Shown: positions 1 through 64,000 of the stretch, piece after piece | How positions within the stretch are numbered: the stretch's first letter is position 1 | Layout of the letters: every line of letters starts with the position of its first letter | Assembly: GCA_026394375.1 (NCBI GenBank) | Contig: JAPKYJ010000027.1 | Location: 62,001-126,000 of the forward strand | Length of the DNA stretch: 64,000 bases | Source of the DNA: Methanomassiliicoccales archaeon | GTDB lineage: Archaea > Thermoplasmatota > Thermoplasmata > Methanomassiliicoccales > UBA472 | Direction of reading: 5' to 3' | Position numbers and translations under genes: made by a program | Notes under the pieces: generated by a model | Databases searched by the model: none | Seen by the model: only the letters and a program-made list of their open reading frames with translations | What the model was told of the DNA's origin: nothing

Positions 1-3000
1 CGTTCCGGTCTCGAACTCGGTGCCGCACTTGGGGCACTTCTTCGAGCTCTCAGGTATCAGCGCGCCGCACTCACCGCACTCCACCATCTTGCCCAGTCCG
101 TACCGGTACAGATAGATGGAGAAGGCGATGATGATCGCCAGGACGAACAGGATGATGAGGATCCAGACCCAGAATGGCATGCTGGTCTCGCCCGCCTGCG
201 CTGTGACTTTGATGTCCTGATGGTTCTCGTACGGCTGGCCGCCCAGAGTCACCTGGATGTAGACGCGGTAATCGCCTTGCAGGTTCGCTAGCACGTGCAC
301 CGTCACCGAGTAGTAGCCGTTCGCTGCGGTGGTCTGGGTCACACCGATGACCAGGGTCTGACCGGCCATGTCCCTCAGTATGGCGGTGACCTGAGCGCCT
401 TGCAACGGCTGCGGGTCGGCGGTTGACTTCTTGACGTACCCATAGATCGATATGTCCACGTCCGGTTTGTACTCAGAGCCAGAAGGCAGATTTATCTCGA
501 TGACCGGGGTGGCTTGCTTGACCTGGAACAACCTATCTACCTGGTTGTTCAGCTCCGATACTTCCAGTATCTGGTTCAACGGGTCGATGGCCGCCCTGAG
601 GGTGTAGTTGCCCTTGGTAACGGTGACGCGCCAGGTCAACTGGAGTACCTTCGATTCGTTAGGCAGGAACGTGCTCGTCACATTGCCGAGGCTCCACAGT
701 ACGCCATCGGTACCGTTGATCCTGAACTGCACGCGCACGTTAGGAGCGCCCGAATAGCCGTCATTCTTGACGGTCACCCAGAGCACCAGCGTCTGGCCTT
801 CGGTGGTGTTGTTCACGCTTTGACCGCCGGAGGTGACGTCGATGCCGCCCACGAATTGCAGGTCCGGCCGCATGTCGATGACCCGGACCGAGGCGCTGAA
901 CGTTCCGCTGGCATGCCCGATCTTCCGCACCTGGTTCAGCGGGTCCACCTGCACGGTTATGGTGCGGTCCTGGACCTTGCCGGCGGTGTTGGGGGTGACC
1001 TGCCACTGGCCGCGCTTGATGATCGTCTGTTGCGGATCTATCTGGCCTATGATCTCTTGGTCGATGAGCGTACCCGTGCCCGCCGCTCCGAGCCAGTAGT
1101 AGACCAGCACCTGGGTGGCCGTCGTTTCGCCAACGTTGGTCACGGTGGCGTCTATGTAGAGCAGATCGCCAACATGAGGTGTGTTGGGAGTGAACTGCAG
1201 GCCCGTGGCGGAGAAGTCAGCGTAGTTGCGCACCGTCACTGGGTAGGAAACATTGTTGTTCGAATGGATGTGCTCAGGGATTGGCGGGATGCCCACGTTC
1301 AGCTTGATTAGCATGGTGTGCGCACCCGGCACGGTCGGCGTCCAGCTCACCGCTGCGCTCGCAGTGCCTCCAGCGGCCACCTTGGTTATCATGAAGTAGC
1401 GAATCGCTGGCTGCGGTCCGATCGGCACGATGTCGGTCAGGCTCCAGTTCAGGCTGTTTGCGTCCTTATCCCCGATGTTGTGCACCACGATGCTGATGGA
1501 TGAGCTGGTGTTCGTAGTAGGAGATAGCGGCACGACCGTCACATCGATCATAGATATGGACAGCTCGGCGATGCCCCATACGTTCACAGTGGTCCAGTTC
1601 TCATTGTTGTGCTTGTTCATCTCCGGGATGGCGCCCTCCGGGTCCAGTATCACGGATAGATTGTGCTTGCCCGGATTGACAGCGGTCCAAACGGTCTGCA
1701 ACTGCACCGTCTGGTGCGGCACGATCTTGGGGATTATGATGTCTATGATCGTGGCCATGTTGTCACTGAAGTTGTCCCTGAAGCGCACCAGGACGTTGTT
1801 GGCCGGGACCACTCCTATGTTGGAGACATAGGTGGTCAGCGTGACCAGATCTCCCCGATTGGGATTGGTGCCGTTGGGGCTTGTCACGTAGAAAGGCGGG
1901 TCCAGGTCCGGCAGCGCTCCTGCGACGAGGAGCTGCACGAACTTGTCGTTCTGCAACAGTGGCTCGCTATAGGGCGCCAATGATGCGGGCGTGTACCTTA
2001 CGCTGTCGAACCTCTGTCCTTCGAACCAGAAGGTGGCGTTGAGCTTGTAGTTGCCGTAGAATGTCGTCGTCACTGGTGGATAGATGATGTCACTGAGCGC
2101 CTCGAACAGAGCATAGCCCTGGGAGTTGCTCATCTTCGTCTGGTACAGCGTCTCATTGATGTTCCAGCGCAACTGCACCGTGGCATTGGGCAATGGGGCC
2201 CGGGTACCATCGAGCACGGTCACGTTGATCCAGCGGTAGTGGTAGGCCACCGCGCCGTCAACCAGCCGCACGCCAGGCATGACCACGCTGGTCAGCTTGG
2301 CCACGGCGTTGCCGCCGAAGTGGCTCCAGACCGTCTGGAAGGTGGTGTTGCGGGCGGTGAGCTGCGCGTTCGAACCGGTAGGTGCGACCATGTCGGAAGC
2401 GACCACCGAAGACTCGAAGCTCAGCTCGGCCAGGCCCGCAAGGCGGATGCTAATCTGCGCGTATACGGTCGTCTTGTCCATGCTCACCATGCCGTTGCCG
2501 AACACGTACATCCAGATCGCCCGGCTCGAACTCAGGATGGCCGAGCTCACATACACCGTGGCATTGTCGTAGACGAAGATGGCATAGGCATTGTCCGTTC
2601 CCTGGTTGATGCTCAATCCACCGTTGGTGATGTATAGGATGCCGTTGTCCCGCACCACCACCTTGCCATAGGTGAAGGTGGTGCCGTTGAGGACCACGAC
2701 CATGCTGTTCTCCACCACAAGATCGGCGGAAGCGGTCTGCACATCCACCGTCACGGTGACGGATGCGATGTTGTTGGAAAGTCCGACCTCGGGCACGTCG
2801 CCCGTGGGATTCACCCACACGGTCAGAATGAAGCTGCCCGGCAGCGCCGGCGTCCACTGGAAGCGAGCCACGGCGGTGCCGCCCACCGGCACGTCGATGA
2901 TGGCCGTGGCCACGCGATCAGCGCCCACGTAGAGCCAGACCTCGATGTCCTGGGCGTCCACCACTCCGACGTTGTGCACGGTGGCGTTGACGTAGACGAT

Positions 3001-6000
3001 CCTTCCAGTGTATTTCGCGACCGGCTGCACCGTAATGTCACCTGCAGCGATGGCCAGATCAGGCAGGGCGCCTTCCACGGCCATATCCACGCTGACATCA
3101 GCCACGACTAGAGGCTCAACGTAGGGCTGCAGGGTCACGCCCTGCTCTTCTGCGAAGTAGTCATCGCCCCCGTAGGTGTAGCTGGCGTTGAGGATGTAGT
3201 TGCCCACGAAGTTGCTCGTGGAAGCGGTTATTATGTCGCAAAGGGCATGGAACTCCACCTCACCCAGCGAATCCGAGATCTCGGTGGCGAACACCGTTCC
3301 GTTCTGGTAGAAGCGCAGGGTCACATCCGCTCCCGGCAATGCATGTCCGGTGCCATCATTGACCGTTACGGTAACAGTGCGGTAGTGATAGACGATGGCG
3401 TTTTCCAGCGGTTGGATGGATGGTATGCTTATCGATACCAGATTTGCCACCGCATGCCCGCCGAAGTCTATCAGGGCCGCAGACATTACCGAGTTCGCGA
3501 CGTACAAAGTGGCATACGAGCTGGAAGGCGCCACGATCTCCGAACCTATGACGCAGTCGTTGGCGGTCAGGCTCGAGGAACCATCCATGCTCAGCATCAC
3601 TGATGTGCCGATGACGCTCGGGTCCGCGGTGATGGCCGCGTTCCCTGACATGTACACCCAGAACTCATGATTGGATAGCAGACTTGAATCCACCATGGTC
3701 AGCTGGGCGTTGTCCGTCATCAGCATCATGAACTCGTTGTCGTCGTTTTCCTCGATCTGCAAGATGGCGTTGTCAAGGATCAGCTGCCCGTTGTCTTGGA
3801 TGAGGATGTTGCCTCTCTGGATGTAAGTGGTATCGGAGATGGTCACAACCATCGAGCCTTGTATCACAAGGTCGTAGGATGTGGTGCTCAGCTCCACCGT
3901 CACATCGATATGAGCCAGGTTGTTCGCGGCGTTGATCTCTGGCATCGCCGGATCGGGGTTGGCCCAAGCGTATAGCGCGAAGTCGCCCACCTCGGACGGC
4001 ACCCAATAGAACGTCAGTAGGGCGCTCCCTCCAGCGGCAACGGTCACGGTCTGCGTGCCGATGAGCGTGCCTCCGGACAGGGGGTTGTCGAGATACAGTC
4101 TCACTTCCACGTCCGTCGCCGGGACGATGCCCGCGGTGTTGCTCACGGTCACATTGACCATGATCACGTGGCCGGTGTAGATGGCGGTCGGGTAGGTGGA
4201 CATTCCAGTTGCGCTGACCGAGGGATCTGGGAGCGCCTGAGAGATCATCATGGTGGCGCTCACGTCCTGGACGGTCAAGGGTTCGGAGTATGGCTGCAGC
4301 GCCACTGGATACTCAGCAGCGTAGTAAGTGCTCGTGCCAAATGTGAAGGAAGCGTTCAGGATGTAGTTGCCCACGCAGTTATGGGCGCTGGCGGTGATGA
4401 TAATGCTCAGCGGGTAGAAGAGTATCTTCCCGTCCGCCCCGCTTGTGCCTGAACTGAACAGTGTGCCGTTGAGATACCAGCGGATGCTGACCGCCGCTCC
4501 GGCCAATGGATTGCCGGTCCCGTCCACGACCGTCACGGTCACGGTGCGGTAGATGTAGGCGACCGCCCCCTCCTTGGGGTCGATGCTCGGGATCGAAACG
4601 CTGGTCAGCCTTGCTACCGCGTTCCCGCCAAAGCCTGACCAGGAGCGCAGGAACTGCGTGTTGCTGGCGACGATGACAGCGTTCGAGGTGGAAGGCGTGA
4701 TGATGTCCGCCCCTATGGTCGAGCCGGCCGCGCTCAATGTGCTGGCGCCATCGAGCTTAATGTTGAGGGTGGCCCCGATGTTCGAGCCGGTCAGCTGAAT
4801 TCCGGCAGTGTCTGAAGCGTAGATCCACAGGTCGAAGTTCGAGTTCAGGGTGCCCGTGTTCAGAATCAGCCTGCCGTTGTCCATTACGTATATCTGATAC
4901 TGATTGGCGCGGGTCTGCTGCACCGTGAGAGTGGCGTGGTCGATGATCAATGTGCCAGAATCTCGGATGATGATCTTGCCGCAGTGATAGAAGGTGGCGC
5001 CGCTGAATGTGAATACATCAGTGTTCTCCACTACCAGGTCGAACGGCGTGATGGTCAGGTTGACGGTTATGGCCTTCGAGGCCTGGTTGTTGGCATAGGT
5101 GTATTCCTGAGGGCTGTGCAGCGGATTGACCACCACATAGATGCTATAGGTTCCGATCTGGGTCGATATCCAGGAGAAGGTGGTCAGGTTGGTGGTCCCC
5201 GCCGCCACGGTGACGGTCGAGGTGCCCAAGAGCTGCCCGCCGCTCGCGGGGTCTCCGATGTAGAAGGCGACCTGCACGTTCCTCGCATCCGCCCGGCCCA
5301 GAACATTGGAAACGTTCACGTAGGCCGTCACCAGTTGATCGGTCCAGGCCGGCTGGGGTGAGAAGGTGATGGAGGCCGCGGTGATGGCCAGTTCGGGCAG
5401 GTTCGGTAGCACGACCACCTGGATGGACATCTCGTTGTTGTTCTTGTGCGACTCTATGATTCTGCCCAGCGGGTCTACCTTCACGGTTATGGTGTGAGTG
5501 CCAGCGTTGCTCGCGATCCATGACACTGAGACCGTGTCATTGCTAGAGGGTCCAAGAGAACCGATGGTGGCATTGCCGATCGAGGTGGAGCCATCGAAGA
5601 AGGAGACGAGGACGTCCCGTGCTCCAGTCAAACCGAGGTTCTTGATCAGGGCGTAGATCGTCACGTTGTCATTGATGTAGATGGGGGTCGGGTCGGTGAC
5701 GATGCTGCTGACCGTCAGATCTGGCTTATCCAGGTACAGGTCGGTGAGCACGACGTTCACGTCGCGCTGCTGGTCCGATAGGTCGAGGGCCGGATAGGGA
5801 TTGAAGGACACCCCGGCCTCAGCGTAGAACCACGAGCCAGTGGCGTTCTGGTAGGATATGTTGAGCAAGTAGTCGCCCACGACCTGAGAGTTCGGCATGT
5901 TGGTCTGGTTGATGAATTCGCTCAGCAGCGGGATCCTGACATTGCCGTCCGGGCCGGTCAGGGTGTAGTCGATCGAAGTTCTCTGCAGATAGTCCAGAAC

Positions 6001-8010
6001 ATCCTGTGGCGGAACGCTCTGCACTCCGCTTGGAGTGTAGTACTCGGCCGCGGCCCCTCCGAGCTGGAGGTAGGCGTTGACGTCGGCCCCATTCACTGGC
6101 AGGTTCTGCGCGTCGTTGACCATCACGTTCGCCCAACGATAGATGTAGATCGTGGGGCGGAGGGTGACGGTGATCCAGATCCTATCCACATAGATAGAGA
6201 CCGCTCTAGAGTTGGTGAAACTCACATTCAGATCAGCCAAGTCCTCTAGCGAATGAACACCAGCAGCATACAAGTCATAGGTGGCATTCACTCTGGTTGA
6301 TGCGGGGGCAGGCCTAATCGAAGTGTTTTGGGGTGTTCCGCCTTCCTTGTTCCACATGAAATAGTTGCCCGCGGTGTAGGCCGGATCGGTGTTATATGAG
6401 ACACTGAGGATGGCGGATGATATCTGCCCACTCAAATCGCTGACATTGAACTTGTCCACCGCTAGGATTCTTCCTGCACCTATTATTGTGTAATAGACGG
6501 CGTCATAGATGGTGAGATTTCTGATCAGCCCATTTGTGTTGTCACTCGCTGACTTGGACAGTGGGGTAAATTCGACCGACGTGTCCAGCGCTGAATATGC
6601 CCACTTCCTGTCCGCTGGGAGCGGGGGCGTGTCAACCATGTCCACGAAGACGCCATAGAGATAGCACTCAGAAGCGTCTAGTGCGCTCAGCATGTTGTGA
6701 GTGTAACCAGTGGTGTCGACGTTGACCCTGTCAGAGAAGTCCACACCCAGGTAGGTGTCGATGGCGGTGAACTCAGTCCCGGCTGCCATCGTTATGTTGT
6801 AGTACGTCGGCTCCGCGAATCGCACCGTGAACCACAAGTGGTCGACGGTGATGCTCTGGGGATCGGTGTTCGTGAGATTCACGTTCAAATGGCTAAGGTC
6901 CTCAGAGGACATCGAAGGCAGACTGGCCGTCTTCTCGACGTAGTTGTTGATAGTATCGTCGTACGGCGCGGCGGTGTCCGTTATGGTGATCGTTGAGGCT
7001 TGAAGGGGTGCGTTCTCGAAGCCATATCGCACCACGTCCCCCGCAGCGTAGTGGGGGTCGGTTCTATACTTAACGTGGAGCGTCACCTGCACCTGGGGCG
7101 AATCGGGGAAGACCAGACCGTAGAGATTGGTCTTGTCCACATCGAGCACTTGACCCGTTGACAGGCTGGCAGACCGCTGGTCGTCCATGCGGATATCTCC
7201 GATGCTGCCTGTGGCATTGTTGCCTGCGCCGAAGACGCTGGGAGCCCGGGATAAGGTGTAGAAGGCATCGGTGCGTGCGCTTGTATCTGTGGCGAAAGCA
7301 TACTGATGATCGTATAACATGGTGATATTGGCGGACGACTCAAGAGCGAACAGATCGGTCACGGTCGAGTTCACGAAGAGCACGCTGCTCGAAGCGAAGA
7401 ACATCACCGGCGAGTCGTCGAAATAGTCCGAGGGGAAGTAGTTGCTGTTGCAGTAGGTGGAGATGTCACCAGCAGAGTGTCCTTTGACCGTGGAATCCGT
7501 AAGAACGAAAGTGGAGTTGTCGACCACGAGATGCCCGGGGAACTCCAGTACGGAGTTCTTCGTGGCCTGGAAAATAGCACCGTTCTGCATGAGCATGCCC
7601 AAGCTAGGGAAGTCATAGATCTGATTCAACAGGGTCGTCAGCACCGAGTTCTCCATGATCAGCTGTCCACCGTCTTGGATAACGAGAGTGTAGATGTGGT
7701 TGGGCGTTGCCGGGTCGTTGTCGATCCCGAGATCTTGCGTGAAGCTGATGCCACCGTCGATGACGTGCACCACGCCCCCCGCCTTGATGGTCAGATTGCC
7801 ATCCATGTAGTGAGTCGTTCCGTATATCGTCCAATCCGACTCCTCGTAGTCACTGCCGATGTAGACGTCGCCGTTAGGCAAGTAGGAAGGCAGCAAGGCC
7901 CTCCCCACGTTCGGAACGCCGACTATGATCAGACCGGCGAACAGCGAGAATACAAGGCACCATACGATAGCCATGCTAGCGAATTTACTCTTCGGGGCAC
8001 CACAATTCAT
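1..8010 (-). CDS. Giant repeat-built surface protein with CARDB domains, C-terminal membrane anchor and zinc ribbon (5' part; stop beyond left edge)
   Basis: One frame stays open from the ATG at 8010 to the window edge, 2670 codons, with no stop found. The N terminus is a signal or anchor segment (residues about 12-33, hydrophobic after a Lys). Next come parallel-beta type stretches. From about 5070 to 2000 there are three tandem modules spaced about 1160 bp (about 386 residues), each with a stretch of the form DLVVEN...DNG, an FGGNAVA motif, an Ig-like segment (DGTG-PL-GA) and a CARDB domain (PDL...NxG). Further CARDB repeats follow. Near the edge lies a membrane helix (about 118-186), then a short tail with a zinc ribbon of form CGEC...CPKC. 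By analogy with CARDB proteins it should be an exported, cell-surface adhesion or envelope protein; the exact function is unknown. N-glycosylation sequons are abundant. The zinc ribbon would lie on the cytoplasmic side. Confidence 0.88.
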   Translation of the reverse strand, partial: MNCGAPKSKFASMAIVWCLVFSLFAGLIIVGVPNVGRALLPSYLPNGDVYIGSDYEESDWTIYGTTHYMDGNLTIKAGGVVHVIDGGISFTQDLGIDNDPATPNHIYTLVIQDGGQLIMENSVLTTLLNQIYDFPSLGMLMQNGAIFQATKNSVLEFPGHLVVDNSTFVLTDSTVKGHSAGDISTYCNSNYFPSDYFDDSPVMFFASSSVLFVNSTVTDLFALESSANITMLYDHQYAFATDTSARTDAFYTLSRAPSVFGAGNNATGSIGDIRMDDQRSASLSTGQVLDVDKTNLYGLVFPDSPQVQVTLHVKYRTDPHYAAGDVVRYGFENAPLQASTITITDTAAPYDDTINNYVEKTASLPSMSSEDLSHLNVNLTNTDPQSITVDHLWFTVRFAEPTYYNITMAAGTEFTAIDTYLGVDFSDRVNVDTTGYTHNMLSALDASECYLYGVFVDMVDTPPLPADRKWAYSALDTSVEFTPLSKSASDNTNGLIRNLTIYDAVYYTIIGAGRILAVDKFNVSDLSGQISSAILSVSYNTDPAYTAGNYFMWNKEGGTPQNTSIRPAPASTRVNATYDLYAAGVHSLEDLADLNVSFTNSRAVSIYVDRIWITVTLRPTIYIYRWANVMVNDAQNLPVNGADVNAYLQLGGAAAEYYTPSGVQSVPPQDVLDYLQRTSIDYTLTGPDGNVRIPLLSEFINQTNMPNSQVVGDYLLNISYQNATGSWFYAEAGVSFNPYPALDLSDQQRDVNVVLTDLYLDKPDLTVSSIVTDPTPIYINDNVTIYALIKNLGLTGARDVLVSFFDGSTSIGNATIGSLGPSSNDTVSVSWIASNAGTHTITVKVDPLGRIIESHKNNNEMSIQVVVLPNLPELAITAASITFSPQPAWTDQLVTAYVNVSNVLGRADARNVQVAFYIGDPASGGQLLGTSTVTVAAGTTNLTTFSWISTQIGTYSIYVVVNPLHSPQEYTYANNQASKAITVNLTITPFDLVVENTDVFTFSGATFYHCGKIIIRDSGTLIIDHATLTVQQTRANQYQIYVMDNGRLILNTGTLNSNFDLWIYASDTAGIQLTGSNIGATLNIKLDGASTLSAAGSTIGADIITPSTSNAVIVASNTQFLRSWSGFGGNAVARLTSVSIPSIDPKEGAVAYIYRTVTVTVVDGTGNPLAGAAVSIRWYLNGTLFSSGTSGADGKILFYPLSIIITASAHNCVGNYILNASFTFGTSTYYAAEYPVALQPYSEPLTVQDVSATMMISQALPDPSVSATGMSTYPTAIYTGHVIMVNVTVSNTAGIVPATDVEVRLYLDNPLSGGTLIGTQTVTVAAGGSALLTFYWVPSEVGDFALYAWANPDPAMPEINAANNLAHIDVTVELSTTSYDLVIQGSMVVTISDTTYIQRGNILIQDNGQLILDNAILQIEENDDNEFMMLMTDNAQLTMVDSSLLSNHEFWVYMSGNAAITADPSVIGTSVMLSMDGSSSLTANDCVIGSEIVAPSSSYATLYVANSVMSAALIDFGGHAVANLVSISIPSIQPLENAIVYHYRTVTVTVNDGTGHALPGADVTLRFYQNGTVFATEISDSLGEVEFHALCDIITASTSNFVGNYILNASYTYGGDDYFAEEQGVTLQPYVEPLVVADVSVDMAVEGALPDLAIAAGDITVQPVAKYTGRIVYVNATVHNVGVVDAQDIEVWLYVGADRVATAIIDVPVGGTAVARFQWTPALPGSFILTVWVNPTGDVPEVGLSNNIASVTVTVDVQTASADLVVENSMVVVLNGTTFTYGKVVVRDNGILYITNGGLSINQGTDNAYAIFVYDNATVYVSSAILSSSRAIWMYVFGNGMVSMDKTTVYAQISIRLAGLAELSFESSVVASDMVAPTGSNAQLTARNTTFQTVWSHFGGNAVAKLTSVVMPGVRLVDGAVAYHYRWINVTVLDGTRAPLPNATVQLRWNINETLYQTKMSNSQGYALFEALSDIIYPPVTTTFYGNYKLNATFWFEGQRFDSVRYTPASLAPYSEPLLQNDKFVQLLVAGALPDLDPPFYVTSPNGTNPNRGDLVTLTTYVSNIGVVPANNVLVRFRDNFSDNMATIIDIIIPKIVPHQTVQLQTVWTAVNPGKHNLSVILDPEGAIPEMNKHNNENWTTVNVWGIAELSISMIDVTVVPLSPTTNTSSSISIVVHNIGDKDANSLNWSLTDIVPIGPQPAIRYFMITKVAAGGTASAAVSWTPTVPGAHTMLIKLNVGIPPIPEHIHSNNNVSYPVTVRNYADFSATGLQFTPNTPHVGDLLYIDATVTNVGETTATQVLVYYWLGAAGTGTLIDQEIIGQIDPQQTIIKRGQWQVTPNTAGKVQDRTITVQVDPLNQVRKIGHASGTFSASVRVIDMRPDLQFVGGIDVTSGGQSVNNTTEGQTLVLWVTVKNDGYSGAPNVRVQFRINGTDGVLWSLGNVTSTFLPNESKVLQLTWRVTVTKGNYTLRAAIDPLNQILEVSELNNQVDRLFQVKQATPVIEINLPSGSEYKPDVDISIYGYVKKSTADPQPLQGAQVTAILRDMAGQTLVIGVTQTTAANGYYSVTVHVLANLQGDYRVYIQVTLGGQPYENHQDIKVTAQAGETSMPFWVWILIILFVLAIIIAFSIYLYRYGLGKMVECGECGALIPESSKKCPKCGTEFETGT

Positions 8011-8057
8011 GATTCCACCTGACCGTTAGGGTCCCACCTGCGCAAATAAGCTATATC

Positions 8058-8071
8058 TGGATATAAATAGA
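8058..8071 (-). promoter_or_regulatory. TATA box of the giant surface protein gene
   Basis: Read on the minus strand the element is TATTTATATC, an archaeal TATA box about 50 bp upstream of the ATG at 8010. A Shine-Dalgarno-like CAGGTGG lies about 5 bases before that ATG. The predicted transcript start is about 25 bp downstream of the box. Confidence 0.6.
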
Positions 8072-8173
8072 TATCTTTACAGGTGATGTTTTAGAAACGC
8101 CTGCTGGCTAGAGTCGGAAATCGATGAAAAATGGAGAGCGGCGAACGAATCTTCGCCCTGCCGACCTCCTTGT

Positions 8174-9259
8174 TCACTTGCGCCTGATGATCTTGCGGAT
8201 GGAAACGGAGCGCCTGACCTCTTCCTTTCTCTCCCCTTCTGCGGGCTTCTGCTCCTCATGCTTGGGCTGCTCTTCCGGCCGGGGCTCGACCTTCTTCTCC
8301 TCTGCCTCGGGCGCCTTCACCTCTGGCTTCGGTTGCGGCGGCCTGGGGTTCTTTAGATCGGCGCCGCAGGCGTAGCAGGTGTCCGCGCTGGCGCTCACTA
8401 TCGTGCGGCATTCGGGACAGAATGCTTCCGCGTAGCCGGACTCCTCGTTCTCCACCGTCTTCGGCTCTGGCGGAGGTTCGGGTTTGATCTCCTCCTGGAG
8501 CTCTGGCTCTTTGGGCCTCGGCTCCGGCCTGGTCTCCTCCTTGAGAGGCTCTGGGCTCGGCATTGGGACGGGCCTGGACAGGGTCGTCGGCGCAGGGATC
8601 GATTCCCTTCTTCCGAGGGAGCTCTCGCGCTCGCTCAAGACCGACTCGCGGTCGTTGAGGGTCCGCTCCCATTCCACGAAGCGCCGCTGCTCGTCCATCA
8701 CCAGGCGCTTGCTCTCCGCCAGGAGCGCCTCCTGCTCTGACAGCACCTTGGCCTTGGCCAGGAGCTCCTCCCGGCGGGCGGACATCTCCTCCAGCACTTT
8801 CTTCAGCTCTCTCTCCTCCACCAGCACCTGCTCCTCCACGGCGCTGAGGCGCTGGGTGGCGCCCTTCATCGCTTCCTCGTACTTCGTCGAGCGCTCGGCG
8901 AGGCTCAGGACCTCCTTCTCCTTCTCCGTCTGCTCGCGGTCCCGTTTCTCCAGGATCGCCCGACCGGAGTTCAGTTCCGTCTCCAGCTGACGCAGGTTGA
9001 TCTCCAGCTCGGCCTGTTCCTTGGCTTTCTTGGAGACCGATTCCTCGCGCGGCTCGAGCTCGTCCTGCCTGCGGTCCAGCTCCACCTGCTTGGCGTTGAG
9101 CTTCTCCTCTCTCTGGTCGATGAAGTCCGAGCGCTGCTTGAGCTGCGCCGCCACTTCGTCCAGCTCGTCGCGGCGCTTCTTCAGGTCCGCCTCTTGCGAC
9201 TTGATCTTGTCCTTGAACTCCTCGATGACCTGCCAGATCGGAATGTTGTCTCCTGCCAA
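8174..9259 (-). CDS. Coiled-coil protein with a C-terminal zinc ribbon
   Basis: The 361-residue product is an almost uninterrupted charged coiled coil from about residue 12 to 225 (heptads rich in E, K, Q, R, L). A Pro/Glu-rich linker follows, then a four-cysteine zinc ribbon near residues 275-298 (CPEC...CYAC), another acidic Pro-rich stretch and a basic end (KIIRRK). The start is a TTG with a good GGAGG seven bases upstream; a minus-strand TATA-like AAGGATTAAAG lies further up. I do not recognise a named family. Such proteins suggest a scaffold or partner-binding role. The next gene upstream is a KaiC-like ATPase in the same direction, separated by about 100 bp with its own promoter-like sequence. 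A second zinc-ribbon/helical protein (20854-21924) has a related composition but a different domain order. Confidence 0.8.
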   Translation of the reverse strand: MAGDNIPIWQVIEEFKDKIKSQEADLKKRRDELDEVAAQLKQRSDFIDQREEKLNAKQVELDRRQDELEPREESVSKKAKEQAELEINLRQLETELNSGRAILEKRDREQTEKEKEVLSLAERSTKYEEAMKGATQRLSAVEEQVLVEERELKKVLEEMSARREELLAKAKVLSEQEALLAESKRLVMDEQRRFVEWERTLNDRESVLSERESSLGRRESIPAPTTLSRPVPMPSPEPLKEETRPEPRPKEPELQEEIKPEPPPEPKTVENEESGYAEAFCPECRTIVSASADTCYACGADLKNPRPPQPKPEVKAPEAEEKKVEPRPEEQPKHEEQKPAEGERKEEVRRSVSIRKIIRRK

Positions 9260-9355
9260 ATGTATGCCTCCAAGGTGTAACAGCTAGCTTGCTTCCCGAG
9301 CGTTGCCTTCTGTAATCAACGATTGACTCTTTAATCCTTTTTCCGGCTGGCAAAC

Positions 9356-10057
9356 CTAGGCCAGGGAAGGTCCGAGTACCGTGAGGCCGCCCGGGCCCAC
9401 TTCGAAGGTGTGCCGCTCCATGGAGTGCTCGCAGGCGCGCATCTTCTCCACCCGCAGGTAGCGTGCCAGCTTCCCCCGGCTGCGGTCCAGCCCTAGCTCC
9501 ACTATGCCATCCACCAGGAAGCCTTCGTTGCCCAGCATGTCCGAAGGAGAGTTGGGCGCGCGCTCCATCACGATGAAGGACATGAGGTTCAGGTCCCTCA
9601 GGGTCTTGAAGAAGTAGAAAATCTTCTTGCGCATGCCGCTCGAGTCCTCCATGAGCGAGTACAGCGCGCCCAACGAATCGAGGGTGAAGACCGTGAAGCG
9701 CTCCCCATGCTTCTTGCGGTAGTAGGTGAGCATCTGCTCGACGAACTGGACGTAGTCGGTGGGCTTGTCTCCCTCCACGATCTCGTCCAGCTCCCTCAGG
9801 TCCGTGATGTCGGATATCTCTAGGTTGTCGGAGACCTGGAGGCCCAAGGACCGCATGTTGCGCAGATGCGATTCTCCCGTCTCTTCCAGAGTGATGTAGA
9901 GCCCGAACTCCTTGACCCTCTCCAGGTAGGTGGACATGAGCGAATAGCAGAAGCTGGTCTTCATGGAGCCCGGGGAGCCGGTGATGAGCACGACCTTAGG
10001 CGGCTCGATGTCCGTACGAAAGACCTTGTCCAGTCCGGGGATGGAGTTCTTGAACAT
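9356..10057 (-). CDS. RecA/KaiC-like ATPase (RAD55 superfamily)
   Basis: The protein begins with the KaiC-type entry sequence (SIPGLDKVF), followed by a Walker A motif GSPGSMKT near residue 27-34 and a glutamate-rich LEETGE segment. A Walker B-like strand ends in TLDSLGALY. This is the single-domain KaiC-like family common in archaea; these ATPases act in signalling or motility, and the role here is unknown. The reading frame is open to 10138, but the upstream 27 codons are basic and unlike the family, so the ATG at 10057 (MFKNSIPGLD) is the better start. An AT-rich minus-strand stretch (AAAAAGTATTACT) about 50 bp upstream could be the promoter. It is about 240 residues long, normal for the family. 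Confidence 0.85.
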   Translation of the reverse strand: MFKNSIPGLDKVFRTDIEPPKVVLITGSPGSMKTSFCYSLMSTYLERVKEFGLYITLEETGESHLRNMRSLGLQVSDNLEISDITDLRELDEIVEGDKPTDYVQFVEQMLTYYRKKHGERFTVFTLDSLGALYSLMEDSSGMRKKIFYFFKTLRDLNLMSFIVMERAPNSPSDMLGNEGFLVDGIVELGLDRSRGKLARYLRVEKMRACEHSMERHTFEVGPGGLTVLGPSLA

Positions 10058-10150
10058 GTGACCGCACCGCGCTCTGCCGATTGAATGCGGCCCGCGATAG
10101 TAATACTTTTTGCCATGACCGCTCGCCCGGCGGACCACGGGACTACCCGC

Positions 10151-10918
10151 TCAGGCCGCCTTTGCAGGCCTCTGCGCCGAGGCGATGAGGAAGATGGAGG
10201 GCGATCCTCCATCATTATCGCCGATCTCCCAAGACTTCAACCTGATGTAATCGCGCAGGAGGCGGTATGGGATCACGTCGTTCATCGGCTGGTAGCCCTC
10301 GGTCATAATGATCTCCGCGAACAGATCGGCGGCATGCTCGCTGGTGAAGATGGAACGGACTCTCACGTCCCCGAACCCGGCCCCTTGCAGAGACGCCTTG
10401 AGATCATCGCGGTGGAAGTAATGAGCGACGTGATTGTGCTTCCGGTGCTTTTCGATCGTCCCTTGGTCTTTGATCGACGAGAGGCTGTCCACGGAGATGA
10501 TCAGCCTTCCGCCCGGTCTCAGGCAGCGGTAGATGCGGCGCAGCGCCAGCTCCCAGTCGGGAATGTGTTCGAGCACGCAGTAGCTGAGCACCTTGTCGAA
10601 TTGGGACTCGGGCAGCTCCAGCCTGGTGATGTCGCCGGCGACCAGCTCGATGTTATTCTTTCGAGATGCGAACCGCGCCAGGCATCGGGCGTATTCCAGC
10701 GATCCCTCCGAGAGGTCCACGCCCTGGATCTCGCCGCACCTCTGGCTCATCAGCACGGTCTGCAGCCCGGAACCACAACCGACGTCCAGGACCTTGTCGC
10801 GGACCTGGAGGTCGGCCAGGTTCATGAGCGCTTCGTATTCCACGATCTTGAACGGCTCTCTGATGAAGAAGCGGTTCGGATACAGCCGGATGGCCGCGAG
10901 CATCCTGAGCACCAGCAT
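10151..10918 (-). CDS. Class I SAM-dependent methyltransferase
   Basis: The 255-residue protein has the Rossmann-type SAM site: motif I VLDVGCGSG near residues 59-67, an acidic residue after strand 2 (GVDLSEGSLEYA), and a later SYCVLEHIPDWELAL segment typical of the Methyltransf_11/25 group. The substrate cannot be read from the sequence; UbiE-like, lipid and small-molecule methyltransferases all share this layout. It starts with ATG and lies about 100 bp downstream of gyrA in the same direction, so it could be read through from gyrBA or have its own promoter. The stop is about 90 bp before the KaiC-like gene start. Confidence 0.82.
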   Translation of the reverse strand: MLVLRMLAAIRLYPNRFFIREPFKIVEYEALMNLADLQVRDKVLDVGCGSGLQTVLMSQRCGEIQGVDLSEGSLEYARCLARFASRKNNIELVAGDITRLELPESQFDKVLSYCVLEHIPDWELALRRIYRCLRPGGRLIISVDSLSSIKDQGTIEKHRKHNHVAHYFHRDDLKASLQGAGFGDVRVRSIFTSEHAADLFAEIIMTEGYQPMNDVIPYRLLRDYIRLKSWEIGDNDGGSPSIFLIASAQRPAKAA

Positions 10919-11018
10919 CCTTCTTTCATCGATCAGGTCGAACCACGCTCCCCAGAACGCTCGATCCGCATGCTCGCTCCTTTCCCCGGTGCTTCAGCGA
11001 GGGCGTCCAGACGACCCC

Positions 11019-13673
11019 TCACTCCTCGTTCCCTTCGTCCCCGTTGGCGTTCTCGTCTTTGTCCGTGATCGGAAGGAGGACCTCGTCCTCCTTTCCCTCG
11101 GTGGAAGCCACGATGCTCTTGTCCATCTCTCCCACCAATCTCTCCACGGCGATGACCTTCTCCCCTTCCTCCAGGCGCTTCGCCCTCACGCCCTGGGTCA
11201 AGCGTCCGGTCACCCGGAACTCGCTAACCGAGGTGCGCATGACGTCACCGGAGTCCGAAGCTATGAGGATGCCATCCTCATCGGACACCTCCAGCACCGA
11301 CACCACTTTGCCGGTCTTGGGGCTGATGCGCATGGCCTTGATGCCCCTGCCGCCCCGGTGGGTCTTGCGATAGACGTCTCGCACCTCCTCGTCCTCTGGC
11401 TCGACGCCCTCCGGCTCCGCCTCCTTTTCGTCCGTCACCGTCTCCTCTTCCGCGGGAGCTTCCCACTTGCCCACTACCGAGACCTTTCCGTAGCCTCTTT
11501 CCGTTATGGTAAGAAGCTTGGAGTCCTTGGTGACCAGGGTCATGCTGACGACCTCGTCCCCCTCGAACAGGCGGATGCCGATGACGCCCGTCGCCGGCCT
11601 ACCCATCGAACGCACGTCGTTCTCGTCGAAGCGGATGGCCCTGCCGTTACGAGTGCCAAGGATCACTTCCTTGGAGCCGTCCGAGATCCTGGTGTCGATG
11701 AGCTCGTCGCCTTCCCTCAGGCCCAGAGCGATGATGCCGTTGATGCGCACGTTCTTGTATGCGACCAAGGCGGTCTTCTTGATGATGCCCTTGCGCGTGG
11801 CGAAGACCAGGTAGTGCGTGGAATCGAACTCCTTCACCGGCAGCTTGTTGATGACCTTCTCCCCCTCCTCCAGGCGGGGAAGGAGGTTGACGATCGGCTT
11901 GCCTTTGGAATGCCTCCCGCCCACGGGTATCCTCCAGGTCTTGAGCAGGAACATCTTGCCCTGGCTGGTGAAGAACATGATGTTGTCGTGGGTGCTGGAG
12001 ACGAAAAGATCGGTCACATGGTCCTCCTCCTTGGTCTCCATGCCTATGAGCCCCATGCCCCCGCGCCTCTGCTGCTTGTAGGTGTCCAGGGGCAAGCGTT
12101 TGATGTACCCGTCCTGGGTGACCATGATGACCATGTCCTCCACGGGGATCAGGTCCTCGATGTCCAGGTCCACGGCGTTCTGCACGATCTCCGTCTTGCG
12201 CTCGTCGCCGTAATCGCTCTTGAGCTGCAGCAGTTCGCCCTTGATGATGGAGAGGATGCGCTCTTCGCTAGCCAGTATCGCTTCCAGCTCGGAGATGAGC
12301 TTCTCGATGTCCGCGAACTCCTGTCGCAATGATTCGAGCTCCAGCCCGGTGAGCTTCTGCAGCCTCATGTCCAGGATGGCCTTGGCCTGCTCCTCGTCCA
12401 GCTCGAAGCGGGCCATGAGCCCGATCTTCGCCTCCTCGGGGCTCTGGGCAGCGCGGATGATCTGGATCGTCTCGTCCAGAGCGTCCACCGCCTTCATCAG
12501 CCCGATGAGGATGTGCTCCCGCCTGCGGGCCTCGCTCAGCTCGAACTGAGTGCGGCGGGTGACGATCTCCTTGCGGTAGGAGAGGTAGTGCTGCAGCGTC
12601 TCCTTGAGTGTGAGCACCTTCGGCTCGTTGTTCACCAGGGCCAGGTTGATGACTCCGAACGTCACCTCCATCTGAGTGTGCTGGAAGAGCTGATTGAGAA
12701 CGATCTCGTCCATCACGTCCCGGCGCAGTTCGAGCACGATGCGCATGCCGTCGCGGTCGCTCTCGTCCCTCAGGTCCGTGATACCGTCGATCTTCTTGTC
12801 CTTGACCAGCTCGGCGATGTTCTCGATGAGGTTGGCCTTGTTGACCTGGAAGGGGATCTCGGTGACGATGATGCGCTTCTTGCCCTCGACCTCCTCGATG
12901 CTAGAGCGGGAGCGAACCTTCAGGCGGCCCCTGCCCGTGGAATAGGCCTCGATGATGCCAGAGATGCCGTAGATGATGCCGCCGGTGGGGAAGTCTGGAC
13001 CTTTGATATAGTTCATCAGGTCCATGGTCTCCAGTTCGGGCTTGTCGATGAGCGCCGTCAGGGCGTCCACCACCTCGTTCAGGTTGTGCGGAGGGATGTT
13101 GGTGGCCATGCCCACGGCTATGCCCGAGGAGCCGTTCACAAGCAGGTTCGGGAGTTTGGACGGAAGCACGACGGGCTCTTTCAGGCTGCCATCAAAGTTG
13201 TTCGCCCAGTCGACCGTCTCCTTGTCTAGGTCGGCCAGCACCTCGCCAGCGATCTTCTCCAGTCTGCACTCGGTGTAACGCATGGCCGCTGGTTCGTCTC
13301 CATCAACCGAGCCGAAGTTGCCCTGGCCGTCGACAAGGGGGTAGCGCAGTGAGAATTCCTGGGCCATGCGGACGAGCGAATCGTAGACAGCTAAGTCGCC
13401 GTGCGGATGATATTTCCCCATGCAATCTCCCACCACTCTGGCGGACTTCATGTGCTTCTTGCCAGCGGTTAGGCCCATGTCGTGCATCGCGTACAGGATG
13501 CGCCTATGCACCGGCTTCAGACCATCTCGGACGTCGGGCAGAGCGCGGGAGACGATCACGCTCATGGCGTAGTCGATGTAGCATTTCTCCATCTCCCGCT
13601 CGATGGGCCGGTCGACGACCTTGTGCCATTGCTTCTCCTTTTCCTTGCCGTTCTGCTGTGAATCGCCTTCCAT
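11019..13673 (-). CDS. gyrA: DNA gyrase subunit A
   Basis: GyrA is the DNA breakage-reunion subunit of gyrase, which introduces negative supercoils using ATP. The N-terminal winged-helix part shows [20 protein letters not shown] and the catalytic tyrosine in AAMRYTE (Tyr133). The GyrA box QRRGGMG at residues 535-541 marks a true supercoiling gyrase rather than topoisomerase IV. The C-terminal pinwheel repeats follow. At roughly residue 740-780 there is a long Glu-rich insertion inside the last part of the pinwheel, and the protein ends in an acidic tail ([12 protein letters not shown]). The length of 884 residues is typical. It lies nine bases downstream of gyrB and forms an operon with it. 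Archaeal gyrases of Euryarchaeota are considered to be of bacterial origin by ancient transfer. Confidence 0.97.
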
Positions 13674-13682
13674 GTTCCCACC

Positions 13683-16988
<3,306 letters not shown>

Positions 16989-16995
16989 CTAGCTA

Positions 16996-17010
16996 ATATA
17001 TATAAAATTC
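16996..17010 (-). promoter_or_regulatory. TATA box of the gyrBA operon
   Basis: The minus strand reads ATTTTATATATATAT, a strong TATA element. The transcript start is expected near 16975. This leaves an 80-90 base leader if translation starts at 16883 or 16895. The same AT block could also work in the plus direction, since it is nearly symmetric. Confidence 0.55.
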
Positions 17011-17025
17011 GCTTACCATCTGGCT

Positions 17026-17034
17026 ATATAAGTA
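17026..17034 (+). promoter_or_regulatory. TATA box of thiC
   Basis: CTATATAAG on the plus strand lies about 130 bp before the thiC start, placing the transcript start near 17058 and giving a leader of about 100 bases. Confidence 0.5.
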
Positions 17035-17065
17035 GACTAGACCTCCCGGGAAGGGGTCCGGAACT

Positions 17066-17118
17066 GGCGTTTTTCTAGCCCTCGGGAACGCCTTCCTCCT
17101 CGCTCCCGCGAGAGGGCT
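17066..17118 (+). promoter_or_regulatory. Structured leader of thiC (possible pseudoknot)
   Basis: GGCGTT (17066-17071) can pair with AACGCC (17087-17092). The loop between them contains AGCCCTC (17077-17083), which is complementary to GAGGGCT (17112-17118). Together they could form an H-type pseudoknot within the predicted thiC leader. I do not see the conserved TPP-riboswitch core (CUGAGA with its partner segments). Whether the element regulates thiC is a guess. Confidence 0.3.
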
Positions 17119-17159
17119 CCGAGTCAAAGTTGAAATAGGGCGAATCGGTAGGGTTAGTG

Positions 17160-18437
17160 ATGTCGCTCATGGCCGAGGCGCGCAAGGGCCTTACCCCAGA
17201 GATCGAGGCAGTCGCCGCCATGGAGGGCGTGGAGGCGGAAAGGCTACGGCGCTCCGTGGCCGGCGGTCGGGTGGTCATACCTCGCAACCCGCTCCATTCG
17301 CCGAAGAAATGCGGTATAGGGGAGGGATTACGGGTCAAGGTCAACGTCAACATCGGCACCTCGCGCGACCACGTGGACGTGGAGGAGGAGCTGGAGAAGG
17401 CCAGAATAGCTCTGCGTTACGGCGCGGACGCGCTCATGGACCTTTCCACGGGCGGGGACATCGACGACATTCGCCACCGCATTCTCAGGGAGGTGAACGT
17501 TCCCGTGGGCACCGTGCCCATCTACCAGACGGGACTGCGCATGGCCCGGCAGAGCGCGGTGGTGGACATGGACGAGGACGACATCTTCAACGGCATCGAA
17601 CGACACGCGAAGGATGGCGTGGACTTCATGACCGTGCACTGCGGCATCACCAAGGAAACGGTCTCCTGGCTCAAGCGCTCGTCCCGCATCACCGACGTGG
17701 TCTCCCGCGGCGGGGCGTTCCTGGTGGCTTGGATCCTGCACAACGAGAAGGAGAACCCGTTGTACGAGCAGTTCGACTACTTGCTGGAACTGGCCGCGAA
17801 GTACGAGTTCACCCTGAGCTTGGGCGACGGCCTGAGGCCCGGATGCATCCATGACGCCACTGACGCACCCCAGCTGCAGGAGCTCTTCACCCTCGGATCG
17901 CTGGTGAAGCGCGCCCGGGAGAAAGATGTGCAGTCGATGGTGGAGGGACCCGGCCACGTGCCAATGGATCAGATCGAGGCCAATGTGCGAGTAGAGAAGT
18001 CGGTCTGCGACGGAGCGCCTTTCTATGTGCTCGGGCCTCTGGTCACGGATATCGCCCCAGGCTACGACCATATCACCGCGGCCATCGGAGGGGCGATAGC
18101 CGCCTACCATGGCGCGGACTTCCTTTGCTATGTCACTCCATCCGAGCATCTCTCCCTGCCCACGCCCGAGGATGTGAAGGAGGGGCTGATCGCCTCCAAG
18201 ATCGCCGCCCATGCCGCTGATCTGGCCAGAGGACGTGGAAGGGAGCGGGACGATGCCATGGCAGTGGCGCGGAAGAACCTGGACTGGGAAGGGATGTTCG
18301 CCCAGGCCATCGATGAGGAGAAGGCCCGCCGCTACCGGGGCAGGGGGCACAATCAGGACACCGAAGGCTGCTCCATGTGCGGGGACGTGTGCGCCATCAA
18401 GATCGTCAAGGAATACCTGAAGAAGGACCGGACCTAG
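17160..18437 (+). CDS. thiC: Phosphomethylpyrimidine synthase ThiC
   Basis: ThiC is the radical-SAM-like enzyme that rearranges aminoimidazole ribotide (AIR) to hydroxymethylpyrimidine phosphate in thiamine synthesis. The family sequences are clear: VKVNVNIGTSRDH, DALMDLSTGGDI, VPVGTVPIYQ, MTVHCGIT, SLGDGLRPGC and EGPGHVPMDQI. The C terminus holds the CX2CX4C cluster motif CSMCGDVC that binds the 4Fe-4S cluster. At about 425 residues it is the short archaeal/bacterial form without the N-terminal extension. The start is either the GTG at 17157 or the ATG at 17160. It is divergent from gyrB and ends 16 bp before the tRNA-Thr gene on the opposite strand. The thiazole branch enzyme Thi4 is encoded 7 kb away. 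Confidence 0.97.
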   Translation: MSLMAEARKGLTPEIEAVAAMEGVEAERLRRSVAGGRVVIPRNPLHSPKKCGIGEGLRVKVNVNIGTSRDHVDVEEELEKARIALRYGADALMDLSTGGDIDDIRHRILREVNVPVGTVPIYQTGLRMARQSAVVDMDEDDIFNGIERHAKDGVDFMTVHCGITKETVSWLKRSSRITDVVSRGGAFLVAWILHNEKENPLYEQFDYLLELAAKYEFTLSLGDGLRPGCIHDATDAPQLQELFTLGSLVKRAREKDVQSMVEGPGHVPMDQIEANVRVEKSVCDGAPFYVLGPLVTDIAPGYDHITAAIGGAIAAYHGADFLCYVTPSEHLSLPTPEDVKEGLIASKIAAHAADLARGRGRERDDAMAVARKNLDWEGMFAQAIDEEKARRYRGRGHNQDTEGCSMCGDVCAIKIVKEYLKKDRT

Positions 18438-18453
18438 GAAGCGAAGGAAGAAG

Positions 18454-18559
18454 TGGAGCCACTGGAGGGGATCGAACCCCCGGCCTACGGTTTACGAAAC
18501 CGTCGCTCTCTAGCGACCCTCGACCCCTCGGCCGAGAGTTGCCGCTGAGCTACAGTGGC
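18454..18559 (-). tRNA. tRNA-Thr (anticodon CGU), with insertion in the D loop
   Basis: Read on the minus strand, the acceptor arm GCCACTG pairs fully with CAGTGGC. It is followed by discriminator T and an encoded CCA. The anticodon arm is ACGGT-TTCGTAA-ACCGT, giving anticodon CGT (Thr). The T arm is GGGGG-TTCGATC-CCCTC with one G-U pair, and the variable loop is five bases. The D stem GCTC/GAGC is present, but the D loop holds AGCGGCA plus about 31 extra bases. Removing these leaves a normal 75-nt tRNA. A U discriminator fits archaeal tRNA-Thr. Confidence 0.93.
18509..18539 (-). other. Predicted non-canonical tRNA intron in the D loop
   Basis: These 31 bases interrupt the D loop just before the 3' strand of the D stem. 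The segment can fold: CTCTC near the 5' side pairs with GAGAG overlapping the 3' junction, and GGCC pairs with GGTC inside. This resembles the helix-bulge-helix fold cut by archaeal tRNA splicing endonuclease, but I could not fit an exact 3-4-3 motif, so the boundaries may shift by one or a few bases. Canonical introns sit after position 37; this one does not. Confidence 0.6.
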
Positions 18560-18656
18560 AGGCAGGATGCCAACAAAACGTGCTCCCATTTAAAACTTTC
18601 TTGGTGCGCTCTCGAACGCGCATCGGCTTTGGGGCTCGAGGCCATCTGGGCACAAG

Positions 18657-18666
18657 CCATATATCG
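18657..18666 (+). promoter_or_regulatory. TATA-like element of the DnaA-type gene
   Basis: CCATATATCGG lies about 95 bp upstream of the GTG at 18757. It would place the transcript start near 18690, which argues against the more upstream start codons. Confidence 0.35.
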
Positions 18667-18756
18667 GACCTGGGCGATTTTGTCCTGATAGGCGTGCTGT
18701 TGGAGCTTGGAGTGCCAGAAGGGCAGGTCGTCGACAAGCATCGGGGTGGAGAGGGC

Positions 18757-20835
18757 GTGCTCAAGCGGGCGCTCGAGGACGTGCGTAAGTACGCCTTCTC
18801 CGGCTACCTAAAGCTCGATTTCTCTCTCAACGGCGATGTGGCCGAGGGCCTCATCACCTTCAATTCTGGAGAGCCTAGCATCGCCATCTATGCCTACCGC
18901 AAGGCTGGACCAGGGCGAGGGGAGAGAGCGTATCAGGGCGGCCGGGCGGCCGAGTTCATGTGGGAGGATTCCCTCTTCGTGGAGTCCTCGGTATCGTTGC
19001 ACTCCCGCGTATCGCTTTCCGAGGTGGAGCGCCGGTTCCCTGATGCCCGTGTGGGGCGGGTGGAGCTCATGCCACCTCCGTCCCTGACGAACCCTCGCCT
19101 CAAGGGCGAGACCCACCGCCTGGCAGGGAAGGAGGACCCGACCGCCCAGCGCATACTGGAGTGGGTGAAAGAGGGCTACAGCGTAGGCAACCTGATCCGA
19201 CTGTACACCAGCGACCCTCCGGCGGCGACGCGGGCCTTGCCCTATTTCGAGGCGAACATCCAGCGGCTCCAAGGCCTGGAGGAAGTGCTGCGGTTCCTGG
19301 ACACTGAAGGCTACGAACGGGAAGCGGAATCGCTCATGCGCCGCATGCGCGATCCCGAGAGGGTCTTGGACGTGGAGAGCGAACTCGAGGCATTGAGGAG
19401 GAGCATCGAGGGCTTCGAGGAGAAGGAAGCAGAGGAGGAGATCAAGCAGGACCAGGAGCGCAAGAAGGTTGATGAGAAGATTGACTCCGTCTACGACCTC
19501 ATCCTGCAGTACCACCGTCAGCTCACCTCAGGCGAAGCGCAGACCGCGAAGTGCGCGCGCTGCGGTGCCGCCCTGGACGGAGAGGGGAGATGCCCCACCT
19601 GCCCATCGGATGTCCCTCATTCCATTTTCGGGCGGGGCCTGAACTCTCGTTTCACTTTCGAATCCTTCGTCTCCGGTCCGGGGAACAAGTTCGCTGAGGC
19701 TGCGGCCAAGGCGGTGGCGGAGAGCCCGGGACGTTCCTACAACCCCCTGTTCATCTACAGCAAGAGCGGCTTGGGCAAGACGCACCTCATCCAGGCGATC
19801 GGCAACCATATCGCTGCACCTGGCTCCAAGAAGGTCATCTTCGCCCCCACGGAGACGTTCGAGAGCGACCTCATCGAGGCGGTGACCCGGAACAAGCTGG
19901 ACGAGATGCGCCGCGCCTACCGCGGGACGGACGCGCTGCTCCTGGACGACGTGCAGTTCCTGGCCGGGAAGGAGCGCATCCAAGAGGAGCTGTTCCAGAC
20001 GTTCAACGATATCCTGGAGCGGGGGGGACAGGTGGTCCTGGCCTGCGATCGTCCGCCCAAGGAGATTCCCTCGTTGGGGGAGCGCTTGATCACACGCTTC
20101 GAGTGCGGGCTGATAGCGGACATACAACCGCCTGACCTAGAAACCCGCCTGGCCATTCTAGAACGCCGATGCTCATCAGAGAGGCTCACCGTGCCGAAGG
20201 AGGTCCTGGCCTTCATCGCCGAGGTGTGCAAGGACAACGTGCGCCAGCTGGAGGGAGGGATGAACCGGGTGGTAGCCTTCTCCTCGCTCATGAATTCCCC
20301 CATCACCATCGAGCTTGCCCAGGATATCCTCAAGCAGGAAGAGCGCACCTCCAAGCGACCAACCCCGGTCCGGGTGGAGATGATCGCTGGCAAGAGCTAC
20401 CTCCTGGAGGAGGAGAAGCCCGAGCTCGCCTACCGACTGATGGCGGGGAAGGTGAGGGAAGGATATCAAGGACTGGCCATCGTCCGAGGACATCCCAAGG
20501 CACTGAAGCAGAGACTGGGTGAGGCGGAGGCGACGGTGCTCTGGCTCACGGACAAGGAGAGCAAAGGAGAGAAGACAGTACCTCCGTCCCTAGAAAGGAT
20601 CATGGTCACCATCGAGGAGTTCATCAAGGAGAGGAAGCGCTCCATCGTCCTATTGGACGATGTACAGTACCTCATCAGCAACACGACGTTCGAGGGCGTG
20701 ATCCGTTTCGTGCGCACCCTGGTGGATGAGGTCGCGGAGCGGGAGGCAATCTTCATCCTTTCCCTGGATCCCGAAGGCCTGAAGCCGCAGGAGAGGTCCA
20801 TACTGGAACGGGAAATGGAGGTCGTGCGCTCCTAG
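18757..20835 (+). CDS. DnaA-type AAA+ ATPase fused to DUF835, with zinc ribbon
   Basis: The frame is open from 18580; residue numbers here count from there. The GTG at 18757 (residue 60) has GGTGGAG seven bases upstream and is my preferred start. Domain order: an alpha/beta N-terminal region (60-160, similar in style to DUF2226/DUF4388); a charged helical region (190-310, coiled coil near 255-300); a zinc ribbon CARC...CPTC (325-341); a DnaA/Hda-type AAA+ module (about 356-590) with FTFESFVSGPGNKFA, Walker A SKSGLGKTH, Walker B ALLLDDVQFLAGK, sensor 1 VVLACDRPP, arginine region ERLITRFECG and sensor 2 KDNVRQLEGGMNR; and a DUF835 domain (600-750). The DnaA DNA-binding domain IV is absent. In Walker A the first Gly is Ser. 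Archaea normally use Orc1/Cdc6, so initiation is only one possibility; a signalling or loading ATPase is another. The gene stands alone, after the tRNA on the opposite strand. Confidence 0.85.
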   Translation: MLKRALEDVRKYAFSGYLKLDFSLNGDVAEGLITFNSGEPSIAIYAYRKAGPGRGERAYQGGRAAEFMWEDSLFVESSVSLHSRVSLSEVERRFPDARVGRVELMPPPSLTNPRLKGETHRLAGKEDPTAQRILEWVKEGYSVGNLIRLYTSDPPAATRALPYFEANIQRLQGLEEVLRFLDTEGYEREAESLMRRMRDPERVLDVESELEALRRSIEGFEEKEAEEEIKQDQERKKVDEKIDSVYDLILQYHRQLTSGEAQTAKCARCGAALDGEGRCPTCPSDVPHSIFGRGLNSRFTFESFVSGPGNKFAEAAAKAVAESPGRSYNPLFIYSKSGLGKTHLIQAIGNHIAAPGSKKVIFAPTETFESDLIEAVTRNKLDEMRRAYRGTDALLLDDVQFLAGKERIQEELFQTFNDILERGGQVVLACDRPPKEIPSLGERLITRFECGLIADIQPPDLETRLAILERRCSSERLTVPKEVLAFIAEVCKDNVRQLEGGMNRVVAFSSLMNSPITIELAQDILKQEERTSKRPTPVRVEMIAGKSYLLEEEKPELAYRLMAGKVREGYQGLAIVRGHPKALKQRLGEAEATVLWLTDKESKGEKTVPPSLERIMVTIEEFIKERKRSIVLLDDVQYLISNTTFEGVIRFVRTLVDEVAEREAIFILSLDPEGLKPQERSILEREMEVVRS

Positions 20836-20853
20836 AGAACCGATAAAAGAAGA

Positions 20854-21924
20854 TCAGACGTACTTGGCCTCGGACTTGAACTCGATGAGACGCTCTAGCG
20901 CCTCCTCCCACCTCTCCATCTTAGCGGCCATGCCCGCCTCCTTGAGCACCTTGATGAGCATGGATACGTCCTTTCCCTCCGCCTTGGCGTCGAGCAGTTG
21001 CGATCGGGCCTTCTTCAGCTCGCCGTTCAATATGTCCGGCAGGGTCTTGAGGATCTCCTCCCTTCCCTTTCTGGCCAGGATACCCATCATGCTCCAATCG
21101 CCGTGCTCACCAGCGTCCCTCGCCTCGGAGAGGAGCTTGCGGCCCTCGCGCACGTCCACGTAGAAGCGTTCGCAGCTCTGGATGAGCTTCTCCAACTGAT
21201 CGGAGAGCTCGCTCGCCTCGATGTACTTGCCCGTGAGCCTCTCGGCGGCCTTCTTGCCTTCTTGGGACTCGCGCAGGGCGCCCTCCAGGTCCGCATCCTT
21301 TCTCCTTTCCTTGATGCGGCCGATGGCCTCGCTGATGCTGACCGGGTCCGACCCAAGGGACTTGGCCACGTCCACCAATTTCTCCAGATATTGGACCTCC
21401 CGGTCCAGACGGGAATCGATGGCTGCCCGGATGCTCTCCCGGCATTCCTTGACGTAGCGCACGGCGGAGACGATGTCCTTCTGCTTGCCGGACCGGACCG
21501 ACTTGTCGATGAGGCGGCGTCCCTCCGAGGAGTCGATGCCATGCTCCTTGGCTAGGGTGAGGAGCGGTTTGACCTCCGCCACCATATCGGGGAACTGGCG
21601 ACGAAGCGCCCCTTCGTCCACCACGTCCTTGGGCTCCGGCTTGATCTTTTCCGGCTCCGGCGGCTTCGGCCCCTCCGACGCCGGCTTCGCTCCGGCTTCC
21701 TCGAACTCCGAGCCGCAATGAGGGCATTTGGCGGAGTCGGCGGGTATCATCTTCCCGCACTTGGGACAGGCGACCTCCGTCACCTCTTCGATGACGAACC
21801 CCACCCCGCACTTGGGGCATTTGGAGACCTCGCCCTTGATATGGATGCCGCATTCTGGGCAATCGAACTCGAACGCCTCTTCGTTCGCGCCGCTTCCCGA
21901 GGATATCTCAGCCAAATGGACCAC
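20854..21924 (-). CDS. Double zinc-ribbon protein with long helical domain
   Basis: The N terminus holds two zinc ribbons in tandem (CPEC...CPKC and CPKC...CPHC, about residues 20-75), then a Pro/Glu linker and about 250 residues of charged helices. The middle part (LAKEHGIDSSEGRRLIDKSVRSGKQ and the later AKSLGSDPVSISEAIGRIKE) looks like a duplicated helical module. The frame is open to 21984. However, a minus-strand TATA-like AGTTATTTTACC lies at about 21956-21967, so the true start is probably the GTG at 21924 or the TTG at 21915 (GGAGTGGT just upstream). No named family is recognised. It is convergent with the DnaA-type gene, with 18 bp between the stops. Related composition to 8174-9259 suggests a lineage-specific scaffold group. 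Confidence 0.75.
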   Translation of the reverse strand: MVHLAEISSGSGANEEAFEFDCPECGIHIKGEVSKCPKCGVGFVIEEVTEVACPKCGKMIPADSAKCPHCGSEFEEAGAKPASEGPKPPEPEKIKPEPKDVVDEGALRRQFPDMVAEVKPLLTLAKEHGIDSSEGRRLIDKSVRSGKQKDIVSAVRYVKECRESIRAAIDSRLDREVQYLEKLVDVAKSLGSDPVSISEAIGRIKERRKDADLEGALRESQEGKKAAERLTGKYIEASELSDQLEKLIQSCERFYVDVREGRKLLSEARDAGEHGDWSMMGILARKGREEILKTLPDILNGELKKARSQLLDAKAEGKDVSMLIKVLKEAGMAAKMERWEEALERLIEFKSEAKYV

Positions 21925-21980
21925 TCCAGTGTCGGGGGTGTCTATCGCCCAATGAGGTAAAATAACTGTCGTTGCGAACA

Positions 21981-22811
21981 TCATCGACCGCCCTTTCCTC
22001 TTCTCTGAGCGGAGAGCTGAACGATCATCTCCCTCGCGCCGTTCTCCGGGGCGGGCGTCTCGCTGATGATGGTCAGCTCACCTTTCCAGCCCCCCAGTGC
22101 GCGCACGAGCAAAGAGAAATCCGGCTGCCTCTCGCCCAGGGTCAGGTGCCTTCGCTCTCCTGCCTCGGTGAACTCGATGCACGAGTAGTGGGAGTGCAGT
22201 CTTCTGTTGCACATCGAACCTGCCTCTTCGAGCACGGCCCGGAATCGCTCCACCGAATCTAGGCTACCTCCAGAGCGGGCGTGCAGATGGGCGAAGTCCA
22301 CCACCGGCACCACCCCCTGCAGCTGGGAGGAGACGCCGGCGATCTCGGCCAGCGTGCCCCAGGACCCCCGCTTGCCCGTGGTCTCCAGGCCCAAGAGCAC
22401 CTCCTCCATCCCCTCCTGCTCCATGGTCCGCCGGCATTCCCTCAATCCGGTCAGAACCGCCCTGGTCGCTTTGCTCGGTTCACCGCCAGAATAGGAGGCG
22501 GCGTGGATGACCACCACGTACGCTTTCATCAGATGCGCCAGGCGAACGCTCTTCAACACCCATTCCCTGCTCTTGCGCACGGTCTCCGGGTTGAGGGAAT
22601 TGAAGTTGATGTAGTACGGTGCATGGACGCTCAGCAGTACGCCTAGCTCGTTCGCCCTATTCCCCAGGGCAATGGCCTTGTCCTCGGCCATGCGCGCCTG
22701 GCGCACGAACTGCACCTCCAGGGCGTTGAAGCCGAGCTTCGCGCAGCGCTCCACCGCATCCACCGGCCCCTTGCTGCCCTCAGGATAGCCGGCCGGTCCC
22801 ACCCGGATCAT
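21981..22811 (-). CDS. nfo: Endonuclease IV-like AP endonuclease (TIM barrel)
   Basis: The family cleaves the phosphodiester bond 5' to abasic sites in base-excision repair. The start MIRVGPAGYPEGS and the later segments LGFNALEVQFVR, LLSVHAPYYINFNS, VVIHAASYSGG, VLLGLETTGKRGSWGT, VVPVVDFAHLHAR and HSHYSCIEF follow the archaeal endonuclease IV pattern, with His/Glu/Asp metal ligands spread over the barrel. The long open frame upstream to 23318 is only the antisense of the next gene. The ATG at 22811 is chosen because family homology begins there. It is divergent from 22908, with an AT-rich stretch (GAGTTTAAATTGG) in between that could hold both promoters. An OGG1-type glycosylase gene lies 1.4 kb away. 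Confidence 0.85.
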   Translation of the reverse strand: MIRVGPAGYPEGSKGPVDAVERCAKLGFNALEVQFVRQARMAEDKAIALGNRANELGVLLSVHAPYYINFNSLNPETVRKSREWVLKSVRLAHLMKAYVVVIHAASYSGGEPSKATRAVLTGLRECRRTMEQEGMEEVLLGLETTGKRGSWGTLAEIAGVSSQLQGVVPVVDFAHLHARSGGSLDSVERFRAVLEEAGSMCNRRLHSHYSCIEFTEAGERRHLTLGERQPDFSLLVRALGGWKGELTIISETPAPENGAREMIVQLSAQRRGKGGR

Positions 22812-22907
22812 ATGGATAAAATCCCTAGGGGCGCTATTAATCTTCGCTCCAGATAGACCGGCGCAAGAGTTTAAATTGGACGAGGACATGTTTCGTGAAG
22901 GGTAGGC

Positions 22908-23396
22908 ATGAAGCCGGAGATCGAGGCAGTGCGCATCGAGATGCCGCAGGACGCGAACGTCATCATCGGCCAGACGCATTTCATCAAGAGCGCGGAGGAC
23001 CTCTACGAGGCGATGGTGAACTCCGTTCCGGGGATCAGATTCGGCATAGCCTTCAACGAAGCCTCCGGGCCACGGCTGATAAGAACAGAGGGCAATGATG
23101 AAGAGCTCGTGCAATGCGCCACCAAGAACGCCCGCGCCATCGGGGCGGGGCATCTGTTCGTGGTGGTCATCCGCAACGCCTATCCCGTGAACGTGCTCGA
23201 CCGTATCAAGCACGTGCCGGAGGTGTGCACCGTCTTCTGCGCCACCGCTAATGACCTGGAGGTGCTGGTGGCCAGGACCGAGCTGGGTCGGGGAGTGATC
23301 GGCGTGGTGGACGGGCAATCGCCCCTGGGAGTGGAGAACGATGAGAACGCCAAAGAAAGAAAAGAGTTCCTTCGCAAGATCGGCTACAAGCGCTGA
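22908..23396 (+). CDS. Adenosine-specific kinase family protein (PF04008)
   Basis: The 162-residue product matches the small archaeal/bacterial family first described as adenosine-specific kinase: [56 protein letters not shown] and [12 protein letters not shown]. The family forms compact trimers; a kinase activity was inferred from nucleotide binding and its physiological role is uncertain. The ATG at 22908 follows a TATA-like TTTAAATTGG by about 30 bp. The last 56 bp overlap the methyltransferase gene in another frame, so the two are likely translated from one message. Confidence 0.85.
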
Positions 23397-24165
23397 GGAA
23401 CGCGAGCCTCTGGACGAGTACGAGCAATCGGCGAAGTACTACGACGTGTGGTATGAGGACTTCACCGAAGATGTAGGCTTCTACCAGGGCCTGGCCGAGC
23501 GCACTGGCGGCCCAGTATTGGAGTGCATGTGCGGGACCGGACGGATCATGATACCCCTGGCAGACGCGGGATTCGAGCTCACCGGTGTCGATCGCAGCTC
23601 GGCCATGCTGGACATCCTGACGGCCAAGCTCGATCTGATCGGAGGAAGGGTGGAGCGCAACATCGACATCATCCAAGGGGATGTACGCACGTTCAAGACC
23701 TCTCGGAGGTTCCGCCTGGCCGTCGTCCCGTTCAATTCCTTCTTGCACCTGCTGACGCGCAAGGAGCAAGAAGAGACGCTCAAGAACATCTGGGGGCATT
23801 TAGAGAAGGGAGGCTTGCTTTCCATCAGTGTCTTCAATCCTCGCCTGGATAGGCCCGAGGGCCTGATGAGGCACCGGGGCACCAAGATCACGTCCAAGGG
23901 GGAGGTCATCTCCAAGTTCGAGGCCCAGTCCTTCGACACCACCAATCAGACGACGACGGTACATTACTTCTACGACATCTCCCGCCAGGACAAGGAGTTC
24001 CGTCGCGTGACCACCAGCATGAGGTTGCGTTTGCTCTTCTATCAAGAGGCGGTGGAGATGCTGCAGAATGCCGGCTTCGACGTCATCGAGACCTACGGCG
24101 ACTACGCCCTCTCGCCCTTCCGCAAGAACAGCGAGCTGATGGCTTTCGTGGCAAGGAAGCTCTAG
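23341..24165 (+). CDS. SAM-dependent methyltransferase
   Basis: The SAM site is seen as [19 protein letters not shown], followed by [13 protein letters not shown] and a [17 protein letters not shown] segment, the usual class I pattern. The N-terminal [22 protein letters not shown] is typical of the Methyltransf_25 group. The substrate is unknown. The ATG at 23341 overlaps the previous gene by 56 bp; it is the only ATG before the conserved part, so a non-ATG start further in is possible but not needed. Its stop TAG is followed directly by the ATG of the glycosylase gene, which points to coupled translation. Confidence 0.82.
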
Positions 24166-24972
24166 ATGGACCTGGGACCGATCGACCTGGACCTTACCCT
24201 GGACTGTGGACAGGCGTTCCGTTGGAGACGGGACGGGGACACGTGGGTGGGAGCAATTCGAGGGAACGTCGTCCGCCTGCAGCAGCGTAGATCGAAGGTC
24301 GACGTGGAAGCTGAGATCTCATCCAGAGAGCTGGCGGCGTACTTCCGCCTCGACGACGAACTCGAGGAGATGGAGAACGAACTGGCCCAAGATGCCTACG
24401 TGCGGAAGCTGATGGAGCGTTTTCCAGGACTACGACTGCTGCGGCAGGAGCCCTGGGAGTGCGCCGCTTCTTTCGTCCTGGCCACCAACGCCAACGTCCC
24501 TCGCATCAAGAAGATGATCGAGAGCGTTTGCCGGACGTACGGCACGGAGATCGAACCGGACCTTTTCTCCTTCCCCACGCCCGAACAGATCGTCCAAAGT
24601 GAGAGGGAGGCGCAATCATGCGGGCTTGGCTACCGCTGCCAGAGATTCGTGCAGTTCGCCGTTTCTGGCGTTCGCGGCGAGCTGAGGTTCGAGCGGTGGA
24701 AAAAGGTTCCATACGAGCAGTGCGTCGCAGAGCTGAAGCGCTTCCACGGCATCGGGGACAAGGTGGCCGATTGCATAGCCCTCTTCTGCTTGGACCACCT
24801 GGAGGCGTTCCCGGTGGACGTGCGCATCAAGCGGGTCATGAGCTCGAAGTATGCGGTCGAGGGCTCATACGAGAAGGTGAACGGTTGGGCCAGATCGCAC
24901 TTCGGAAGATACGCTGGCTACGCCCAGGAATACCTGTTCTTAACAGAGGATGCCAGACGGTCGAGACGATAG
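24166..24972 (+). CDS. ogg: 8-oxoguanine DNA glycosylase, OGG1 type
   Basis: This bifunctional glycosylase family removes 8-oxoguanine and cuts the backbone by beta-elimination. The N-terminal domain has LTLDCGQAFRWRR, typical for OGG1. The helix-hairpin-helix is FHGIGDKVADCIALFCLD with the catalytic Lys in GIGDK, and the catalytic Asp lies in FPVDVRIKRV. The length of 268 residues is that of archaeal/bacterial OGG1. It starts immediately after the preceding stop (TAG then ATG). Together with endonuclease IV at 21981-22811 it would serve the same base-excision repair path. It is convergent with the HTH regulator gene, with seven bases between the stops. Confidence 0.92.
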   Translation: MDLGPIDLDLTLDCGQAFRWRRDGDTWVGAIRGNVVRLQQRRSKVDVEAEISSRELAAYFRLDDELEEMENELAQDAYVRKLMERFPGLRLLRQEPWECAASFVLATNANVPRIKKMIESVCRTYGTEIEPDLFSFPTPEQIVQSEREAQSCGLGYRCQRFVQFAVSGVRGELRFERWKKVPYEQCVAELKRFHGIGDKVADCIALFCLDHLEAFPVDVRIKRVMSSKYAVEGSYEKVNGWARSHFGRYAGYAQEYLFLTEDARRSRR

Positions 24973-24979
24973 AAGTGGA

Positions 24980-25357
24980 TCAGGTGTCGATTTGGCAGCT
25001 GACGCATTGGGGCGCCCTGACACCAGTGTGGGTCTCGTAGACCTTGACCAGCATGCCGCTCTTCTTTACCATCTCGCAGATGCGACAGGTCTCGGTGACG
25101 ATGTCCGAGCCGTTGATCATGCGCGCGGCGGAGGCCTCGACCTCCTTCTTGAAGTCCTCGTATTTCCCGCTGTTCTCGATCTCCTTGCTGGTACCCCTCT
25201 TGGCCTTGAGGTACTGAGAGATGGCCGCGTCCGTAACGCCAAAGCGTCTGGCCACCTCCGCCTGGCTCAGGTGGTGCTTGTCGACAAGCTCCCGGGCCAG
25301 CTCCCTCCTGATCGAGGGCAGGACATACCAAACGATCAGTTCGCACGGGATCTTCAT
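24980..25357 (-). CDS. HTH transcriptional regulator with cysteine pairs
   Basis: A Cro/XRE-like helix-turn-helix is visible: LSQAEVARRFGVTDAAISQYLKAK after a leading helix. The C-terminal half holds CRIC and CVSC pairs that could bind a metal or Fe-S cluster. This is the archaeal COG2522-type predicted regulator. The ATG at 25357 (MKIPCELIVWYVLPSI) fits the family start; the open frame to 25414 adds a poorly supported extension. A minus-strand TATA-like CTTAAATATC lies about 25 bp upstream. It is divergent from thi4, 147 bp away. A role in thiamine or sulfur/iron control is only suggested by position. Confidence 0.8.
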   Translation of the reverse strand: MKIPCELIVWYVLPSIRRELARELVDKHHLSQAEVARRFGVTDAAISQYLKAKRGTSKEIENSGKYEDFKKEVEASAARMINGSDIVTETCRICEMVKKSGMLVKVYETHTGVRAPQCVSCQIDT

Positions 25358-25504
25358 GAAAGCGCAAATGGGGTTAACGATATTTAAGAGATTTGACGCG
25401 AAACTGAAACGCACGGGAGTGGCTGCGAGGATTCAAATATTCACAATCGTTTACAGAGGGCCTAAATCCTCTTCCTCGATATAGGACGGAGGACGTGAGC
25501 TTCC

Positions 25505-26278
25505 ATGCCGATTGACGAGATAATGGTCACGCGCAAGATCGTCGAACGCTATTCCCGAGAGTTCCTTGAGAATTTGGATGTGGATGTGGTCATCGCTGGC
25601 GCTGGACCGGCCTCGCTCACCGCGGCCCGCTATCTGGCCACGGGCGGCAAGAAGGTCGTCATCTTCGAGCGCAAGCTCACTCCGGGCGGCGGCATGTGGG
25701 GGGGCGGCATGACCTTCCCCGTAATCGTGGTGCAGGAGGAGTCCAAGTCATTGCTGGAAGAGATCGGCGTGCGCCTTGAGGATGCGGGGGATGGATACCA
25801 CACCGCCGATTCCGTAGAAGCTTCCGCCAAGCTGATCGCCTCCGCCCTGGATGCGGGAGCGAAGCTCTACAACAACATCACGGTGGAGGACGTGATGATC
25901 CGCCAGGACCGGATCTGCGGCGTGGTCATCAACTTCAGCGCCGTAGAGGTCGCCAGGCTGCACGTGGACCCACTGGCCATCCGTTCCAAGTACGTAATCG
26001 ATGGCACCGGCCACCCGGCAGAAGTGGTGAACGTGGTCGTGCGCAAGGTGGGCCGTCTGAACACGCCAACTGGCCGCATCGAGGGCGAGAAGAGCATGTG
26101 GGCGGAGGTGGGTGAGTTCATGACCGTGGAGAACACCGTCGAGGTGTATCCGAACCTCTACGTCACGGGCATGGCCTGCAACGCGGTCATGGGCGCCCCG
26201 CGCATGGGGCCCATCTTCGGCGGCATGCTGCTGTCCGGGCGCAAGGTGGCACAGTTGATACTGGACCGAAAAGAGTGA
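25505..26278 (+). CDS. thi4: Thiazole synthase Thi4 (archaeal His type)
   Basis: Thi4 makes the thiazole moiety of thiamine from NAD (or ribose-1,5-bisphosphate in archaeal versions) and glycine. The FAD/NAD site is DVVIAGAGPASLTAARYL, followed by the glycine-rich GGGMWGGGM. Later motifs are RLHVDPLAIRSK, DGTGHPAEV and the C-terminal GMACNAVMGAPRMGPIFGGM. At the position of the sulfur-donating cysteine of yeast Thi4 there is His153. This marks the catalytic type that takes sulfur from free sulfide with iron rather than sacrificing its own cysteine. The start ATG has GGAGG and GTGAG upstream, and a TATA-like CAAATATTC lies near 25434. It is divergent from the HTH regulator. Confidence 0.95.
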   Translation: MPIDEIMVTRKIVERYSREFLENLDVDVVIAGAGPASLTAARYLATGGKKVVIFERKLTPGGGMWGGGMTFPVIVVQEESKSLLEEIGVRLEDAGDGYHTADSVEASAKLIASALDAGAKLYNNITVEDVMIRQDRICGVVINFSAVEVARLHVDPLAIRSKYVIDGTGHPAEVVNVVVRKVGRLNTPTGRIEGEKSMWAEVGEFMTVENTVEVYPNLYVTGMACNAVMGAPRMGPIFGGMLLSGRKVAQLILDRKE

Positions 26279-29200
26279 TCAGTCCTCGCCCGGGTGGGTG
26301 AGCTCGTAGAACTCCTCCACCTCCCATTCTGGCGTCTCGTTCGCCTCTGCCTCCTTGAGGACCAGGCCTATCTCGCGAAGATGCTTCCGCACCGATTCCT
26401 TCAGGTCTTGTTCACCCTGCATCTCGAACATGATGAGGTCGCTGCCCTTCTTGCGCGCCCGGAACATGCCCACCATCTCCGGACCTCGGAAGAGGACGTA
26501 GCACCAGGTTCCGAACCGCTCTTTCACCTGCGGTTGGATATAGTACCATAGGTTGTCCATGGGAGTGAGCACGAACTCCTCCTTCGACAACGGTCCGATC
26601 TTCTCGATCTCGCTGGCGAGCGCCCAATGCATGGTCTGATCATCCTGCATCAGGAACCCTTTGACCAGGAGACCTTCGTCCTCCAGCTCGGCCAGTATCG
26701 AGCGCAGGTCGCGCATGCGCAGCTCGAACTTCATGAAGCGGGAGAGGTTCTCGGCGCTGAAGAGCCCGAAGTTGCGGAAGAGCAGGTGGACCACCTCCTT
26801 CTGTGCCTCGCGCTGCGTGAGCTTGCTTTCGGTTGAGGCGCGGATGCGGTTCGCCCCGTCCAGGTAGATCCGCGAACCTTGGTGCAGTCGGCGCATCGCC
26901 TCCTTCGTCCTCCTCTCGCCCACGGGTGAGAGGTCGAAGAGCCTGCGTTTGGAGATCGTCCCCGACTCGATGATGATCTGCAGCAGGGAGCGCATGTCCT
27001 GGTCCAGGGGAACGGATTTCGCCTTGGAGTAGAGGGACATGTGCTCCGAGGTGGTGTAGAGGGTGAACTCCGGAATGCCGACGCCGCGGACCAGGAACCC
27101 CTGTTCAGCCAGTTTCTTCAACGGTACCTTCACCTTGGAGCGAAGGAAGGCATCCGCCTCGGAGCGTAGTCCTCCCGTGGACTTGACCGCTTCCAGGATG
27201 TTCCTGAACCGGCGCGAGCGCAGCACGCGCTGCTTCCGGAACACGTAGCTGAAGACCTGGTCATGGGTGAACACCTTGGCCGTGAAGCGACCCTTTACGT
27301 AGAGGCCGTTAGTGGCCACGTACCCTCCTTGCCGCAGGACCTCGTCCACCTCTGGAGGCACTTCGGCCGCATCCTTGCCCAATACCTCCCGCAGCCGGAC
27401 GACGTCGTAGCCCAGGAGCTTGTAGAAGGTCATCATCCGGTCGATGGCTACCAGCGCCGGAGCGAGCAGCTTGTCGTCATCCAGGTCCAAGGAGCGGACC
27501 TCCACGCATCCGCTCATGTTCCATTTCTCCGCCGCTCCGACCAGGCGCCCTTTGTGCAGGATGGGGAAGACCCAGCCGTCTCCGTAACGGGAGGCGATCT
27601 CCGCCCACATCGGCTGCACGGATGGATCGTAGAGCGAGACTATTTTCGTGCCTTCCTCGGAAGGAACGAAGGATTCCAAGCGCTCCGCCTCCTCCGCCAG
27701 CAGGTACATCTCGGTGTGCAGTTCGCTCACCGTGATGGTACTCACTTCCAGCTGGGAGAGCGCCCGTTTGACCTGATCGGGAGAGAAGCCAGTGTAGCCG
27801 GTCATGGCGAAGAGCGGCACTGGACCGTAGGCCAGTAGGAAGCGGCGCACCAGCTCTATGAGCGCGTCACCATCGAACTCCTTGGCCTCGAACGGCAGAT
27901 AGACGTTCTCCCGAGCCCACTCCTCCCCTTCGTCGTACTTCCGCACCACATACGTGTTCCGGTCCAGACGGTCGAGGCTCTCCTTCAGCTCCTCCTTTTC
28001 CAGGCCGAGCTCGGACATCAGTTGGCGCATGCTCATGCCCTGGTAGGAGGCGATCACGTTCAGAATGCGCTGGTCCTGCTCGCCGAGGCCGGCCATGCGA
28101 TAGGCCGCCACATAGAGAGCTGCATCCTCATCCAGCACGTAGCGGACCCGGGCGCGCCGGAAGCGACCCAGGAGCAACCGGCCGCTGGTGCGCAGCCGCT
28201 CCCAATCTCCCACATCGAAGGAAGGCACCCGACGGTGTATGTCCACCGGCATGCCCATCTCCCCGAAGAAGCGCACGCACTCCTCGATGCTCTGGAACGG
28301 CCCCTCCCCTTTTCTCCTGCGATAGGAGTCGATGGTCCGGGAATCGTAGACGCGTTGGCCCCCGGCCCTCAGGCGCAGGTGGTCCAGTTTGAGCATGTAT
28401 TGCGTCCGCTCGGAGATGACGAACCTTCCTTCGTCCATGATCTCCTCCGCCGTCAGGGCGGAGAGGGCGCTGGCGACCTCCGCCTCCTCTTGTCCGATGA
28501 CGAAAGCAACCTCATCTGCCGATGCCGGTCCGAACGCCCCCAGGAAGGTGATGATGGCCTTGTCCAGCGCCTCTTGCTTGGAGGTAAGCGCTATGTCCCT
28601 TCTTCGATAGCGCCACTTGCCTTCCTTGCGCGATGCCCGCCCGACCACTTGCATCGTTTCCAGCACGTGGAGGGCGCGCAGTGCCTTGTCGATGTCCACC
28701 CCCAACGTCTCAGCCACTTCCGCGGCCGAATGCGAGTCGGCAAGAAGCTCGAGCGCCTTCTTCTCTGTCTCACCCAGCTCTCGGTCCTTTGCCAGCAAAG
28801 GGGCGTAGGTGGAGAGGTCCTCGGAGGCGACGTAGTTGAGGTCGTCGATATGGACCGAGGCGATCTTTCCTTCCTCCAGCAGCTCCGAGGCCCATGCGTC
28901 CACGGTGGCCTTGTCCGGATCGGAGTAGGAGTATACGCTGCGCCCGCGCTCCTTGAAGATGTGCAGTGGGCCGGTGCGCTTGAGCAACGTCACCAGCTCA
29001 TCCTTGGTCGAAATGCGCCCGCGCTTCCTGGCGAAGTACGAGACAACCGCCTCCTGCTCGAACTCGAAGCGGTCCAGATCGCCCTCCATCACCCTTTCCA
29101 ACACTTTGCGATGCAATTCCTTCAACAGTGCAGACCGGTCCTCCATGAGCACTATGTCCGATATGCCCGCCAGCACGATGCTGTGCGCGAACGGCGAAGG

Positions 29201-31648
29201 AGTGGAGGAGAAATCGATGCACGCCACGTCCATCTGCCCTTTTTCGATGCCTTCCAACACTGCCCGAGCGTTGGCGAGGTCCATCACGTCCTCCAGGATT
29301 TCGCGGTATGTCTCGTCGATAACCGGAACGTGCTCCAGGTTGCTCAGGTAGTCAAGCAGATATCCCGAGCGGACCTGCTGCCGGTTGACGGACACCTGCC
29401 TGCCTTTGTAGTTGCGCAGTATCATGAAAGAGCGGGAGGCGGTGTGCCGGAACCTCTGCTTGAATATCTCCGAGTCCTTGATGGCCTTGCGCAATACTCC
29501 CTCGAGCTCGTCGCTCTTGACCAGGGAGCGCATGTCGGCCAGGGACACTTGACGCGGCACGCTGATCATGAAGGCGTCGTCCAGCACCGACACGGAAACA
29601 TTCGAACCGAGCTGCTGGGTGAGCTTGAAGGCGTACGCCCGGGAGAGAGCGTCGTTCACCCTTCTTCCGAAAGGGAAATGGAAGATGACGTTGTGATTGC
29701 CCCTCCGGTCCAGATAGCCTTCCACCGCCAACGTCCGATCGTTGGGAATGAGGTTCACGGCCGAGCGCTGCTCTTTGAAATAGGATACTATGGAACGCGC
29801 AGAACCCAGGTCGATGTCGAAATCGCGGCCCAGCCAATCGATGACTTCGTCCTCGGGCTCATCGAGACGCTCCGCCAGTTCCCTCCGGAAACGGGCGATC
29901 TCCACGCTGAGATCGAAGGAACGGGGCAGCATCTCGCCGGTCCAGGACGGCACAGTGGGCTTGCGGCCGGAGGCGGAGCGGGCGAAGGCCTTCATGCCCT
30001 TGGTCTTCAGATACTCGTAGGAGCGACCGCCGAGCACGAAGACGTCGCGAGGCGCCAGGCGCTCCACGAATTTCTCCGAGAGGTCGCCAACGAAGGCCCC
30101 ACGCTCGTTCACCACTTTGTAATTGGCCTCTTCCGGAATGGTGCCTAGGTTGAGGAAATAGATCATGCGCCCGCCCTTCTTCTTGCCGAAGCGCCCTTCA
30201 TCCTCGTCCAGCCATATCTTCGAGTAGACGCCCTCGAAGCCCTCCCGACTGCCTAGGTAGCGGAGCACTTCCAGGAAGCTCTGCTTGCTCAGGTTGCGAT
30301 AGCAATGCGAGCGTCGCACCACGTCGAAGGCCTCGTCCACCTCCCATCTTTTCTCGATGCTCATGCCCACGATGCTCTGCGCCAGCACGTCCAGGCAGTT
30401 CTCCGGTATGGTGACGCGATCTATGTTGCTGCGATGAGCTGCGCGGCAAAGCACAGCGCACTCGACCAGGTCGTCCATGTCGAAAACGATCATGCGACCT
30501 TTGGCGGTCTTCCCATGCGAGTGCCCGCTCCGGCCGACGCGCTGCATGCCCTTGGCCACGGACTTGGGCGAGCCTATCTGGCACACCAGGTCCACAAAGC
30601 CTATGTCGATGCCCAGCTCCAATGAGGTCGAGGAGACGACGCACCGGAGCTGCCCGGTCTTCAGCCGCTCCTCCACGTCCAGCCTCGTTTCTTTGGCCAG
30701 AGAGCCATGATGCGCCTCGATGCTCTCTATGCCCCGTTCCTTCAGTTTGTAGACCACGCTCTCTGTCCCGCTGCGGGTGTTGGTGAAGACGATGGTGGAG
30801 GTGTGCGAATCGATGAGCTCCTTCAGCAGGTCGTACATGCGGGAGTTCATGACCTCGTAGGAAAGGGTGGTCATGTCCTCCACGGGGCAGAGCACCTTCA
30901 GGTCCAGGTTCTTGCGCGTCTTGACCTCGACGATGTTCACGTCCCGCCCTTTGCCCTTGTCGTAACCGACCAGGAACTGGGCTATTTCTTCAATGGGAGC
31001 GAGAGTGGCCGAGAGACCGATGCGGGTGATCTGCTTCTTCACCTGATCCTGCAACCTCTCCAGAGTAAGGGAAAGGAAGACCCCGCGCTTGGAATCGCAG
31101 ATCTCGTGGATCTCGTCTACGATGAGATACTCGACCGAGGCGAACCTCTCCCGGAACTTGGGAGCGGCCAGGGCCAGCGCCAAGGACTCCGGGGTAGTGA
31201 TGAGGATGTGCGGAGGCCGCTTGAGCATCCGCTGCCTCTCGGCCTGGGGGGTGTCGCCCGTGCGCAGCCCCACCCTGATGCTTGGCATGTCGACGTGCTC
31301 TCTGCGCGCCAGCTCGGATATTTCGCGCAACGGCTCCTCCAGGTTGCGGTTGATATCGTTCGCCAGTGCCTTCAGGGGGGAAACGTAGACGGCGTAGATC
31401 TTTTCCTCCAGCTTCCCGGCCTTGGCACACTTGAACAGCTCGTTGATGATGCTCAGGAACGCGGTCATGGTCTTGCCTGAGCCAGTGGGCGAGGAGACGA
31501 GCACGTGCTCCCGCCGGTGGATTATCGGTATGGCGTATGACTGCGGTTCCGTGAGATCGCTGAACTTGGAGCTGAACCACTCCGCGATGAGCGGCTCCAT
31601 GAGGCCCATGACCTCTTGCTTCGTGCTCCTCTTCGCTACTCTCTCCAT
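26279..31648 (-). CDS. lhr: Long Lhr-type superfamily 2 helicase
   Basis: Lhr helicases are ATP-dependent 3'-5' translocases linked to repair. Counting from the upstream ATG at 31744, Walker A is SPTGSGKT (85-92), motif II is DEIH (210-213), and later motifs include GLSATLAP, TSLELGIDIG and QRVGRSGH. A winged-helix and Lhr core domain follow. Archaeal Lhr is usually about 850-950 residues; this one is about 1790-1820. Its second half contains several winged-helix segments and two copies of a beta-rich block with SLYDPSVQPMW and TPMDNLWYYI, like the AlkZ/HTH_42-type C-terminal region of bacterial Lhr. The preferred start is the ATG at 31648, with GAGG six bases upstream; 31744 is possible. It is convergent with thi4, the stops abutting. 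Confidence 0.9.
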   Translation of the reverse strand: MERVAKRSTKQEVMGLMEPLIAEWFSSKFSDLTEPQSYAIPIIHRREHVLVSSPTGSGKTMTAFLSIINELFKCAKAGKLEEKIYAVYVSPLKALANDINRNLEEPLREISELARREHVDMPSIRVGLRTGDTPQAERQRMLKRPPHILITTPESLALALAAPKFRERFASVEYLIVDEIHEICDSKRGVFLSLTLERLQDQVKKQITRIGLSATLAPIEEIAQFLVGYDKGKGRDVNIVEVKTRKNLDLKVLCPVEDMTTLSYEVMNSRMYDLLKELIDSHTSTIVFTNTRSGTESVVYKLKERGIESIEAHHGSLAKETRLDVEERLKTGQLRCVVSSTSLELGIDIGFVDLVCQIGSPKSVAKGMQRVGRSGHSHGKTAKGRMIVFDMDDLVECAVLCRAAHRSNIDRVTIPENCLDVLAQSIVGMSIEKRWEVDEAFDVVRRSHCYRNLSKQSFLEVLRYLGSREGFEGVYSKIWLDEDEGRFGKKKGGRMIYFLNLGTIPEEANYKVVNERGAFVGDLSEKFVERLAPRDVFVLGGRSYEYLKTKGMKAFARSASGRKPTVPSWTGEMLPRSFDLSVEIARFRRELAERLDEPEDEVIDWLGRDFDIDLGSARSIVSYFKEQRSAVNLIPNDRTLAVEGYLDRRGNHNVIFHFPFGRRVNDALSRAYAFKLTQQLGSNVSVSVLDDAFMISVPRQVSLADMRSLVKSDELEGVLRKAIKDSEIFKQRFRHTASRSFMILRNYKGRQVSVNRQQVRSGYLLDYLSNLEHVPVIDETYREILEDVMDLANARAVLEGIEKGQMDVACIDFSSTPSPFAHSIVLAGISDIVLMEDRSALLKELHRKVLERVMEGDLDRFEFEQEAVVSYFARKRGRISTKDELVTLLKRTGPLHIFKERGRSVYSYSDPDKATVDAWASELLEEGKIASVHIDDLNYVASEDLSTYAPLLAKDRELGETEKKALELLADSHSAAEVAETLGVDIDKALRALHVLETMQVVGRASRKEGKWRYRRRDIALTSKQEALDKAIITFLGAFGPASADEVAFVIGQEEAEVASALSALTAEEIMDEGRFVISERTQYMLKLDHLRLRAGGQRVYDSRTIDSYRRRKGEGPFQSIEECVRFFGEMGMPVDIHRRVPSFDVGDWERLRTSGRLLLGRFRRARVRYVLDEDAALYVAAYRMAGLGEQDQRILNVIASYQGMSMRQLMSELGLEKEELKESLDRLDRNTYVVRKYDEGEEWARENVYLPFEAKEFDGDALIELVRRFLLAYGPVPLFAMTGYTGFSPDQVKRALSQLEVSTITVSELHTEMYLLAEEAERLESFVPSEEGTKIVSLYDPSVQPMWAEIASRYGDGWVFPILHKGRLVGAAEKWNMSGCVEVRSLDLDDDKLLAPALVAIDRMMTFYKLLGYDVVRLREVLGKDAAEVPPEVDEVLRQGGYVATNGLYVKGRFTAKVFTHDQVFSYVFRKQRVLRSRRFRNILEAVKSTGGLRSEADAFLRSKVKVPLKKLAEQGFLVRGVGIPEFTLYTTSEHMSLYSKAKSVPLDQDMRSLLQIIIESGTISKRRLFDLSPVGERRTKEAMRRLHQGSRIYLDGANRIRASTESKLTQREAQKEVVHLLFRNFGLFSAENLSRFMKFELRMRDLRSILAELEDEGLLVKGFLMQDDQTMHWALASEIEKIGPLSKEEFVLTPMDNLWYYIQPQVKERFGTWCYVLFRGPEMVGMFRARKKGSDLIMFEMQGEQDLKESVRKHLREIGLVLKEAEANETPEWEVEEFYELTHPGED

Positions 31649-31851
31649 CTCATCCTCGATGCCTTGAAAGCGCGATTCATTGGCCGTGCCCCTATTACTA
31701 CCTTTCGGGGAGGTCGGCGGAGCCGGGCGAGGGACCTCTGGCATTCATTCTTTGAGAGGGTGCGTTCGAATACTCGTGAACTCCTTTCGTCAAGAACGAT
31801 CCGCTTATTTTAGCCGAGGGACACGGTCGACCGAGGACGATCGTCCTGGAG

Positions 31852-32967
31852 GTGGCGAGAAAGGTTCTTATCCCCTTCCAGCCTAATGCGGTGCTTGACT
31901 TGAAGCGACCCGCTATCGTGATCATCGCGCTCCTGCTGATGCTGCTGAGCGTTCTTCCTGCATCGCCAGCCGAGGCTGCAGGGCCGCTCGATCCATTCTT
32001 CATCGGTGGGTCAGCGGTCAACGAGACCGGCGTGCCCCTGGCCAGCGTCAACATTACCGCCACCGACGTCACCACCCACTTCAACTACTATGCGTTGACC
32101 AATGCCACCGGGAACTACAATATCTCCCTGCCCGCGGGGACCTACAATCTCTCGGCAGCCATGGTCAACCGCACTGCCAATGTGACATACCACAACGTGC
32201 TCGTCGGGCCAGGGAACGTGACCGGCCTGGAATTCACCCTGAGCGAAGTACTCGGCCAGGTCTTGGGGCATGTCACATCCGGGGAGGTCGCCCTAGGAGG
32301 CGTGACCATCACCCTGAGCGGCGCCAAGGACTATGTTGCCACAAGCACGAACCCATTCGGCGCCTTCATCATCAACGGCGTACAGCCAGGTGCCTATGTG
32401 GCCAAGGCGTCAAAGACCGGCTATAACGACAGCTACTACTCCAAACCGGTGGATGTCGCTCGCGGCTCGTCCGTCGAGATCGCGTTCACCCTCCAACCGC
32501 AGTTCAGCCTGGTCTTCGGCCGGGTGTCGCTCGGCGGGAACCCCGAGGAGGGCGTGAAGGTCGTCCTCCTGTCCGGCTCGCAAACTGTGAAGGAAGCCCA
32601 GACCGATGCCAATGGCAACTATTCGCTCAACAATGTCATCACTGGCGATTACGTGCTGCAGTTCAGCAAGGCAGGATTGCAGGAACGTATCGTACTTATC
32701 TCCGTGGCTCCGAACCGCGAACAACGTCTGGACCTTTCCATGCAGCTGGCGCCGGTCGAGGGGCTGAGGGGTTTCATAGGCGACCTGGACCTGACGCACT
32801 CGTTGATGGTGGTCGGCCTGGTCTTCGCCATCCTCATGACGATCGTGGCGCTCTTCATTCGGAGCAAGGGGGCCAAGAACCCGAAACTGCTGGCCTTCGA
32901 AGAGGATGAGGCTTCAAAACCAGAAAAGAAGGAGCCGAAAGGGAAGGACGATGGGTCAACAAAGTAG
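31852..32967 (+). CDS. Membrane-anchored surface protein with carboxypeptidase-regulatory-like repeats
   Basis: The protein has an N-terminal signal segment (about residues 19-42, ending ASPAEAAG), then three beta-sandwich repeats of the carboxypeptidase regulatory type (GG/GxV..G.PL..V.I, with GNYNISLPAGTYNL, GAFIINGVQPGAYVAK and GNYSLNNVITGDYVLQ). A single membrane helix near residues 317-335 is followed by a charged cytoplasmic tail rich in Lys and Glu. N-glycosylation sequons are frequent in the first repeat. The start is a GTG at 31852; GTG 31891 downstream is an alternative. An AT-rich TTATTTTA block at about 31805 could be the promoter for this gene and for lhr. The 3' end overlaps the fumarase gene on the other strand by 12 bp. 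Function is unknown. Confidence 0.82.
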   Translation: MARKVLIPFQPNAVLDLKRPAIVIIALLLMLLSVLPASPAEAAGPLDPFFIGGSAVNETGVPLASVNITATDVTTHFNYYALTNATGNYNISLPAGTYNLSAAMVNRTANVTYHNVLVGPGNVTGLEFTLSEVLGQVLGHVTSGEVALGGVTITLSGAKDYVATSTNPFGAFIINGVQPGAYVAKASKTGYNDSYYSKPVDVARGSSVEIAFTLQPQFSLVFGRVSLGGNPEEGVKVVLLSGSQTVKEAQTDANGNYSLNNVITGDYVLQFSKAGLQERIVLISVAPNREQRLDLSMQLAPVEGLRGFIGDLDLTHSLMVVGLVFAILMTIVALFIRSKGAKNPKLLAFEEDEASKPEKKEPKGKDDGSTK

Positions 32968-33552
32968 GCCCAGCTTCTTCTTCGCCACGGCAACGTTCTT
33001 CGTCACCTGGGCATCGACCTCCTTGTAGAGGCTGTTGCCATGGGCATCGATGGCCACGGTCATGGGACCGAACCCCTTCACGGCTAGCTCCCACATGGCC
33101 TCGGGCATCCCCAGGTCCAGCCACTCCACGCCTTTGACCTCGGCGATGCCTTCCGCGCCCAAGACCGCCGCCCCTCCAGTGAACGCCAGGTAGACGCAAC
33201 CGAACTTGACCATGGCGTCCACCGTGGCCTGGGACATCCCTCCCTTCCCGATGATGGCCCGGATGCCGAACCTCTCGATGAACTCTGGCTCCATGGTGTT
33301 CATGCGCGAGCTTGTGGTCGGGCCGGCCGCCACCACGTTCCAGTGGCCGTTGACCTTTTTCATGATGGGGCCGCAATGGAAGATGACTCCCCCATGCAGA
33401 TCGTACGGCAGCTTCCGCCCTTCCCGGGCGTATTCCAAGGCTCGGATGTGCACCTCATCCCGGCCGGAGAAGATCAATCCGTCCAGAGTGACGGTATCCC
33501 TCAATTTCAGCTGCCTAACGTCCTTCTCGGACAAAGGCGACCTGAGCTTCAG
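32956..33552 (-). CDS. fumB: Fumarate hydratase class I, beta subunit
   Basis: The C-terminal type domain of class I (Fe-S) fumarase interconverts fumarate and malate together with the alpha subunit. Family sequences are LSEKDVRQLKLRDTVTLDGLIFSGRDE, HGGVIFHCGPIM, AAGPTTSSRMN, IGKGGMS and YLAFTGGAAVL. The frame is open upstream to 33636, but homology begins at KLRSPLSEKDV. There the only initiator-like codon is CTG at 33550-33552, overlapping the alpha-subunit stop as CTGA, with a strong GGAGGG six bases before it. I infer a rare CTG start; TTG 33531 is the alternative. Confidence 0.9.
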   Translation of the reverse strand: MKLRSPLSEKDVRQLKLRDTVTLDGLIFSGRDEVHIRALEYAREGRKLPYDLHGGVIFHCGPIMKKVNGHWNVVAAGPTTSSRMNTMEPEFIERFGIRAIIGKGGMSQATVDAMVKFGCVYLAFTGGAAVLGAEGIAEVKGVEWLDLGMPEAMWELAVKGFGPMTVAIDAHGNSLYKEVDAQVTKNVAVAKKKLGLLC

Positions 33553-34418
33553 CGGAATCCCTCCTTGGAATATTCTACGTGGCCATCTTTGAAGATGCGG
33601 GCCGAAGCTCGCCGGGAGGCCCAGCACTGCAGGCATATCGCCACGGGCAGGCTGGCAGTGTGCGTGAACGCGTCCTCGATTAGTACCCCTAGGACCGTGG
33701 TCTGTCCTCCCAGCCCCATCGGCCCGATGCCCGTGGAGTTGAGCGCGTCCTTCAGCTCTTCCTCGAGGCGGCGCAGATCTGGGTCTGGGTTAGGCACATC
33801 AAGCCGTCTCAGCAGCGATCTCTTCGCCAACAACATGGCCTCGTCCGCGGTCCCGCCGATCCCCACCCCGACGATGGTCGGAGGACAAGGCTTCCCTCCC
33901 GCGGCCACCACCGTGTCCAGGACGAAGGCCTTGATGCCCTTCGCTCCCTGGGAGGGGTTGAGCATGGAGAGCGCGCTCATGTTCTCCGAACCGGCCCCTT
34001 TGGGCATGACGGTTATCTCCGTGAAGTCCTCGTCCGAGGGATGGAAATGGATGTGAGGCATTCCTTTGCCGAGATTATCGCCCGGGTTCGCCCTGGTCAG
34101 GGGTTGCACCGCGTTCGGTCTCAGAGGGATCTCGGACGTGGCCCGAGCGACCCCCCGGCGGACGGCTTCCTCCAGATGAGGTATGCACCGACCGGAGACG
34201 AAGAACACTGGCAACCCGGTGTCTTGGCACATGGGCAGGGTGCGTCGATCGGCCATCTCCACGTTCGCCAGGATCGTCCGGAGCTGGATCCGTGCGATCT
34301 CGCTCGTCTCCTCTTTCTCCGCCAGGCGCAGCGCCGTGAGCACGTCCTCGGGCAAGGAGGTCACCGCCATCCGCAGAAGGTTGACGGTCACGTCCTCCAC
34401 CAGCTTGGTGGTCCTCAT
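33549..34418 (-). CDS. fumA: Fumarate hydratase class I, alpha subunit
   Basis: This subunit carries the 4Fe-4S cluster of class I fumarase. The three cysteine ligands fit CQDTG (after LPM), GGKPCPPT and AICLQCWASRRA; other family segments are NPGDNLGKGMPHIHFHP, TVMPKGAGSENMS, VGVGIGGTADEAM and GIGPMGLGGQTTVLGV. The 289-residue length is typical for split fumarases. It starts with ATG. The beta subunit overlaps its stop by four bases (CTGA), so both are translated from one message. It is divergent from the CinA-like gene at 34521. Confidence 0.95.
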   Translation of the reverse strand: MRTTKLVEDVTVNLLRMAVTSLPEDVLTALRLAEKEETSEIARIQLRTILANVEMADRRTLPMCQDTGLPVFFVSGRCIPHLEEAVRRGVARATSEIPLRPNAVQPLTRANPGDNLGKGMPHIHFHPSDEDFTEITVMPKGAGSENMSALSMLNPSQGAKGIKAFVLDTVVAAGGKPCPPTIVGVGIGGTADEAMLLAKRSLLRRLDVPNPDPDLRRLEEELKDALNSTGIGPMGLGGQTTVLGVLIEDAFTHTASLPVAICLQCWASRRASARIFKDGHVEYSKEGFR

Positions 34419-34520
34419 GTTCCCGGGACCAATATTGCCGTGGGTTCATAAGTAGAACGCTCTGCCGGACGACGACGATGGTGTTATTCCGGCGTAGGGC
34501 GCTTCTGAAGAGGGAGAGGC

Positions 34521-35270
34521 ATGCGCATCGAGCTGATGCTTATCGGCGACGAATTGCTGACCGGTGAGGTCGATCCCTATCCGGTGGAAATGATCAAGAC
34601 CGTCCGTGCCAGGGGAGCCTACCTCTCCCAGATAACGGTGGTCGCGGACGACCTGGATGCCATCGTCGCTGAGATCGAATCCGCGGGTGCTCGGGGAACG
34701 GAGCTACTGGTCGTGACGGGCGGACTCGGCCCGACGTTGGATGACGTGACCAGGCACGCCCTGGCAAAGTACCTGGGGACGGACCTGGAGATCGATCCGG
34801 AAGCCCAGACCTGGTTGGAGGGGTCGCTGCGAAGGATGCATGGACGCCGCCCCAAAGCCAGTGAACAAGCGTTGCTCATGGCCAAAGTGCCCAAAGGGTC
34901 GAAGGCCCTCCAAAATCCGGTCGGGGCGGCCTGCGGCATCGATGCGCTGGCGGGGGAAATGCGCATCCTCTGCCTGCCTGGGTTCCCGAAGGAGATGATG
35001 GTGATGTTCGAGCTGCACGTCCTCGCTTGCATCGTCTCCGAAGGCCTGGTGGAGCGCGAGCTCTGCATCAAGCTGCGGGAAACGACCATGGAGCCGCTGT
35101 TCCAGCAGCTGGTGAGGGCGTTCCAGGTGCGGATCGCTTCCCTGCCCAAGGAGGATTGGAGGGAAAAGGGGAATGTGGTGGTCATCAAAGGAAGAAGGGA
35201 AGAGGTGGAGAGAGCAGCGGAACTCTTCCTCGAACTGGTGCAAGAGAAGGAAGATGAGTTCCTGGACTGA
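34521..35270 (+). CDS. CinA-like protein (molybdopterin-binding MoCF fold)
   Basis: The MoaB/MogA-like fold is recognised by LMLIGDELLTGEVDPYP at the start and VVTGGLGPTLDDVTRHALA in the middle, plus NPVGAACGI and CLPGFPKEM. This corresponds to the N-terminal half of bacterial CinA, which acts as an ADP-ribose pyrophosphatase/nicotinamide-nucleotide family member. The amidohydrolase half is missing, as in most archaea. The extra 80 residues at the C terminus correspond to the KH-like middle domain. The ATG has GAGGGAGAGG just upstream. It is convergent with nmd3; the stops abut. Confidence 0.88.
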   Translation: MRIELMLIGDELLTGEVDPYPVEMIKTVRARGAYLSQITVVADDLDAIVAEIESAGARGTELLVVTGGLGPTLDDVTRHALAKYLGTDLEIDPEAQTWLEGSLRRMHGRRPKASEQALLMAKVPKGSKALQNPVGAACGIDALAGEMRILCLPGFPKEMMVMFELHVLACIVSEGLVERELCIKLRETTMEPLFQQLVRAFQVRIASLPKEDWREKGNVVVIKGRREEVERAAELFLELVQEKEDEFLD

Positions 35271-36296
35271 TCACGGCACTAGGTAGACGTCCTCCTCGTG
35301 AACGAAAACCCGCACCGTCTCCCCGCTCACCTCGAAGTGCTGCGGCTTGCGCACCTCCACGGTGGCGAAGGTCCGGGGATGCATTATCTGCACCTCGCGC
35401 TTGGAGTCTACCAATACCACCGCCTCGTGTATGTCCTCGATCTTGCCGATGACCTTCACTTCGTGCAATTCCATGTTGCCCACGTTCACCGGCTCGTGCG
35501 TCTTCAGGTCCAACAACTTGGTGCTGGTGGAGGTAATGGCCATGACCAAGTGCGGCTTCGCCTTGTGAAGAACGACCTCGCCCCTCATGTAGGCCGGCAG
35601 CCTGACCAGGTAGGTGACGCGATAGACGTCCCTCCCCTCCTTCTGCGTTACCAGGGTCGAAGATTCCTTGACCTCCGCCCCGAGCTTCTCCGCCAGCGTC
35701 TTAGCGATGCTCTTCCCCAAGGAGATGGAGGAGAGGTAGGCGTCCAGACCACCGGGCACTTCCTGCAGCTTGCTGATGAACATCTCCCGGTTGTCGTTCT
35801 GGGCCTCCTCCACCCGGGAGGTGATCTCCCCCAGCAGGTGCTGCTTCTGCTTCTCCGTCAGCTTCCGCTCTCGGCCACGGACCTGGATGATGCTCTCGTA
35901 GTAGTTGCCGACCATCTTGCTGCAGCGCGGACAGACCGTGCCTTTCAGGCGGACGGTGGTCTGCGCCTCCTCCTCCAGCTTCAGGTCGCTGTACTCGATC
36001 GTGGAGAGCATGTGCACATGGAAGTTCTTGGCGTCCGCTTCCTCGATCTTCATTTTCACCTGGGTCAGGTCCGCTCCCCTCTTCGTTTCGATGGAGCGCT
36101 TGACCGCGTCCCGGATGGCCTCCGGCAGCGAGGCGAACTTGCGCCACTTGCCTTCGATGAGGTACTCCTCGCAGTAGGCGCACCGGAAGAGATCCACGTG
36201 ATCTGGAACAGAAGTGAACCGATTGTTCTTCAGGAAGCACTCGACGCACAGGCTCTCATAGGTGGAGCCTTCACGCCCGCAGCGGACGCAGAACAT
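35271..36296 (-). CDS. nmd3: NMD3 family ribosome-associated protein
   Basis: The archaeal homologue of eukaryotic 60S export adaptor NMD3. N-terminal zinc-binding cysteine pairs are CVRCGREG, CVECF and CAYCEEY, with a further CPRCSK pair near residue 121. The remaining domains (FHVHM..., LPAYMRGEVVLHKAKPHLV, then a beta-barrel-like C terminus) fit archaeal NMD3 without the eukaryotic export signals. It is thought to act in large-subunit maturation. It lies two bases downstream of the DUF424 gene, so mcm, DUF424 and nmd3 form one operon. Confidence 0.93.
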   Translation of the reverse strand: MFCVRCGREGSTYESLCVECFLKNNRFTSVPDHVDLFRCAYCEEYLIEGKWRKFASLPEAIRDAVKRSIETKRGADLTQVKMKIEEADAKNFHVHMLSTIEYSDLKLEEEAQTTVRLKGTVCPRCSKMVGNYYESIIQVRGRERKLTEKQKQHLLGEITSRVEEAQNDNREMFISKLQEVPGGLDAYLSSISLGKSIAKTLAEKLGAEVKESSTLVTQKEGRDVYRVTYLVRLPAYMRGEVVLHKAKPHLVMAITSTSTKLLDLKTHEPVNVGNMELHEVKVIGKIEDIHEAVVLVDSKREVQIMHPRTFATVEVRKPQHFEVSGETVRVFVHEEDVYLVP

Positions 36297-36297
36297 C

Positions 36298-36591
36298 TTA
36301 CATCCTCACCATCTGGACGTGGGGCACGCCTTGGATCGTGATCACACACTCTTCATCAATCAACCTATGCTTGGAAGCGATGCCTATGGTCCTCTGGCCG
36401 ACCAGGTTGGCGATGGTGGCCATGCTCAGACGGTTGACCAATATCTCTTCGTCCGCATCCTCGCCCTCGTAGAAAGAGGAGCAAACGTCCAAACGCAGCT
36501 CGCCTTCCCTGAGACACCGTCCCACCAGGTCCTTGTCGCACGCCGCCACCACGACCTCTCCCCCGCGACGGTACATGCGCACGGTGATCAT
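36298..36591 (-). CDS. DUF424 family protein
   Basis: This 97-residue protein matches the short archaeal DUF424 family (KDLVGRCLREGELRLDV, NRLSMATIANLVGQRTIGIA), which often sits beside translation and ribosome genes. Its function is not established. The ATG overlaps the mcm stop by four bases (ATGA), and nmd3 begins two bases after its own stop, so it is the middle gene of the operon. Confidence 0.9.
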   Translation of the reverse strand: MITVRMYRRGGEVVVAACDKDLVGRCLREGELRLDVCSSFYEGEDADEEILVNRLSMATIANLVGQRTIGIASKHRLIDEECVITIQGVPHVQMVRM

Positions 36592-39500
36592 TCGCCCACC
36601 TCGGAGGCCAGCTTGTAGTACCCGCCCGAGGGCTGGAACACTTCTCCATTGTCCAGAAGGCGCTTGAGCAGGGTCCTTACCCTTTCCTCCGGAACGCCGT
36701 CGCCATCGGCCAGCTGGATGAGCATCTCGATGCTGATGCCCTTCTCTCGGTCCGCGTTGTGTTTGATCAGCTCCCGTATCACCACGATCTGCTCCCGCTG
36801 CGACCGGGAGATGCCAGTGGCGATGATGTCGTAGTCCAGCATGCCATCCTCGCCCGCGATCTTGCCCAGGTAGTATTCCACGATCTGCACCGCTCTCTGA
36901 GCATCGTCCAAGGTGACGGCCTTGCTCAGCCTTGCCCGGGCGCTGGCCTCTGCCAATCTGACGTACGCTTCAAGCTGTCTAGCCGTAATAGGAACGGATT
37001 TTCCTTCGCCCTCTCCCTGCTTGCGTATCCGCAGGTAGTTCTCGCTGATGAGCTTGATGGCGTCGTCGCTGAGGATGGGTATGATGCGTTTTGAGTAAGC
37101 GACATATTTGCGGAAGAACTCCTTGGAGAACCAGGGCTCCAGGGACTCCGTCTCCTTGAGCATCCTCTCCAGCTCCGAGGCCTCGACGTCCGAGAGGTCG
37201 TCTCTGCGGAGGATCTCGCCCCGGCGGTGCACGCCCAGGATGTGTTTGGTGATCCTGGCGTCCTTGTCGGCCTGGGGCTTGTCTGTCATTGCGAAGATAA
37301 GATCGAAACGGGACATCAGCGCTGGAGGAAGATCTATCTGGTCGGCGACGAACTGCGATTCCTCGAATCGCCCGTACTTTGGATTGGCGGCACCGAGGAT
37401 GGAGCAGCGGCATTGCAGCCGGGCGGTGATGCCGGCCTTGGCCACTGAGACGGACTGGCTCTCCATCGCCTCGTGCATGGCGCTCCGGTCCTGATCGGTC
37501 ATCTTATCGAGCTCGTCGATACTGGCAAGGCCCTGGTCAGCCAGCACGAGCGCGCCCGCTTCCAACGTCCACCGGCCCTCGCCGAACTCGTCCTTGACCG
37601 CCGCGGCGGTGTTGTGCACTATGAAATCGTTGGCGACGAAGGTATGCGACCCCTCGACCGTCAGGTCGTAGACGTAGCTCGGCAGGTTCTCCCGCATCTC
37701 ATGCTTCTCCTGCAGCCTCATCCATTCTAGTCCGCCCTCGCTTCGCAGCAGCACCTCGTCCCCCGGCATCAGGTCCGAGGAACGGGAGAATGCATCCGCC
37801 ATGCCGAAGCGGCGCGCCTTGACCCTTGTCTCCGGTGTCAGGGTGATCCTTTGCCCACTGGCCGCCACGAGTTCCACAAGAAATGAAGGGGTGTTTATTC
37901 GCCATATGGACTTGAGCGTTCGAGGCTCGGTCGCACCCCCCCAAACCGAATCCACCACGTGCCCGTTGCACGCCTCCGACCACATGCCCGGCTTGATCTC
38001 CTTCGGCTTACGAAGCTTCGTTTCCACGAACCTGCCTATCTCGATCGGCTTGCCGTCGACGATGATCTTGGTCTCGGGATGCACGCACAGGCCCGCAGCG
38101 GATGAGGATTTGCCGGAGGCGTATATTCCCCGCGGCGCCATCTCCGCCATGTAGCGAAGGATCTGGGAATTGTGAGAGATGATCTCGTTGGTGACGAGGT
38201 TGTGCACTCCCTCGACCTCAAGATCGTATACATATGGCTCGGGGGCGTCGACCTCCTCCTTCTTCGCCATCTGGTCCCAGTCGAGGCCGCGCTTCAGGCC
38301 ATGGGTCTCGTCCGGACCGCACTCCCCTCCACCGGTGGCAATGGCGATATGCTGCCCTTCGTAGATGAGTGAGGCAGGCCGGAACTGAATACGAGGTCCG
38401 TTCTGCACGAACAGGGGGTGCGTGGGCGTGACGCATAGCTTCCTTCCGCCTGTCGTGGTGATCTGGAGCATCTTCTTCGGAGCGGTGCGCTTCCAAACTC
38501 GAACCGCCTTCGCAGGCTCGATGGCGCCCCGGCTGGAGAAGGCCATGACCTTCAGTTCGATAGGCGCGTGCACTCCATCGTCCACCTTCTCCACCGGGCC
38601 TTGGGCCAGGCCTTCTTCGACAATGTCCCTTATCGGCCGGGATGAGCAGTCGGCCAACATTACCTGGGCTTCCCCGGTCACGCACTTGGCCACGCCTGGA
38701 TCGCCGACCAGCAGGACGTGGATGTCCCCCCTGATCTTCGTGCCATCGTCCAGGGATTTGTGCACTCCACCGAAAAGCTGCAAGGCGAGGGCCTCTTTCT
38801 CCTTGTCATAGCCGTAGATGGTCGGCGATATGGAGGCGATGAAGCGCTTGAAGAGCTCGGGGTCGCGCGAGACCCGCAGTATCTCCAGCTCGTCCTCCTC
38901 GCCGATCGCCACCTCTTCGTACTCCTGGGTCTTGAACTCCACGGAGAGAATGTCCAGGTTGATATCGAAGAGGGTGGACTTCTGCACGGCGCCTTTCTGC
39001 ACCGAGCGCACGACGCCGTTGAGGATGACCCTGTCCCCGGGCGAGATAGCACCGGCCAGATCGTCCTCGATGTAGCCGGTGAGCCTCTCGGGCTGCGCCC
39101 CTCCCCTCAGTCCCTCCGGATTCTCCTGGATCTCGATCTTCTGCGTATCTACGTATTTGGAGTCCTCGGAGAGCAGCTTGAACTTGGTCGAGGAGGTCGT
39201 CTTTCCACAGCCGCCTTGATCTCGATAGCACTCCAGCGGCTCCTTGAAGTACATGCCCTCCTGCGGCTCTCGGATAACGAAGCCGCATCGAGCGCACTGG
39301 AAGAAGGCGTCCGTGATCTTTGGCCGTACCTCGGTGGCCTTCCTTGCCAGCCCTTCGACCGCGATCAGCTTGCCCAGGTGGTCCGCTCTGATATTTCGGA
39401 TCTCGACCTTGCTGTCCTTGGGCAGGCCGGTCAGGCGCAGGTTCACTTCCACCTTCTCCCGGCCAGGAGGCACGATCTTGCGTACCGCCTGCTTTCCGAG

Positions 39501-39701
39501 CAGGAGGGCTTTGAGGGGATGATGCAATAGGTAATCGGCCATGTCCGGGTCGAACATGTCCAGTTCCGCGTAGGGGATGAAGACGCTCCGCTGCTCTGGG
39601 TAGAGGTCGGCGACCTCGATCACCTTGACCCTCTGCCCGCTGGTCTCGAAGAACTCTTCCCACTTGGCGATAAGGTCCTCATCGGTGTAGTCGGACGGCA
39701 A
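36588..39701 (-). CDS. mcm: MCM replicative helicase with two mini-inteins
   Basis: MCM is the hexameric 3'-5' helicase that opens DNA at the fork. The N-terminal domain contains a zinc ribbon (CARC...CYRDQGGC, residues 136-165). The AAA+ Walker A is GDPGVAK-SQ, split by an intein after Lys. A second intein lies after SSSAAGL. Walker B is LADQGLASIDELDKM, sensor 1 is GAANPKYG and the arginine finger is SRFDLIF. A C-terminal winged helix closes the protein. Without the 172- and 159-residue inteins it is 706 residues, normal. The start is TTG 39701 with GAGGTGA six bases upstream, and a TATA-like CTTTTTTATG lies near 39760. The DUF424 and nmd3 genes follow in the same operon. Confidence 0.96.
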   Translation of the reverse strand: MPSDYTDEDLIAKWEEFFETSGQRVKVIEVADLYPEQRSVFIPYAELDMFDPDMADYLLHHPLKALLLGKQAVRKIVPPGREKVEVNLRLTGLPKDSKVEIRNIRADHLGKLIAVEGLARKATEVRPKITDAFFQCARCGFVIREPQEGMYFKEPLECYRDQGGCGKTTSSTKFKLLSEDSKYVDTQKIEIQENPEGLRGGAQPERLTGYIEDDLAGAISPGDRVILNGVVRSVQKGAVQKSTLFDINLDILSVEFKTQEYEEVAIGEEDELEILRVSRDPELFKRFIASISPTIYGYDKEKEALALQLFGGVHKSLDDGTKIRGDIHVLLVGDPGVAKCVTGEAQVMLADCSSRPIRDIVEEGLAQGPVEKVDDGVHAPIELKVMAFSSRGAIEPAKAVRVWKRTAPKKMLQITTTGGRKLCVTPTHPLFVQNGPRIQFRPASLIYEGQHIAIATGGGECGPDETHGLKRGLDWDQMAKKEEVDAPEPYVYDLEVEGVHNLVTNEIISHNSQILRYMAEMAPRGIYASGKSSSAAGLCVHPETKIIVDGKPIEIGRFVETKLRKPKEIKPGMWSEACNGHVVDSVWGGATEPRTLKSIWRINTPSFLVELVAASGQRITLTPETRVKARRFGMADAFSRSSDLMPGDEVLLRSEGGLEWMRLQEKHEMRENLPSYVYDLTVEGSHTFVANDFIVHNTAAAVKDEFGEGRWTLEAGALVLADQGLASIDELDKMTDQDRSAMHEAMESQSVSVAKAGITARLQCRCSILGAANPKYGRFEESQFVADQIDLPPALMSRFDLIFAMTDKPQADKDARITKHILGVHRRGEILRRDDLSDVEASELERMLKETESLEPWFSKEFFRKYVAYSKRIIPILSDDAIKLISENYLRIRKQGEGEGKSVPITARQLEAYVRLAEASARARLSKAVTLDDAQRAVQIVEYYLGKIAGEDGMLDYDIIATGISRSQREQIVVIRELIKHNADREKGISIEMLIQLADGDGVPEERVRTLLKRLLDNGEVFQPSGGYYKLASEVGE
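37611..38087 (-). mobile_element. MCM mini-intein 2
   Basis: The 159-residue insert (mcm residues 539-697) begins CVHPETKIIVDG after SSSAAGL and ends IVHN before TAAAVKDEFG. The first C-extein residue is Thr. Block B is LTPETRV, where the block B His is replaced by Arg or lost, and block F is YVYDLTVEGSHTFVAND. No endonuclease is present. The missing block B His may slow splicing; the ends are otherwise intact. Confidence 0.9.
38169..38684 (-). mobile_element. MCM mini-intein 1, in Walker A
   Basis: The 172-residue insert (mcm residues 340-511) begins CVTGEAQVMLADC and ends SHN before SQILRYM, with Ser as the first C-extein residue. Block B is VTPTHPLFVQNG; the C-terminal part has YVYDLEVEGVHNLVTNEIISHN split over blocks F and G. 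No endonuclease motif is present, so it is a mini-intein that can splice but not home. It sits between the conserved Lys and Ser of the P loop. Confidence 0.93.
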
Positions 39702-39842
39702 AAGCGGTCACCTCGGCCCGCAGCTAGCGGCGGGGCTTCCAATATGCGCTTCCCTCATAAAAAAGGGATAGGTGGGCGTTGGCGAAGTGTTACCTGGTCG
39801 CATCATCTGGCATACCCTCGGTCGTTTACCCTGGTCCGCCAC

Positions 39843-40379
39843 CTACTGGCGTTCGCGCCCTGATTCCTCTTGGGGCTGAACGTAGTCTAATTGGATCTTG
39901 ACCACCTCCGCGCTCGTCTCAACTTCGCTGTAACGCTCCAGTGGCTCGGCGTTCAAACGCAGGAACTGCTCCCCCCAGGAGAACTTGCCCATGACCAGCC
40001 GCGCCTGCTCCTTCTCCCCCATGATATACAAGGCGGCGGCCACGGCTTCCGCGCTGGTGAGCCTCAGCGGCCTGCCCCAATTGACCGGATTGGCGGCCAG
40101 CAGAAAGGGGAGCGCCCTGGAGAATGCGCCTTCGCGGATGGGAGGGAAACCTTCGATCCGGTTCCAGGAGAGGTCCATGACCACCAGGCCGAAATGTCTC
40201 GCCTTGGAGGTGTCCTCCCGGGAAAGGGCTTTCTCCGCCATGGGGTTGAGGACCACGCTCCCTCGGGGAATGCTCTTGAACGATGAGAGGGGCTGGGCCA
40301 GCTTGAAGCGCAGCATCTTCTTGGCGGTGCACTTCTTGGGATCGCACTCGTTCTGGTCGTACACGAAGATGGGGATCAT
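39843..40379 (-). CDS. tsr3: 16S rRNA aminocarboxypropyltransferase Tsr3 (DUF367)
   Basis: Tsr3 transfers the 3-amino-3-carboxypropyl group of SAM to a modified uridine of small-subunit rRNA. The RLI-like N-terminal segment YDQNECDPKKCTAKKM is diagnostic, followed by LNPMAEKALSREDT, MDLSWN, RALPFLLAANPVNWGRP and LTSAEAVAAALYIMG. The 178-residue length is usual. The ATG overlaps the stop of the arsenate-reductase-like gene by four bases, so the genes from 41205 down to here are likely co-transcribed. Confidence 0.92.
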   Translation of the reverse strand: MIPIFVYDQNECDPKKCTAKKMLRFKLAQPLSSFKSIPRGSVVLNPMAEKALSREDTSKARHFGLVVMDLSWNRIEGFPPIREGAFSRALPFLLAANPVNWGRPLRLTSAEAVAAALYIMGEKEQARLVMGKFSWGEQFLRLNAEPLERYSEVETSAEVVKIQLDYVQPQEESGRERQ

Positions 40380-40876
40380 TTGGCTCGCTCTCCGAAACGT
40401 TGCATTATCCAGGCACGTATCTCGTCCCGGACTCGGCGGAACCCCTCGACCCTTTCTTCTAATGGGCCATCATGGCTGGCCGGATCTTCGAAGTCGTGGT
40501 GGATGAGCTCCGTTCCACCGGGGTAGAGGGGGCAATTTTCACGTGCGGAGTCGCAGACTGTGACCACCATATCGAAGTAATGGTCGAGCATCTCTTCGAT
40601 GTTCTTGGAGCGCTGCCGGGAGATGTCCACGCCAACCTCCGCCATGACATCGATCACCAAAGGATGGACCTTGTCTGGCCTCGTTCCGGCGCTGAAGGCT
40701 TCGTATCGATCGCTGTAGAGGTGGTTCAAGAAGCCTTCCGCCATTTGCGAGCGGATGGAGTTGTGGGTGCAGATGAATAGCACTTTCTTCCTTTCGCCAT
40801 CGGTCTTAGGCGGCTTCCACATCAGCCTCGTTCTGTCCTTGGAGTGGATCGGCCGGAGCGGTTCCCTCTTCGTCAC
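40376..40876 (-). CDS. Arsenate reductase / low-molecular-weight tyrosine phosphatase family
   Basis: The phosphatase loop is FICTHNSIRSQMAEG, with further cysteines in CDSARENCPLYPG as in thioredoxin-coupled ArsC enzymes that reduce arsenate to arsenite. The frame is open to 40930, but a GTG at 40874-40876 overlaps the upstream stop as GTGA; the ATG at 40822 (MWKPPKTDGERKKVLF) is another good start, directly before the conserved region. No arsenite exporter or ArsR is seen nearby, so the true substrate could be a phosphotyrosine-type compound. It overlaps tsr3 by four bases. Confidence 0.85.
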   Translation of the reverse strand: MTKREPLRPIHSKDRTRLMWKPPKTDGERKKVLFICTHNSIRSQMAEGFLNHLYSDRYEAFSAGTRPDKVHPLVIDVMAEVGVDISRQRSKNIEEMLDHYFDMVVTVCDSARENCPLYPGGTELIHHDFEDPASHDGPLEERVEGFRRVRDEIRAWIMQRFGERAK

Positions 40877-41205
40877 TTGCTCCCCCTTCTGGTGACCTTG
40901 GTCCAGGACGTGCTGCCGCACTTCGGGCATTTGGTCTTGGTGGTGCCGCTATAGAGATCGGCGGCGGGCCGAAGCGACGAGCCGCGTCTGGCAATGAACT
41001 CCTTCCCGCAGTTGGAGCATAGGTAGGTCGTTCGCGGCATGTACCACGAAGCGATGCGAAACAGTCCGATGAGAGTGATGATGAGCCACAGATACCAGTA
41101 GGTGGGAAGCAGCAGGAACGCCGCCACTGCTATGATTACGATATAGGCGATGAGGAATGTCGTCTTAAGCCTCGTCCGCCTCTTCGACCCCTGCTCGCCT
41201 TCCAT
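40873..41205 (-). CDS. Small membrane protein with C-terminal zinc ribbon
   Basis: The 110-residue protein has a basic N terminus, two adjacent membrane helices (about residues 16-33 and 36-52), then a four-cysteine zinc ribbon (CSNC...CPKC) and a basic end. No family name is recognised. It is the first gene of the short operon with the arsenate-reductase-like gene and tsr3. Start ATG 41205. Confidence 0.75.
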   Translation of the reverse strand: MEGEQGSKRRTRLKTTFLIAYIVIIAVAAFLLLPTYWYLWLIITLIGLFRIASWYMPRTTYLCSNCGKEFIARRGSSLRPAADLYSGTTKTKCPKCGSTSWTKVTRRGSK

Positions 41206-41407
41206 GTTCTCTTTCTTGGTAAGGCACGCTCCATGATAAACCCGTTCCCGGACCCGCTAGGTTTATCGGTCCATTGCTCGCTAACGTGCCATGCCACCAT
41301 GATGACAAACCCAGCTCTGATGGGTGATGACAGACGGGCGAGCTGAGTGGCGTCCTTCGGGACAAGGTTTATTTTGCCAATGCCCCATATACGGCCCGGT
41401 GGATGGG

Positions 41408-41905
41408 ATGCCTACTGGATATGATCTATTGCAGCAGAGCGGAGACTTTCGAAGGCACTGGCTCAGACGGATCGTCGCCGGAATGATCGATGCGACGATC
41501 GTGGCGGTGCCAATCTCCTTGGCGTTGGTGAACGTGAGCTCGGCGACGAGCGTGTTGCTGGCCGGCATCTTCTCGGGCGTGGGCTGGTTCCTGTACTCGG
41601 CGATCCTGGAAGGCTGGTTCGGGCAGACCATCGGGAAAAAGCTGCTTCATCTACGGGTGGTATCCATGGGCGATAAGGGACGGTTCCATCAGGCGGTGGT
41701 GAGGAGCGTGCCCAAGGTCTTCTGGTATGCCTTCCTTCCCTTCGATATCTTCGCGGGCCTCGGCATGGAAGGCGATCCGAGGCAGCGCTGGTCGGACCAC
41801 GTGGCGAATACGACCGTGGTCTGCTACCAGCCGTCCACTGTGAAATTCAAGAGGAAGAAGTTGCAGGAAGCACAGACCTCGGACGCCAACCCTGCGCACG
41901 AATGA
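41408..41905 (+). CDS. RDD family membrane protein
   Basis: The RDD family shows an Arg-Asp pattern in the first membrane helix; here it is WLRRIVAGMIDATIVAVPISLAL. A second helix follows (SVLLAGIFSGVGWFLYSAI) with GQTIGKKLLHLRVV, the usual RDD loop, and a third near VFWYAFLPFDIFAGL. Some family members act as ion exchangers; the role here is open. The ATG at 41408 fits the family start; the open frame from 41324 includes extra residues. A TATA-like GTTTATTTTGCC lies at about 41369-41380, so translation begins close to the predicted transcript start. Confidence 0.85.
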   Translation: MPTGYDLLQQSGDFRRHWLRRIVAGMIDATIVAVPISLALVNVSSATSVLLAGIFSGVGWFLYSAILEGWFGQTIGKKLLHLRVVSMGDKGRFHQAVVRSVPKVFWYAFLPFDIFAGLGMEGDPRQRWSDHVANTTVVCYQPSTVKFKRKKLQEAQTSDANPAHE

Positions 41906-41925
41906 ACCTCGGGCGAGGACCGCTC

Positions 41926-42165
41926 TCAGTCTTTCTTCTCCGCCCACCATACCCAGCCGCCTTTCTCCTGCGAAACCTCGCCCTTGATCAGCCCTTGACG
42001 ACGCATCCTGGCCAGCTCACGGGCGATCTCATCTGGGCACTGTCCGACCACTGGACCCAACGCCCGTTGTATCTCCTTGGTGGTCATTTCCCGGTCCTTG
42101 AGGGCTCGGATGATCTCTTCACGAACCTGGGAATCTGGCACCTTCGAACGGAGACTCTCGGTCAT
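41926..42165 (-). CDS. Small winged-helix protein
   Basis: The 79-residue product has the winged-helix outline: EEIIRALKDREMTTKEIQRALG then PDEIARELARMRRQGLIKG and a beta-wing WVWWAEK. It would be a DNA-binding regulator or structural protein. Nothing else can be said. It is convergent with the RDD gene. Confidence 0.7.
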   Translation of the reverse strand: MTESLRSKVPDSQVREEIIRALKDREMTTKEIQRALGPVVGQCPDEIARELARMRRQGLIKGEVSQEKGGWVWWAEKKD

Positions 42166-42305
42166 CAGCGACCTCTTCAGGGCACTGAGTTGATAATAAG
42201 ATTGCCTTCCATCTGAGTCAGCGGTTGCTCAACAAGGTCAGAGAAAAATCAGATAGTGGGGGATCGCCCCCCAGAAAGGGTTTGCTCCAGGGAACCTGCC
42301 ATCGC

Positions 42306-42737
42306 CTACGCGGCGGTGAAGGTCAGGGTACCCATCGAGTTGCTAGTGGGGATATACCTCAACATGATTGTGTAGCTGATGGATGGCGTCGTGCCAGTCA
42401 CATTGAAGTAGTCGCCTGCTCCCAGGTTCGTGCCCGTTGATAAGACCCATGAGCCGATCGTGACGCCCGTGGAGGGGGTCATGATGATCGTGATGTCCGT
42501 GGGCTTGACCGTCGTGGATGTGATGGATACCAGGGATATCCTATATTGGTTCGCCGTGCTTGTCGCAGTCTTGCTCATGGCCACCGATGGCGTGTTGGCT
42601 CCGCCTCCCTGGCTGAAGCCCATGACCATGACGTAGAGCACCGCTGCCAACACCACGGTTATTGCGACCATGAGGATGGTGGCGATGACCGGGGACACTG
42701 CCTCGGCGTTCTTTCTCAGTTTCCAGGTTTTCTTCAT
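42306..42737 (-). CDS. Archaeal type IV pilin precursor
   Basis: The N terminus has the class III signal layout: a short basic leader (MKKTWKLRKNAEA), then VSPVIATILMVAITVVLAAVLYVMVMG, the conserved hydrophobic helix of archaeal pilins. Cleavage by the PibD-type peptidase is expected just before the VSPVIA stretch. The rest is Thr/Ser-rich and extracellular. At 143 residues it is a typical minor or major pilin. It has its own strong promoter upstream. KaiC/RecA-like genes lie immediately upstream in the same direction, separated by 166 bp, but no pilus ATPase or membrane platform is in the window. Confidence 0.88.
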   Translation of the reverse strand: MKKTWKLRKNAEAVSPVIATILMVAITVVLAAVLYVMVMGFSQGGGANTPSVAMSKTATSTANQYRISLVSITSTTVKPTDITIIMTPSTGVTIGSWVLSTGTNLGAGDYFNVTGTTPSISYTIMLRYIPTSNSMGTLTFTAA

Positions 42738-42796
42738 TGTTCAGTCTCCTAACGTAGGGAGATACCCTACAGTAAGAAGGTCATTTGTCTGTTGCC

Positions 42797-42809
42797 TTTT
42801 ATAAATATT
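42797..42809 (-). promoter_or_regulatory. TATA box of the pilin gene
   Basis: AATATTTATAAAA on the minus strand, about 60 bp upstream of the pilin ATG at 42737, is a strong archaeal TATA element. Translation is preceded by GGAGACTGAACA. Confidence 0.6.
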
Positions 42810-42903
42810 GCTATCCCAGAATCATTCCGGCAACGGCTCGCGACGATATCTGGAGCCTTGAAATCGTCGCCGCTGGGACAAGCCAGGCCCTACGAACACC
42901 AGA

Positions 42904-43470
42904 TCAAATCGTCAAAGTGTAGTCGCACACCAGTGCCAGCATCTCCTTGACCTCCGGCTTCAGGGAGTCGGGCAGAGAAAGCACCACCGGATATGCCTCC
43001 CTGACCTTGAGGGAGTTGAGGAGCACGGTGAAGAACTCCGAGAGCATCTTGATGTCGTTGTGGACGGCGAAGGAGTTCACGGAATCGATGATCACCAGTG
43101 CCTTCTTTCCCTCGTTCTGACGGGCGAAATACTCTACCTTCAGCACCACGTACTCCAGCATGCTCGGGCTCTCGACGTGCGCCACTCTCTCCCCTGGCTC
43201 TATCTTGCCCATGAGCGTGTGGGAGATGCAGTCCACGAAGCGAACGTCCTTGGTATCCACCTCCAGCGCCACGAGGGCATTGGATAGCGTGGATGATGGG
43301 ACCGAGGCAGTGATGTAGAAGCAGCACAGACCTTTGCGGGCGCTGAAGTCGTCCACCAGCCCGCGTATCACATCGAAATAGTTGTCGACCTTCAGCTCCA
43401 GCGCCACCGCCACCGAGGGGCCGATCTCCTCCAGTTTCGCGGCCACTTGCGCATGCAGCTCTTCGGCCAT
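42904..43470 (-). CDS. RecA/KaiC-fold protein without a Walker A motif
   Basis: The 188-residue protein has the RecA-like strand order (VIRGLVDDFSARKGLCCFYITASVPSST, VRFVDCIS, KKALVIIDSVNSFAVH) but no GxxxxGKT P loop. The Walker B-like aspartate in VIIDSVNS is kept. It looks like a degenerate partner of the KaiC-like ATPase just upstream; the genes share one base (TGATG). Whether it binds nucleotide is open; a regulatory subunit is likely. Confidence 0.7.
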   Translation of the reverse strand: MAEELHAQVAAKLEEIGPSVAVALELKVDNYFDVIRGLVDDFSARKGLCCFYITASVPSSTLSNALVALEVDTKDVRFVDCISHTLMGKIEPGERVAHVESPSMLEYVVLKVEYFARQNEGKKALVIIDSVNSFAVHNDIKMLSEFFTVLLNSLKVREAYPVVLSLPDSLKPEVKEMLALVCDYTLTI

Positions 43471-44201
43471 CAGCTCCCTCCTTTCAACAACGGGGTCACG
43501 AGTACACCGTACGACGTAAGATCGATCACGTACCTGGCCCGAGAGTGACTGGTGCCTTTCATCTTCACCACTTGCATGGTGCGCAGCAGGTCCCCCTTCC
43601 GGTCCAGGTTGCCCAGTAGCACGATGCCGTCCGACACCGCTGCCAGCATGCCGGAGGTTCCTCGGCTGGAGACCAGCATGGCGGTGCAGCCTTCCTTGTA
43701 CAGCACCTCGCTCAGACGGGTGAGGAGGATGGCATCCAGCGCCTCGTCCTTCACGTCCGTGAGGATCGTGTCCACGGTATCGATGACCAGGCGCGTGACC
43801 TTGGCGGTGGATACCACCTTTCCCAACGCCCCCACCAGCTTGTCCACCGCCGCCTCGTCCATCTGCGTGGGCGAGACTCCAGCTGACCTCAGGACCTCCG
43901 CCAGCTCCAGGATGGTGATCGTGCCCTTCTTGAACATCGCCTCTTTCAAGAAATCCAGCGGCGGGATGTTGGAGAGCAGCTTCTCCTGGCCTTCCTGCGT
44001 GGTCACCATGACCCCGGTCTCACCATGGACCGCTCCTCGGGCCAGGAACTCCATTGCCAGGGTGGTCTTGCCCGTGCCCGACGGGCCGGTCACCAGCACG
44101 ATATTGGAGGTGGGGATGCCCCCGCCAAGGACGTTGTCCAATCCATCGATGCCGGTGACGCATCTACCTCGCTGCGCGCTAGTGGCCATCGCCGGAGTCA
44201 T
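43470..44201 (-). CDS. KaiC-like ATPase (RAD55 superfamily)
   Basis: The KaiC start signature TGIDGLDNVLGGGIPTSNIVLVTGPSGTGKTTLAMEFL is complete with Walker A GPSGTGKT. A TTQEGQEKLL segment and Walker B LVIDTVDTIL follow. It is a single-domain KaiC-like protein of about 240 residues. The frame starts at ATG 44201, but a CTAATAATCC element at 44209-44220 (minus) would put the transcript start near 44188, so ATG 44189 (MATSAQRGRC) as a leaderless start is attractive. It is coupled to the RecA-fold gene downstream and stands upstream of the pilin gene. Confidence 0.87.
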   Translation of the reverse strand: MTPAMATSAQRGRCVTGIDGLDNVLGGGIPTSNIVLVTGPSGTGKTTLAMEFLARGAVHGETGVMVTTQEGQEKLLSNIPPLDFLKEAMFKKGTITILELAEVLRSAGVSPTQMDEAAVDKLVGALGKVVSTAKVTRLVIDTVDTILTDVKDEALDAILLTRLSEVLYKEGCTAMLVSSRGTSGMLAAVSDGIVLLGNLDRKGDLLRTMQVVKMKGTSHSRARYVIDLTSYGVLVTPLLKGGS

Positions 44202-44208
44202 GCGACGG

Positions 44209-44252
44209 AAGGATTATTAGGGTTTGCAGTGCCCCCCGGAAAGGATTATTAG
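44209..44252. repeat. Direct repeat AAGGATTATTAG in the divergent promoter region
   Basis: The 12-mer AAGGATTATTAG occurs at 44209-44220 and again at 44241-44252, between the divergent KaiC-like and Hps-RraA genes. The second copy is about 30 bp before ATG 44277, where a TATA box of a leaderless gene would sit. The first lies at a similar distance from ATG 44189 on the other strand. Confidence 0.45.
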
Positions 44253-44276
44253 CCTCAAGCCTTCTAGCGCGGTCAT

Positions 44277-45569
44277 ATGCAACCAGTGCTCCAAGTGGCG
44301 TTGGACCTCATGCATCTGAAACGCGCGCTTGCCATCGCGAAGGAGGCGGTGGCAGGCGGGGCGGACTGGATCGAGGTCGGCACCCCTTTGCTGAAATCGG
44401 AGGGCTCGGAATCGCTCCGGGCGCTCAAGAAGGCGTTCCCCCAGAACACGTTGGTAGCGGACACCAAGACGTTGGACGTAGGCGGGTTCGAGGTGGAAAT
44501 CGCCGCCAAGGCCGGGGCGGACATCGTCACCGTCATGGCCTTGGCCGACGAAGGCACGATCTCAGAAGCATGTCTAACGGCCAAGCATTACGGCGCCCGG
44601 GTGATGGTGGACCTGATGAACGTGCCCGCGCCGACCAAAGCGGCCAGGCGGGCCGAGGAGCTGGGTGCGGACCTCGTCTGCCTGCACGTGGGCATAGACG
44701 AGCAGATGAGGGGGCTGGTCTCCGCGGCCAAGCTGGTACGGGAAGTGGCCTCTGCCGTATCGGTGCCCGTGGCGGTCGCCGGAGGCATCAATGCCGGCAG
44801 CGCGGGGAAGATGGTCTCCTCGGGCGCGAGCGTGATTATAGTGGGCGGGGGAATAATCAAGGCCGAGGATGTGCGTTCCGCGGCCGAGGCCGTGAAGAAG
44901 TCGATGACCGGGGCGAAGGTCCCGCTCCAGCTCTCCCGGAAATATGCCCGGGAGGGGCTGTTCGAAGCGTTCTCAAGGGTCTCCACTCCCAACATCGCCG
45001 ACGCACAGCACAAGCGAGGGGTGATGTCCGGGATCCATCCCCACATCGCGCACGGACAGAAAATGGTGGGACGGGCGCTGACGGTTCTCACGGCCAACGG
45101 GGATTGGGCGAAGCCCGTGGAGGCGATCGACCGGGCAAGGAAGGGAGATGTCATAGTCATCGATGTGGGAGGGAGCGATGTCGCGGTCTGGGGGGAGCTC
45201 GCCTCCTGGAGCGCCAAGTTGAGGGGAGTGAGCGGCGTGGTCATCGACGGGGCCGCCCGGGACATTGACTCCATTCTAGAGATGGGCTTTCCATGTTTCT
45301 CCAGGCACATCGTGCCGCATGCCGGCGAGCCCAAGGGATACGGGGGCATCGGCCACGAGATCGTGTGCGGCGGACAGACGGTGCACGTGGGAGATTGGAT
45401 CATCGGGGACGAGAACGGGGTGGTGGTGGTCCCTCAGGAGCATGCGGTGGAGGTGGCGAATCGCTCCGTCGACGTATTGGAGCGCGAGAACCGCATCCGC
45501 GAGGAGATCAAGCGGGGCGGAACCCTGTCCAGCGTGCAGGAGCTGGAGAAATGGGAGCAGGTACGCTGA
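44277..45569 (+). CDS. Fused 3-hexulose-6-phosphate synthase / RraA-like protein
   Basis: The N-terminal half (residues 1-205) is a TIM-barrel of the orotidine-5'-phosphate decarboxylase group, with LQVALDLMHLKRALAIA, DWIEVGTPLLKSEG, VADTKTLDVGG and MVDLMN, matching 3-hexulose-6-phosphate synthase (Hps) of the ribulose monophosphate pathway. In archaea this pathway run backwards provides pentoses. The second half (about 225-430) is an RraA/HMG-aldolase-like domain: STPNIADAQHKRGVM, GDVIVIDVGGSDVAVWGEL, GVVIDGAARDID and GDENGVVVVP. Such Hps-RraA fusions are known in archaea; the RraA-like half is of uncertain role. It is probably leaderless. The PHP gene overlaps its end by 19 bp. Confidence 0.9.
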   Translation: MQPVLQVALDLMHLKRALAIAKEAVAGGADWIEVGTPLLKSEGSESLRALKKAFPQNTLVADTKTLDVGGFEVEIAAKAGADIVTVMALADEGTISEACLTAKHYGARVMVDLMNVPAPTKAARRAEELGADLVCLHVGIDEQMRGLVSAAKLVREVASAVSVPVAVAGGINAGSAGKMVSSGASVIIVGGGIIKAEDVRSAAEAVKKSMTGAKVPLQLSRKYAREGLFEAFSRVSTPNIADAQHKRGVMSGIHPHIAHGQKMVGRALTVLTANGDWAKPVEAIDRARKGDVIVIDVGGSDVAVWGELASWSAKLRGVSGVVIDGAARDIDSILEMGFPCFSRHIVPHAGEPKGYGGIGHEIVCGGQTVHVGDWIIGDENGVVVVPQEHAVEVANRSVDVLERENRIREEIKRGGTLSSVQELEKWEQVR

Positions 45570-46246
45570 TCAACCTCCACGCGCACTCGCATTTCTCCGA
45601 TGGCTGGTTCTCCCCTCAGGATATCGCGGCCAGGGCGGCGGAGGGTGGATTGACGCACGTGGCCATCACCGATCACTTCCAGACCTCTAAAGTGCCCCGA
45701 TGCCTGACCTCGGAACAGATGGACGAATACATATCAACCATACGCAACCTGGACCGGAAGCATGATGGCGGGCTGCGGGTCCTGGCAGGCGTGGAGATAG
45801 ACACCTCTCCCGAGCGCTGCGACCTGCGCTCCTTGCCGGTGGACGCCCTGAACCAACTGGACCTGGTGCTCTTCGAGTACGTGAACGACGAGGAGATGGG
45901 CGGGACCATGCTGAGCGAGCTGGACTGGCTGCTCTGCCGCCTGAAGGTTCCTTGCGGCCTGGTGCACACAGATATCGCCCGAGTGTTCAGTGGCATCACG
46001 TCCGGCGAAGTGGCGGACCTGCTGCAATCCTACGGCCTCTTCGTGGAGGTGAACACCGCGTCCCTGTACAAAGAGGAGGGCGTTCCGTACTACGAGAGAG
46101 CGGAGGAGCACTACCGGGCCTTCAAGAACAAGGTCCAAGTCTCTGTGGGCACGGACGTGCACCGCCTCATCGACGAGGTGGTGAACGTGTCCAAAGGCTA
46201 CCAGTTCCTCGAACGCTGCGATCTGATGGATATGCTGTTGCTCTGA
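45551..46246 (+). CDS. PHP-domain phosphoesterase
   Basis: The PHP superfamily N terminus INLHAHSHFSDGWFSPQDIA provides the metal-binding HxH, followed by HVAITDHF, then GVEIDTS, CGLVHTDIAR and the late SVGTDVHRL. The family includes histidinol phosphatases and other phosphoesterases; substrate not assignable. The ATG at 45551 is inside the end of the Hps-RraA gene, in another frame, with GGAG just before, so translation is coupled. The open frame continues further upstream to 45293 but that part is antisense-like and unsupported. Confidence 0.85.
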   Translation: MGAGTLINLHAHSHFSDGWFSPQDIAARAAEGGLTHVAITDHFQTSKVPRCLTSEQMDEYISTIRNLDRKHDGGLRVLAGVEIDTSPERCDLRSLPVDALNQLDLVLFEYVNDEEMGGTMLSELDWLLCRLKVPCGLVHTDIARVFSGITSGEVADLLQSYGLFVEVNTASLYKEEGVPYYERAEEHYRAFKNKVQVSVGTDVHRLIDEVVNVSKGYQFLERCDLMDMLLL

Positions 46247-46290
46247 GATGCTGACGACAACAGAAGAAGGGGAAAGGCGTTTCGCGGGGC

Positions 46291-47169
46291 TCAGAACTGG
46301 CCCATGTCGTTGGCCATTTTGCGCAGCCTGGCCACCCTCTCGCCGGTCGGCGGATGGGTAGAGAAGATGCGCACCAGACGACCGGCGGAGAACGGGTTCA
46401 CGATCCACAGCCCCGCGGACGCTGGATTGCCGAATTTCAGTGGTTTGCGACGGTTCTCCTTCTCCAGCTTCTCCAGTGCCCTGGCCAGGTACAAGGGCTT
46501 GCCGGTGAGCATGGCCCCTTCGGCATCGGCCTTGTACTCCCGGCTGCGGGAAATGGCCAGCTGCACCAGCAACGCAGCGATGGGCGCGGTGATGGCCACC
46601 ACGATCATCAGTACTCCGGCCCCGTTGTCCCGGCGGTTGCCGAACATCGAGCCCCAGAGCGCCCAGCGCGCAGCGAAGGAGATCGCTCCGGCGAGCGTGG
46701 CGGCGATGCTCATGACCAGGATGTCCCGGTCCTTGACGTGGGCCATCTCGTGCGCCAGCACGCCCTCCAGCTCCTGGTCGTCGAGCAATCTCAAGATGCC
46801 CTCCGTCGCCGCCACGACCGCGTTCTTGGGGTTGCGGCCGGTGGCGAATGCGTTCGGGGTCTCGGAGGGCACGAGGGCGATCCTCGGTGTGGGAAGGCCC
46901 GACTGGTCGGCTATCTTCTTCACGGTCCGATAGAGCCTCGGGGACTCGCTCTCGCTGACTATCTTCGCCCTGTACGACCAGAGCACTATCTTGGATGAAT
47001 AGAAGTAGGATATCGTGTTCATGAGCGCCGCGAAGGCCAGGAAGACCACCGAGCCGACGATCCAGCCGCCCATGAGGTAGCTCCCCACTAGCCAGCCAAC
47101 GACGGCGAACAGCGCGAACATGAAGACGAAAAGACCCAACATCCTCAGGGTCGATCCAAATGCTCCCAT
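46291..47169 (-). CDS. htpX: HtpX-type membrane metalloprotease
   Basis: M48 family zinc protease for membrane protein quality control. Two N-terminal membrane helices (about residues 8-30 and 34-56) precede the cytoplasmic catalytic region with the zinc motif HEMAHVKDRD. A second pair of helices follows (ILVMSIAATLAGAISF..., MIVVAITAPIAALLVQLA), then the third ligand Glu in SREYKADAEGAML, and the typical end FSTHPPTGERVARL. The ATG at 47169 has GAGGTGA five bases before it; the open frame up to 47193 adds eight residues without such support. About 285-290 residues, as in the family. Confidence 0.95.
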   Translation of the reverse strand: MGAFGSTLRMLGLFVFMFALFAVVGWLVGSYLMGGWIVGSVVFLAFAALMNTISYFYSSKIVLWSYRAKIVSESESPRLYRTVKKIADQSGLPTPRIALVPSETPNAFATGRNPKNAVVAATEGILRLLDDQELEGVLAHEMAHVKDRDILVMSIAATLAGAISFAARWALWGSMFGNRRDNGAGVLMIVVAITAPIAALLVQLAISRSREYKADAEGAMLTGKPLYLARALEKLEKENRRKPLKFGNPASAGLWIVNPFSAGRLVRIFSTHPPTGERVARLRKMANDMGQF

Positions 47170-47279
47170 ATGTTCACCTCTTTTCCCACTCATGAAAGCG
47201 CTGCTATTTAACCCTAATTGACCTTCTACAAAAGCGTTGCCATGAGCGATCTGAGGCTGGGTCTGCGCGACCTGAGGCC

Positions 47280-47891
47280 TCAGACCCCCACGAAGGCGAC
47301 CCGCCTCCCGCTCTGCCGGGCGACGATCTTGCCCTTCTTGACCAGCTCGTCCAGCATCTGAGTGAGGATGTCCTCGTCCACGCCGGTGATGACCATGAGC
47401 TGCTGGATGGTCTGCCCTCCTTCCGATTGGACCGCGGACATGATCTTCTCCCGCCCCCGCTCGATCTTCTCCCGCGCCTCCGCCTCGCGTATCTCGCGCT
47501 CCCGTTCCACGGCCACCCGATCAAGTTGAGACCGCATCATCTCCAGACCGCGGCTCTTGAAGCGCTCCACATCGAACTGCAGCAGGTCCTGCAGCTCCTC
47601 TATGTCCAGGCCAGCGTCCCTCCAGCGGGCCATGCGCTCCTTGTATCCCAGCTGCTGTCCAGGCAGCGATTCCAGCGGCCTGCCAACGGACGGCTCGTAG
47701 ATGAACCCCTGACCTTTGAGGCCGGCATGCAGCGCCTCCAGCCTCTCGATGCCTGTCGCTTCATCGGGGACCTCGGTCTCAAAGGTGTTCGTTCCCCTGG
47801 CCCGGACGAAACCGAACCCCCGCAACAGCTCCTCGGCCTCCTTGGGCGATCTTCCCTCACTGGAGTATACGATCTTGACATACGTCTTCAT
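47280..47891 (-). CDS. Conserved-looking protein with coiled coil and C-terminal winged helix
   Basis: The 203-residue product starts with a beta-rich segment (MKTYVKIVYSSEGRSPKEA), has a long charged helix at about residues 105-150 (DRVAVEREREIREAEAREK) and ends with a winged-helix-like region (IQQLMVITGVDEDILTQMLDELVKKGKIVARQSGRR). I do not recognise a family. Start ATG 47891. It is divergent from priS; the insertion sequence at 47955 lies in their shared upstream region, about 60 bp from this start. Confidence 0.7.
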   Translation of the reverse strand: MKTYVKIVYSSEGRSPKEAEELLRGFGFVRARGTNTFETEVPDEATGIERLEALHAGLKGQGFIYEPSVGRPLESLPGQQLGYKERMARWRDAGLDIEELQDLLQFDVERFKSRGLEMMRSQLDRVAVEREREIREAEAREKIERGREKIMSAVQSEGGQTIQQLMVITGVDEDILTQMLDELVKKGKIVARQSGRRVAFVGV

Positions 47892-47946
47892 CTGTGCCCC
47901 TCCGTGGTTCCAATCTCGATAATTTGTATGCGATAATTAACTTTTG

Positions 47947-47954
47947 GCTCAACT
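47947..47954 (+). repeat. Target site duplication, left copy
   Basis: GCTCAACT directly left of the inverted repeat, identical to 49013-49020. Confidence 0.9.
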
Positions 47955-47957
47955 TGC

Positions 47958-48884
47958 TCAGTAGAAATCATTACCCATCATAGCCGCCCTCCTCGAATCG
48001 TACGCGATCGCCCGCAATGTCAACTCCTTGTGCTGGCAGGAGGTGCTGGTCGCCAGCACGTCCTGCCTCATCACGCGCTTCTCCACCGAGTGCACCGTCT
48101 CGATGAGCGCTCGTCGGTGGTACTTGCGCTCATCGAAGACGTCCTTCTGCTTCCGACGCAGGATGTTCATATCCTCCTGGCCATGCTTGCTTGTCCTCCG
48201 CAGGGGGATGTGAGATTCCGCCTTCATCGCATACCAGATGTAACGGCGGATATGCTTGGAGTCGTAACCCTTGTCCGCCACCACGACCGCCACCTTCCCG
48301 ATGCTGGCGACGGCCTCCAGCACCGGGATGGCGTCGGGCGCGTCGTTGTAGGGACCATAGCGGTAGCGGACGGCCAGGATCATCTGGTTGGAGGTGTCGA
48401 TGGCCATGCTCTGCTTCAGGTGCCTCCGGAGCGACCTCTGACCCTTGGCCAGGGTTCGCTCCTCGTTCCTCTGCACCACCGTGCAGAAGTACCGGCTGGC
48501 AGAGGTGCAGCTGAAGCCAGTGGAGTCGATGGCCAGGTGCAACGGGCCATCGACCAGGTCTGCAAAGGAGCCCAGGAGCCGGTCCAGCAGGGCCTGCTGG
48601 ACGCGCTGGGCGAACTTCTGCAGGGTGGTGAAGTGCGGCAGGCGTCGCAGGCCCAACTCCTCTAGCAGCGCCGTGCACACCTCCACGAGCACGCAGAACT
48701 CGCGGTAGGACTTCCCGGACCACTGGCGCAGCACCAGCAGCACCAGGAGCTGGTGCTGCGTGAAGATGTGGTTCGATCTCTGGCATCGGTGCAGCGGTAC
48801 AGCCAGGCGCCCAAGCCTGGACTTGAGGCCGCGCACCACCTTAAACAACTTATTCTGGTCTATCCTATCCCTCACCCTCGGCAC
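47958..48884 (-). CDS. DDE transposase of the IS5 group
   Basis: The 308-residue product has the DDE triad in DSTGFS (about residue 118), ADKGYDS (about 203) and IETVHSVEKR (about 264, the Y-(2)-R-(3)-E-(6)-K type signature: YHRRALIETVHSVEKR). The N terminus QLLVLLVLRQWSGKSYREF fits the IS5 family N-terminal helices. The start appears to be GTG 48884; no Shine-Dalgarno is obvious. The stop lies in the left inverted repeat, so the last residues NDFY are encoded by it. The gene is full length, so the element may be active. Its leader holds a strong hairpin (48901-48938). Confidence 0.9.
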   Translation of the reverse strand: MPRVRDRIDQNKLFKVVRGLKSRLGRLAVPLHRCQRSNHIFTQHQLLVLLVLRQWSGKSYREFCVLVEVCTALLEELGLRRLPHFTTLQKFAQRVQQALLDRLLGSFADLVDGPLHLAIDSTGFSCTSASRYFCTVVQRNEERTLAKGQRSLRRHLKQSMAIDTSNQMILAVRYRYGPYNDAPDAIPVLEAVASIGKVAVVVADKGYDSKHIRRYIWYAMKAESHIPLRRTSKHGQEDMNILRRKQKDVFDERKYHRRALIETVHSVEKRVMRQDVLATSTSCQHKELTLRAIAYDSRRAAMMGNDFY

Positions 48885-48900
48885 GAGGTCATCCCATCCC

Positions 48901-48938
48901 GGGGGCCAGCAGTCCGCTAAGACCGTTGGCTGGCCCCC
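48901..48938. repeat. Inverted repeat in the transposase leader
   Basis: GGGGGCCAGC (48901-48910) pairs perfectly with GCTGGCCCCC (48929-48938), loop 18. An outer arm TCCCAT/ATGGGA (48892-48897, 48940-48945) extends it. In the transposase message it would form a stable stem just before the start codon. In the other direction it could stop read-through. Confidence 0.55.
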
Positions 48939-49012
48939 AATGGGACTATATCGTGCTGAGACAATAAAAATATCGAGACCATCAAGCGTTCAAGGATGAT
49001 TTCTACTGAGCA

Positions 49013-49020
49013 GCTCAACT
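49013..49020 (+). repeat. Target site duplication, right copy
   Basis: GCTCAACT directly right of the inverted repeat, identical to 47947-47954. Confidence 0.9.
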
Positions 49021-49090
49021 TACAAAAGCCAAGAGGTGCATGCCTCGAGCTGGACTTCTAGGTGTGAGCGTGGCCGGCGAGACCGAGTTC

Positions 49091-50287
49091 ATGATGTCGC
49101 GATTCCGCACGTACTACGTGGAGCGCCCGCCCCCGCCTCCCGACCGCTTCGGTCGCCGGGAGTTCGGGTTCATGTTCTTCGACAAGAGCTTCGTGCAGAG
49201 GCATCTGGCGTTCCCGAAGAAATCGGAGCTGCATGCCTTCCTGAAGGAGCGCGTGCCGGCTCACGTGTACTACTCCTCCGCCTATTACGAAATACCGGAC
49301 GCAGAGCGGATGGAGGACAAGAAGTGGCTCGGCGCCGATCTCATCTTCGACCTGGATGCGGACCATATCCCCGGGGCGGACCAGCTGACCTACACCGAGA
49401 TGCTGGCCCGGGTGAAAGCGGAGATGATCCGTCTATTGGACGAATACATCCTGGGCGACCTCGGGTTCGATGAGAAGAAAGTGAAGGTGACGTTCTCAGG
49501 TGGACGGGGATACCACGCGCACGTCTTCGACCCCCGGGTTCTTTCATTGCGCTCCCATGAGAGGAGAGAGATCGTGGACTACGTCACCGGCACCGATCTG
49601 AGCGTTGATTGGCTCATGCCCGAGGAGGCCCGGGTGGGCATCCGGCTCAAGGCGGGCAGCCGGTCGCTCAAGACGCGCGTTTTGCTGGGAGAGGACCGGG
49701 GCGGCTGGCGGGGGAAGGTTCGACCCGGGCTCATTTCCCTTTTGGATGAGATGGAGGACCTGGGACCGAAGGACGCGACGGCCCGATACAAAGCATTCCA
49801 AGGCGAAAGGGAGGAGGTCGTCACCGGGTTATTTGAGGATCTGTTCCAAGGAGCTCGTGGGAGAAGGGGCCGGGACCTCATACTGACGAAGGGCAATCTG
49901 GCCAACGTCCGGGACAAGCACCAGGCGGCCTTCCTGCGGCTGGTGGATATGGACCTCAAGCCTCGGCTGGCAGGTGAGGTGGACGAACCGGTCACCAGCG
50001 ATATCAAGCGATTAATCCGCATGCCCTATTCCCTGCACGGGAAGACAGGATTGAGGGTCGTCCCTATGCGAAGAGCTGACCTAGATGAGTTCGAACCTCT
50101 GCGGGACGCGGTGCCGGACACCCTCACGGATGAGCCGGTCAGACTGCACATGAACCGGGACGTGGACGTCGCCCTTAGGGGCGAGAGGTTCATCCTCCGG
50201 GGGGATGTGGATGTGCCGGAGTTCGCCGCCCTCTTCCTCGTCTGCCGGAGGGAAGCGACGCTCTCCGGGACCGATTCTCTGGAGTAG
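49091..50287 (+). CDS. priS: DNA primase small (catalytic) subunit
   Basis: Archaeo-eukaryotic primase catalytic subunit, which makes primers with the PriL partner. The catalytic aspartates are in ADLIFDLDADH and the nucleotide-binding motif is FSGGRGYHAHVFDP. Also typical are the N-terminal REFGFMFFD and the late segment DIKRLIRMPYSLHGKTGLRV. Without the first 17 residues the protein is 398 residues. The start ATG-ATG at 49091 (MMSRFRTYYVERP) is preferred; the ATG at 49040 lies 20 bp from the IS end. priL is not in this window. The insertion sequence at 47955-49012 lies in its upstream region and probably replaced its promoter. Confidence 0.95.
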   Translation: MMSRFRTYYVERPPPPPDRFGRREFGFMFFDKSFVQRHLAFPKKSELHAFLKERVPAHVYYSSAYYEIPDAERMEDKKWLGADLIFDLDADHIPGADQLTYTEMLARVKAEMIRLLDEYILGDLGFDEKKVKVTFSGGRGYHAHVFDPRVLSLRSHERREIVDYVTGTDLSVDWLMPEEARVGIRLKAGSRSLKTRVLLGEDRGGWRGKVRPGLISLLDEMEDLGPKDATARYKAFQGEREEVVTGLFEDLFQGARGRRGRDLILTKGNLANVRDKHQAAFLRLVDMDLKPRLAGEVDEPVTSDIKRLIRMPYSLHGKTGLRVVPMRRADLDEFEPLRDAVPDTLTDEPVRLHMNRDVDVALRGERFILRGDVDVPEFAALFLVCRREATLSGTDSLE

Positions 50288-50340
50288 ACCGTGGGCGGCA
50301 AAAGTATTTATCTGGAGGCGAGCATTTTTCGCTGGGATTC

Positions 50341-51186
50341 ATGCTCAGTGGAAAGGATGAGTTAGCAGGCGGCATACGCATGGCGCAGGTGCGCCGAATA
50401 AAGAAGTACCTATATCTTGTCCAGATCGCCCTGACCCTCATCATACCGATCTTCGTAATACTGGCCGAGGGCCGCGCCAGCCTGATACCTTTCTACTTGC
50501 CGGTCAATTCCTTCATCTACTTCGTCATCCTGATGGTGCTGATAATCGCGGTGGAGTCGTTCTTCTTCAAGATCTTGGAGATGCGGCTCATCCGCTCCGA
50601 CAGCACCAGATACTACATCGCCAAGCGAGCGATCCGACGGGGGCTGGTGGTGGTCATCATCTCCGCTGTGGTGGTCTTCCTGCTCTGGGCTCCATTCGTT
50701 TCCAAGGCCATTGAGGATTCCTTCGCCGCCAAAGGAAGGATCAACAACACCGGCGGTCAGGCTGCGACCGCCTATGCAACGTTCTATGATCGCGACCCGC
50801 TCGGGCTATCCTCTGTTAACCACATCACTGTGAACGCCAATTCCGGAGTGGCACGCGTCTACGTCGTTTCGGAGAAGAATTTCGATCAAACCAAGGACAA
50901 CATCTCACTCCTTATCCAATACCGCATCAACATCTATGATTACGAGGCCAATCCAGCTCTTAGTATCGAAATAAAGAACCTGCCCTACGGAAAATACTAC
51001 GTCGTCCTGGATACGGTGGAGTCAACGGCCACCAGCATCGACTATTCCGTGCATCCGGCGTTGTCGCCGGTCTTCCTCAGCTACGTGCCGTTCTTCGCGC
51101 TCATGTTCATCGTTGCCTTCGGGGCCTGGATGGCCTATTTGGTCCCGATGAAACGTAAGTACTCCTCCGGCGCGATCTACACGTGA
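50341..51186 (+). CDS. Multi-spanning membrane protein of unknown function
   Basis: Three membrane helices are seen near residues 22-42, 54-76 and 96-117, then an extracytoplasmic beta-rich domain of about 120 residues with several NxT/S sequons, and a final helix near 248-268. No family is recognised. A TATA-like AAAAGTATTTATC at about 50300-50312 lies 30-40 bp before ATG 50341, giving a very short leader. ATG 50380 is an alternative start. It is convergent with the radical SAM gene and overlaps it by 10 bp. Confidence 0.75.
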   Translation: MLSGKDELAGGIRMAQVRRIKKYLYLVQIALTLIIPIFVILAEGRASLIPFYLPVNSFIYFVILMVLIIAVESFFFKILEMRLIRSDSTRYYIAKRAIRRGLVVVIISAVVVFLLWAPFVSKAIEDSFAAKGRINNTGGQAATAYATFYDRDPLGLSSVNHITVNANSGVARVYVVSEKNFDQTKDNISLLIQYRINIYDYEANPALSIEIKNLPYGKYYVVLDTVESTATSIDYSVHPALSPVFLSYVPFFALMFIVAFGAWMAYLVPMKRKYSSGAIYT

Positions 51187-52028
51187 AGGGCGCAGCAGCG
51201 CTCTGCGCGCAGGACTTCGAACCCCTGCGCGATCGCCCACTCCACTGTGGCCGGGGAGGGCATGGCCATGTGCCTGACCCCCAGAAGTATCGCTTCTCTT
51301 TCCAGTCGCAGGCGACCGCGGAGACGCATGCACCCCAGGATGACCGGACAGCGGGCCAGCATCATCGCCTCCTTGATCACCCGGAGCACTTCCTCGTCCG
51401 CCGGTGGCTGGCGATCTTGCAGAGGCGTTCCTGGCGTCGGAAGGAAGACCAGGAGCACCAGCGACCGAATGGGATACCGGGCGGAGAGGCGGATGCTCTC
51501 CATCGCGTCCTCGTTCCCGTCCTCCAGGCCCACGGTCACGTGTGGCACCACCCCTTCCGCGCCGGTGTCGAAGAGCGAGACGAGGGTGTCCTCGTAATCC
51601 TTCGGGCCCATCGGCGAATGGAGAACCCCCTGGATGACCGCCCTCGTCTGGTGAACGTCCACGGAATAGCAGTCGGCTCGCGAGCGTACCAGCGCCCTCG
51701 CTTCCTTGATATCGAGCATGCCGGTGTGGATGTTCACCTCCAGTCCGTGCCGTTCCTTCACTTGGCGCACCGCCTCCACGAAAGGCAGAAGAGGCACCCG
51801 GCCGCGTTGGTCGCAGCCGCCGCTGAGCAGGAATCCTCTGCCCCCTCGAGATGACAGTTCCTGGACGGCACGAATGAGTGCCTCGGGCGTGCTCACCTCC
51901 TTCATTCCGTGCAGATAGTGCCCATGGCAGTGATCGCAATGCAGAGCACACTGATCTCCCGTGACCGAAAAAGAGGGAAAGCTCTTGCCTGGATAATAGC
52001 AGTGAAGGGTCCGGTCAAGCGCAGGCAT
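51177..52028 (-). CDS. Radical SAM protein
   Basis: The cluster motif is CALHCDHC (CX3CX2C) after SVTGDQ, followed by FLLSGGCDQRGRVPL, the SAM-binding glycine-rich strand. The remaining barrel has VNIHTGML, VDVHQ and VPHVTVGLEDGNED. It resembles the lipoate synthase/biotin synthase-like group of uncharacterised archaeal radical SAM proteins; the substrate is unknown. The first three cysteines are intact. ATG 52028 (MPALDRTLHCYYPG) is likely; ATG 52040 adds four residues. Confidence 0.85.
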   Translation of the reverse strand: MPALDRTLHCYYPGKSFPSFSVTGDQCALHCDHCHGHYLHGMKEVSTPEALIRAVQELSSRGGRGFLLSGGCDQRGRVPLLPFVEAVRQVKERHGLEVNIHTGMLDIKEARALVRSRADCYSVDVHQTRAVIQGVLHSPMGPKDYEDTLVSLFDTGAEGVVPHVTVGLEDGNEDAMESIRLSARYPIRSLVLLVFLPTPGTPLQDRQPPADEEVLRVIKEAMMLARCPVILGCMRLRGRLRLEREAILLGVRHMAMPSPATVEWAIAQGFEVLRAERCCALHV

Positions 52029-52066
52029 GCGTCCCTCCAATCAGCAAAACCTTTGTTTATAACTTC

Positions 52067-52301
52067 CTACTGCTGGCTCGTGCGCGAGGGGCAGTCCTTC
52101 GACGTCGCCGCGTCCAAGTGCTCGATGAGCTCCACCGAGTTCGACTCGACGTAGTGCTTCAGCGTCGTGTCGAAGCTCTCGTGCCGCAGTAGGTCCTTCG
52201 CCGCGACCATGTCCTTGTTCGACGCGCGATAGATCCTGCTGCAGGCGGTCCTCCTCCTTCACTGCCAGCCACTGCCTGGCGTAAGCGTGCCAGACGTCCA
52301 T
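52067..52301 (-). pseudogene. Remnant of a tyrosine recombinase (integrase) C terminus
   Basis: In one frame (from 52301) the start is VWHAYARQWLAVKEED. After a shift near 52234, a second frame continues as RASNKDMVAAKDLLRHESFD followed by TTLKHYVES, and ends at a stop at 52067. This second part matches the end of phage-type integrases, where the active Tyr lies in a motif such as TTLKHYV. The Arg and His residues of the full active site upstream are missing. The fragment is short, frame-shifted and has no start, so it is a decayed integrase. Confidence 0.6.
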
Positions 52302-52344
52302 CTGCTTGTGGGCATCACAGTCCTCCCGACGTTACCGCAGCGGC

Positions 52345-52542
52345 TCAGAGACCACCGCGGCCACCCTCCGAGCGCATCCCATCCCCTCCGATCGGCCGCT
52401 TCCGTCGCCGGAGATCCTCCTGCGATGAAGGAATGAAGAATGGCAGGCCGCAGGCGCGGCATGAGTGGCGGGCTATCCCGTCGACGACGTTGATGGGCTC
52501 GGTGTCGCTGGATGAGCAATGGGAGCATTTGACCGGGTTCAT
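52345..52542 (-). CDS. Small zinc-ribbon protein
   Basis: The 65-residue frame has one zinc ribbon, CSHCSSSDTEPINVVDGIARHSCRACG cut in two (CSHC near residue 6, CRAC near residue 29), then a basic tail. No family name is assigned. The ATG 52542 is the only start. It lies between the AbrB-like gene and the integrase remnant, in the same direction. Confidence 0.5.
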   Translation of the reverse strand: MNPVKCSHCSSSDTEPINVVDGIARHSCRACGLPFFIPSSQEDLRRRKRPIGGDGMRSEGGRGGL

Positions 52543-52665
52543 CGAACGGACCTCCCGGTGTAAGGGGTTTGACCGGCGGAGGTGGGGAAAGATCTGAGGA
52601 CTGGATCGCCCGGGAGGAGACTCGAGCGGCTCCGCCGGTCATGGTTGAGCGTGAACGAAGAGGGG

Positions 52666-52860
52666 TCAGGCACCCGCGGCGGCCTCCTTGGCCTCGGAGG
52701 GGACGCCCGGCGCTTCGTCCTTGACGAGCCAGACGAACCCACCCTGCTCGAAGAGCTTGACGTGATCGCCCACATTGGCGCCGATGCGGTCCATGACGTC
52801 CTGGCCGAGGGAGATTCGGCCGTTGCGCGTGATCTTGGTCGCTTGGAGGAGTTCGGACAT
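52666..52860 (-). CDS. AbrB/SpoVT-type swapped-hairpin DNA-binding protein
   Basis: The sequence ATKITRNGRISLGQDVMDRIGANVGDHVKLFEQGG is the AbrB-fold pattern found in transition-state regulators and antitoxins. It is 64 residues from ATG 52860 (MSELLQATKITR); an ATG nine bases upstream is also in frame. A TATA-like AACTAAAAACAG lies just upstream on this strand. A dyad element is in the divergent spacer to the winged-helix gene at 52981. No toxin gene is next to it in the same operon. Confidence 0.8.
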   Translation of the reverse strand: MSELLQATKITRNGRISLGQDVMDRIGANVGDHVKLFEQGGFVWLVKDEAPGVPSEAKEAAAGA

Positions 52861-52912
52861 GAGCATCACTGTTTTTAGTTCACAACGGAGAACATTTAGC
52901 TAGGTAGTAAAG

Positions 52913-52935
52913 GTTGTTGTTTCAGAACCAACAAC
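52913..52935. promoter_or_regulatory. Inverted repeat GTTGTTG/CAACAAC
   Basis: GTTGTTG (52913-52919) and CAACAAC (52929-52935) face each other over 9 bp, between the divergent AbrB-like and winged-helix genes. It could be an operator for one of these two regulators. Confidence 0.35.
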
Positions 52936-52980
52936 AAAACCAATATCGAGCCAGATTCGAGTTCCAATTCCGAAATCAGA

Positions 52981-53256
52981 ATGAATAACGAATCCCCCCG
53001 GTCAATACTGGCAGAGCCGCATGTCGCGAACCTCCTGCTCCTTCTCTTGGACCGCAAGCAAATCCAAGCAAGAGACCTGATGCTAGTCAACAGGAACTAT
53101 GCTAAGATAATCCAGGTCGCGAGAGGGCTTGAAGTGCAGGGCCTCATTGAGATCGAGGAGGGGCGGAGTCCCAGGTTGACATACATCTTCAGGCTCTCCC
53201 CGAAGGGCAAGAAGGTGGCGGAGAAGTTGAAGGAGATCGAGGAAATCATCAGATGA
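52981..53256 (+). CDS. Winged-helix regulator (MarR/PadR-like)
   Basis: The 91-residue protein has a clear winged helix: VANLLLLLLDRKQIQARDLM, NYAKIIQVARGLEVQGLIEIEE, then RLTYIFRLSPKGKKVAEKL. This layout is that of archaeal DUF-type MarR-like regulators. It starts with ATG 52981; the stop overlaps the next gene by four bases (ATGA). The base composition is lower in GC than the core genes. Confidence 0.75.
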   Translation: MNNESPRSILAEPHVANLLLLLLDRKQIQARDLMLVNRNYAKIIQVARGLEVQGLIEIEEGRSPRLTYIFRLSPKGKKVAEKLKEIEEIIR

Positions 53257-54014
53257 TCGAAGGGTCAGTAGAAAAGCCGACCATCCAGATATACGAGTTG
53301 TTGGGTGAAGAGCTCTTCCGAGTGAAGATTATGCCCTTATCAAGGAACCGGGTCCTGGTAACCTTCACAACGAAGACCAGTCCAGGAGAACATCTCACAG
53401 TCATCGGCGAAGGACGTTCCGTAAAGACGCATCGCAGTGGGGAGCATGGGACTCGAAGGCATAGGTCAGGAATCCCAGGATTACCATCGGAGGAGACTGC
53501 CAAGTACCTGAAAAAACACCTCCACCGATATCATCCCAGCAATAAAGCCAGAGTTCCCACTACCCACTACTTCGCACTGACCTATCCCCGCAAATTCGAG
53601 ACAGAAAAGGAGATCATTGTCAGGTATGATCTCGCCAGACCCGACATCCCCCTGACCGACGAGAAGTCCTTCCATTCGCTGCGGATTCGTGATCTAATCC
53701 TAACGTTCCCGGGATTTGACTATACGGTCCGTCGAGGAGGGGTGAACATTGTCCGGCCTCTTGATAACAACCAGGCTCTCTTTGAACCAGTCTCAAGGGC
53801 CGAGCAAGCCCTGGAGAGCATGTTCCCCTTGGATGAATTGCTTGATTTTGTGGAGGATGAAGGGGAGAGAATCAAGAAAGAAGTGAGGGCTCGTGTCCGA
53901 GAGATAGTTACGCGTTGGCCAAAGGACAAGAAAGCAGCCGCGATCAGTCGACTCGACTCCTCCAAGAAGGGTGTCCTCATGAACGTATCCGAGAAACTCA
54001 ACGCCTGGAGATGA
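53253..54014 (+). CDS. Unknown protein coupled to the winged-helix gene
   Basis: The 253-residue product shares no motif I recognise. The N-terminal 100 residues are beta-rich with basic patches (SVKTHRSGEHGTRRHRSG), and the last 70 residues are charged helices (LLDFVEDEGERIKKEVRARVREIV). The start ATG 53253 overlaps the regulator stop (ATGA), so both belong to one transcript. No membrane segment or signal peptide is seen. It may be a target or partner of the regulator. GC and codon use differ from the core genes. Confidence 0.6.
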   Translation: MIEGSVEKPTIQIYELLGEELFRVKIMPLSRNRVLVTFTTKTSPGEHLTVIGEGRSVKTHRSGEHGTRRHRSGIPGLPSEETAKYLKKHLHRYHPSNKARVPTTHYFALTYPRKFETEKEIIVRYDLARPDIPLTDEKSFHSLRIRDLILTFPGFDYTVRRGGVNIVRPLDNNQALFEPVSRAEQALESMFPLDELLDFVEDEGERIKKEVRARVREIVTRWPKDKKAAAISRLDSSKKGVLMNVSEKLNAWR

Positions 54015-54183
54015 TGGCGCGCCGACTGTTCATTGACTGATAGATCTGAGCTATTGACTCGCCAGAGCGAACCGAGAAACTCGAAAAAGAACGAGCTCCA
54101 ACCAGGCACCAATCAGGGGGCAACCATTATTATCGAGGACCCGCTGGTTCATCCTGCTCATGATGGAGGCGAGGTAGAACGAA

Positions 54184-54409
54184 GGATACTAAGGCCGCCA
54201 AGGACCTCAACGACGACGAGCTCGCGGTCAGGATCCTGCACGCCCTCGACGCCCATGACTTGACCCACGACGAAGTGATCGCCCTTGGTGACAGCCCGCA
54301 TCATGCGGCAATGGTCCTGGAAACCCTGCAGGCGACCGGGCTTGTCGAGGCGTACTGCGGGCCGATCCAGCCGTCGACGTGCAGGTACAGGCTGGCGGGG
54401 AAGAGGTGA
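54184..54409 (+). pseudogene. Broken fragment of a small winged-helix-like gene
   Basis: An open stretch with strongly GC-biased codons encodes DDELAVRILHALDAHDLTHD ... VLETLQATGLVEAYCGP ... CRYRLAGKR, ending at TGA 54407-54409. It resembles a winged helix. No ATG or GTG lies at its beginning; an ATG just upstream is in another frame, and an in-frame TGA lies close by. This suggests a truncated or frame-shifted gene. Confidence 0.4.
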
Positions 54410-54428
54410 GGGGATGCTAGAACGGTAG

Positions 54429-54677
54429 ATGACACAAGAACCATATAGGAACGACTTGAGGCTCGCATATGTGCAGACCTTCTTCTCAGTCTTCTTGACG
54501 TTCTACCTCCTCATGGTGACGTCACTATACCAGCGCGATTTCTTGTTCAATCTTGGATTGGCTGCGATTGCCTGGGTACTCGCCTTTCTCATAAGTTCCT
54601 CGTTTTTCCTCTTTTTCAGAGACAAAAAAGCCCGTTCGACAATCATCCGGATTGTCGATTGGATGATCGGCAAGTGA
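54429..54677 (+). CDS. Small two-helix membrane protein
   Basis: Eighty-two residues with two hydrophobic helices (about 14-31 and 38-58) and a basic tail (KKARSTIIRIVDWMIGK). No family is recognised. Start ATG 54429, 20 bp after the broken fragment. A G-rich/C-rich small hairpin (GGGGTTTTAGCCCC) follows the stop at about 54697-54711 and may end its transcript. Confidence 0.5.
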   Translation: MTQEPYRNDLRLAYVQTFFSVFLTFYLLMVTSLYQRDFLFNLGLAAIAWVLAFLISSSFFLFFRDKKARSTIIRIVDWMIGK

Positions 54678-54839
54678 AGCCTGGCCGGAGCCCGCGGGGG
54701 TTTTAGCCCCATCTCAACGATTCAAAGAATAATCGTGCACAAGAAATAAATCACCAAATAGGTTCAAAAGGCGCAGAAAATCCTGTCAAAATCCGTAGTA
54801 CAAAGGATAATTACTTAGGTGAGTTCGATGTATTACGAT

Positions 54840-54910
54840 TCTGTGAGACGGCGGGTGGGGCGATGACCCATCTGTGAATGGTAACGAGTCCCATCCCTTG
54901 GTCTCACAGA
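54840..54910. repeat. 10-bp inverted repeat at the 3' end of the DUF3800 gene
   Basis: TCTGTGAGAC (54840-54849) faces GTCTCACAGA (54901-54910). The right arm covers the last codons and stop of the DUF3800 gene. The inner GGGTGGGG and CCCATCCC segments could extend the fold. It may act as a terminator or be the end of a mobile segment. Confidence 0.4.
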
Positions 54911-55650
54911 GTTTTTGTTTTGTCCAAGGGTTCGACATGCGGCACGACTTTCGCTCCAAGATGTCGAATGTTGAGTTTTTCAATGATCCTAAATGCGTCT
55001 TCTGCTATCCCATTTCTGTAGTAGTCCCTTGTGATTCCGGCCATCAAGTCGGCAATTTGAAGGCCCGGAATTCGGACACTCTTCTCACAAGAGAAGGAAA
55101 TTGCTACCCCTTTCTTGCTCGCAATGTCCTTTATCGATGAACAAAGATCCAACGACTTCTTCCAGCAATCATCGTCTAATACTACGCTGACCTCAAATGA
55201 CTGGGATCCTCCGTAGACAACGAGCGGTCGCAGGAGTGACAAGAGCGCCCTGGCCCGAAGGATATTCGGGAACTCTTCATCCGTCATCGTGGCAGATTCC
55301 GCGACTGGAGTGAATATCGCGGTTGAGCAACCTAAAGGGTGCTTTGACCATGGATGATCAGAATCCTTCCTGACTATCGAAGAGTCCTCTGGCGATTTCT
55401 CGATGATGGTACTGACCAGCGGCTCTGCGTATCTGCGCAACCCATCTGAATAGTGAATCTCCCTTGGCAACTTACCAGTCAGCTTCTCGACTTTGCGGCG
55501 GGTTTCATCGAGAGTATATCTCAGAACGCTGACTATGCCTTCTTTGGTCGCAGGGACACACCAGCAAGCTGCGGCCGTGAACGTGTCTTCTCCTCTCCAG
55601 GGATTGCCGCTCTCATCAATGAATACGAGGATTCGCGTCAACAGCCCCAT
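54904..55650 (-). CDS. DUF3800 domain protein
   Basis: The hallmark FIDESGNP lies near the N terminus; late motifs LQIADLMAGITRDYYR and VSVVLDDDCW complete the acidic set typical of this RNase H-like family. DUF3800 genes often occur in mobile and defence-linked regions of bacteria and archaea; the biochemical role is not established. It is 248 residues from ATG 55650. The GC content is clearly lower than in the core genes and it stands alone in the accessory region. Confidence 0.82.
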   Translation of the reverse strand: MGLLTRILVFIDESGNPWRGEDTFTAAACWCVPATKEGIVSVLRYTLDETRRKVEKLTGKLPREIHYSDGLRRYAEPLVSTIIEKSPEDSSIVRKDSDHPWSKHPLGCSTAIFTPVAESATMTDEEFPNILRARALLSLLRPLVVYGGSQSFEVSVVLDDDCWKKSLDLCSSIKDIASKKGVAISFSCEKSVRIPGLQIADLMAGITRDYYRNGIAEDAFRIIEKLNIRHLGAKVVPHVEPLDKTKTL

Positions 55651-55731
55651 AGGAGCACTGCAACCGAATAACGGTTTTCGTCATTCCGACAACGACGGGT
55701 GCTCCAAGGCTTGCTGCGTCTTCGTGATACT

Positions 55732-55983
55732 ATGACCCAAACCTCGATAACCCCCAACCCCCTCGTTCTCGCCATGGCGCGCAAGGTCGTGGTCGTCACC
55801 CCGGCCAAGGTCAAGAGGGTCATGATCGCCGGTGAGTGCAGCTGCGGGCAGAGGCTGCTGAAGGGAATGATCAGGTGCCCGGGATGCGGGACTATTGTGC
55901 GTCAGAAAGGACCGACCCCAGGTCAGCCGCCCGAATGCCGGTATTCTAATGCCCTTTGGCAGCTTGCTCAGGTCGCTCCTTGA
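55732..55983 (+). CDS. Small zinc-ribbon protein
   Basis: The product of about 83 residues has a CSCG...CPGCG ribbon (ECSCGQRLLKGMIRCPGCG) preceded by a basic beta stretch (MARKVVVVTPAKVKRVMI). ATG 55732 or the ATG at 55774 (MARKVVVV) can serve as start. No name can be given. Confidence 0.45.
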   Translation: MTQTSITPNPLVLAMARKVVVVTPAKVKRVMIAGECSCGQRLLKGMIRCPGCGTIVRQKGPTPGQPPECRYSNALWQLAQVAP

Positions 55984-56052
55984 AGCCCATCATACACCTT
56001 CTGCATTTCGCGTCGACACCTTCAAATAGGACTCAGGCAGAACTTGACTGCA

Positions 56053-56538
56053 ATGGGCACCGCGCAGATATCGGACGGCGCCGAGCTGGTCGGGCTCCTC
56101 CTCAAAGGATGGGAGATAGAGAAGCGGTTCGAATGCGTCAGCCTGGAAGAGAGCGACAGGTACGCCACTCGGAGCCAGCTCCGGCAGCTGATGCCCCGGC
56201 TCATCTCCGAATCCAGCGAGCACCTGTCTTTGGTCGAGTCGATGATAGCCAGGGTGAAGACCGATCGCCGCAAGTGGGACTTCCCTCAGCGCGCTTCCAA
56301 GTTCCCGTTCCACTTGTCATGGGATGAGGAGATGGTCAAGGAGATCACCCGCGTGGAGAGGCGGATGATGGAGAACTATTCGGACATTCTCGTGCGGCTC
56401 GAGGCCTCGGATAGTTCCGCCTACCTTGCCCCGGCGGACAGGGAATTCGTCCTGGAGGCCCTCAAGCGGCTGGTCCGCGAAGAGAGCGTGCATTATAAGC
56501 TGGCTACCTCTGTCTTGGAACCTCCCAAGGGGCATTGA
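56053..56538 (+). CDS. Helical protein, possibly ferritin-like
   Basis: The 161-residue product is almost entirely helical with pairs ELVGLLLKGWEIEKRF, ESSEHLSLVESMI, EMVKEITRVERRMMENY and EESVHYKLATSVLE. The spacing of Glu and His (ExxxH, ExxxxE) recalls ferritin-like four-helix proteins (rubrerythrin or DUF892-type), but not all ligands are clear. ATG 56044 lies three codons upstream; the ATG at 56053 follows with similar support. No neighbour suggests a function. Confidence 0.55.
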   Translation: MGTAQISDGAELVGLLLKGWEIEKRFECVSLEESDRYATRSQLRQLMPRLISESSEHLSLVESMIARVKTDRRKWDFPQRASKFPFHLSWDEEMVKEITRVERRMMENYSDILVRLEASDSSAYLAPADREFVLEALKRLVREESVHYKLATSVLEPPKGH

Positions 56539-56686
56539 ACGGCCCGGCGCTTCGGTTGCCTGTCGCGGTCGGTCGGAAGCTGGTGAAGGAGATCAGGGAT
56601 TCGCGCCTGATGGAGCTACGAAGAACCCATAGAGATGATCTCATGGATGTCGAAGCAGGCGGAATGTCCAGATGATAATCATTGTA

Positions 56687-56896
56687 TCACTCCCCCAAGG
56701 TCGGGCACTTCCACTCCCCGTTCTGCAATATACCCATCTCGATCGCGACCTCCTCATTGTTCACGCTCTTCACGCCGACGAGCAGGTCCGCGATCACCCT
56801 GAGCATAGGGCAGTCCTTCCGGCACTCGGGCGGAAGGGGGGCGCTAACCTGCTCGTAGATCGCTTCCAAGCACTTCTCAAGCCTTATGTCGTCCAT
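56687..56896 (-). CDS. Small cysteine-containing protein
   Basis: Sixty-nine residues from ATG 56896 (MDDIRLEKCLEAIYEQV) with four cysteines (C9, CRKDCP, C-terminal KCPTL). It could bind a metal. No family is recognised. ATG 56923 gives a nine-residue longer version. Confidence 0.45.
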   Translation of the reverse strand: MDDIRLEKCLEAIYEQVSAPLPPECRKDCPMLRVIADLLVGVKSVNNEEVAIEMGILQNGEWKCPTLGE

Positions 56897-56923
56897 GCGA
56901 CTCCCCCCGCCTCTTAGGGCCAA

Positions 56924-57285
56924 TTCCGAGCGTCCTAGCCTATGCGTCTCGAGGCAAGCTAGTGAAGGCGCGGGGATAAAAGAAGGAAGGGGTGGGAGTA
57001 GGACGAAAGTGAGCTAGTGCGGCCAGACCAGAAATCCGTTCCATCCAGTCATCGCTGCGTATGACCTTGTATAAAACATCTGGTATAGCATGCTCAAATC
57101 GGGTTTATATACCAGCAATAGGGCTCGCGATGTCACAGGTTGTGGGGGGACGCTTCCTTGGACGATCGCTTACTTTTGCCGATGTCAGCGATGCCATTCC
57201 GCGCCATAATGTTCGACCATGATATTTATCAGGTTAGATATATATTATCGAACCGAACCCAATCGCACAGGGGGGGAGAGAGACC
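56924..57285. other. Intergenic region with several promoter-like elements
   Basis: No coding frame is convincing here. TATA-like stretches occur near 57069 (TGTATAAAAC), 57104 (GTTTATATACC) and 57227-57248 (GATATATATTATC). The last is about 40 bp from the regulator start at 57286 and is the best promoter candidate. The inverted repeat at 57080-57115 is listed separately. Confidence 0.5.
57080..57115. promoter_or_regulatory. Inverted repeat CTGGTATA/TATACCAG
   Basis: CTGGTATA (57080-57087) and TATACCAG (57108-57115) form perfect 8-bp arms over a 20-bp spacer, about 170 bp upstream of the REC-PAS gene. The right arm overlaps a TATA-like sequence, so it could be an operator. Confidence 0.35.
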
Positions 57286-58455
57286 TTGCTGAGAGTACTC
57301 CATGTCGATGACAGCCTAGACTTCGCAGAGATATGCAGGGCCCACCTCGAATCGGAGGGGGAGTTCAAGGTCGAGCTCGCGTCATCTGCAGCAGAAGCGC
57401 TCGCCTTGATGAGGGCGAACAGCTACGATGCCATCATCTCCGACTACCAAATGGAGGGGATGGACGGGATTGAATTCCTGAAAGCGGTCCGGAATGCCGG
57501 CGACAGGACCCCCTTCATCCTCTTCACTGGGAAAGGGAGGGAGGAGGCGGCGATGGAAGCGCTGAACAGTGGGGCCAACTCCTACCTGATGAAGGGCGCC
57601 GACTTCGTCACGCAGACGGGGATGCTGGCGAACGTGATACGGACCGCATGCGGCCAACGGGAGGCAGAGGAATCGGTCCAGTACAATCTCTCCCAGTTCA
57701 ACCTGATCATGAGGAGCCTCTCCGAGGTCATCTTCCTGGTGACTGACAAGGGCGTCGTCAGCTACGTCAGCCCGTCGGTCGCCGGATTGCTCGGTTACGC
57801 GCCAGAGGAGGTCGAAGGGAGGCACGTGATGGACCTGCAATTCATGGACGGGGGCGGGAACCGTACCCCTGGAGAGCTATCGGGGTTGATGAGCTCGCTG
57901 CAGGGGGAGGGATCCGTCTTCTCGGTCCGGGCCAAGGACGGCTCGGTCAAGCGGATCCTGATCAAGTCGACCATGGCGATGCACGGAAACGATCGCCTGC
58001 TGATAGCCGTCTCCAAGGACGTCACGCACCTCCTGAGGATGGAGGAGGAGCTCAAGGTCAGGGAGCGGCTGCTCTCCATCACCCTGGGCCAGATGCCGGT
58101 CGCCGCCGGCATCCTGGAGGCGCGCACGGATAAGATTATCCACGTCAACGTCGCGGCCGCGAGGCTTCTAGGATATGATCAGGACGAGATGGTCGGCAAG
58201 ACCCCCGCCGAGCTGGGCGTCCTGAGCGACGGCGGCAGGAAGAGCTTGCTGGAGGCTCTCCCATCCGGCGGAATGGTCCATCGACTGGAGGTCGGTCTCC
58301 GGACGAAGGAAGGGACCGACCAGAAGTTCTTGGTCAGCCTCATGAAGATATCCATCGACGAAGGCGAGTTCATGTTCTTCATGGTGCAGGGGAGGGCGGG
58401 GGAGGAGATGCCCACGATCGCGCAACTGTTCACGGGGATGGAGAGGGGCAGATAG
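57286..58455 (+). CDS. Response regulator with two PAS domains
   Basis: A CheY-like receiver is at residues 1-120: VLHVDDSLD, the phosphorylation Asp in IISDYQMEGMDG and the conserved Lys in YLMKGAD. Two PAS domains follow (about 135-245: VSPSVAGLLGYAPEEVEGR; about 265-375: VNVAAARLLGYDQDEMVGK). There is no histidine kinase or DNA-binding output domain, so the PAS part may act by protein contact. The start is TTG 57286, with a purine-rich GGGGGGAGAG just upstream. A TATA-like element lies about 40 bp before. No cognate kinase is adjacent. Hybrid REC-PAS proteins are common in methanogenic archaea. Confidence 0.85.
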   Translation: MLRVLHVDDSLDFAEICRAHLESEGEFKVELASSAAEALALMRANSYDAIISDYQMEGMDGIEFLKAVRNAGDRTPFILFTGKGREEAAMEALNSGANSYLMKGADFVTQTGMLANVIRTACGQREAEESVQYNLSQFNLIMRSLSEVIFLVTDKGVVSYVSPSVAGLLGYAPEEVEGRHVMDLQFMDGGGNRTPGELSGLMSSLQGEGSVFSVRAKDGSVKRILIKSTMAMHGNDRLLIAVSKDVTHLLRMEEELKVRERLLSITLGQMPVAAGILEARTDKIIHVNVAAARLLGYDQDEMVGKTPAELGVLSDGGRKSLLEALPSGGMVHRLEVGLRTKEGTDQKFLVSLMKISIDEGEFMFFMVQGRAGEEMPTIAQLFTGMERGR

Positions 58456-58578
58456 TCATCCATCGCCAGCCATTGGAGGCGCGATCCCGTCTTCTAGGGC
58501 CAGGCGCCTTGTCGTTTCAACGAGCTCAAGGTACCCAGAAGTGATGTCCCTAGCCGTGAATCCAGTTCGGCGCGGGAA

Positions 58579-58590
58579 GCAAAAGCTTTA
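58579..58590 (+). promoter_or_regulatory. TATA-like element of the rpl18a-pfdA-ftsY operon
   Basis: AAAAGCTTTATTCG lies about 35 bp before ATG 58621, matching a TATA box for a short-leader transcript. Confidence 0.4.
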
Positions 58591-58620
58591 TTCGTAAGTT
58601 CCGCTTCTGTGGCGGAAGGC

Positions 58621-58875
58621 ATGCACATGAAAGCGTTCAGAGCTACCGGTGCCTATAGGATCAAGATGGGAAAGTACCGCGACGATCTCCAGGATTTCAA
58701 GGTGGAGATCGCGGCCGCGGACGAAAAGGCGGCGGCGGAGGGCATCTACTCCAATTTCGGCTCCAGGCACAGGGTTACGAGGAAGTATGTCCTGATCAAG
58801 GAACTCGTGGCACTCAAGGACGATGAGATCACTGACCCGGTCGTCCGGCACCAGGTCGGTGGTGGTCCCAAGTGA
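58621..58875 (+). CDS. rpl18a: Ribosomal protein L18Ae/LX
   Basis: Large-subunit protein of the L18ae/LX family. The N terminus MKAFRATGAYRIKMGK and the DFKVEIAAADEKAAAEGIYSNFGSRHRVTRK core are diagnostic. ATG 58621 and ATG 58627 are both possible. The stop overlaps the prefoldin start as GTGA. The gene heads a conserved archaeal operon with pfdA and ftsY. Confidence 0.92.
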   Translation: MHMKAFRATGAYRIKMGKYRDDLQDFKVEIAAADEKAAAEGIYSNFGSRHRVTRKYVLIKELVALKDDEITDPVVRHQVGGGPK

Positions 58876-59300
58876 ACGAGGATGAGATCCGGCAGGCACT
58901 GGCGACCCTCGACCTCTACCGGGCGCAAGCGGAGACGCTGGCGGAACAGCAGCAGATCGTGCAGCTCTCACTGGAAGAATATTCCCGGGCCAAGGAGACG
59001 CTCAGCAAGTGGAAGGATGCGCCTGTGGACTCGGAGATACTCGTCCCCGTAGGAGGCAATTCCTTCGTCTTTGCCAAGGTGGGCTCAAGTGACAAAGCCC
59101 TGGTCGGAGTGGGCTCCGGCCTGACGGTGGAGCGGCCGGTGGAGGAGGCGCTGAAGACCATGGAGGCGCGCCTCGCGGAGATGACGGACGGAATGAAGGA
59201 GATAGTCGACGGTCGAATGGCCGTCGAATCTCGGGCCCAGCAGCTCACACAGCTGGTGCAGGCCGAGTACGATCGCCTGCAAAAGGCCCAGGGCCGGTGA
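58872..59300 (+). CDS. pfdA: Prefoldin alpha subunit
   Basis: Prefoldin is a hexameric co-chaperone that passes unfolded proteins to the thermosome. The 142-residue product has two long coiled-coil helices with a beta-hairpin core containing EILVPVGGNSFVFAKVGSSD and VGVGSGLTVERPVEEA. The start is GTG 58872, overlapping the L18Ae stop as GTGA. ftsY begins six bases after its stop. Confidence 0.95.
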   Translation: MNEDEIRQALATLDLYRAQAETLAEQQQIVQLSLEEYSRAKETLSKWKDAPVDSEILVPVGGNSFVFAKVGSSDKALVGVGSGLTVERPVEEALKTMEARLAEMTDGMKEIVDGRMAVESRAQQLTQLVQAEYDRLQKAQGR

Positions 59301-59306
59301 GGTTTT

Positions 59307-60239
59307 TTGTTCGAGGCGCTCAAGCGTCTCTTTACCAAGAAGAAGAAGGATGAGCCCCTTCCCGAGAAGGCAGAGGAGGTCGTGGGGGACTCGGGCAAGA
59401 AGATCGACGTAGCAACCATGGACGAAGTGCTCTGGAGCCTCGAGCTCGGATTGATGGAGGCGGATGTAGCGCTTCCCGTGGTGGAGGAGATCAAGCGGGA
59501 GGTGCGCGCCGATCTGGAGGGCAAGCGCGTGGACCGCCGCTTCTCGGTGGAGGACGCCGTCCGGCTGGCGCTCAAGAACGCGGTGGAGAATGTGCTCAAA
59601 ACGAACACCTTCGACTTTGACCAGTTCGTTGTCAAGCACGATAGGCCGGTGGTCATCATGTTCGTGGGCATCAATGGCACGGGCAAGACCACGGTCATAG
59701 CCAAGATCGCCCATCGCCTGCAGAAGATGAACCTGACCACGGTCCTGGCCGCCTCGGACACTTTTCGCGCCGGGGCGATTGAGCAGCTCAGCATCCACGG
59801 GGACCGGCTGGCCACCAAGGTCATCAAGCACACCGCCGGGGGAGACCCGGCAGCGGTGGCCTACGACGCGGTGGAGCATGCAAGGGCGCGCAAGAGGGAC
59901 GTCGTCCTGGTGGACACCGCCGGGCGTATGCAGACCAACGTCAACCTCATGGACGAGATGAAGAAGATCAAGCGCGTGGCCAAGCCGCATCTGATTGTTT
60001 TTGTGGGCGACGCATTGGCGGGCAACGATGCCATCGAACAAGCTCTTGCATTCGACAAGGAAGTGGGCATAGATGCGGTGGTGCTCACCAAGATCGACGC
60101 CGATGCCAAGGGGGGAGCGGCATTGTCGATCGCGTACACCATCAAGAAGCCTATCGCATTCCTATCCACCGGTCAAGAGTACGAGGAGATCATCAAGTTC
60201 GACAGCCATTGGATGGTCGACCGGCTTTTCGCTTCCTGA
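59307..60239 (+). CDS. ftsY: Signal recognition particle receptor FtsY
   Basis: FtsY is the membrane-associated GTPase that receives the SRP-ribosome complex. The N-terminal helix bundle (MFEALKRLFTKKKKDE start, DEVLWSLELGLMEADVALP) is followed by the G domain: G1 GINGTGKTT, the TFRAGAIEQL insertion, G3 VDTAGRMQ, G4 TKIDADAKGG and the closing GQEYEEIIKF. The start is TTG 59307, six bases after the prefoldin stop; no separate promoter is seen. The basic start suggests membrane contact. The 310-residue length is usual for archaea. Confidence 0.96.
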   Translation: MFEALKRLFTKKKKDEPLPEKAEEVVGDSGKKIDVATMDEVLWSLELGLMEADVALPVVEEIKREVRADLEGKRVDRRFSVEDAVRLALKNAVENVLKTNTFDFDQFVVKHDRPVVIMFVGINGTGKTTVIAKIAHRLQKMNLTTVLAASDTFRAGAIEQLSIHGDRLATKVIKHTAGGDPAAVAYDAVEHARARKRDVVLVDTAGRMQTNVNLMDEMKKIKRVAKPHLIVFVGDALAGNDAIEQALAFDKEVGIDAVVLTKIDADAKGGAALSIAYTIKKPIAFLSTGQEYEEIIKFDSHWMVDRLFAS

Positions 60240-60284
60240 TCGTTCGAATACGCGGCCCAGGTGCCACTTGGATCAACTGATCTT

Positions 60285-61532
60285 TCAGCGGATCGTGCTG
60301 GAATAGCAAAGGCTGGCCATGAGCGTGGCGAACACCTTGGCGTCGTTCACCAGGTTGTCGATGCGGCAATACTCGTTGACGGTGTGCGCCATTTCGTCCA
60401 CCGTCTCCCAGGCATAGGCGTCGTGGCCGGCCAGACGGAACAGGTTGGCGCACGTTCCCCCACCGATGCCGCGGGGAACGACGTCCACCCCGCGCACGCG
60501 CTTGATGGCGCTGGCCAGGCTGTTCATGGCCGCCGAATCGGTGTTCGAGGGCGGCCCGCTCTTGGTGAACTGCTCCGGCTCCACGCTGATCTTGGCCCCG
60601 CTCCGGTCCTCGAAGACCTTGGCCGCCATCCTCGCCGTCTCCAGCACTTCCTCGGCGTCGTATTGCGGAAGCACGCGGAAGTCCAGGTAGAAGGTATCCT
60701 CCCCGGGCACGGTGTTGATGTTGCCCACCGTCTGCAGGCGCTTGGTCGGCTCGAACGTCGACCCCGGCGGAAGGAAGGCCGCGTCCTGGATGCCATACTT
60801 GGTGTTCAGATGCTCCATGAGGAAGTTCGTGAGCTGGTTGCCCACCTTCAGGGCATTGATGCCTTTGCTCGGAGTGGAAGCATGGGTCTGTTTCCCCTGC
60901 ACCTGCACCTTCAGCCAAATGATGTGCTTCTCCGCCACTTCGATTACGCTGCCATCGCTGACCCCGTAGTCTGGAACGTAGATGAAGTCGTTCTGGTGGA
61001 ACACTCCCTCTCGGATCAGGAACTTGATGCCCTTTTCACTGCCTGCCTCTTCGTCCGAGACTATGGCAAGGGCCATGGTCCGCTCGGGCTCGAGGCCCAT
61101 CTGGTTGAGCGCCTTGGAGGCGAAAAGCGATGCTACCAGTGCTTGGCCGTTGTCCTCCGCCCCCAGACCGTAGAGCTTGCCCTCCACCACCTTGGGTGAG
61201 AAAGGAGGGTAGGTCCATGAATCCAGATCTCCAGGAGGAACGGTGTCCATGTGGGAAACCACCCACACCACCTGCTCTGAGGCCCCTCGCTTCCGAGCAA
61301 CGATGTTGGGTCTGAGCCGCAGCCGCACGCGCTCGTCCAGAGCGTCGAACATCTCCACGTCCTCGTAGCCGCACTTCTCCACTAGCTCCCTTACGAAGCG
61401 GGCGCGCTCGAACTCCCCCTCGCCGCCGCTCCCCGGACCGATAGCAGGGATCCTCAGCAGCTCGGTCAGCGCCTCCACCATGTCACTGCGGTAGCTTTCC
61501 ACTATCGCCAAGAGCTCATCCAAAGACGGCAT
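60285..61532 (-). CDS. M20 family metallohydrolase (ArgE/DapE type)
   Basis: Zinc peptidase/deacylase family that removes acyl or amino-acid groups. The metal-binding SHMDTVPPG, GAEDNGQA, SDEEAGSEKG and RVLPQYDAEE, and the late ETVDEMAHTVNEYC, are the M20 ligand and catalytic segments. The dimerisation insert is in the middle (GKQTHASTPSKG). Bacterial counterparts are peptidases, desuccinylases and carboxypeptidases; the substrate cannot be decided. It starts with ATG 61532, preceded by GGATTCAGA. It is convergent with ftsY. Confidence 0.9.
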   Translation of the reverse strand: MPSLDELLAIVESYRSDMVEALTELLRIPAIGPGSGGEGEFERARFVRELVEKCGYEDVEMFDALDERVRLRLRPNIVARKRGASEQVVWVVSHMDTVPPGDLDSWTYPPFSPKVVEGKLYGLGAEDNGQALVASLFASKALNQMGLEPERTMALAIVSDEEAGSEKGIKFLIREGVFHQNDFIYVPDYGVSDGSVIEVAEKHIIWLKVQVQGKQTHASTPSKGINALKVGNQLTNFLMEHLNTKYGIQDAAFLPPGSTFEPTKRLQTVGNINTVPGEDTFYLDFRVLPQYDAEEVLETARMAAKVFEDRSGAKISVEPEQFTKSGPPSNTDSAAMNSLASAIKRVRGVDVVPRGIGGGTCANLFRLAGHDAYAWETVDEMAHTVNEYCRIDNLVNDAKVFATLMASLCYSSTIR

Positions 61533-61572
61533 TCTGAATCCCTTTGATGCATAACTTATGCATTATAAGATG

Positions 61573-61940
61573 TGTCGCCAGAAAACCCTCGATTTCAATC
61601 GTGGGATGAATGGCGACAAATTCAAATTCTTGAACGGCATGGCGCACACACAGAAGTCTCCAGACACCTCGCAAGGGGTAAGGCACTCTCCGCCTGGGAG
61701 AGAAAGAGGGTTGAAGCCCTGGGCTAGAACTTCATCGCTCCATCGGGCGTGAGACCGGCAACGGTCTGCGGGAAAGGCATTGGAACGCTTCGATAGAGCA
61801 GGTCGCCAGAGACGCACAATGCGTTCTCCCCTGCCTTGCAAGCAGGAGTCAGCCGACCAAATGTAGCGTGCCGTGACACCTTGGATAAGGTCGAGCATAA
61901 TTACAAGCCCACGATTTTGATCGTGAGTAGCTGACTAAAT
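61573..61940 (+). mobile_element. Possible non-autonomous or decayed IS200/IS605-type element
   Basis: The intergenic stretch 61533-62012 holds no clear gene but two hairpins. At 61573-61618 TGTCGCCA pairs with TGGCGACA, with an inner CGATT/AATCG arm. Near 61905-61935, CACGAT pairs with ATCGTG and is followed by GAGTAGCTGAC. Both resemble the end hairpins of IS200/IS605 elements, whose right end also forms the 3' end of the TnpB guide RNA. No transposase frame is left. This is recognition by memory, not by search. Confidence 0.35.
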
Positions 61941-62012
61941 CTAGGGTTGCCACGGCGGAGGGTCGATAATCTCGTTCCCATGCCTGGTGAAGCGGACGTC
62001 GGCTCGCACGTT

Positions 62013-63188
62013 CTATCTGGACACGACCATGGAGACCGCATTTCCCCCGCCCAGGCAAAGCGTGGCCAGGCCCATGCGCGCGCCCCTGTCCACCATCCCA
62101 TGGAGCAGGGTGGTCAGCACGCGCGCACCGCTGCAGCCTATGGGATGACCCAGGGCAACCGCGCCCCCGTTCGCATTGAAACGATCATCAGGCACACCCA
62201 GCTCCTTCTTGACCGCCACCGACGCCGTAGCGAAGGCCTCGTTGTGCTCGAAAAGGTCGATGTCGTCGATCTTCAGATCCAGCTTCTGCAACAGCTCCCG
62301 CGTGGTGGGTATGGGCGCCTCCATGATGTACTTGGGCTCGACGCCGCCAGTATGATACCCCTGGATGGTCGCCATCGGTTCGATGCCATGCTCGTCCGCG
62401 TAGCTTCGCGAGGCGATCACCAGGGCCGACGCCCCATCGCTCAGCTGCGAGGCGTTCCCGGCGGTCACTACGCCGTCGGCCTTGAAGGACGGCTTCAGTC
62501 TCGCCAGCGCCTCCATGCTGGTGTCCGTCCGGATGCCCTCGTCCGCCTTCAGCTCGATGTTGCCCTTCTTGGACGGTATGACGTAAGGGACTATCTCCTT
62601 CTCGAATCTGCCCGCGACGGTGGCCGCTTGCGCCTTCATGTGGCTCTGGTAGGAGAAGAGGTCGGCATCCTCGCGGGACACGTGGAAGCGCTCCGCCACG
62701 ATCTCCGCGGTCAGCCCCATATGCGTGTTGCTGAAATGGTCCCATAGCCCGTCCAAGACCATGGAATCCACGATCTTGTCGTCGTTCAGACGGTAGCCGA
62801 AACGGGCGTTCTTCAGCAGATAGGGGGCCAGGTCCATGCTCTCCATGCCTCCCGCCACGATTACCTGGTGCTCGTCGGAGCGGATGGAGTTCGCCGCCAA
62901 CATGACGGCCTTCAGGCCGGAGCCGCACACCTTGTTCACGTTCAGCGAGCCGATCTCCGGTCGCAGGCCCGCCTTCATGGCCGCCTGCCGGGCCGGGTTA
63001 TGCCCGATGCCGGCGCTGAGGACGTTGCCCATGATGCATTCCTGAATATCCTGGGGCTTGAGCGTGGCCCGACGCACCGCCTCTCTGATGACGACCGCGC
63101 CCAGCTCCGGGGCCGGTACGTCCTTCAACGTGCCACCGAACTTGCCGATGGCGGTCCTAGTAGCGCTCAGGATGACGACTTCTTGCAT
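62013..63188 (-). CDS. Acetyl-CoA acetyltransferase (thiolase)
   Basis: Thiolases condense or cleave two acyl-CoA units. The nucleophilic Cys is in NKVCGSGLKAV, the GHP motif is GGAVALGHPIGCSG, the second catalytic Cys is in CLGGGNAV, and NEAFA is present. It is of the bacterial AtoB-like type with 391 residues, unlike the HMG-type archaeal thiolases that pair with HMG-CoA synthase. The frame is open to 63251, but ATG 63188 (MQEVVILSATRTAIGKFGG) has GGAGGCAAGG before it. A TATA-like ATTTAATATAC lies at about 63264-63274. It is separated from TiaS by about 100 bp. Confidence 0.93.
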   Translation of the reverse strand: MQEVVILSATRTAIGKFGGTLKDVPAPELGAVVIREAVRRATLKPQDIQECIMGNVLSAGIGHNPARQAAMKAGLRPEIGSLNVNKVCGSGLKAVMLAANSIRSDEHQVIVAGGMESMDLAPYLLKNARFGYRLNDDKIVDSMVLDGLWDHFSNTHMGLTAEIVAERFHVSREDADLFSYQSHMKAQAATVAGRFEKEIVPYVIPSKKGNIELKADEGIRTDTSMEALARLKPSFKADGVVTAGNASQLSDGASALVIASRSYADEHGIEPMATIQGYHTGGVEPKYIMEAPIPTTRELLQKLDLKIDDIDLFEHNEAFATASVAVKKELGVPDDRFNANGGAVALGHPIGCSGARVLTTLLHGMVDRGARMGLATLCLGGGNAVSMVVSR

Positions 63189-63292
63189 GACCTTGCCTCC
63201 GATGATGTCGAATCGTGCGGTGGTCCCAAACGCCGCACCAGTGCCTTTCAACCAAATGTCCGTATATTAAATTGTCGATTGGTATGTTCGAC

Positions 63293-64000
63293 TTAAAACG
63301 TATAGCGATTGGCCCGCTGCCTTTTAAGGGGTTTGGAGAGGTGCCGCCTGGCACAGACCGGAGGCTCGTACCATCCAGGCGCGATGTCCCTTGCCTCGCT
63401 AACGATCTCGGCCGCGGATGCGGGCGCCTTGCGGCCGCAGGACTTGCAGCGATATCCCCCTGCCCTTCCCATGGATTGCATGCTCTTGCCGCAATGATGG
63501 CACCTGGGATTGGAGCGCTTGACCTTGACCTCGGCCATGGAGATCAACTGCAGCTTCTCGAGGTTAAGGGTGCGGGGCCGATCGCGGAGTTCTCCGAGAA
63601 GCTTCACCTCGTCCCCGGGTCTTAGCTTCTTGACCACATCCCGGAAGGAGCGCGACGGTTCGTAGGCCGCGCAATCCAGCTTTCTTCGCCCCTGCGCTTC
63701 CACCTGGAAGATCACGTGGCCGCCTTCGATCGCCTGAGGAAGGGTCGCCACCGTTGCCAGCAACGAATAGGAGCGGTTCGGAAGCAGCTCTCTCCAGCGG
63801 CGGATGATGTGGTCGTCCGTTCCCTGATTGGTGATGAAGAGCAACCAGCGGTCCTTCTCCTCAGACCCGATGGATGCTAGGGCTTCGACAAGCTCGTCGG
63901 GGTCCTCTCCCCTGATGCCGAGGAGGATGGGGCAGGGGGAGTGCGGCGCGATGGCCACTTTCTCCAGCCCTTTGTCATAGTTGTTGAATGTGGATGGAAA
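63293..64000 (-). CDS. tiaS: tRNA(Ile2) 2-agmatinylcytidine synthetase TiaS (3' part; start beyond right edge)
   Basis: TiaS couples agmatine to C34 of the CAU-anticodon tRNA-Ile so that it reads AUA codons. The visible C-terminal part starts FPSTFNNYDKGLEKVAIAPHSPCPILLGIRG, where the TFDNYD-like element is diagnostic, then an OB-fold-like region (GGHVIFQVEAQGRRKLDCAAYEP) and a zinc ribbon (CHHCGKSM...CKSCGRKAP). The frame continues to the window end, so the gene is cut. The GTG at 63958 is internal and is not a start. Confidence 0.9.
   Translation of the reverse strand, partial: FPSTFNNYDKGLEKVAIAPHSPCPILLGIRGEDPDELVEALASIGSEEKDRWLLFITNQGTDDHIIRRWRELLPNRSYSLLATVATLPQAIEGGHVIFQVEAQGRRKLDCAAYEPSRSFRDVVKKLRPGDEVKLLGELRDRPRTLNLEKLQLISMAEVKVKRSNPRCHHCGKSMQSMGRAGGYRCKSCGRKAPASAAEIVSEARDIAPGWYEPPVCARRHLSKPLKRQRANRYTF

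Follow-up and report, generated by a model that had tools for sequence, protein, structure and literature searches.

Why should an archaeon encode the ATPase of DnaA, a protein treated as the bacterial replication initiator while Orc1/Cdc6 is treated as the archaeal one (PMC11880632), and what might it use that ATPase for? The question is raised by one gene in a stretch of 64,000 nucleotides from a Methanomassiliicoccales genome (the window; positions 1-64000). Its nearest named relatives place the organism in the archaeal family Methanomassiliicoccaceae. A single long open reading frame, intact from 18580 to 20835 on the forward strand, contains the gene, which we place at 18694..20835 (+) with a GTG start and a product of 713 amino acids. 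The initial annotation had the gene on the same strand, running from 18757 to 20835; alignment with homologues, whose starts match 18694, indicates that its start was probably 63 nt late.

The AAA+ module of the protein, including its lid (residues 315-548; 19636..20337, +), corresponds to domain III of DnaA both by sequence and by predicted fold. The profile Bac_DnaA (PF00308) matches the window protein with 206 bits (E 5e-61). In phmmer searches of solved structures the AAA+ part found B. subtilis DnaA at 8e-77 and Hda at 2e-11, and the whole protein found DnaI at 3e-4. The complete module is 52% identical to clostridial DnaA by tblastn, as against 22-24% to Hda, and in Foldseek comparisons its model has TM-scores of 0.94-0.95 to domain III of the B. 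subtilis and T. maritima DnaA proteins (0.94 for 8bv3), as against about 0.7 to Hda. The full-length DnaA profile TIGR00362 gives 334.5 bits, just below its cut-off of 343.9, and the Hda profile TIGR03420 gives 97.8 bits, half of its cut-off of 194.8. Sequence, structure and profile therefore agree with the initial annotation that the AAA+ is DnaA-type, and a placement with Hda, with the DnaC/IstB group or with the STAND ATPases is rejected on the scores, DnaA exceeding 200 bits where the loader profiles reach 21 bits (IstB_IS21) and 22.6 bits (DnaI). The same comparisons make it very improbable that the protein acts as a DnaC/DnaI-like loader of MCM or that, in the manner of Hda, it inactivates some other AAA+ protein. 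DnaC and Hda do have the fold and the arginine fingers in common with DnaA (PMC3401641), and 17 of 38 relatives give a weak match to Hda_lid, but both sequence and fold lie much nearer to DnaA than to Hda or to the DnaC/DnaI loaders, and with one PF00308 match in the genome there is no DnaA on which an Hda could act. The protein resembles Hda (TIGR03420) in having a DnaA-like AAA+ and no domain IV; it differs in the low identity given above, and Hda is a short protein that acts on DnaA, a target absent from these archaea.

The protein has domain III of DnaA, yet it is not DnaA. The helix-turn-helix of domain IV (Bac_DnaA_C; PF08299) is absent from the window protein and from its whole genome, and it is not among the 25 commonest families matched in 38 relatives; DnaA_N (domain I) is not matched in the window protein. 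Where DnaA has domain IV there is a DUF835 domain (residues 575-708; 20416..20817, +), which PF05763 matches with 96 bits (E 2e-27; gathering score 33.1), a replacement that the initial annotation had already recognised. PF00308 and DUF835 occur together in 38 of 38 aligned relatives, so the architecture is not the result of chance, a frameshift or a chimaera. We do not count the protein as DnaA because domain IV is absent and because the evidence, considered below, opposes initiator status. Its likeness to bacterial DnaA (TIGR00362; PF00308) is confined to the AAA+ with its lid, all the ATPase motifs, the Box VII arginine and the sensor 2 arginine. Unlike DnaA, it has neither domain I, for helicase docking, nor domain IV, with the helix-turn-helix for the DnaA box; the first glycine of its P loop is often serine; its archaeal host uses Orc1/Cdc6; and it adds an N-terminal domain, a helical region, a zinc ribbon and DUF835.

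These additional regions, also anticipated in the initial annotation, are present in the window protein. Residues 1-125 (18694..19068, +) form an N-terminal domain, presumed to be sensory or to serve in docking, that is called DUF2226/DUF4388-like on the strength of weak Pfam matches in relatives (DUF2226 in 11 of 28, DUF4388 in 2 of 28); the N domain of the window protein itself matched no Pfam family, and Foldseek found nothing significant for it among solved structures. It is followed by a helical region (19069..19548, +; model helices at residues 138-278) that represents one copy of a repeat present in up to about eight copies in relatives from other Thermoplasmatota classes, and by a zinc ribbon of the form CxxC-x9-CxxC (C287, C290, C300 and C303; 19552..19602, +), all four cysteines of which are kept in 30 of 57 relatives. 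The AlphaFold2 model of the full protein has a mean pLDDT of 88.5 (94.5 in the N domain) and a pTM of 0.52, so that the predicted folds of the domains are trustworthy and their arrangement relative to each other is uncertain.

The residues expected of a working, oligomerising ATPase are conserved. Walker A reads SKSGLGKT (19759..19782, +), with serine in the place of the first glycine, as the initial annotation had remarked; 41 of 57 relatives share this serine and all 57 keep GKT, which makes the unusual Walker A a trait of the family. A damaged P loop, which would have told against a DnaA-derived ATPase, is rejected, the serine being family-wide and GKT being retained in nearly every relative. 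The two aspartates of Walker B (D418 and D419; 19945..19950, +) are present in 57/57 and 55/57 relatives, the Box VII arginine finger (R468; 20095..20097, +) in 53/57 and the sensor 2 arginine (R517; 20242..20244, +) in 54/57, and the window protein also shows Walker B as DDVQF, sensor 1, and sensor 2 as NVRQLEGGMNR. In a set of 79 DUF835-type sequences the Walker A lysine and threonine and the Walker B aspartates are kept, as are the Box VII arginine in 71 and the sensor 2 arginine in 74. The surface for single-stranded DNA behaves differently. At the positions that we take to be the ssDNA contacts of A. aeolicus DnaA (V156, K188 and R190), the members from Methanomassiliicoccales have a hydrophobic residue in 12/12, lysine or arginine in 12/12 and arginine in 11/12, and the other lineages among the 79 sequences have mostly polar or acidic residues. 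The ssDNA-contact surface of the A. aeolicus protein has been described (PMC3401641). Since the switch residues are kept across the family and the ssDNA contacts mainly in the window protein and the order to which it belongs, ATP-dependent assembly is likely to be a property common to the family, and binding of ssDNA is plausible only in part of it.

How widely is the protein distributed, and where did it come from? Within the class, about 109 of 301 genomes have an AAA+ of this kind (strong matches, counted by hand), usually in one copy. When 84,980 species genomes were scanned with the N domain, 47 loci emerged, each in a record named as an archaeon and nearly all in MAGs of Thermoplasmata, Thermoplasmatota or Euryarchaeota, and every complete gene among them shows both AAA+ and DUF835. 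That single pattern scan, which misses many true members, found the family nowhere outside Thermoplasmatota, and a scan of viral contigs with the AAA+ found no relatives. The initial annotation suggested a search for the same architecture in other Thermoplasmata genomes, and it recurs there in about 20 families. An assembly chimaera or bacterial contamination might be suspected from the predominance of metagenome-assembled genomes among the relatives; the uninterrupted frame of the fusion, the recurrence of the fusion and of the same neighbouring gene in those 20 or so families, the long contigs and the archaeal synteny make that explanation negligible, and we have rejected it. In a tree of the AAA+ the archaeal modules lie on one side of a branch and 12 bacterial DnaA proteins on the other, with an SH-aLRT of 89 once long branches are left out; members cluster by family, the backbone is weak and no bacterial donor is singled out. 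The simplest reading is one early capture of a bacterial DnaA in Thermoplasmatota, followed by vertical descent.

The module is found in other settings too. In family f18 a short form of 485-486 amino acids (L130-L133) consists of AAA+ and DUF835 with no N domain; the gene convergent with it encodes a multi-zinc-ribbon protein, which in L131 carries TPR repeats. Other Thermoplasmatota classes have a form of about 1,250-1,400 amino acids composed of the N domain, up to about eight of the helical repeats, the AAA+ and zinc ribbons (L166, L168 and L172), a form of about 425 amino acids with a charged, coiled-coil-like N terminus of the MGxxDWxxGxRKK type, and one DnaA AAA+ protein with zinc-finger-like N-terminal motifs; the last two lie among loci L167, L169-L171, L173 and L174. 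Two further families of the phylum encode proteins of 620-838 amino acids with a divergent DnaA-type AAA+ (about 60 bits to PF00308; L175-L177) that are unlike the DUF835 type. In one large single-contig genome (G026) fragments of a DnaA AAA+ lie at two separate sites (L134 and L135), either broken genes or assembly frameshifts.

The neighbour that accompanies the gene is a convergent partner (20854..21984, -) encoding two zinc ribbons, identified by Pfam, and a helical C-terminal domain; many relatives have three zinc ribbons in place of the two in the window. Among 83 distinct loci, each with at least 500 nt of downstream sequence, the partner adjoins the DnaA-AAA+ gene in 68, at a median gap of 10 bp, and this linkage persists where that to gyrB is lost. 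Over 100 genomes a good partner match was present in 54 of the 57 with the AAA+ versus 8 of the 43 without it, and 4 of those 8 carry an AAA-less form of the gene beside the partner. A family-level Fisher test of the co-occurrence, for which these counts and the input were tallied by hand from tables, gave p 2e-4, a value that is indicative only as it ignores relatedness.

The AAA-less forms amount to a natural experiment, in which the same locus has the AAA+ present or cut out, on what the switch contributes by itself. In three sister genera of the same family (g2, g3 and g4) the syntenic gene, flanked by thiC and the partner, has a product of 335-368 amino acids that comprises the N domain and DUF835 only; the helical region, the zinc ribbon and the AAA+ are missing and the DNA of the locus has no recognisable remnant of an AAA+. 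In a genome from another family (G015) the AAA+ is missing and the helical region and zinc ribbon are retained. AAA-less forms stand beside the partner at loci L150-L154, L157, L159 and L160. In a tree built from the N domain and DUF835 they fall in two separate places among the AAA+-bearing forms, and among 200 bootstrap trees the central 90% all show two changes of the AAA+ label, while no tree shows just one. The AAA+ has been lost twice, independently, and since the AAA-less syntenic genes keep the N domain, DUF835 and the partner, the scaffold persists without its ATPase.

These losses bear directly on replication. An Orc1/Cdc6 gene lies at contig position 129281 (window coordinate 67281), 3.3 kb past the end of the window and 47.6 kb from the DnaA-type gene; a spacing of about 41-48 kb recurs in several families, and the Orc1/Cdc6 profile is matched in 300 of 300 genomes. 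The double loss of the AAA+ with the rest of the protein kept, together with the presence of Orc1/Cdc6 in every one of those genomes, argues against an initiator role for the DnaA-type protein: the evidence is that the initiator here is Orc1/Cdc6. A subtler involvement is conceivable, in which the DnaA-like protein, brought by another of its domains or by the partner, binds or stretches melted origin DNA and so regulates initiation by Orc1/Cdc6 and MCM or the supercoiling activity of nearby gyrase. The intact ssDNA-contact residues in the window's order are in keeping with this, as is the position of the gene, at its distance from cdc6 and adjoining gyrBA in a conserved block. However, the gyrB-cdc6 block also persists where the gene or just its AAA+ is absent, so the arrangement is shared synteny and lends weak support to an origin role; we have rejected proximity to the origin, at 47.6 kb from cdc6, as strong evidence. 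With the AAA+ lost twice from a persisting scaffold, the ssDNA residues gone from most other lineages, no DNA-binding domain IV and gyrB unlinked in many families, we regard such a role as unlikely; the order to which the window belongs is where regulation of replication is most plausible.

The linkage with gyrase also invites a historical explanation. In many bacteria dnaA and gyrB adjoin, and gyrBA lies 1.6-6.6 kb upstream of the present gene, divergently oriented, in Methanomassiliicoccales and in families f8, f13 and f24. It might be supposed that dnaA and gyrBA arrived together from one bacterial donor and that the linkage is a relic. The orientation differs from the bacterial order, though, and the linkage is absent in f11, f19, f23, f27 and others. 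Moreover, a single transfer brought gyrase to the whole of group II Euryarchaeota (PMC9348778), and the one pattern scan found the present family only in Thermoplasmatota; the wider range of gyrase makes a joint transfer decidedly improbable. The suggestion in the initial annotation of a "gyrase-era" origin finds no support in this comparison, the linkage being partial, divergent and independent of the gene. Linkage to gyrase was likewise rejected as evidence of function, gyrB remaining at the locus in genomes that lack the gene or its AAA+. The gyrB gene of the window (13683-16964, -) contains an intein (Pfam Intein_splicing and an HNH homing endonuclease) that splits the Toprim region at about 14292-15548, and in several relatives the frame of gyrB or gyrA is over-long, which suggests additional inteins.

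What, then, does the protein do? The reading that we favour, with a probability of roughly 0.55, is that it is a regulatory or signalling protein in which a captured bacterial DnaA ATPase serves as an ATP-controlled assembly switch. Of the possibilities raised initially, that of a DnaA-derived regulator or a new signalling ATPase, with a DnaA-type AAA+ and domain IV replaced by DUF835, is the one to which the sequence points; the signalling role is deduced from domain composition and the conserved neighbour. To the initial account the analysis adds that conserved partner, the relatives that have lost the AAA+ alone and the further DnaA-AAA+ architectures in the phylum. DUF835 is listed as an inactive KaiC-like domain (iKaiC) and serves archaeal response regulators as an output domain (PMC5847659). 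Like the archaeal proteins with REC-DUF835 and REC-PAS-PAS-DUF835 architectures, the present protein has DUF835 at its C terminus as a presumed output or interaction domain; unlike them, its input side consists of the N domain and the AAA+. Binding of ATP would stack the AAA+ modules into a DnaA-like spiral through the Box VII arginine finger, under the control of the N domain, which would act by sensing or docking; the spiral, probably together with the zinc-ribbon partner, would display many copies of DUF835 to a target, and in the window's order it may also hold single-stranded nucleic acid. The retention of the ATPase and oligomer residues in the 79 DUF835-type sequences, the conservation of the partner and the separability of the AAA+ favour this assembly-switch model; weighing against it are the pTM of the model, the ssDNA residues kept in the window's order and the neighbourhood of gyrB and cdc6. 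A broader proposal, which we put forward tentatively and consider possible but doubtful, is that a single early capture made the DnaA ATPase a general ATP-driven polymer module found in four or more architectures (one having DUF835, another long helical repeats plus zinc ribbons, a third the charged coiled-coil-like N terminus and a fourth the zinc-finger-like N-terminal motifs), and that the Methanomassiliicoccales form continues to hold single-stranded nucleic acid beside the gyrase genes, forming a second, non-initiator DnaA system alongside Orc1/Cdc6.

We found no description in the open-access literature of DnaA in Thermoplasmata or Methanomassiliicoccales, or of DnaA joined to DUF835. 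The DnaA-like proteins of archaeal viruses, presumably much more distant, share with the present family a name, membership of the AAA+ superfamily and occurrence in archaea; the present family differs in being cellular and syntenic, in its DnaA-level identity and in its fusion to DUF835. The viral proteins are grouped as arCOG07960 (PMC4158269). A true DnaA ATPase that many archaeal families retain, ATP and oligomer residues included, without the DNA-binding domain of DnaA, separates the polymer switch of DnaA from replication, and "DnaA" annotations in archaeal genomes need not mean replication initiators. Across the whole window (1-64000) ARAGORN found no tRNA and no Rfam family reached its gathering score. 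The genome holds nine copies of DUF835, and the window contains two genes for ATPases of the KaiC family, at 9356-10138 (-) and 43470-44201 (-).
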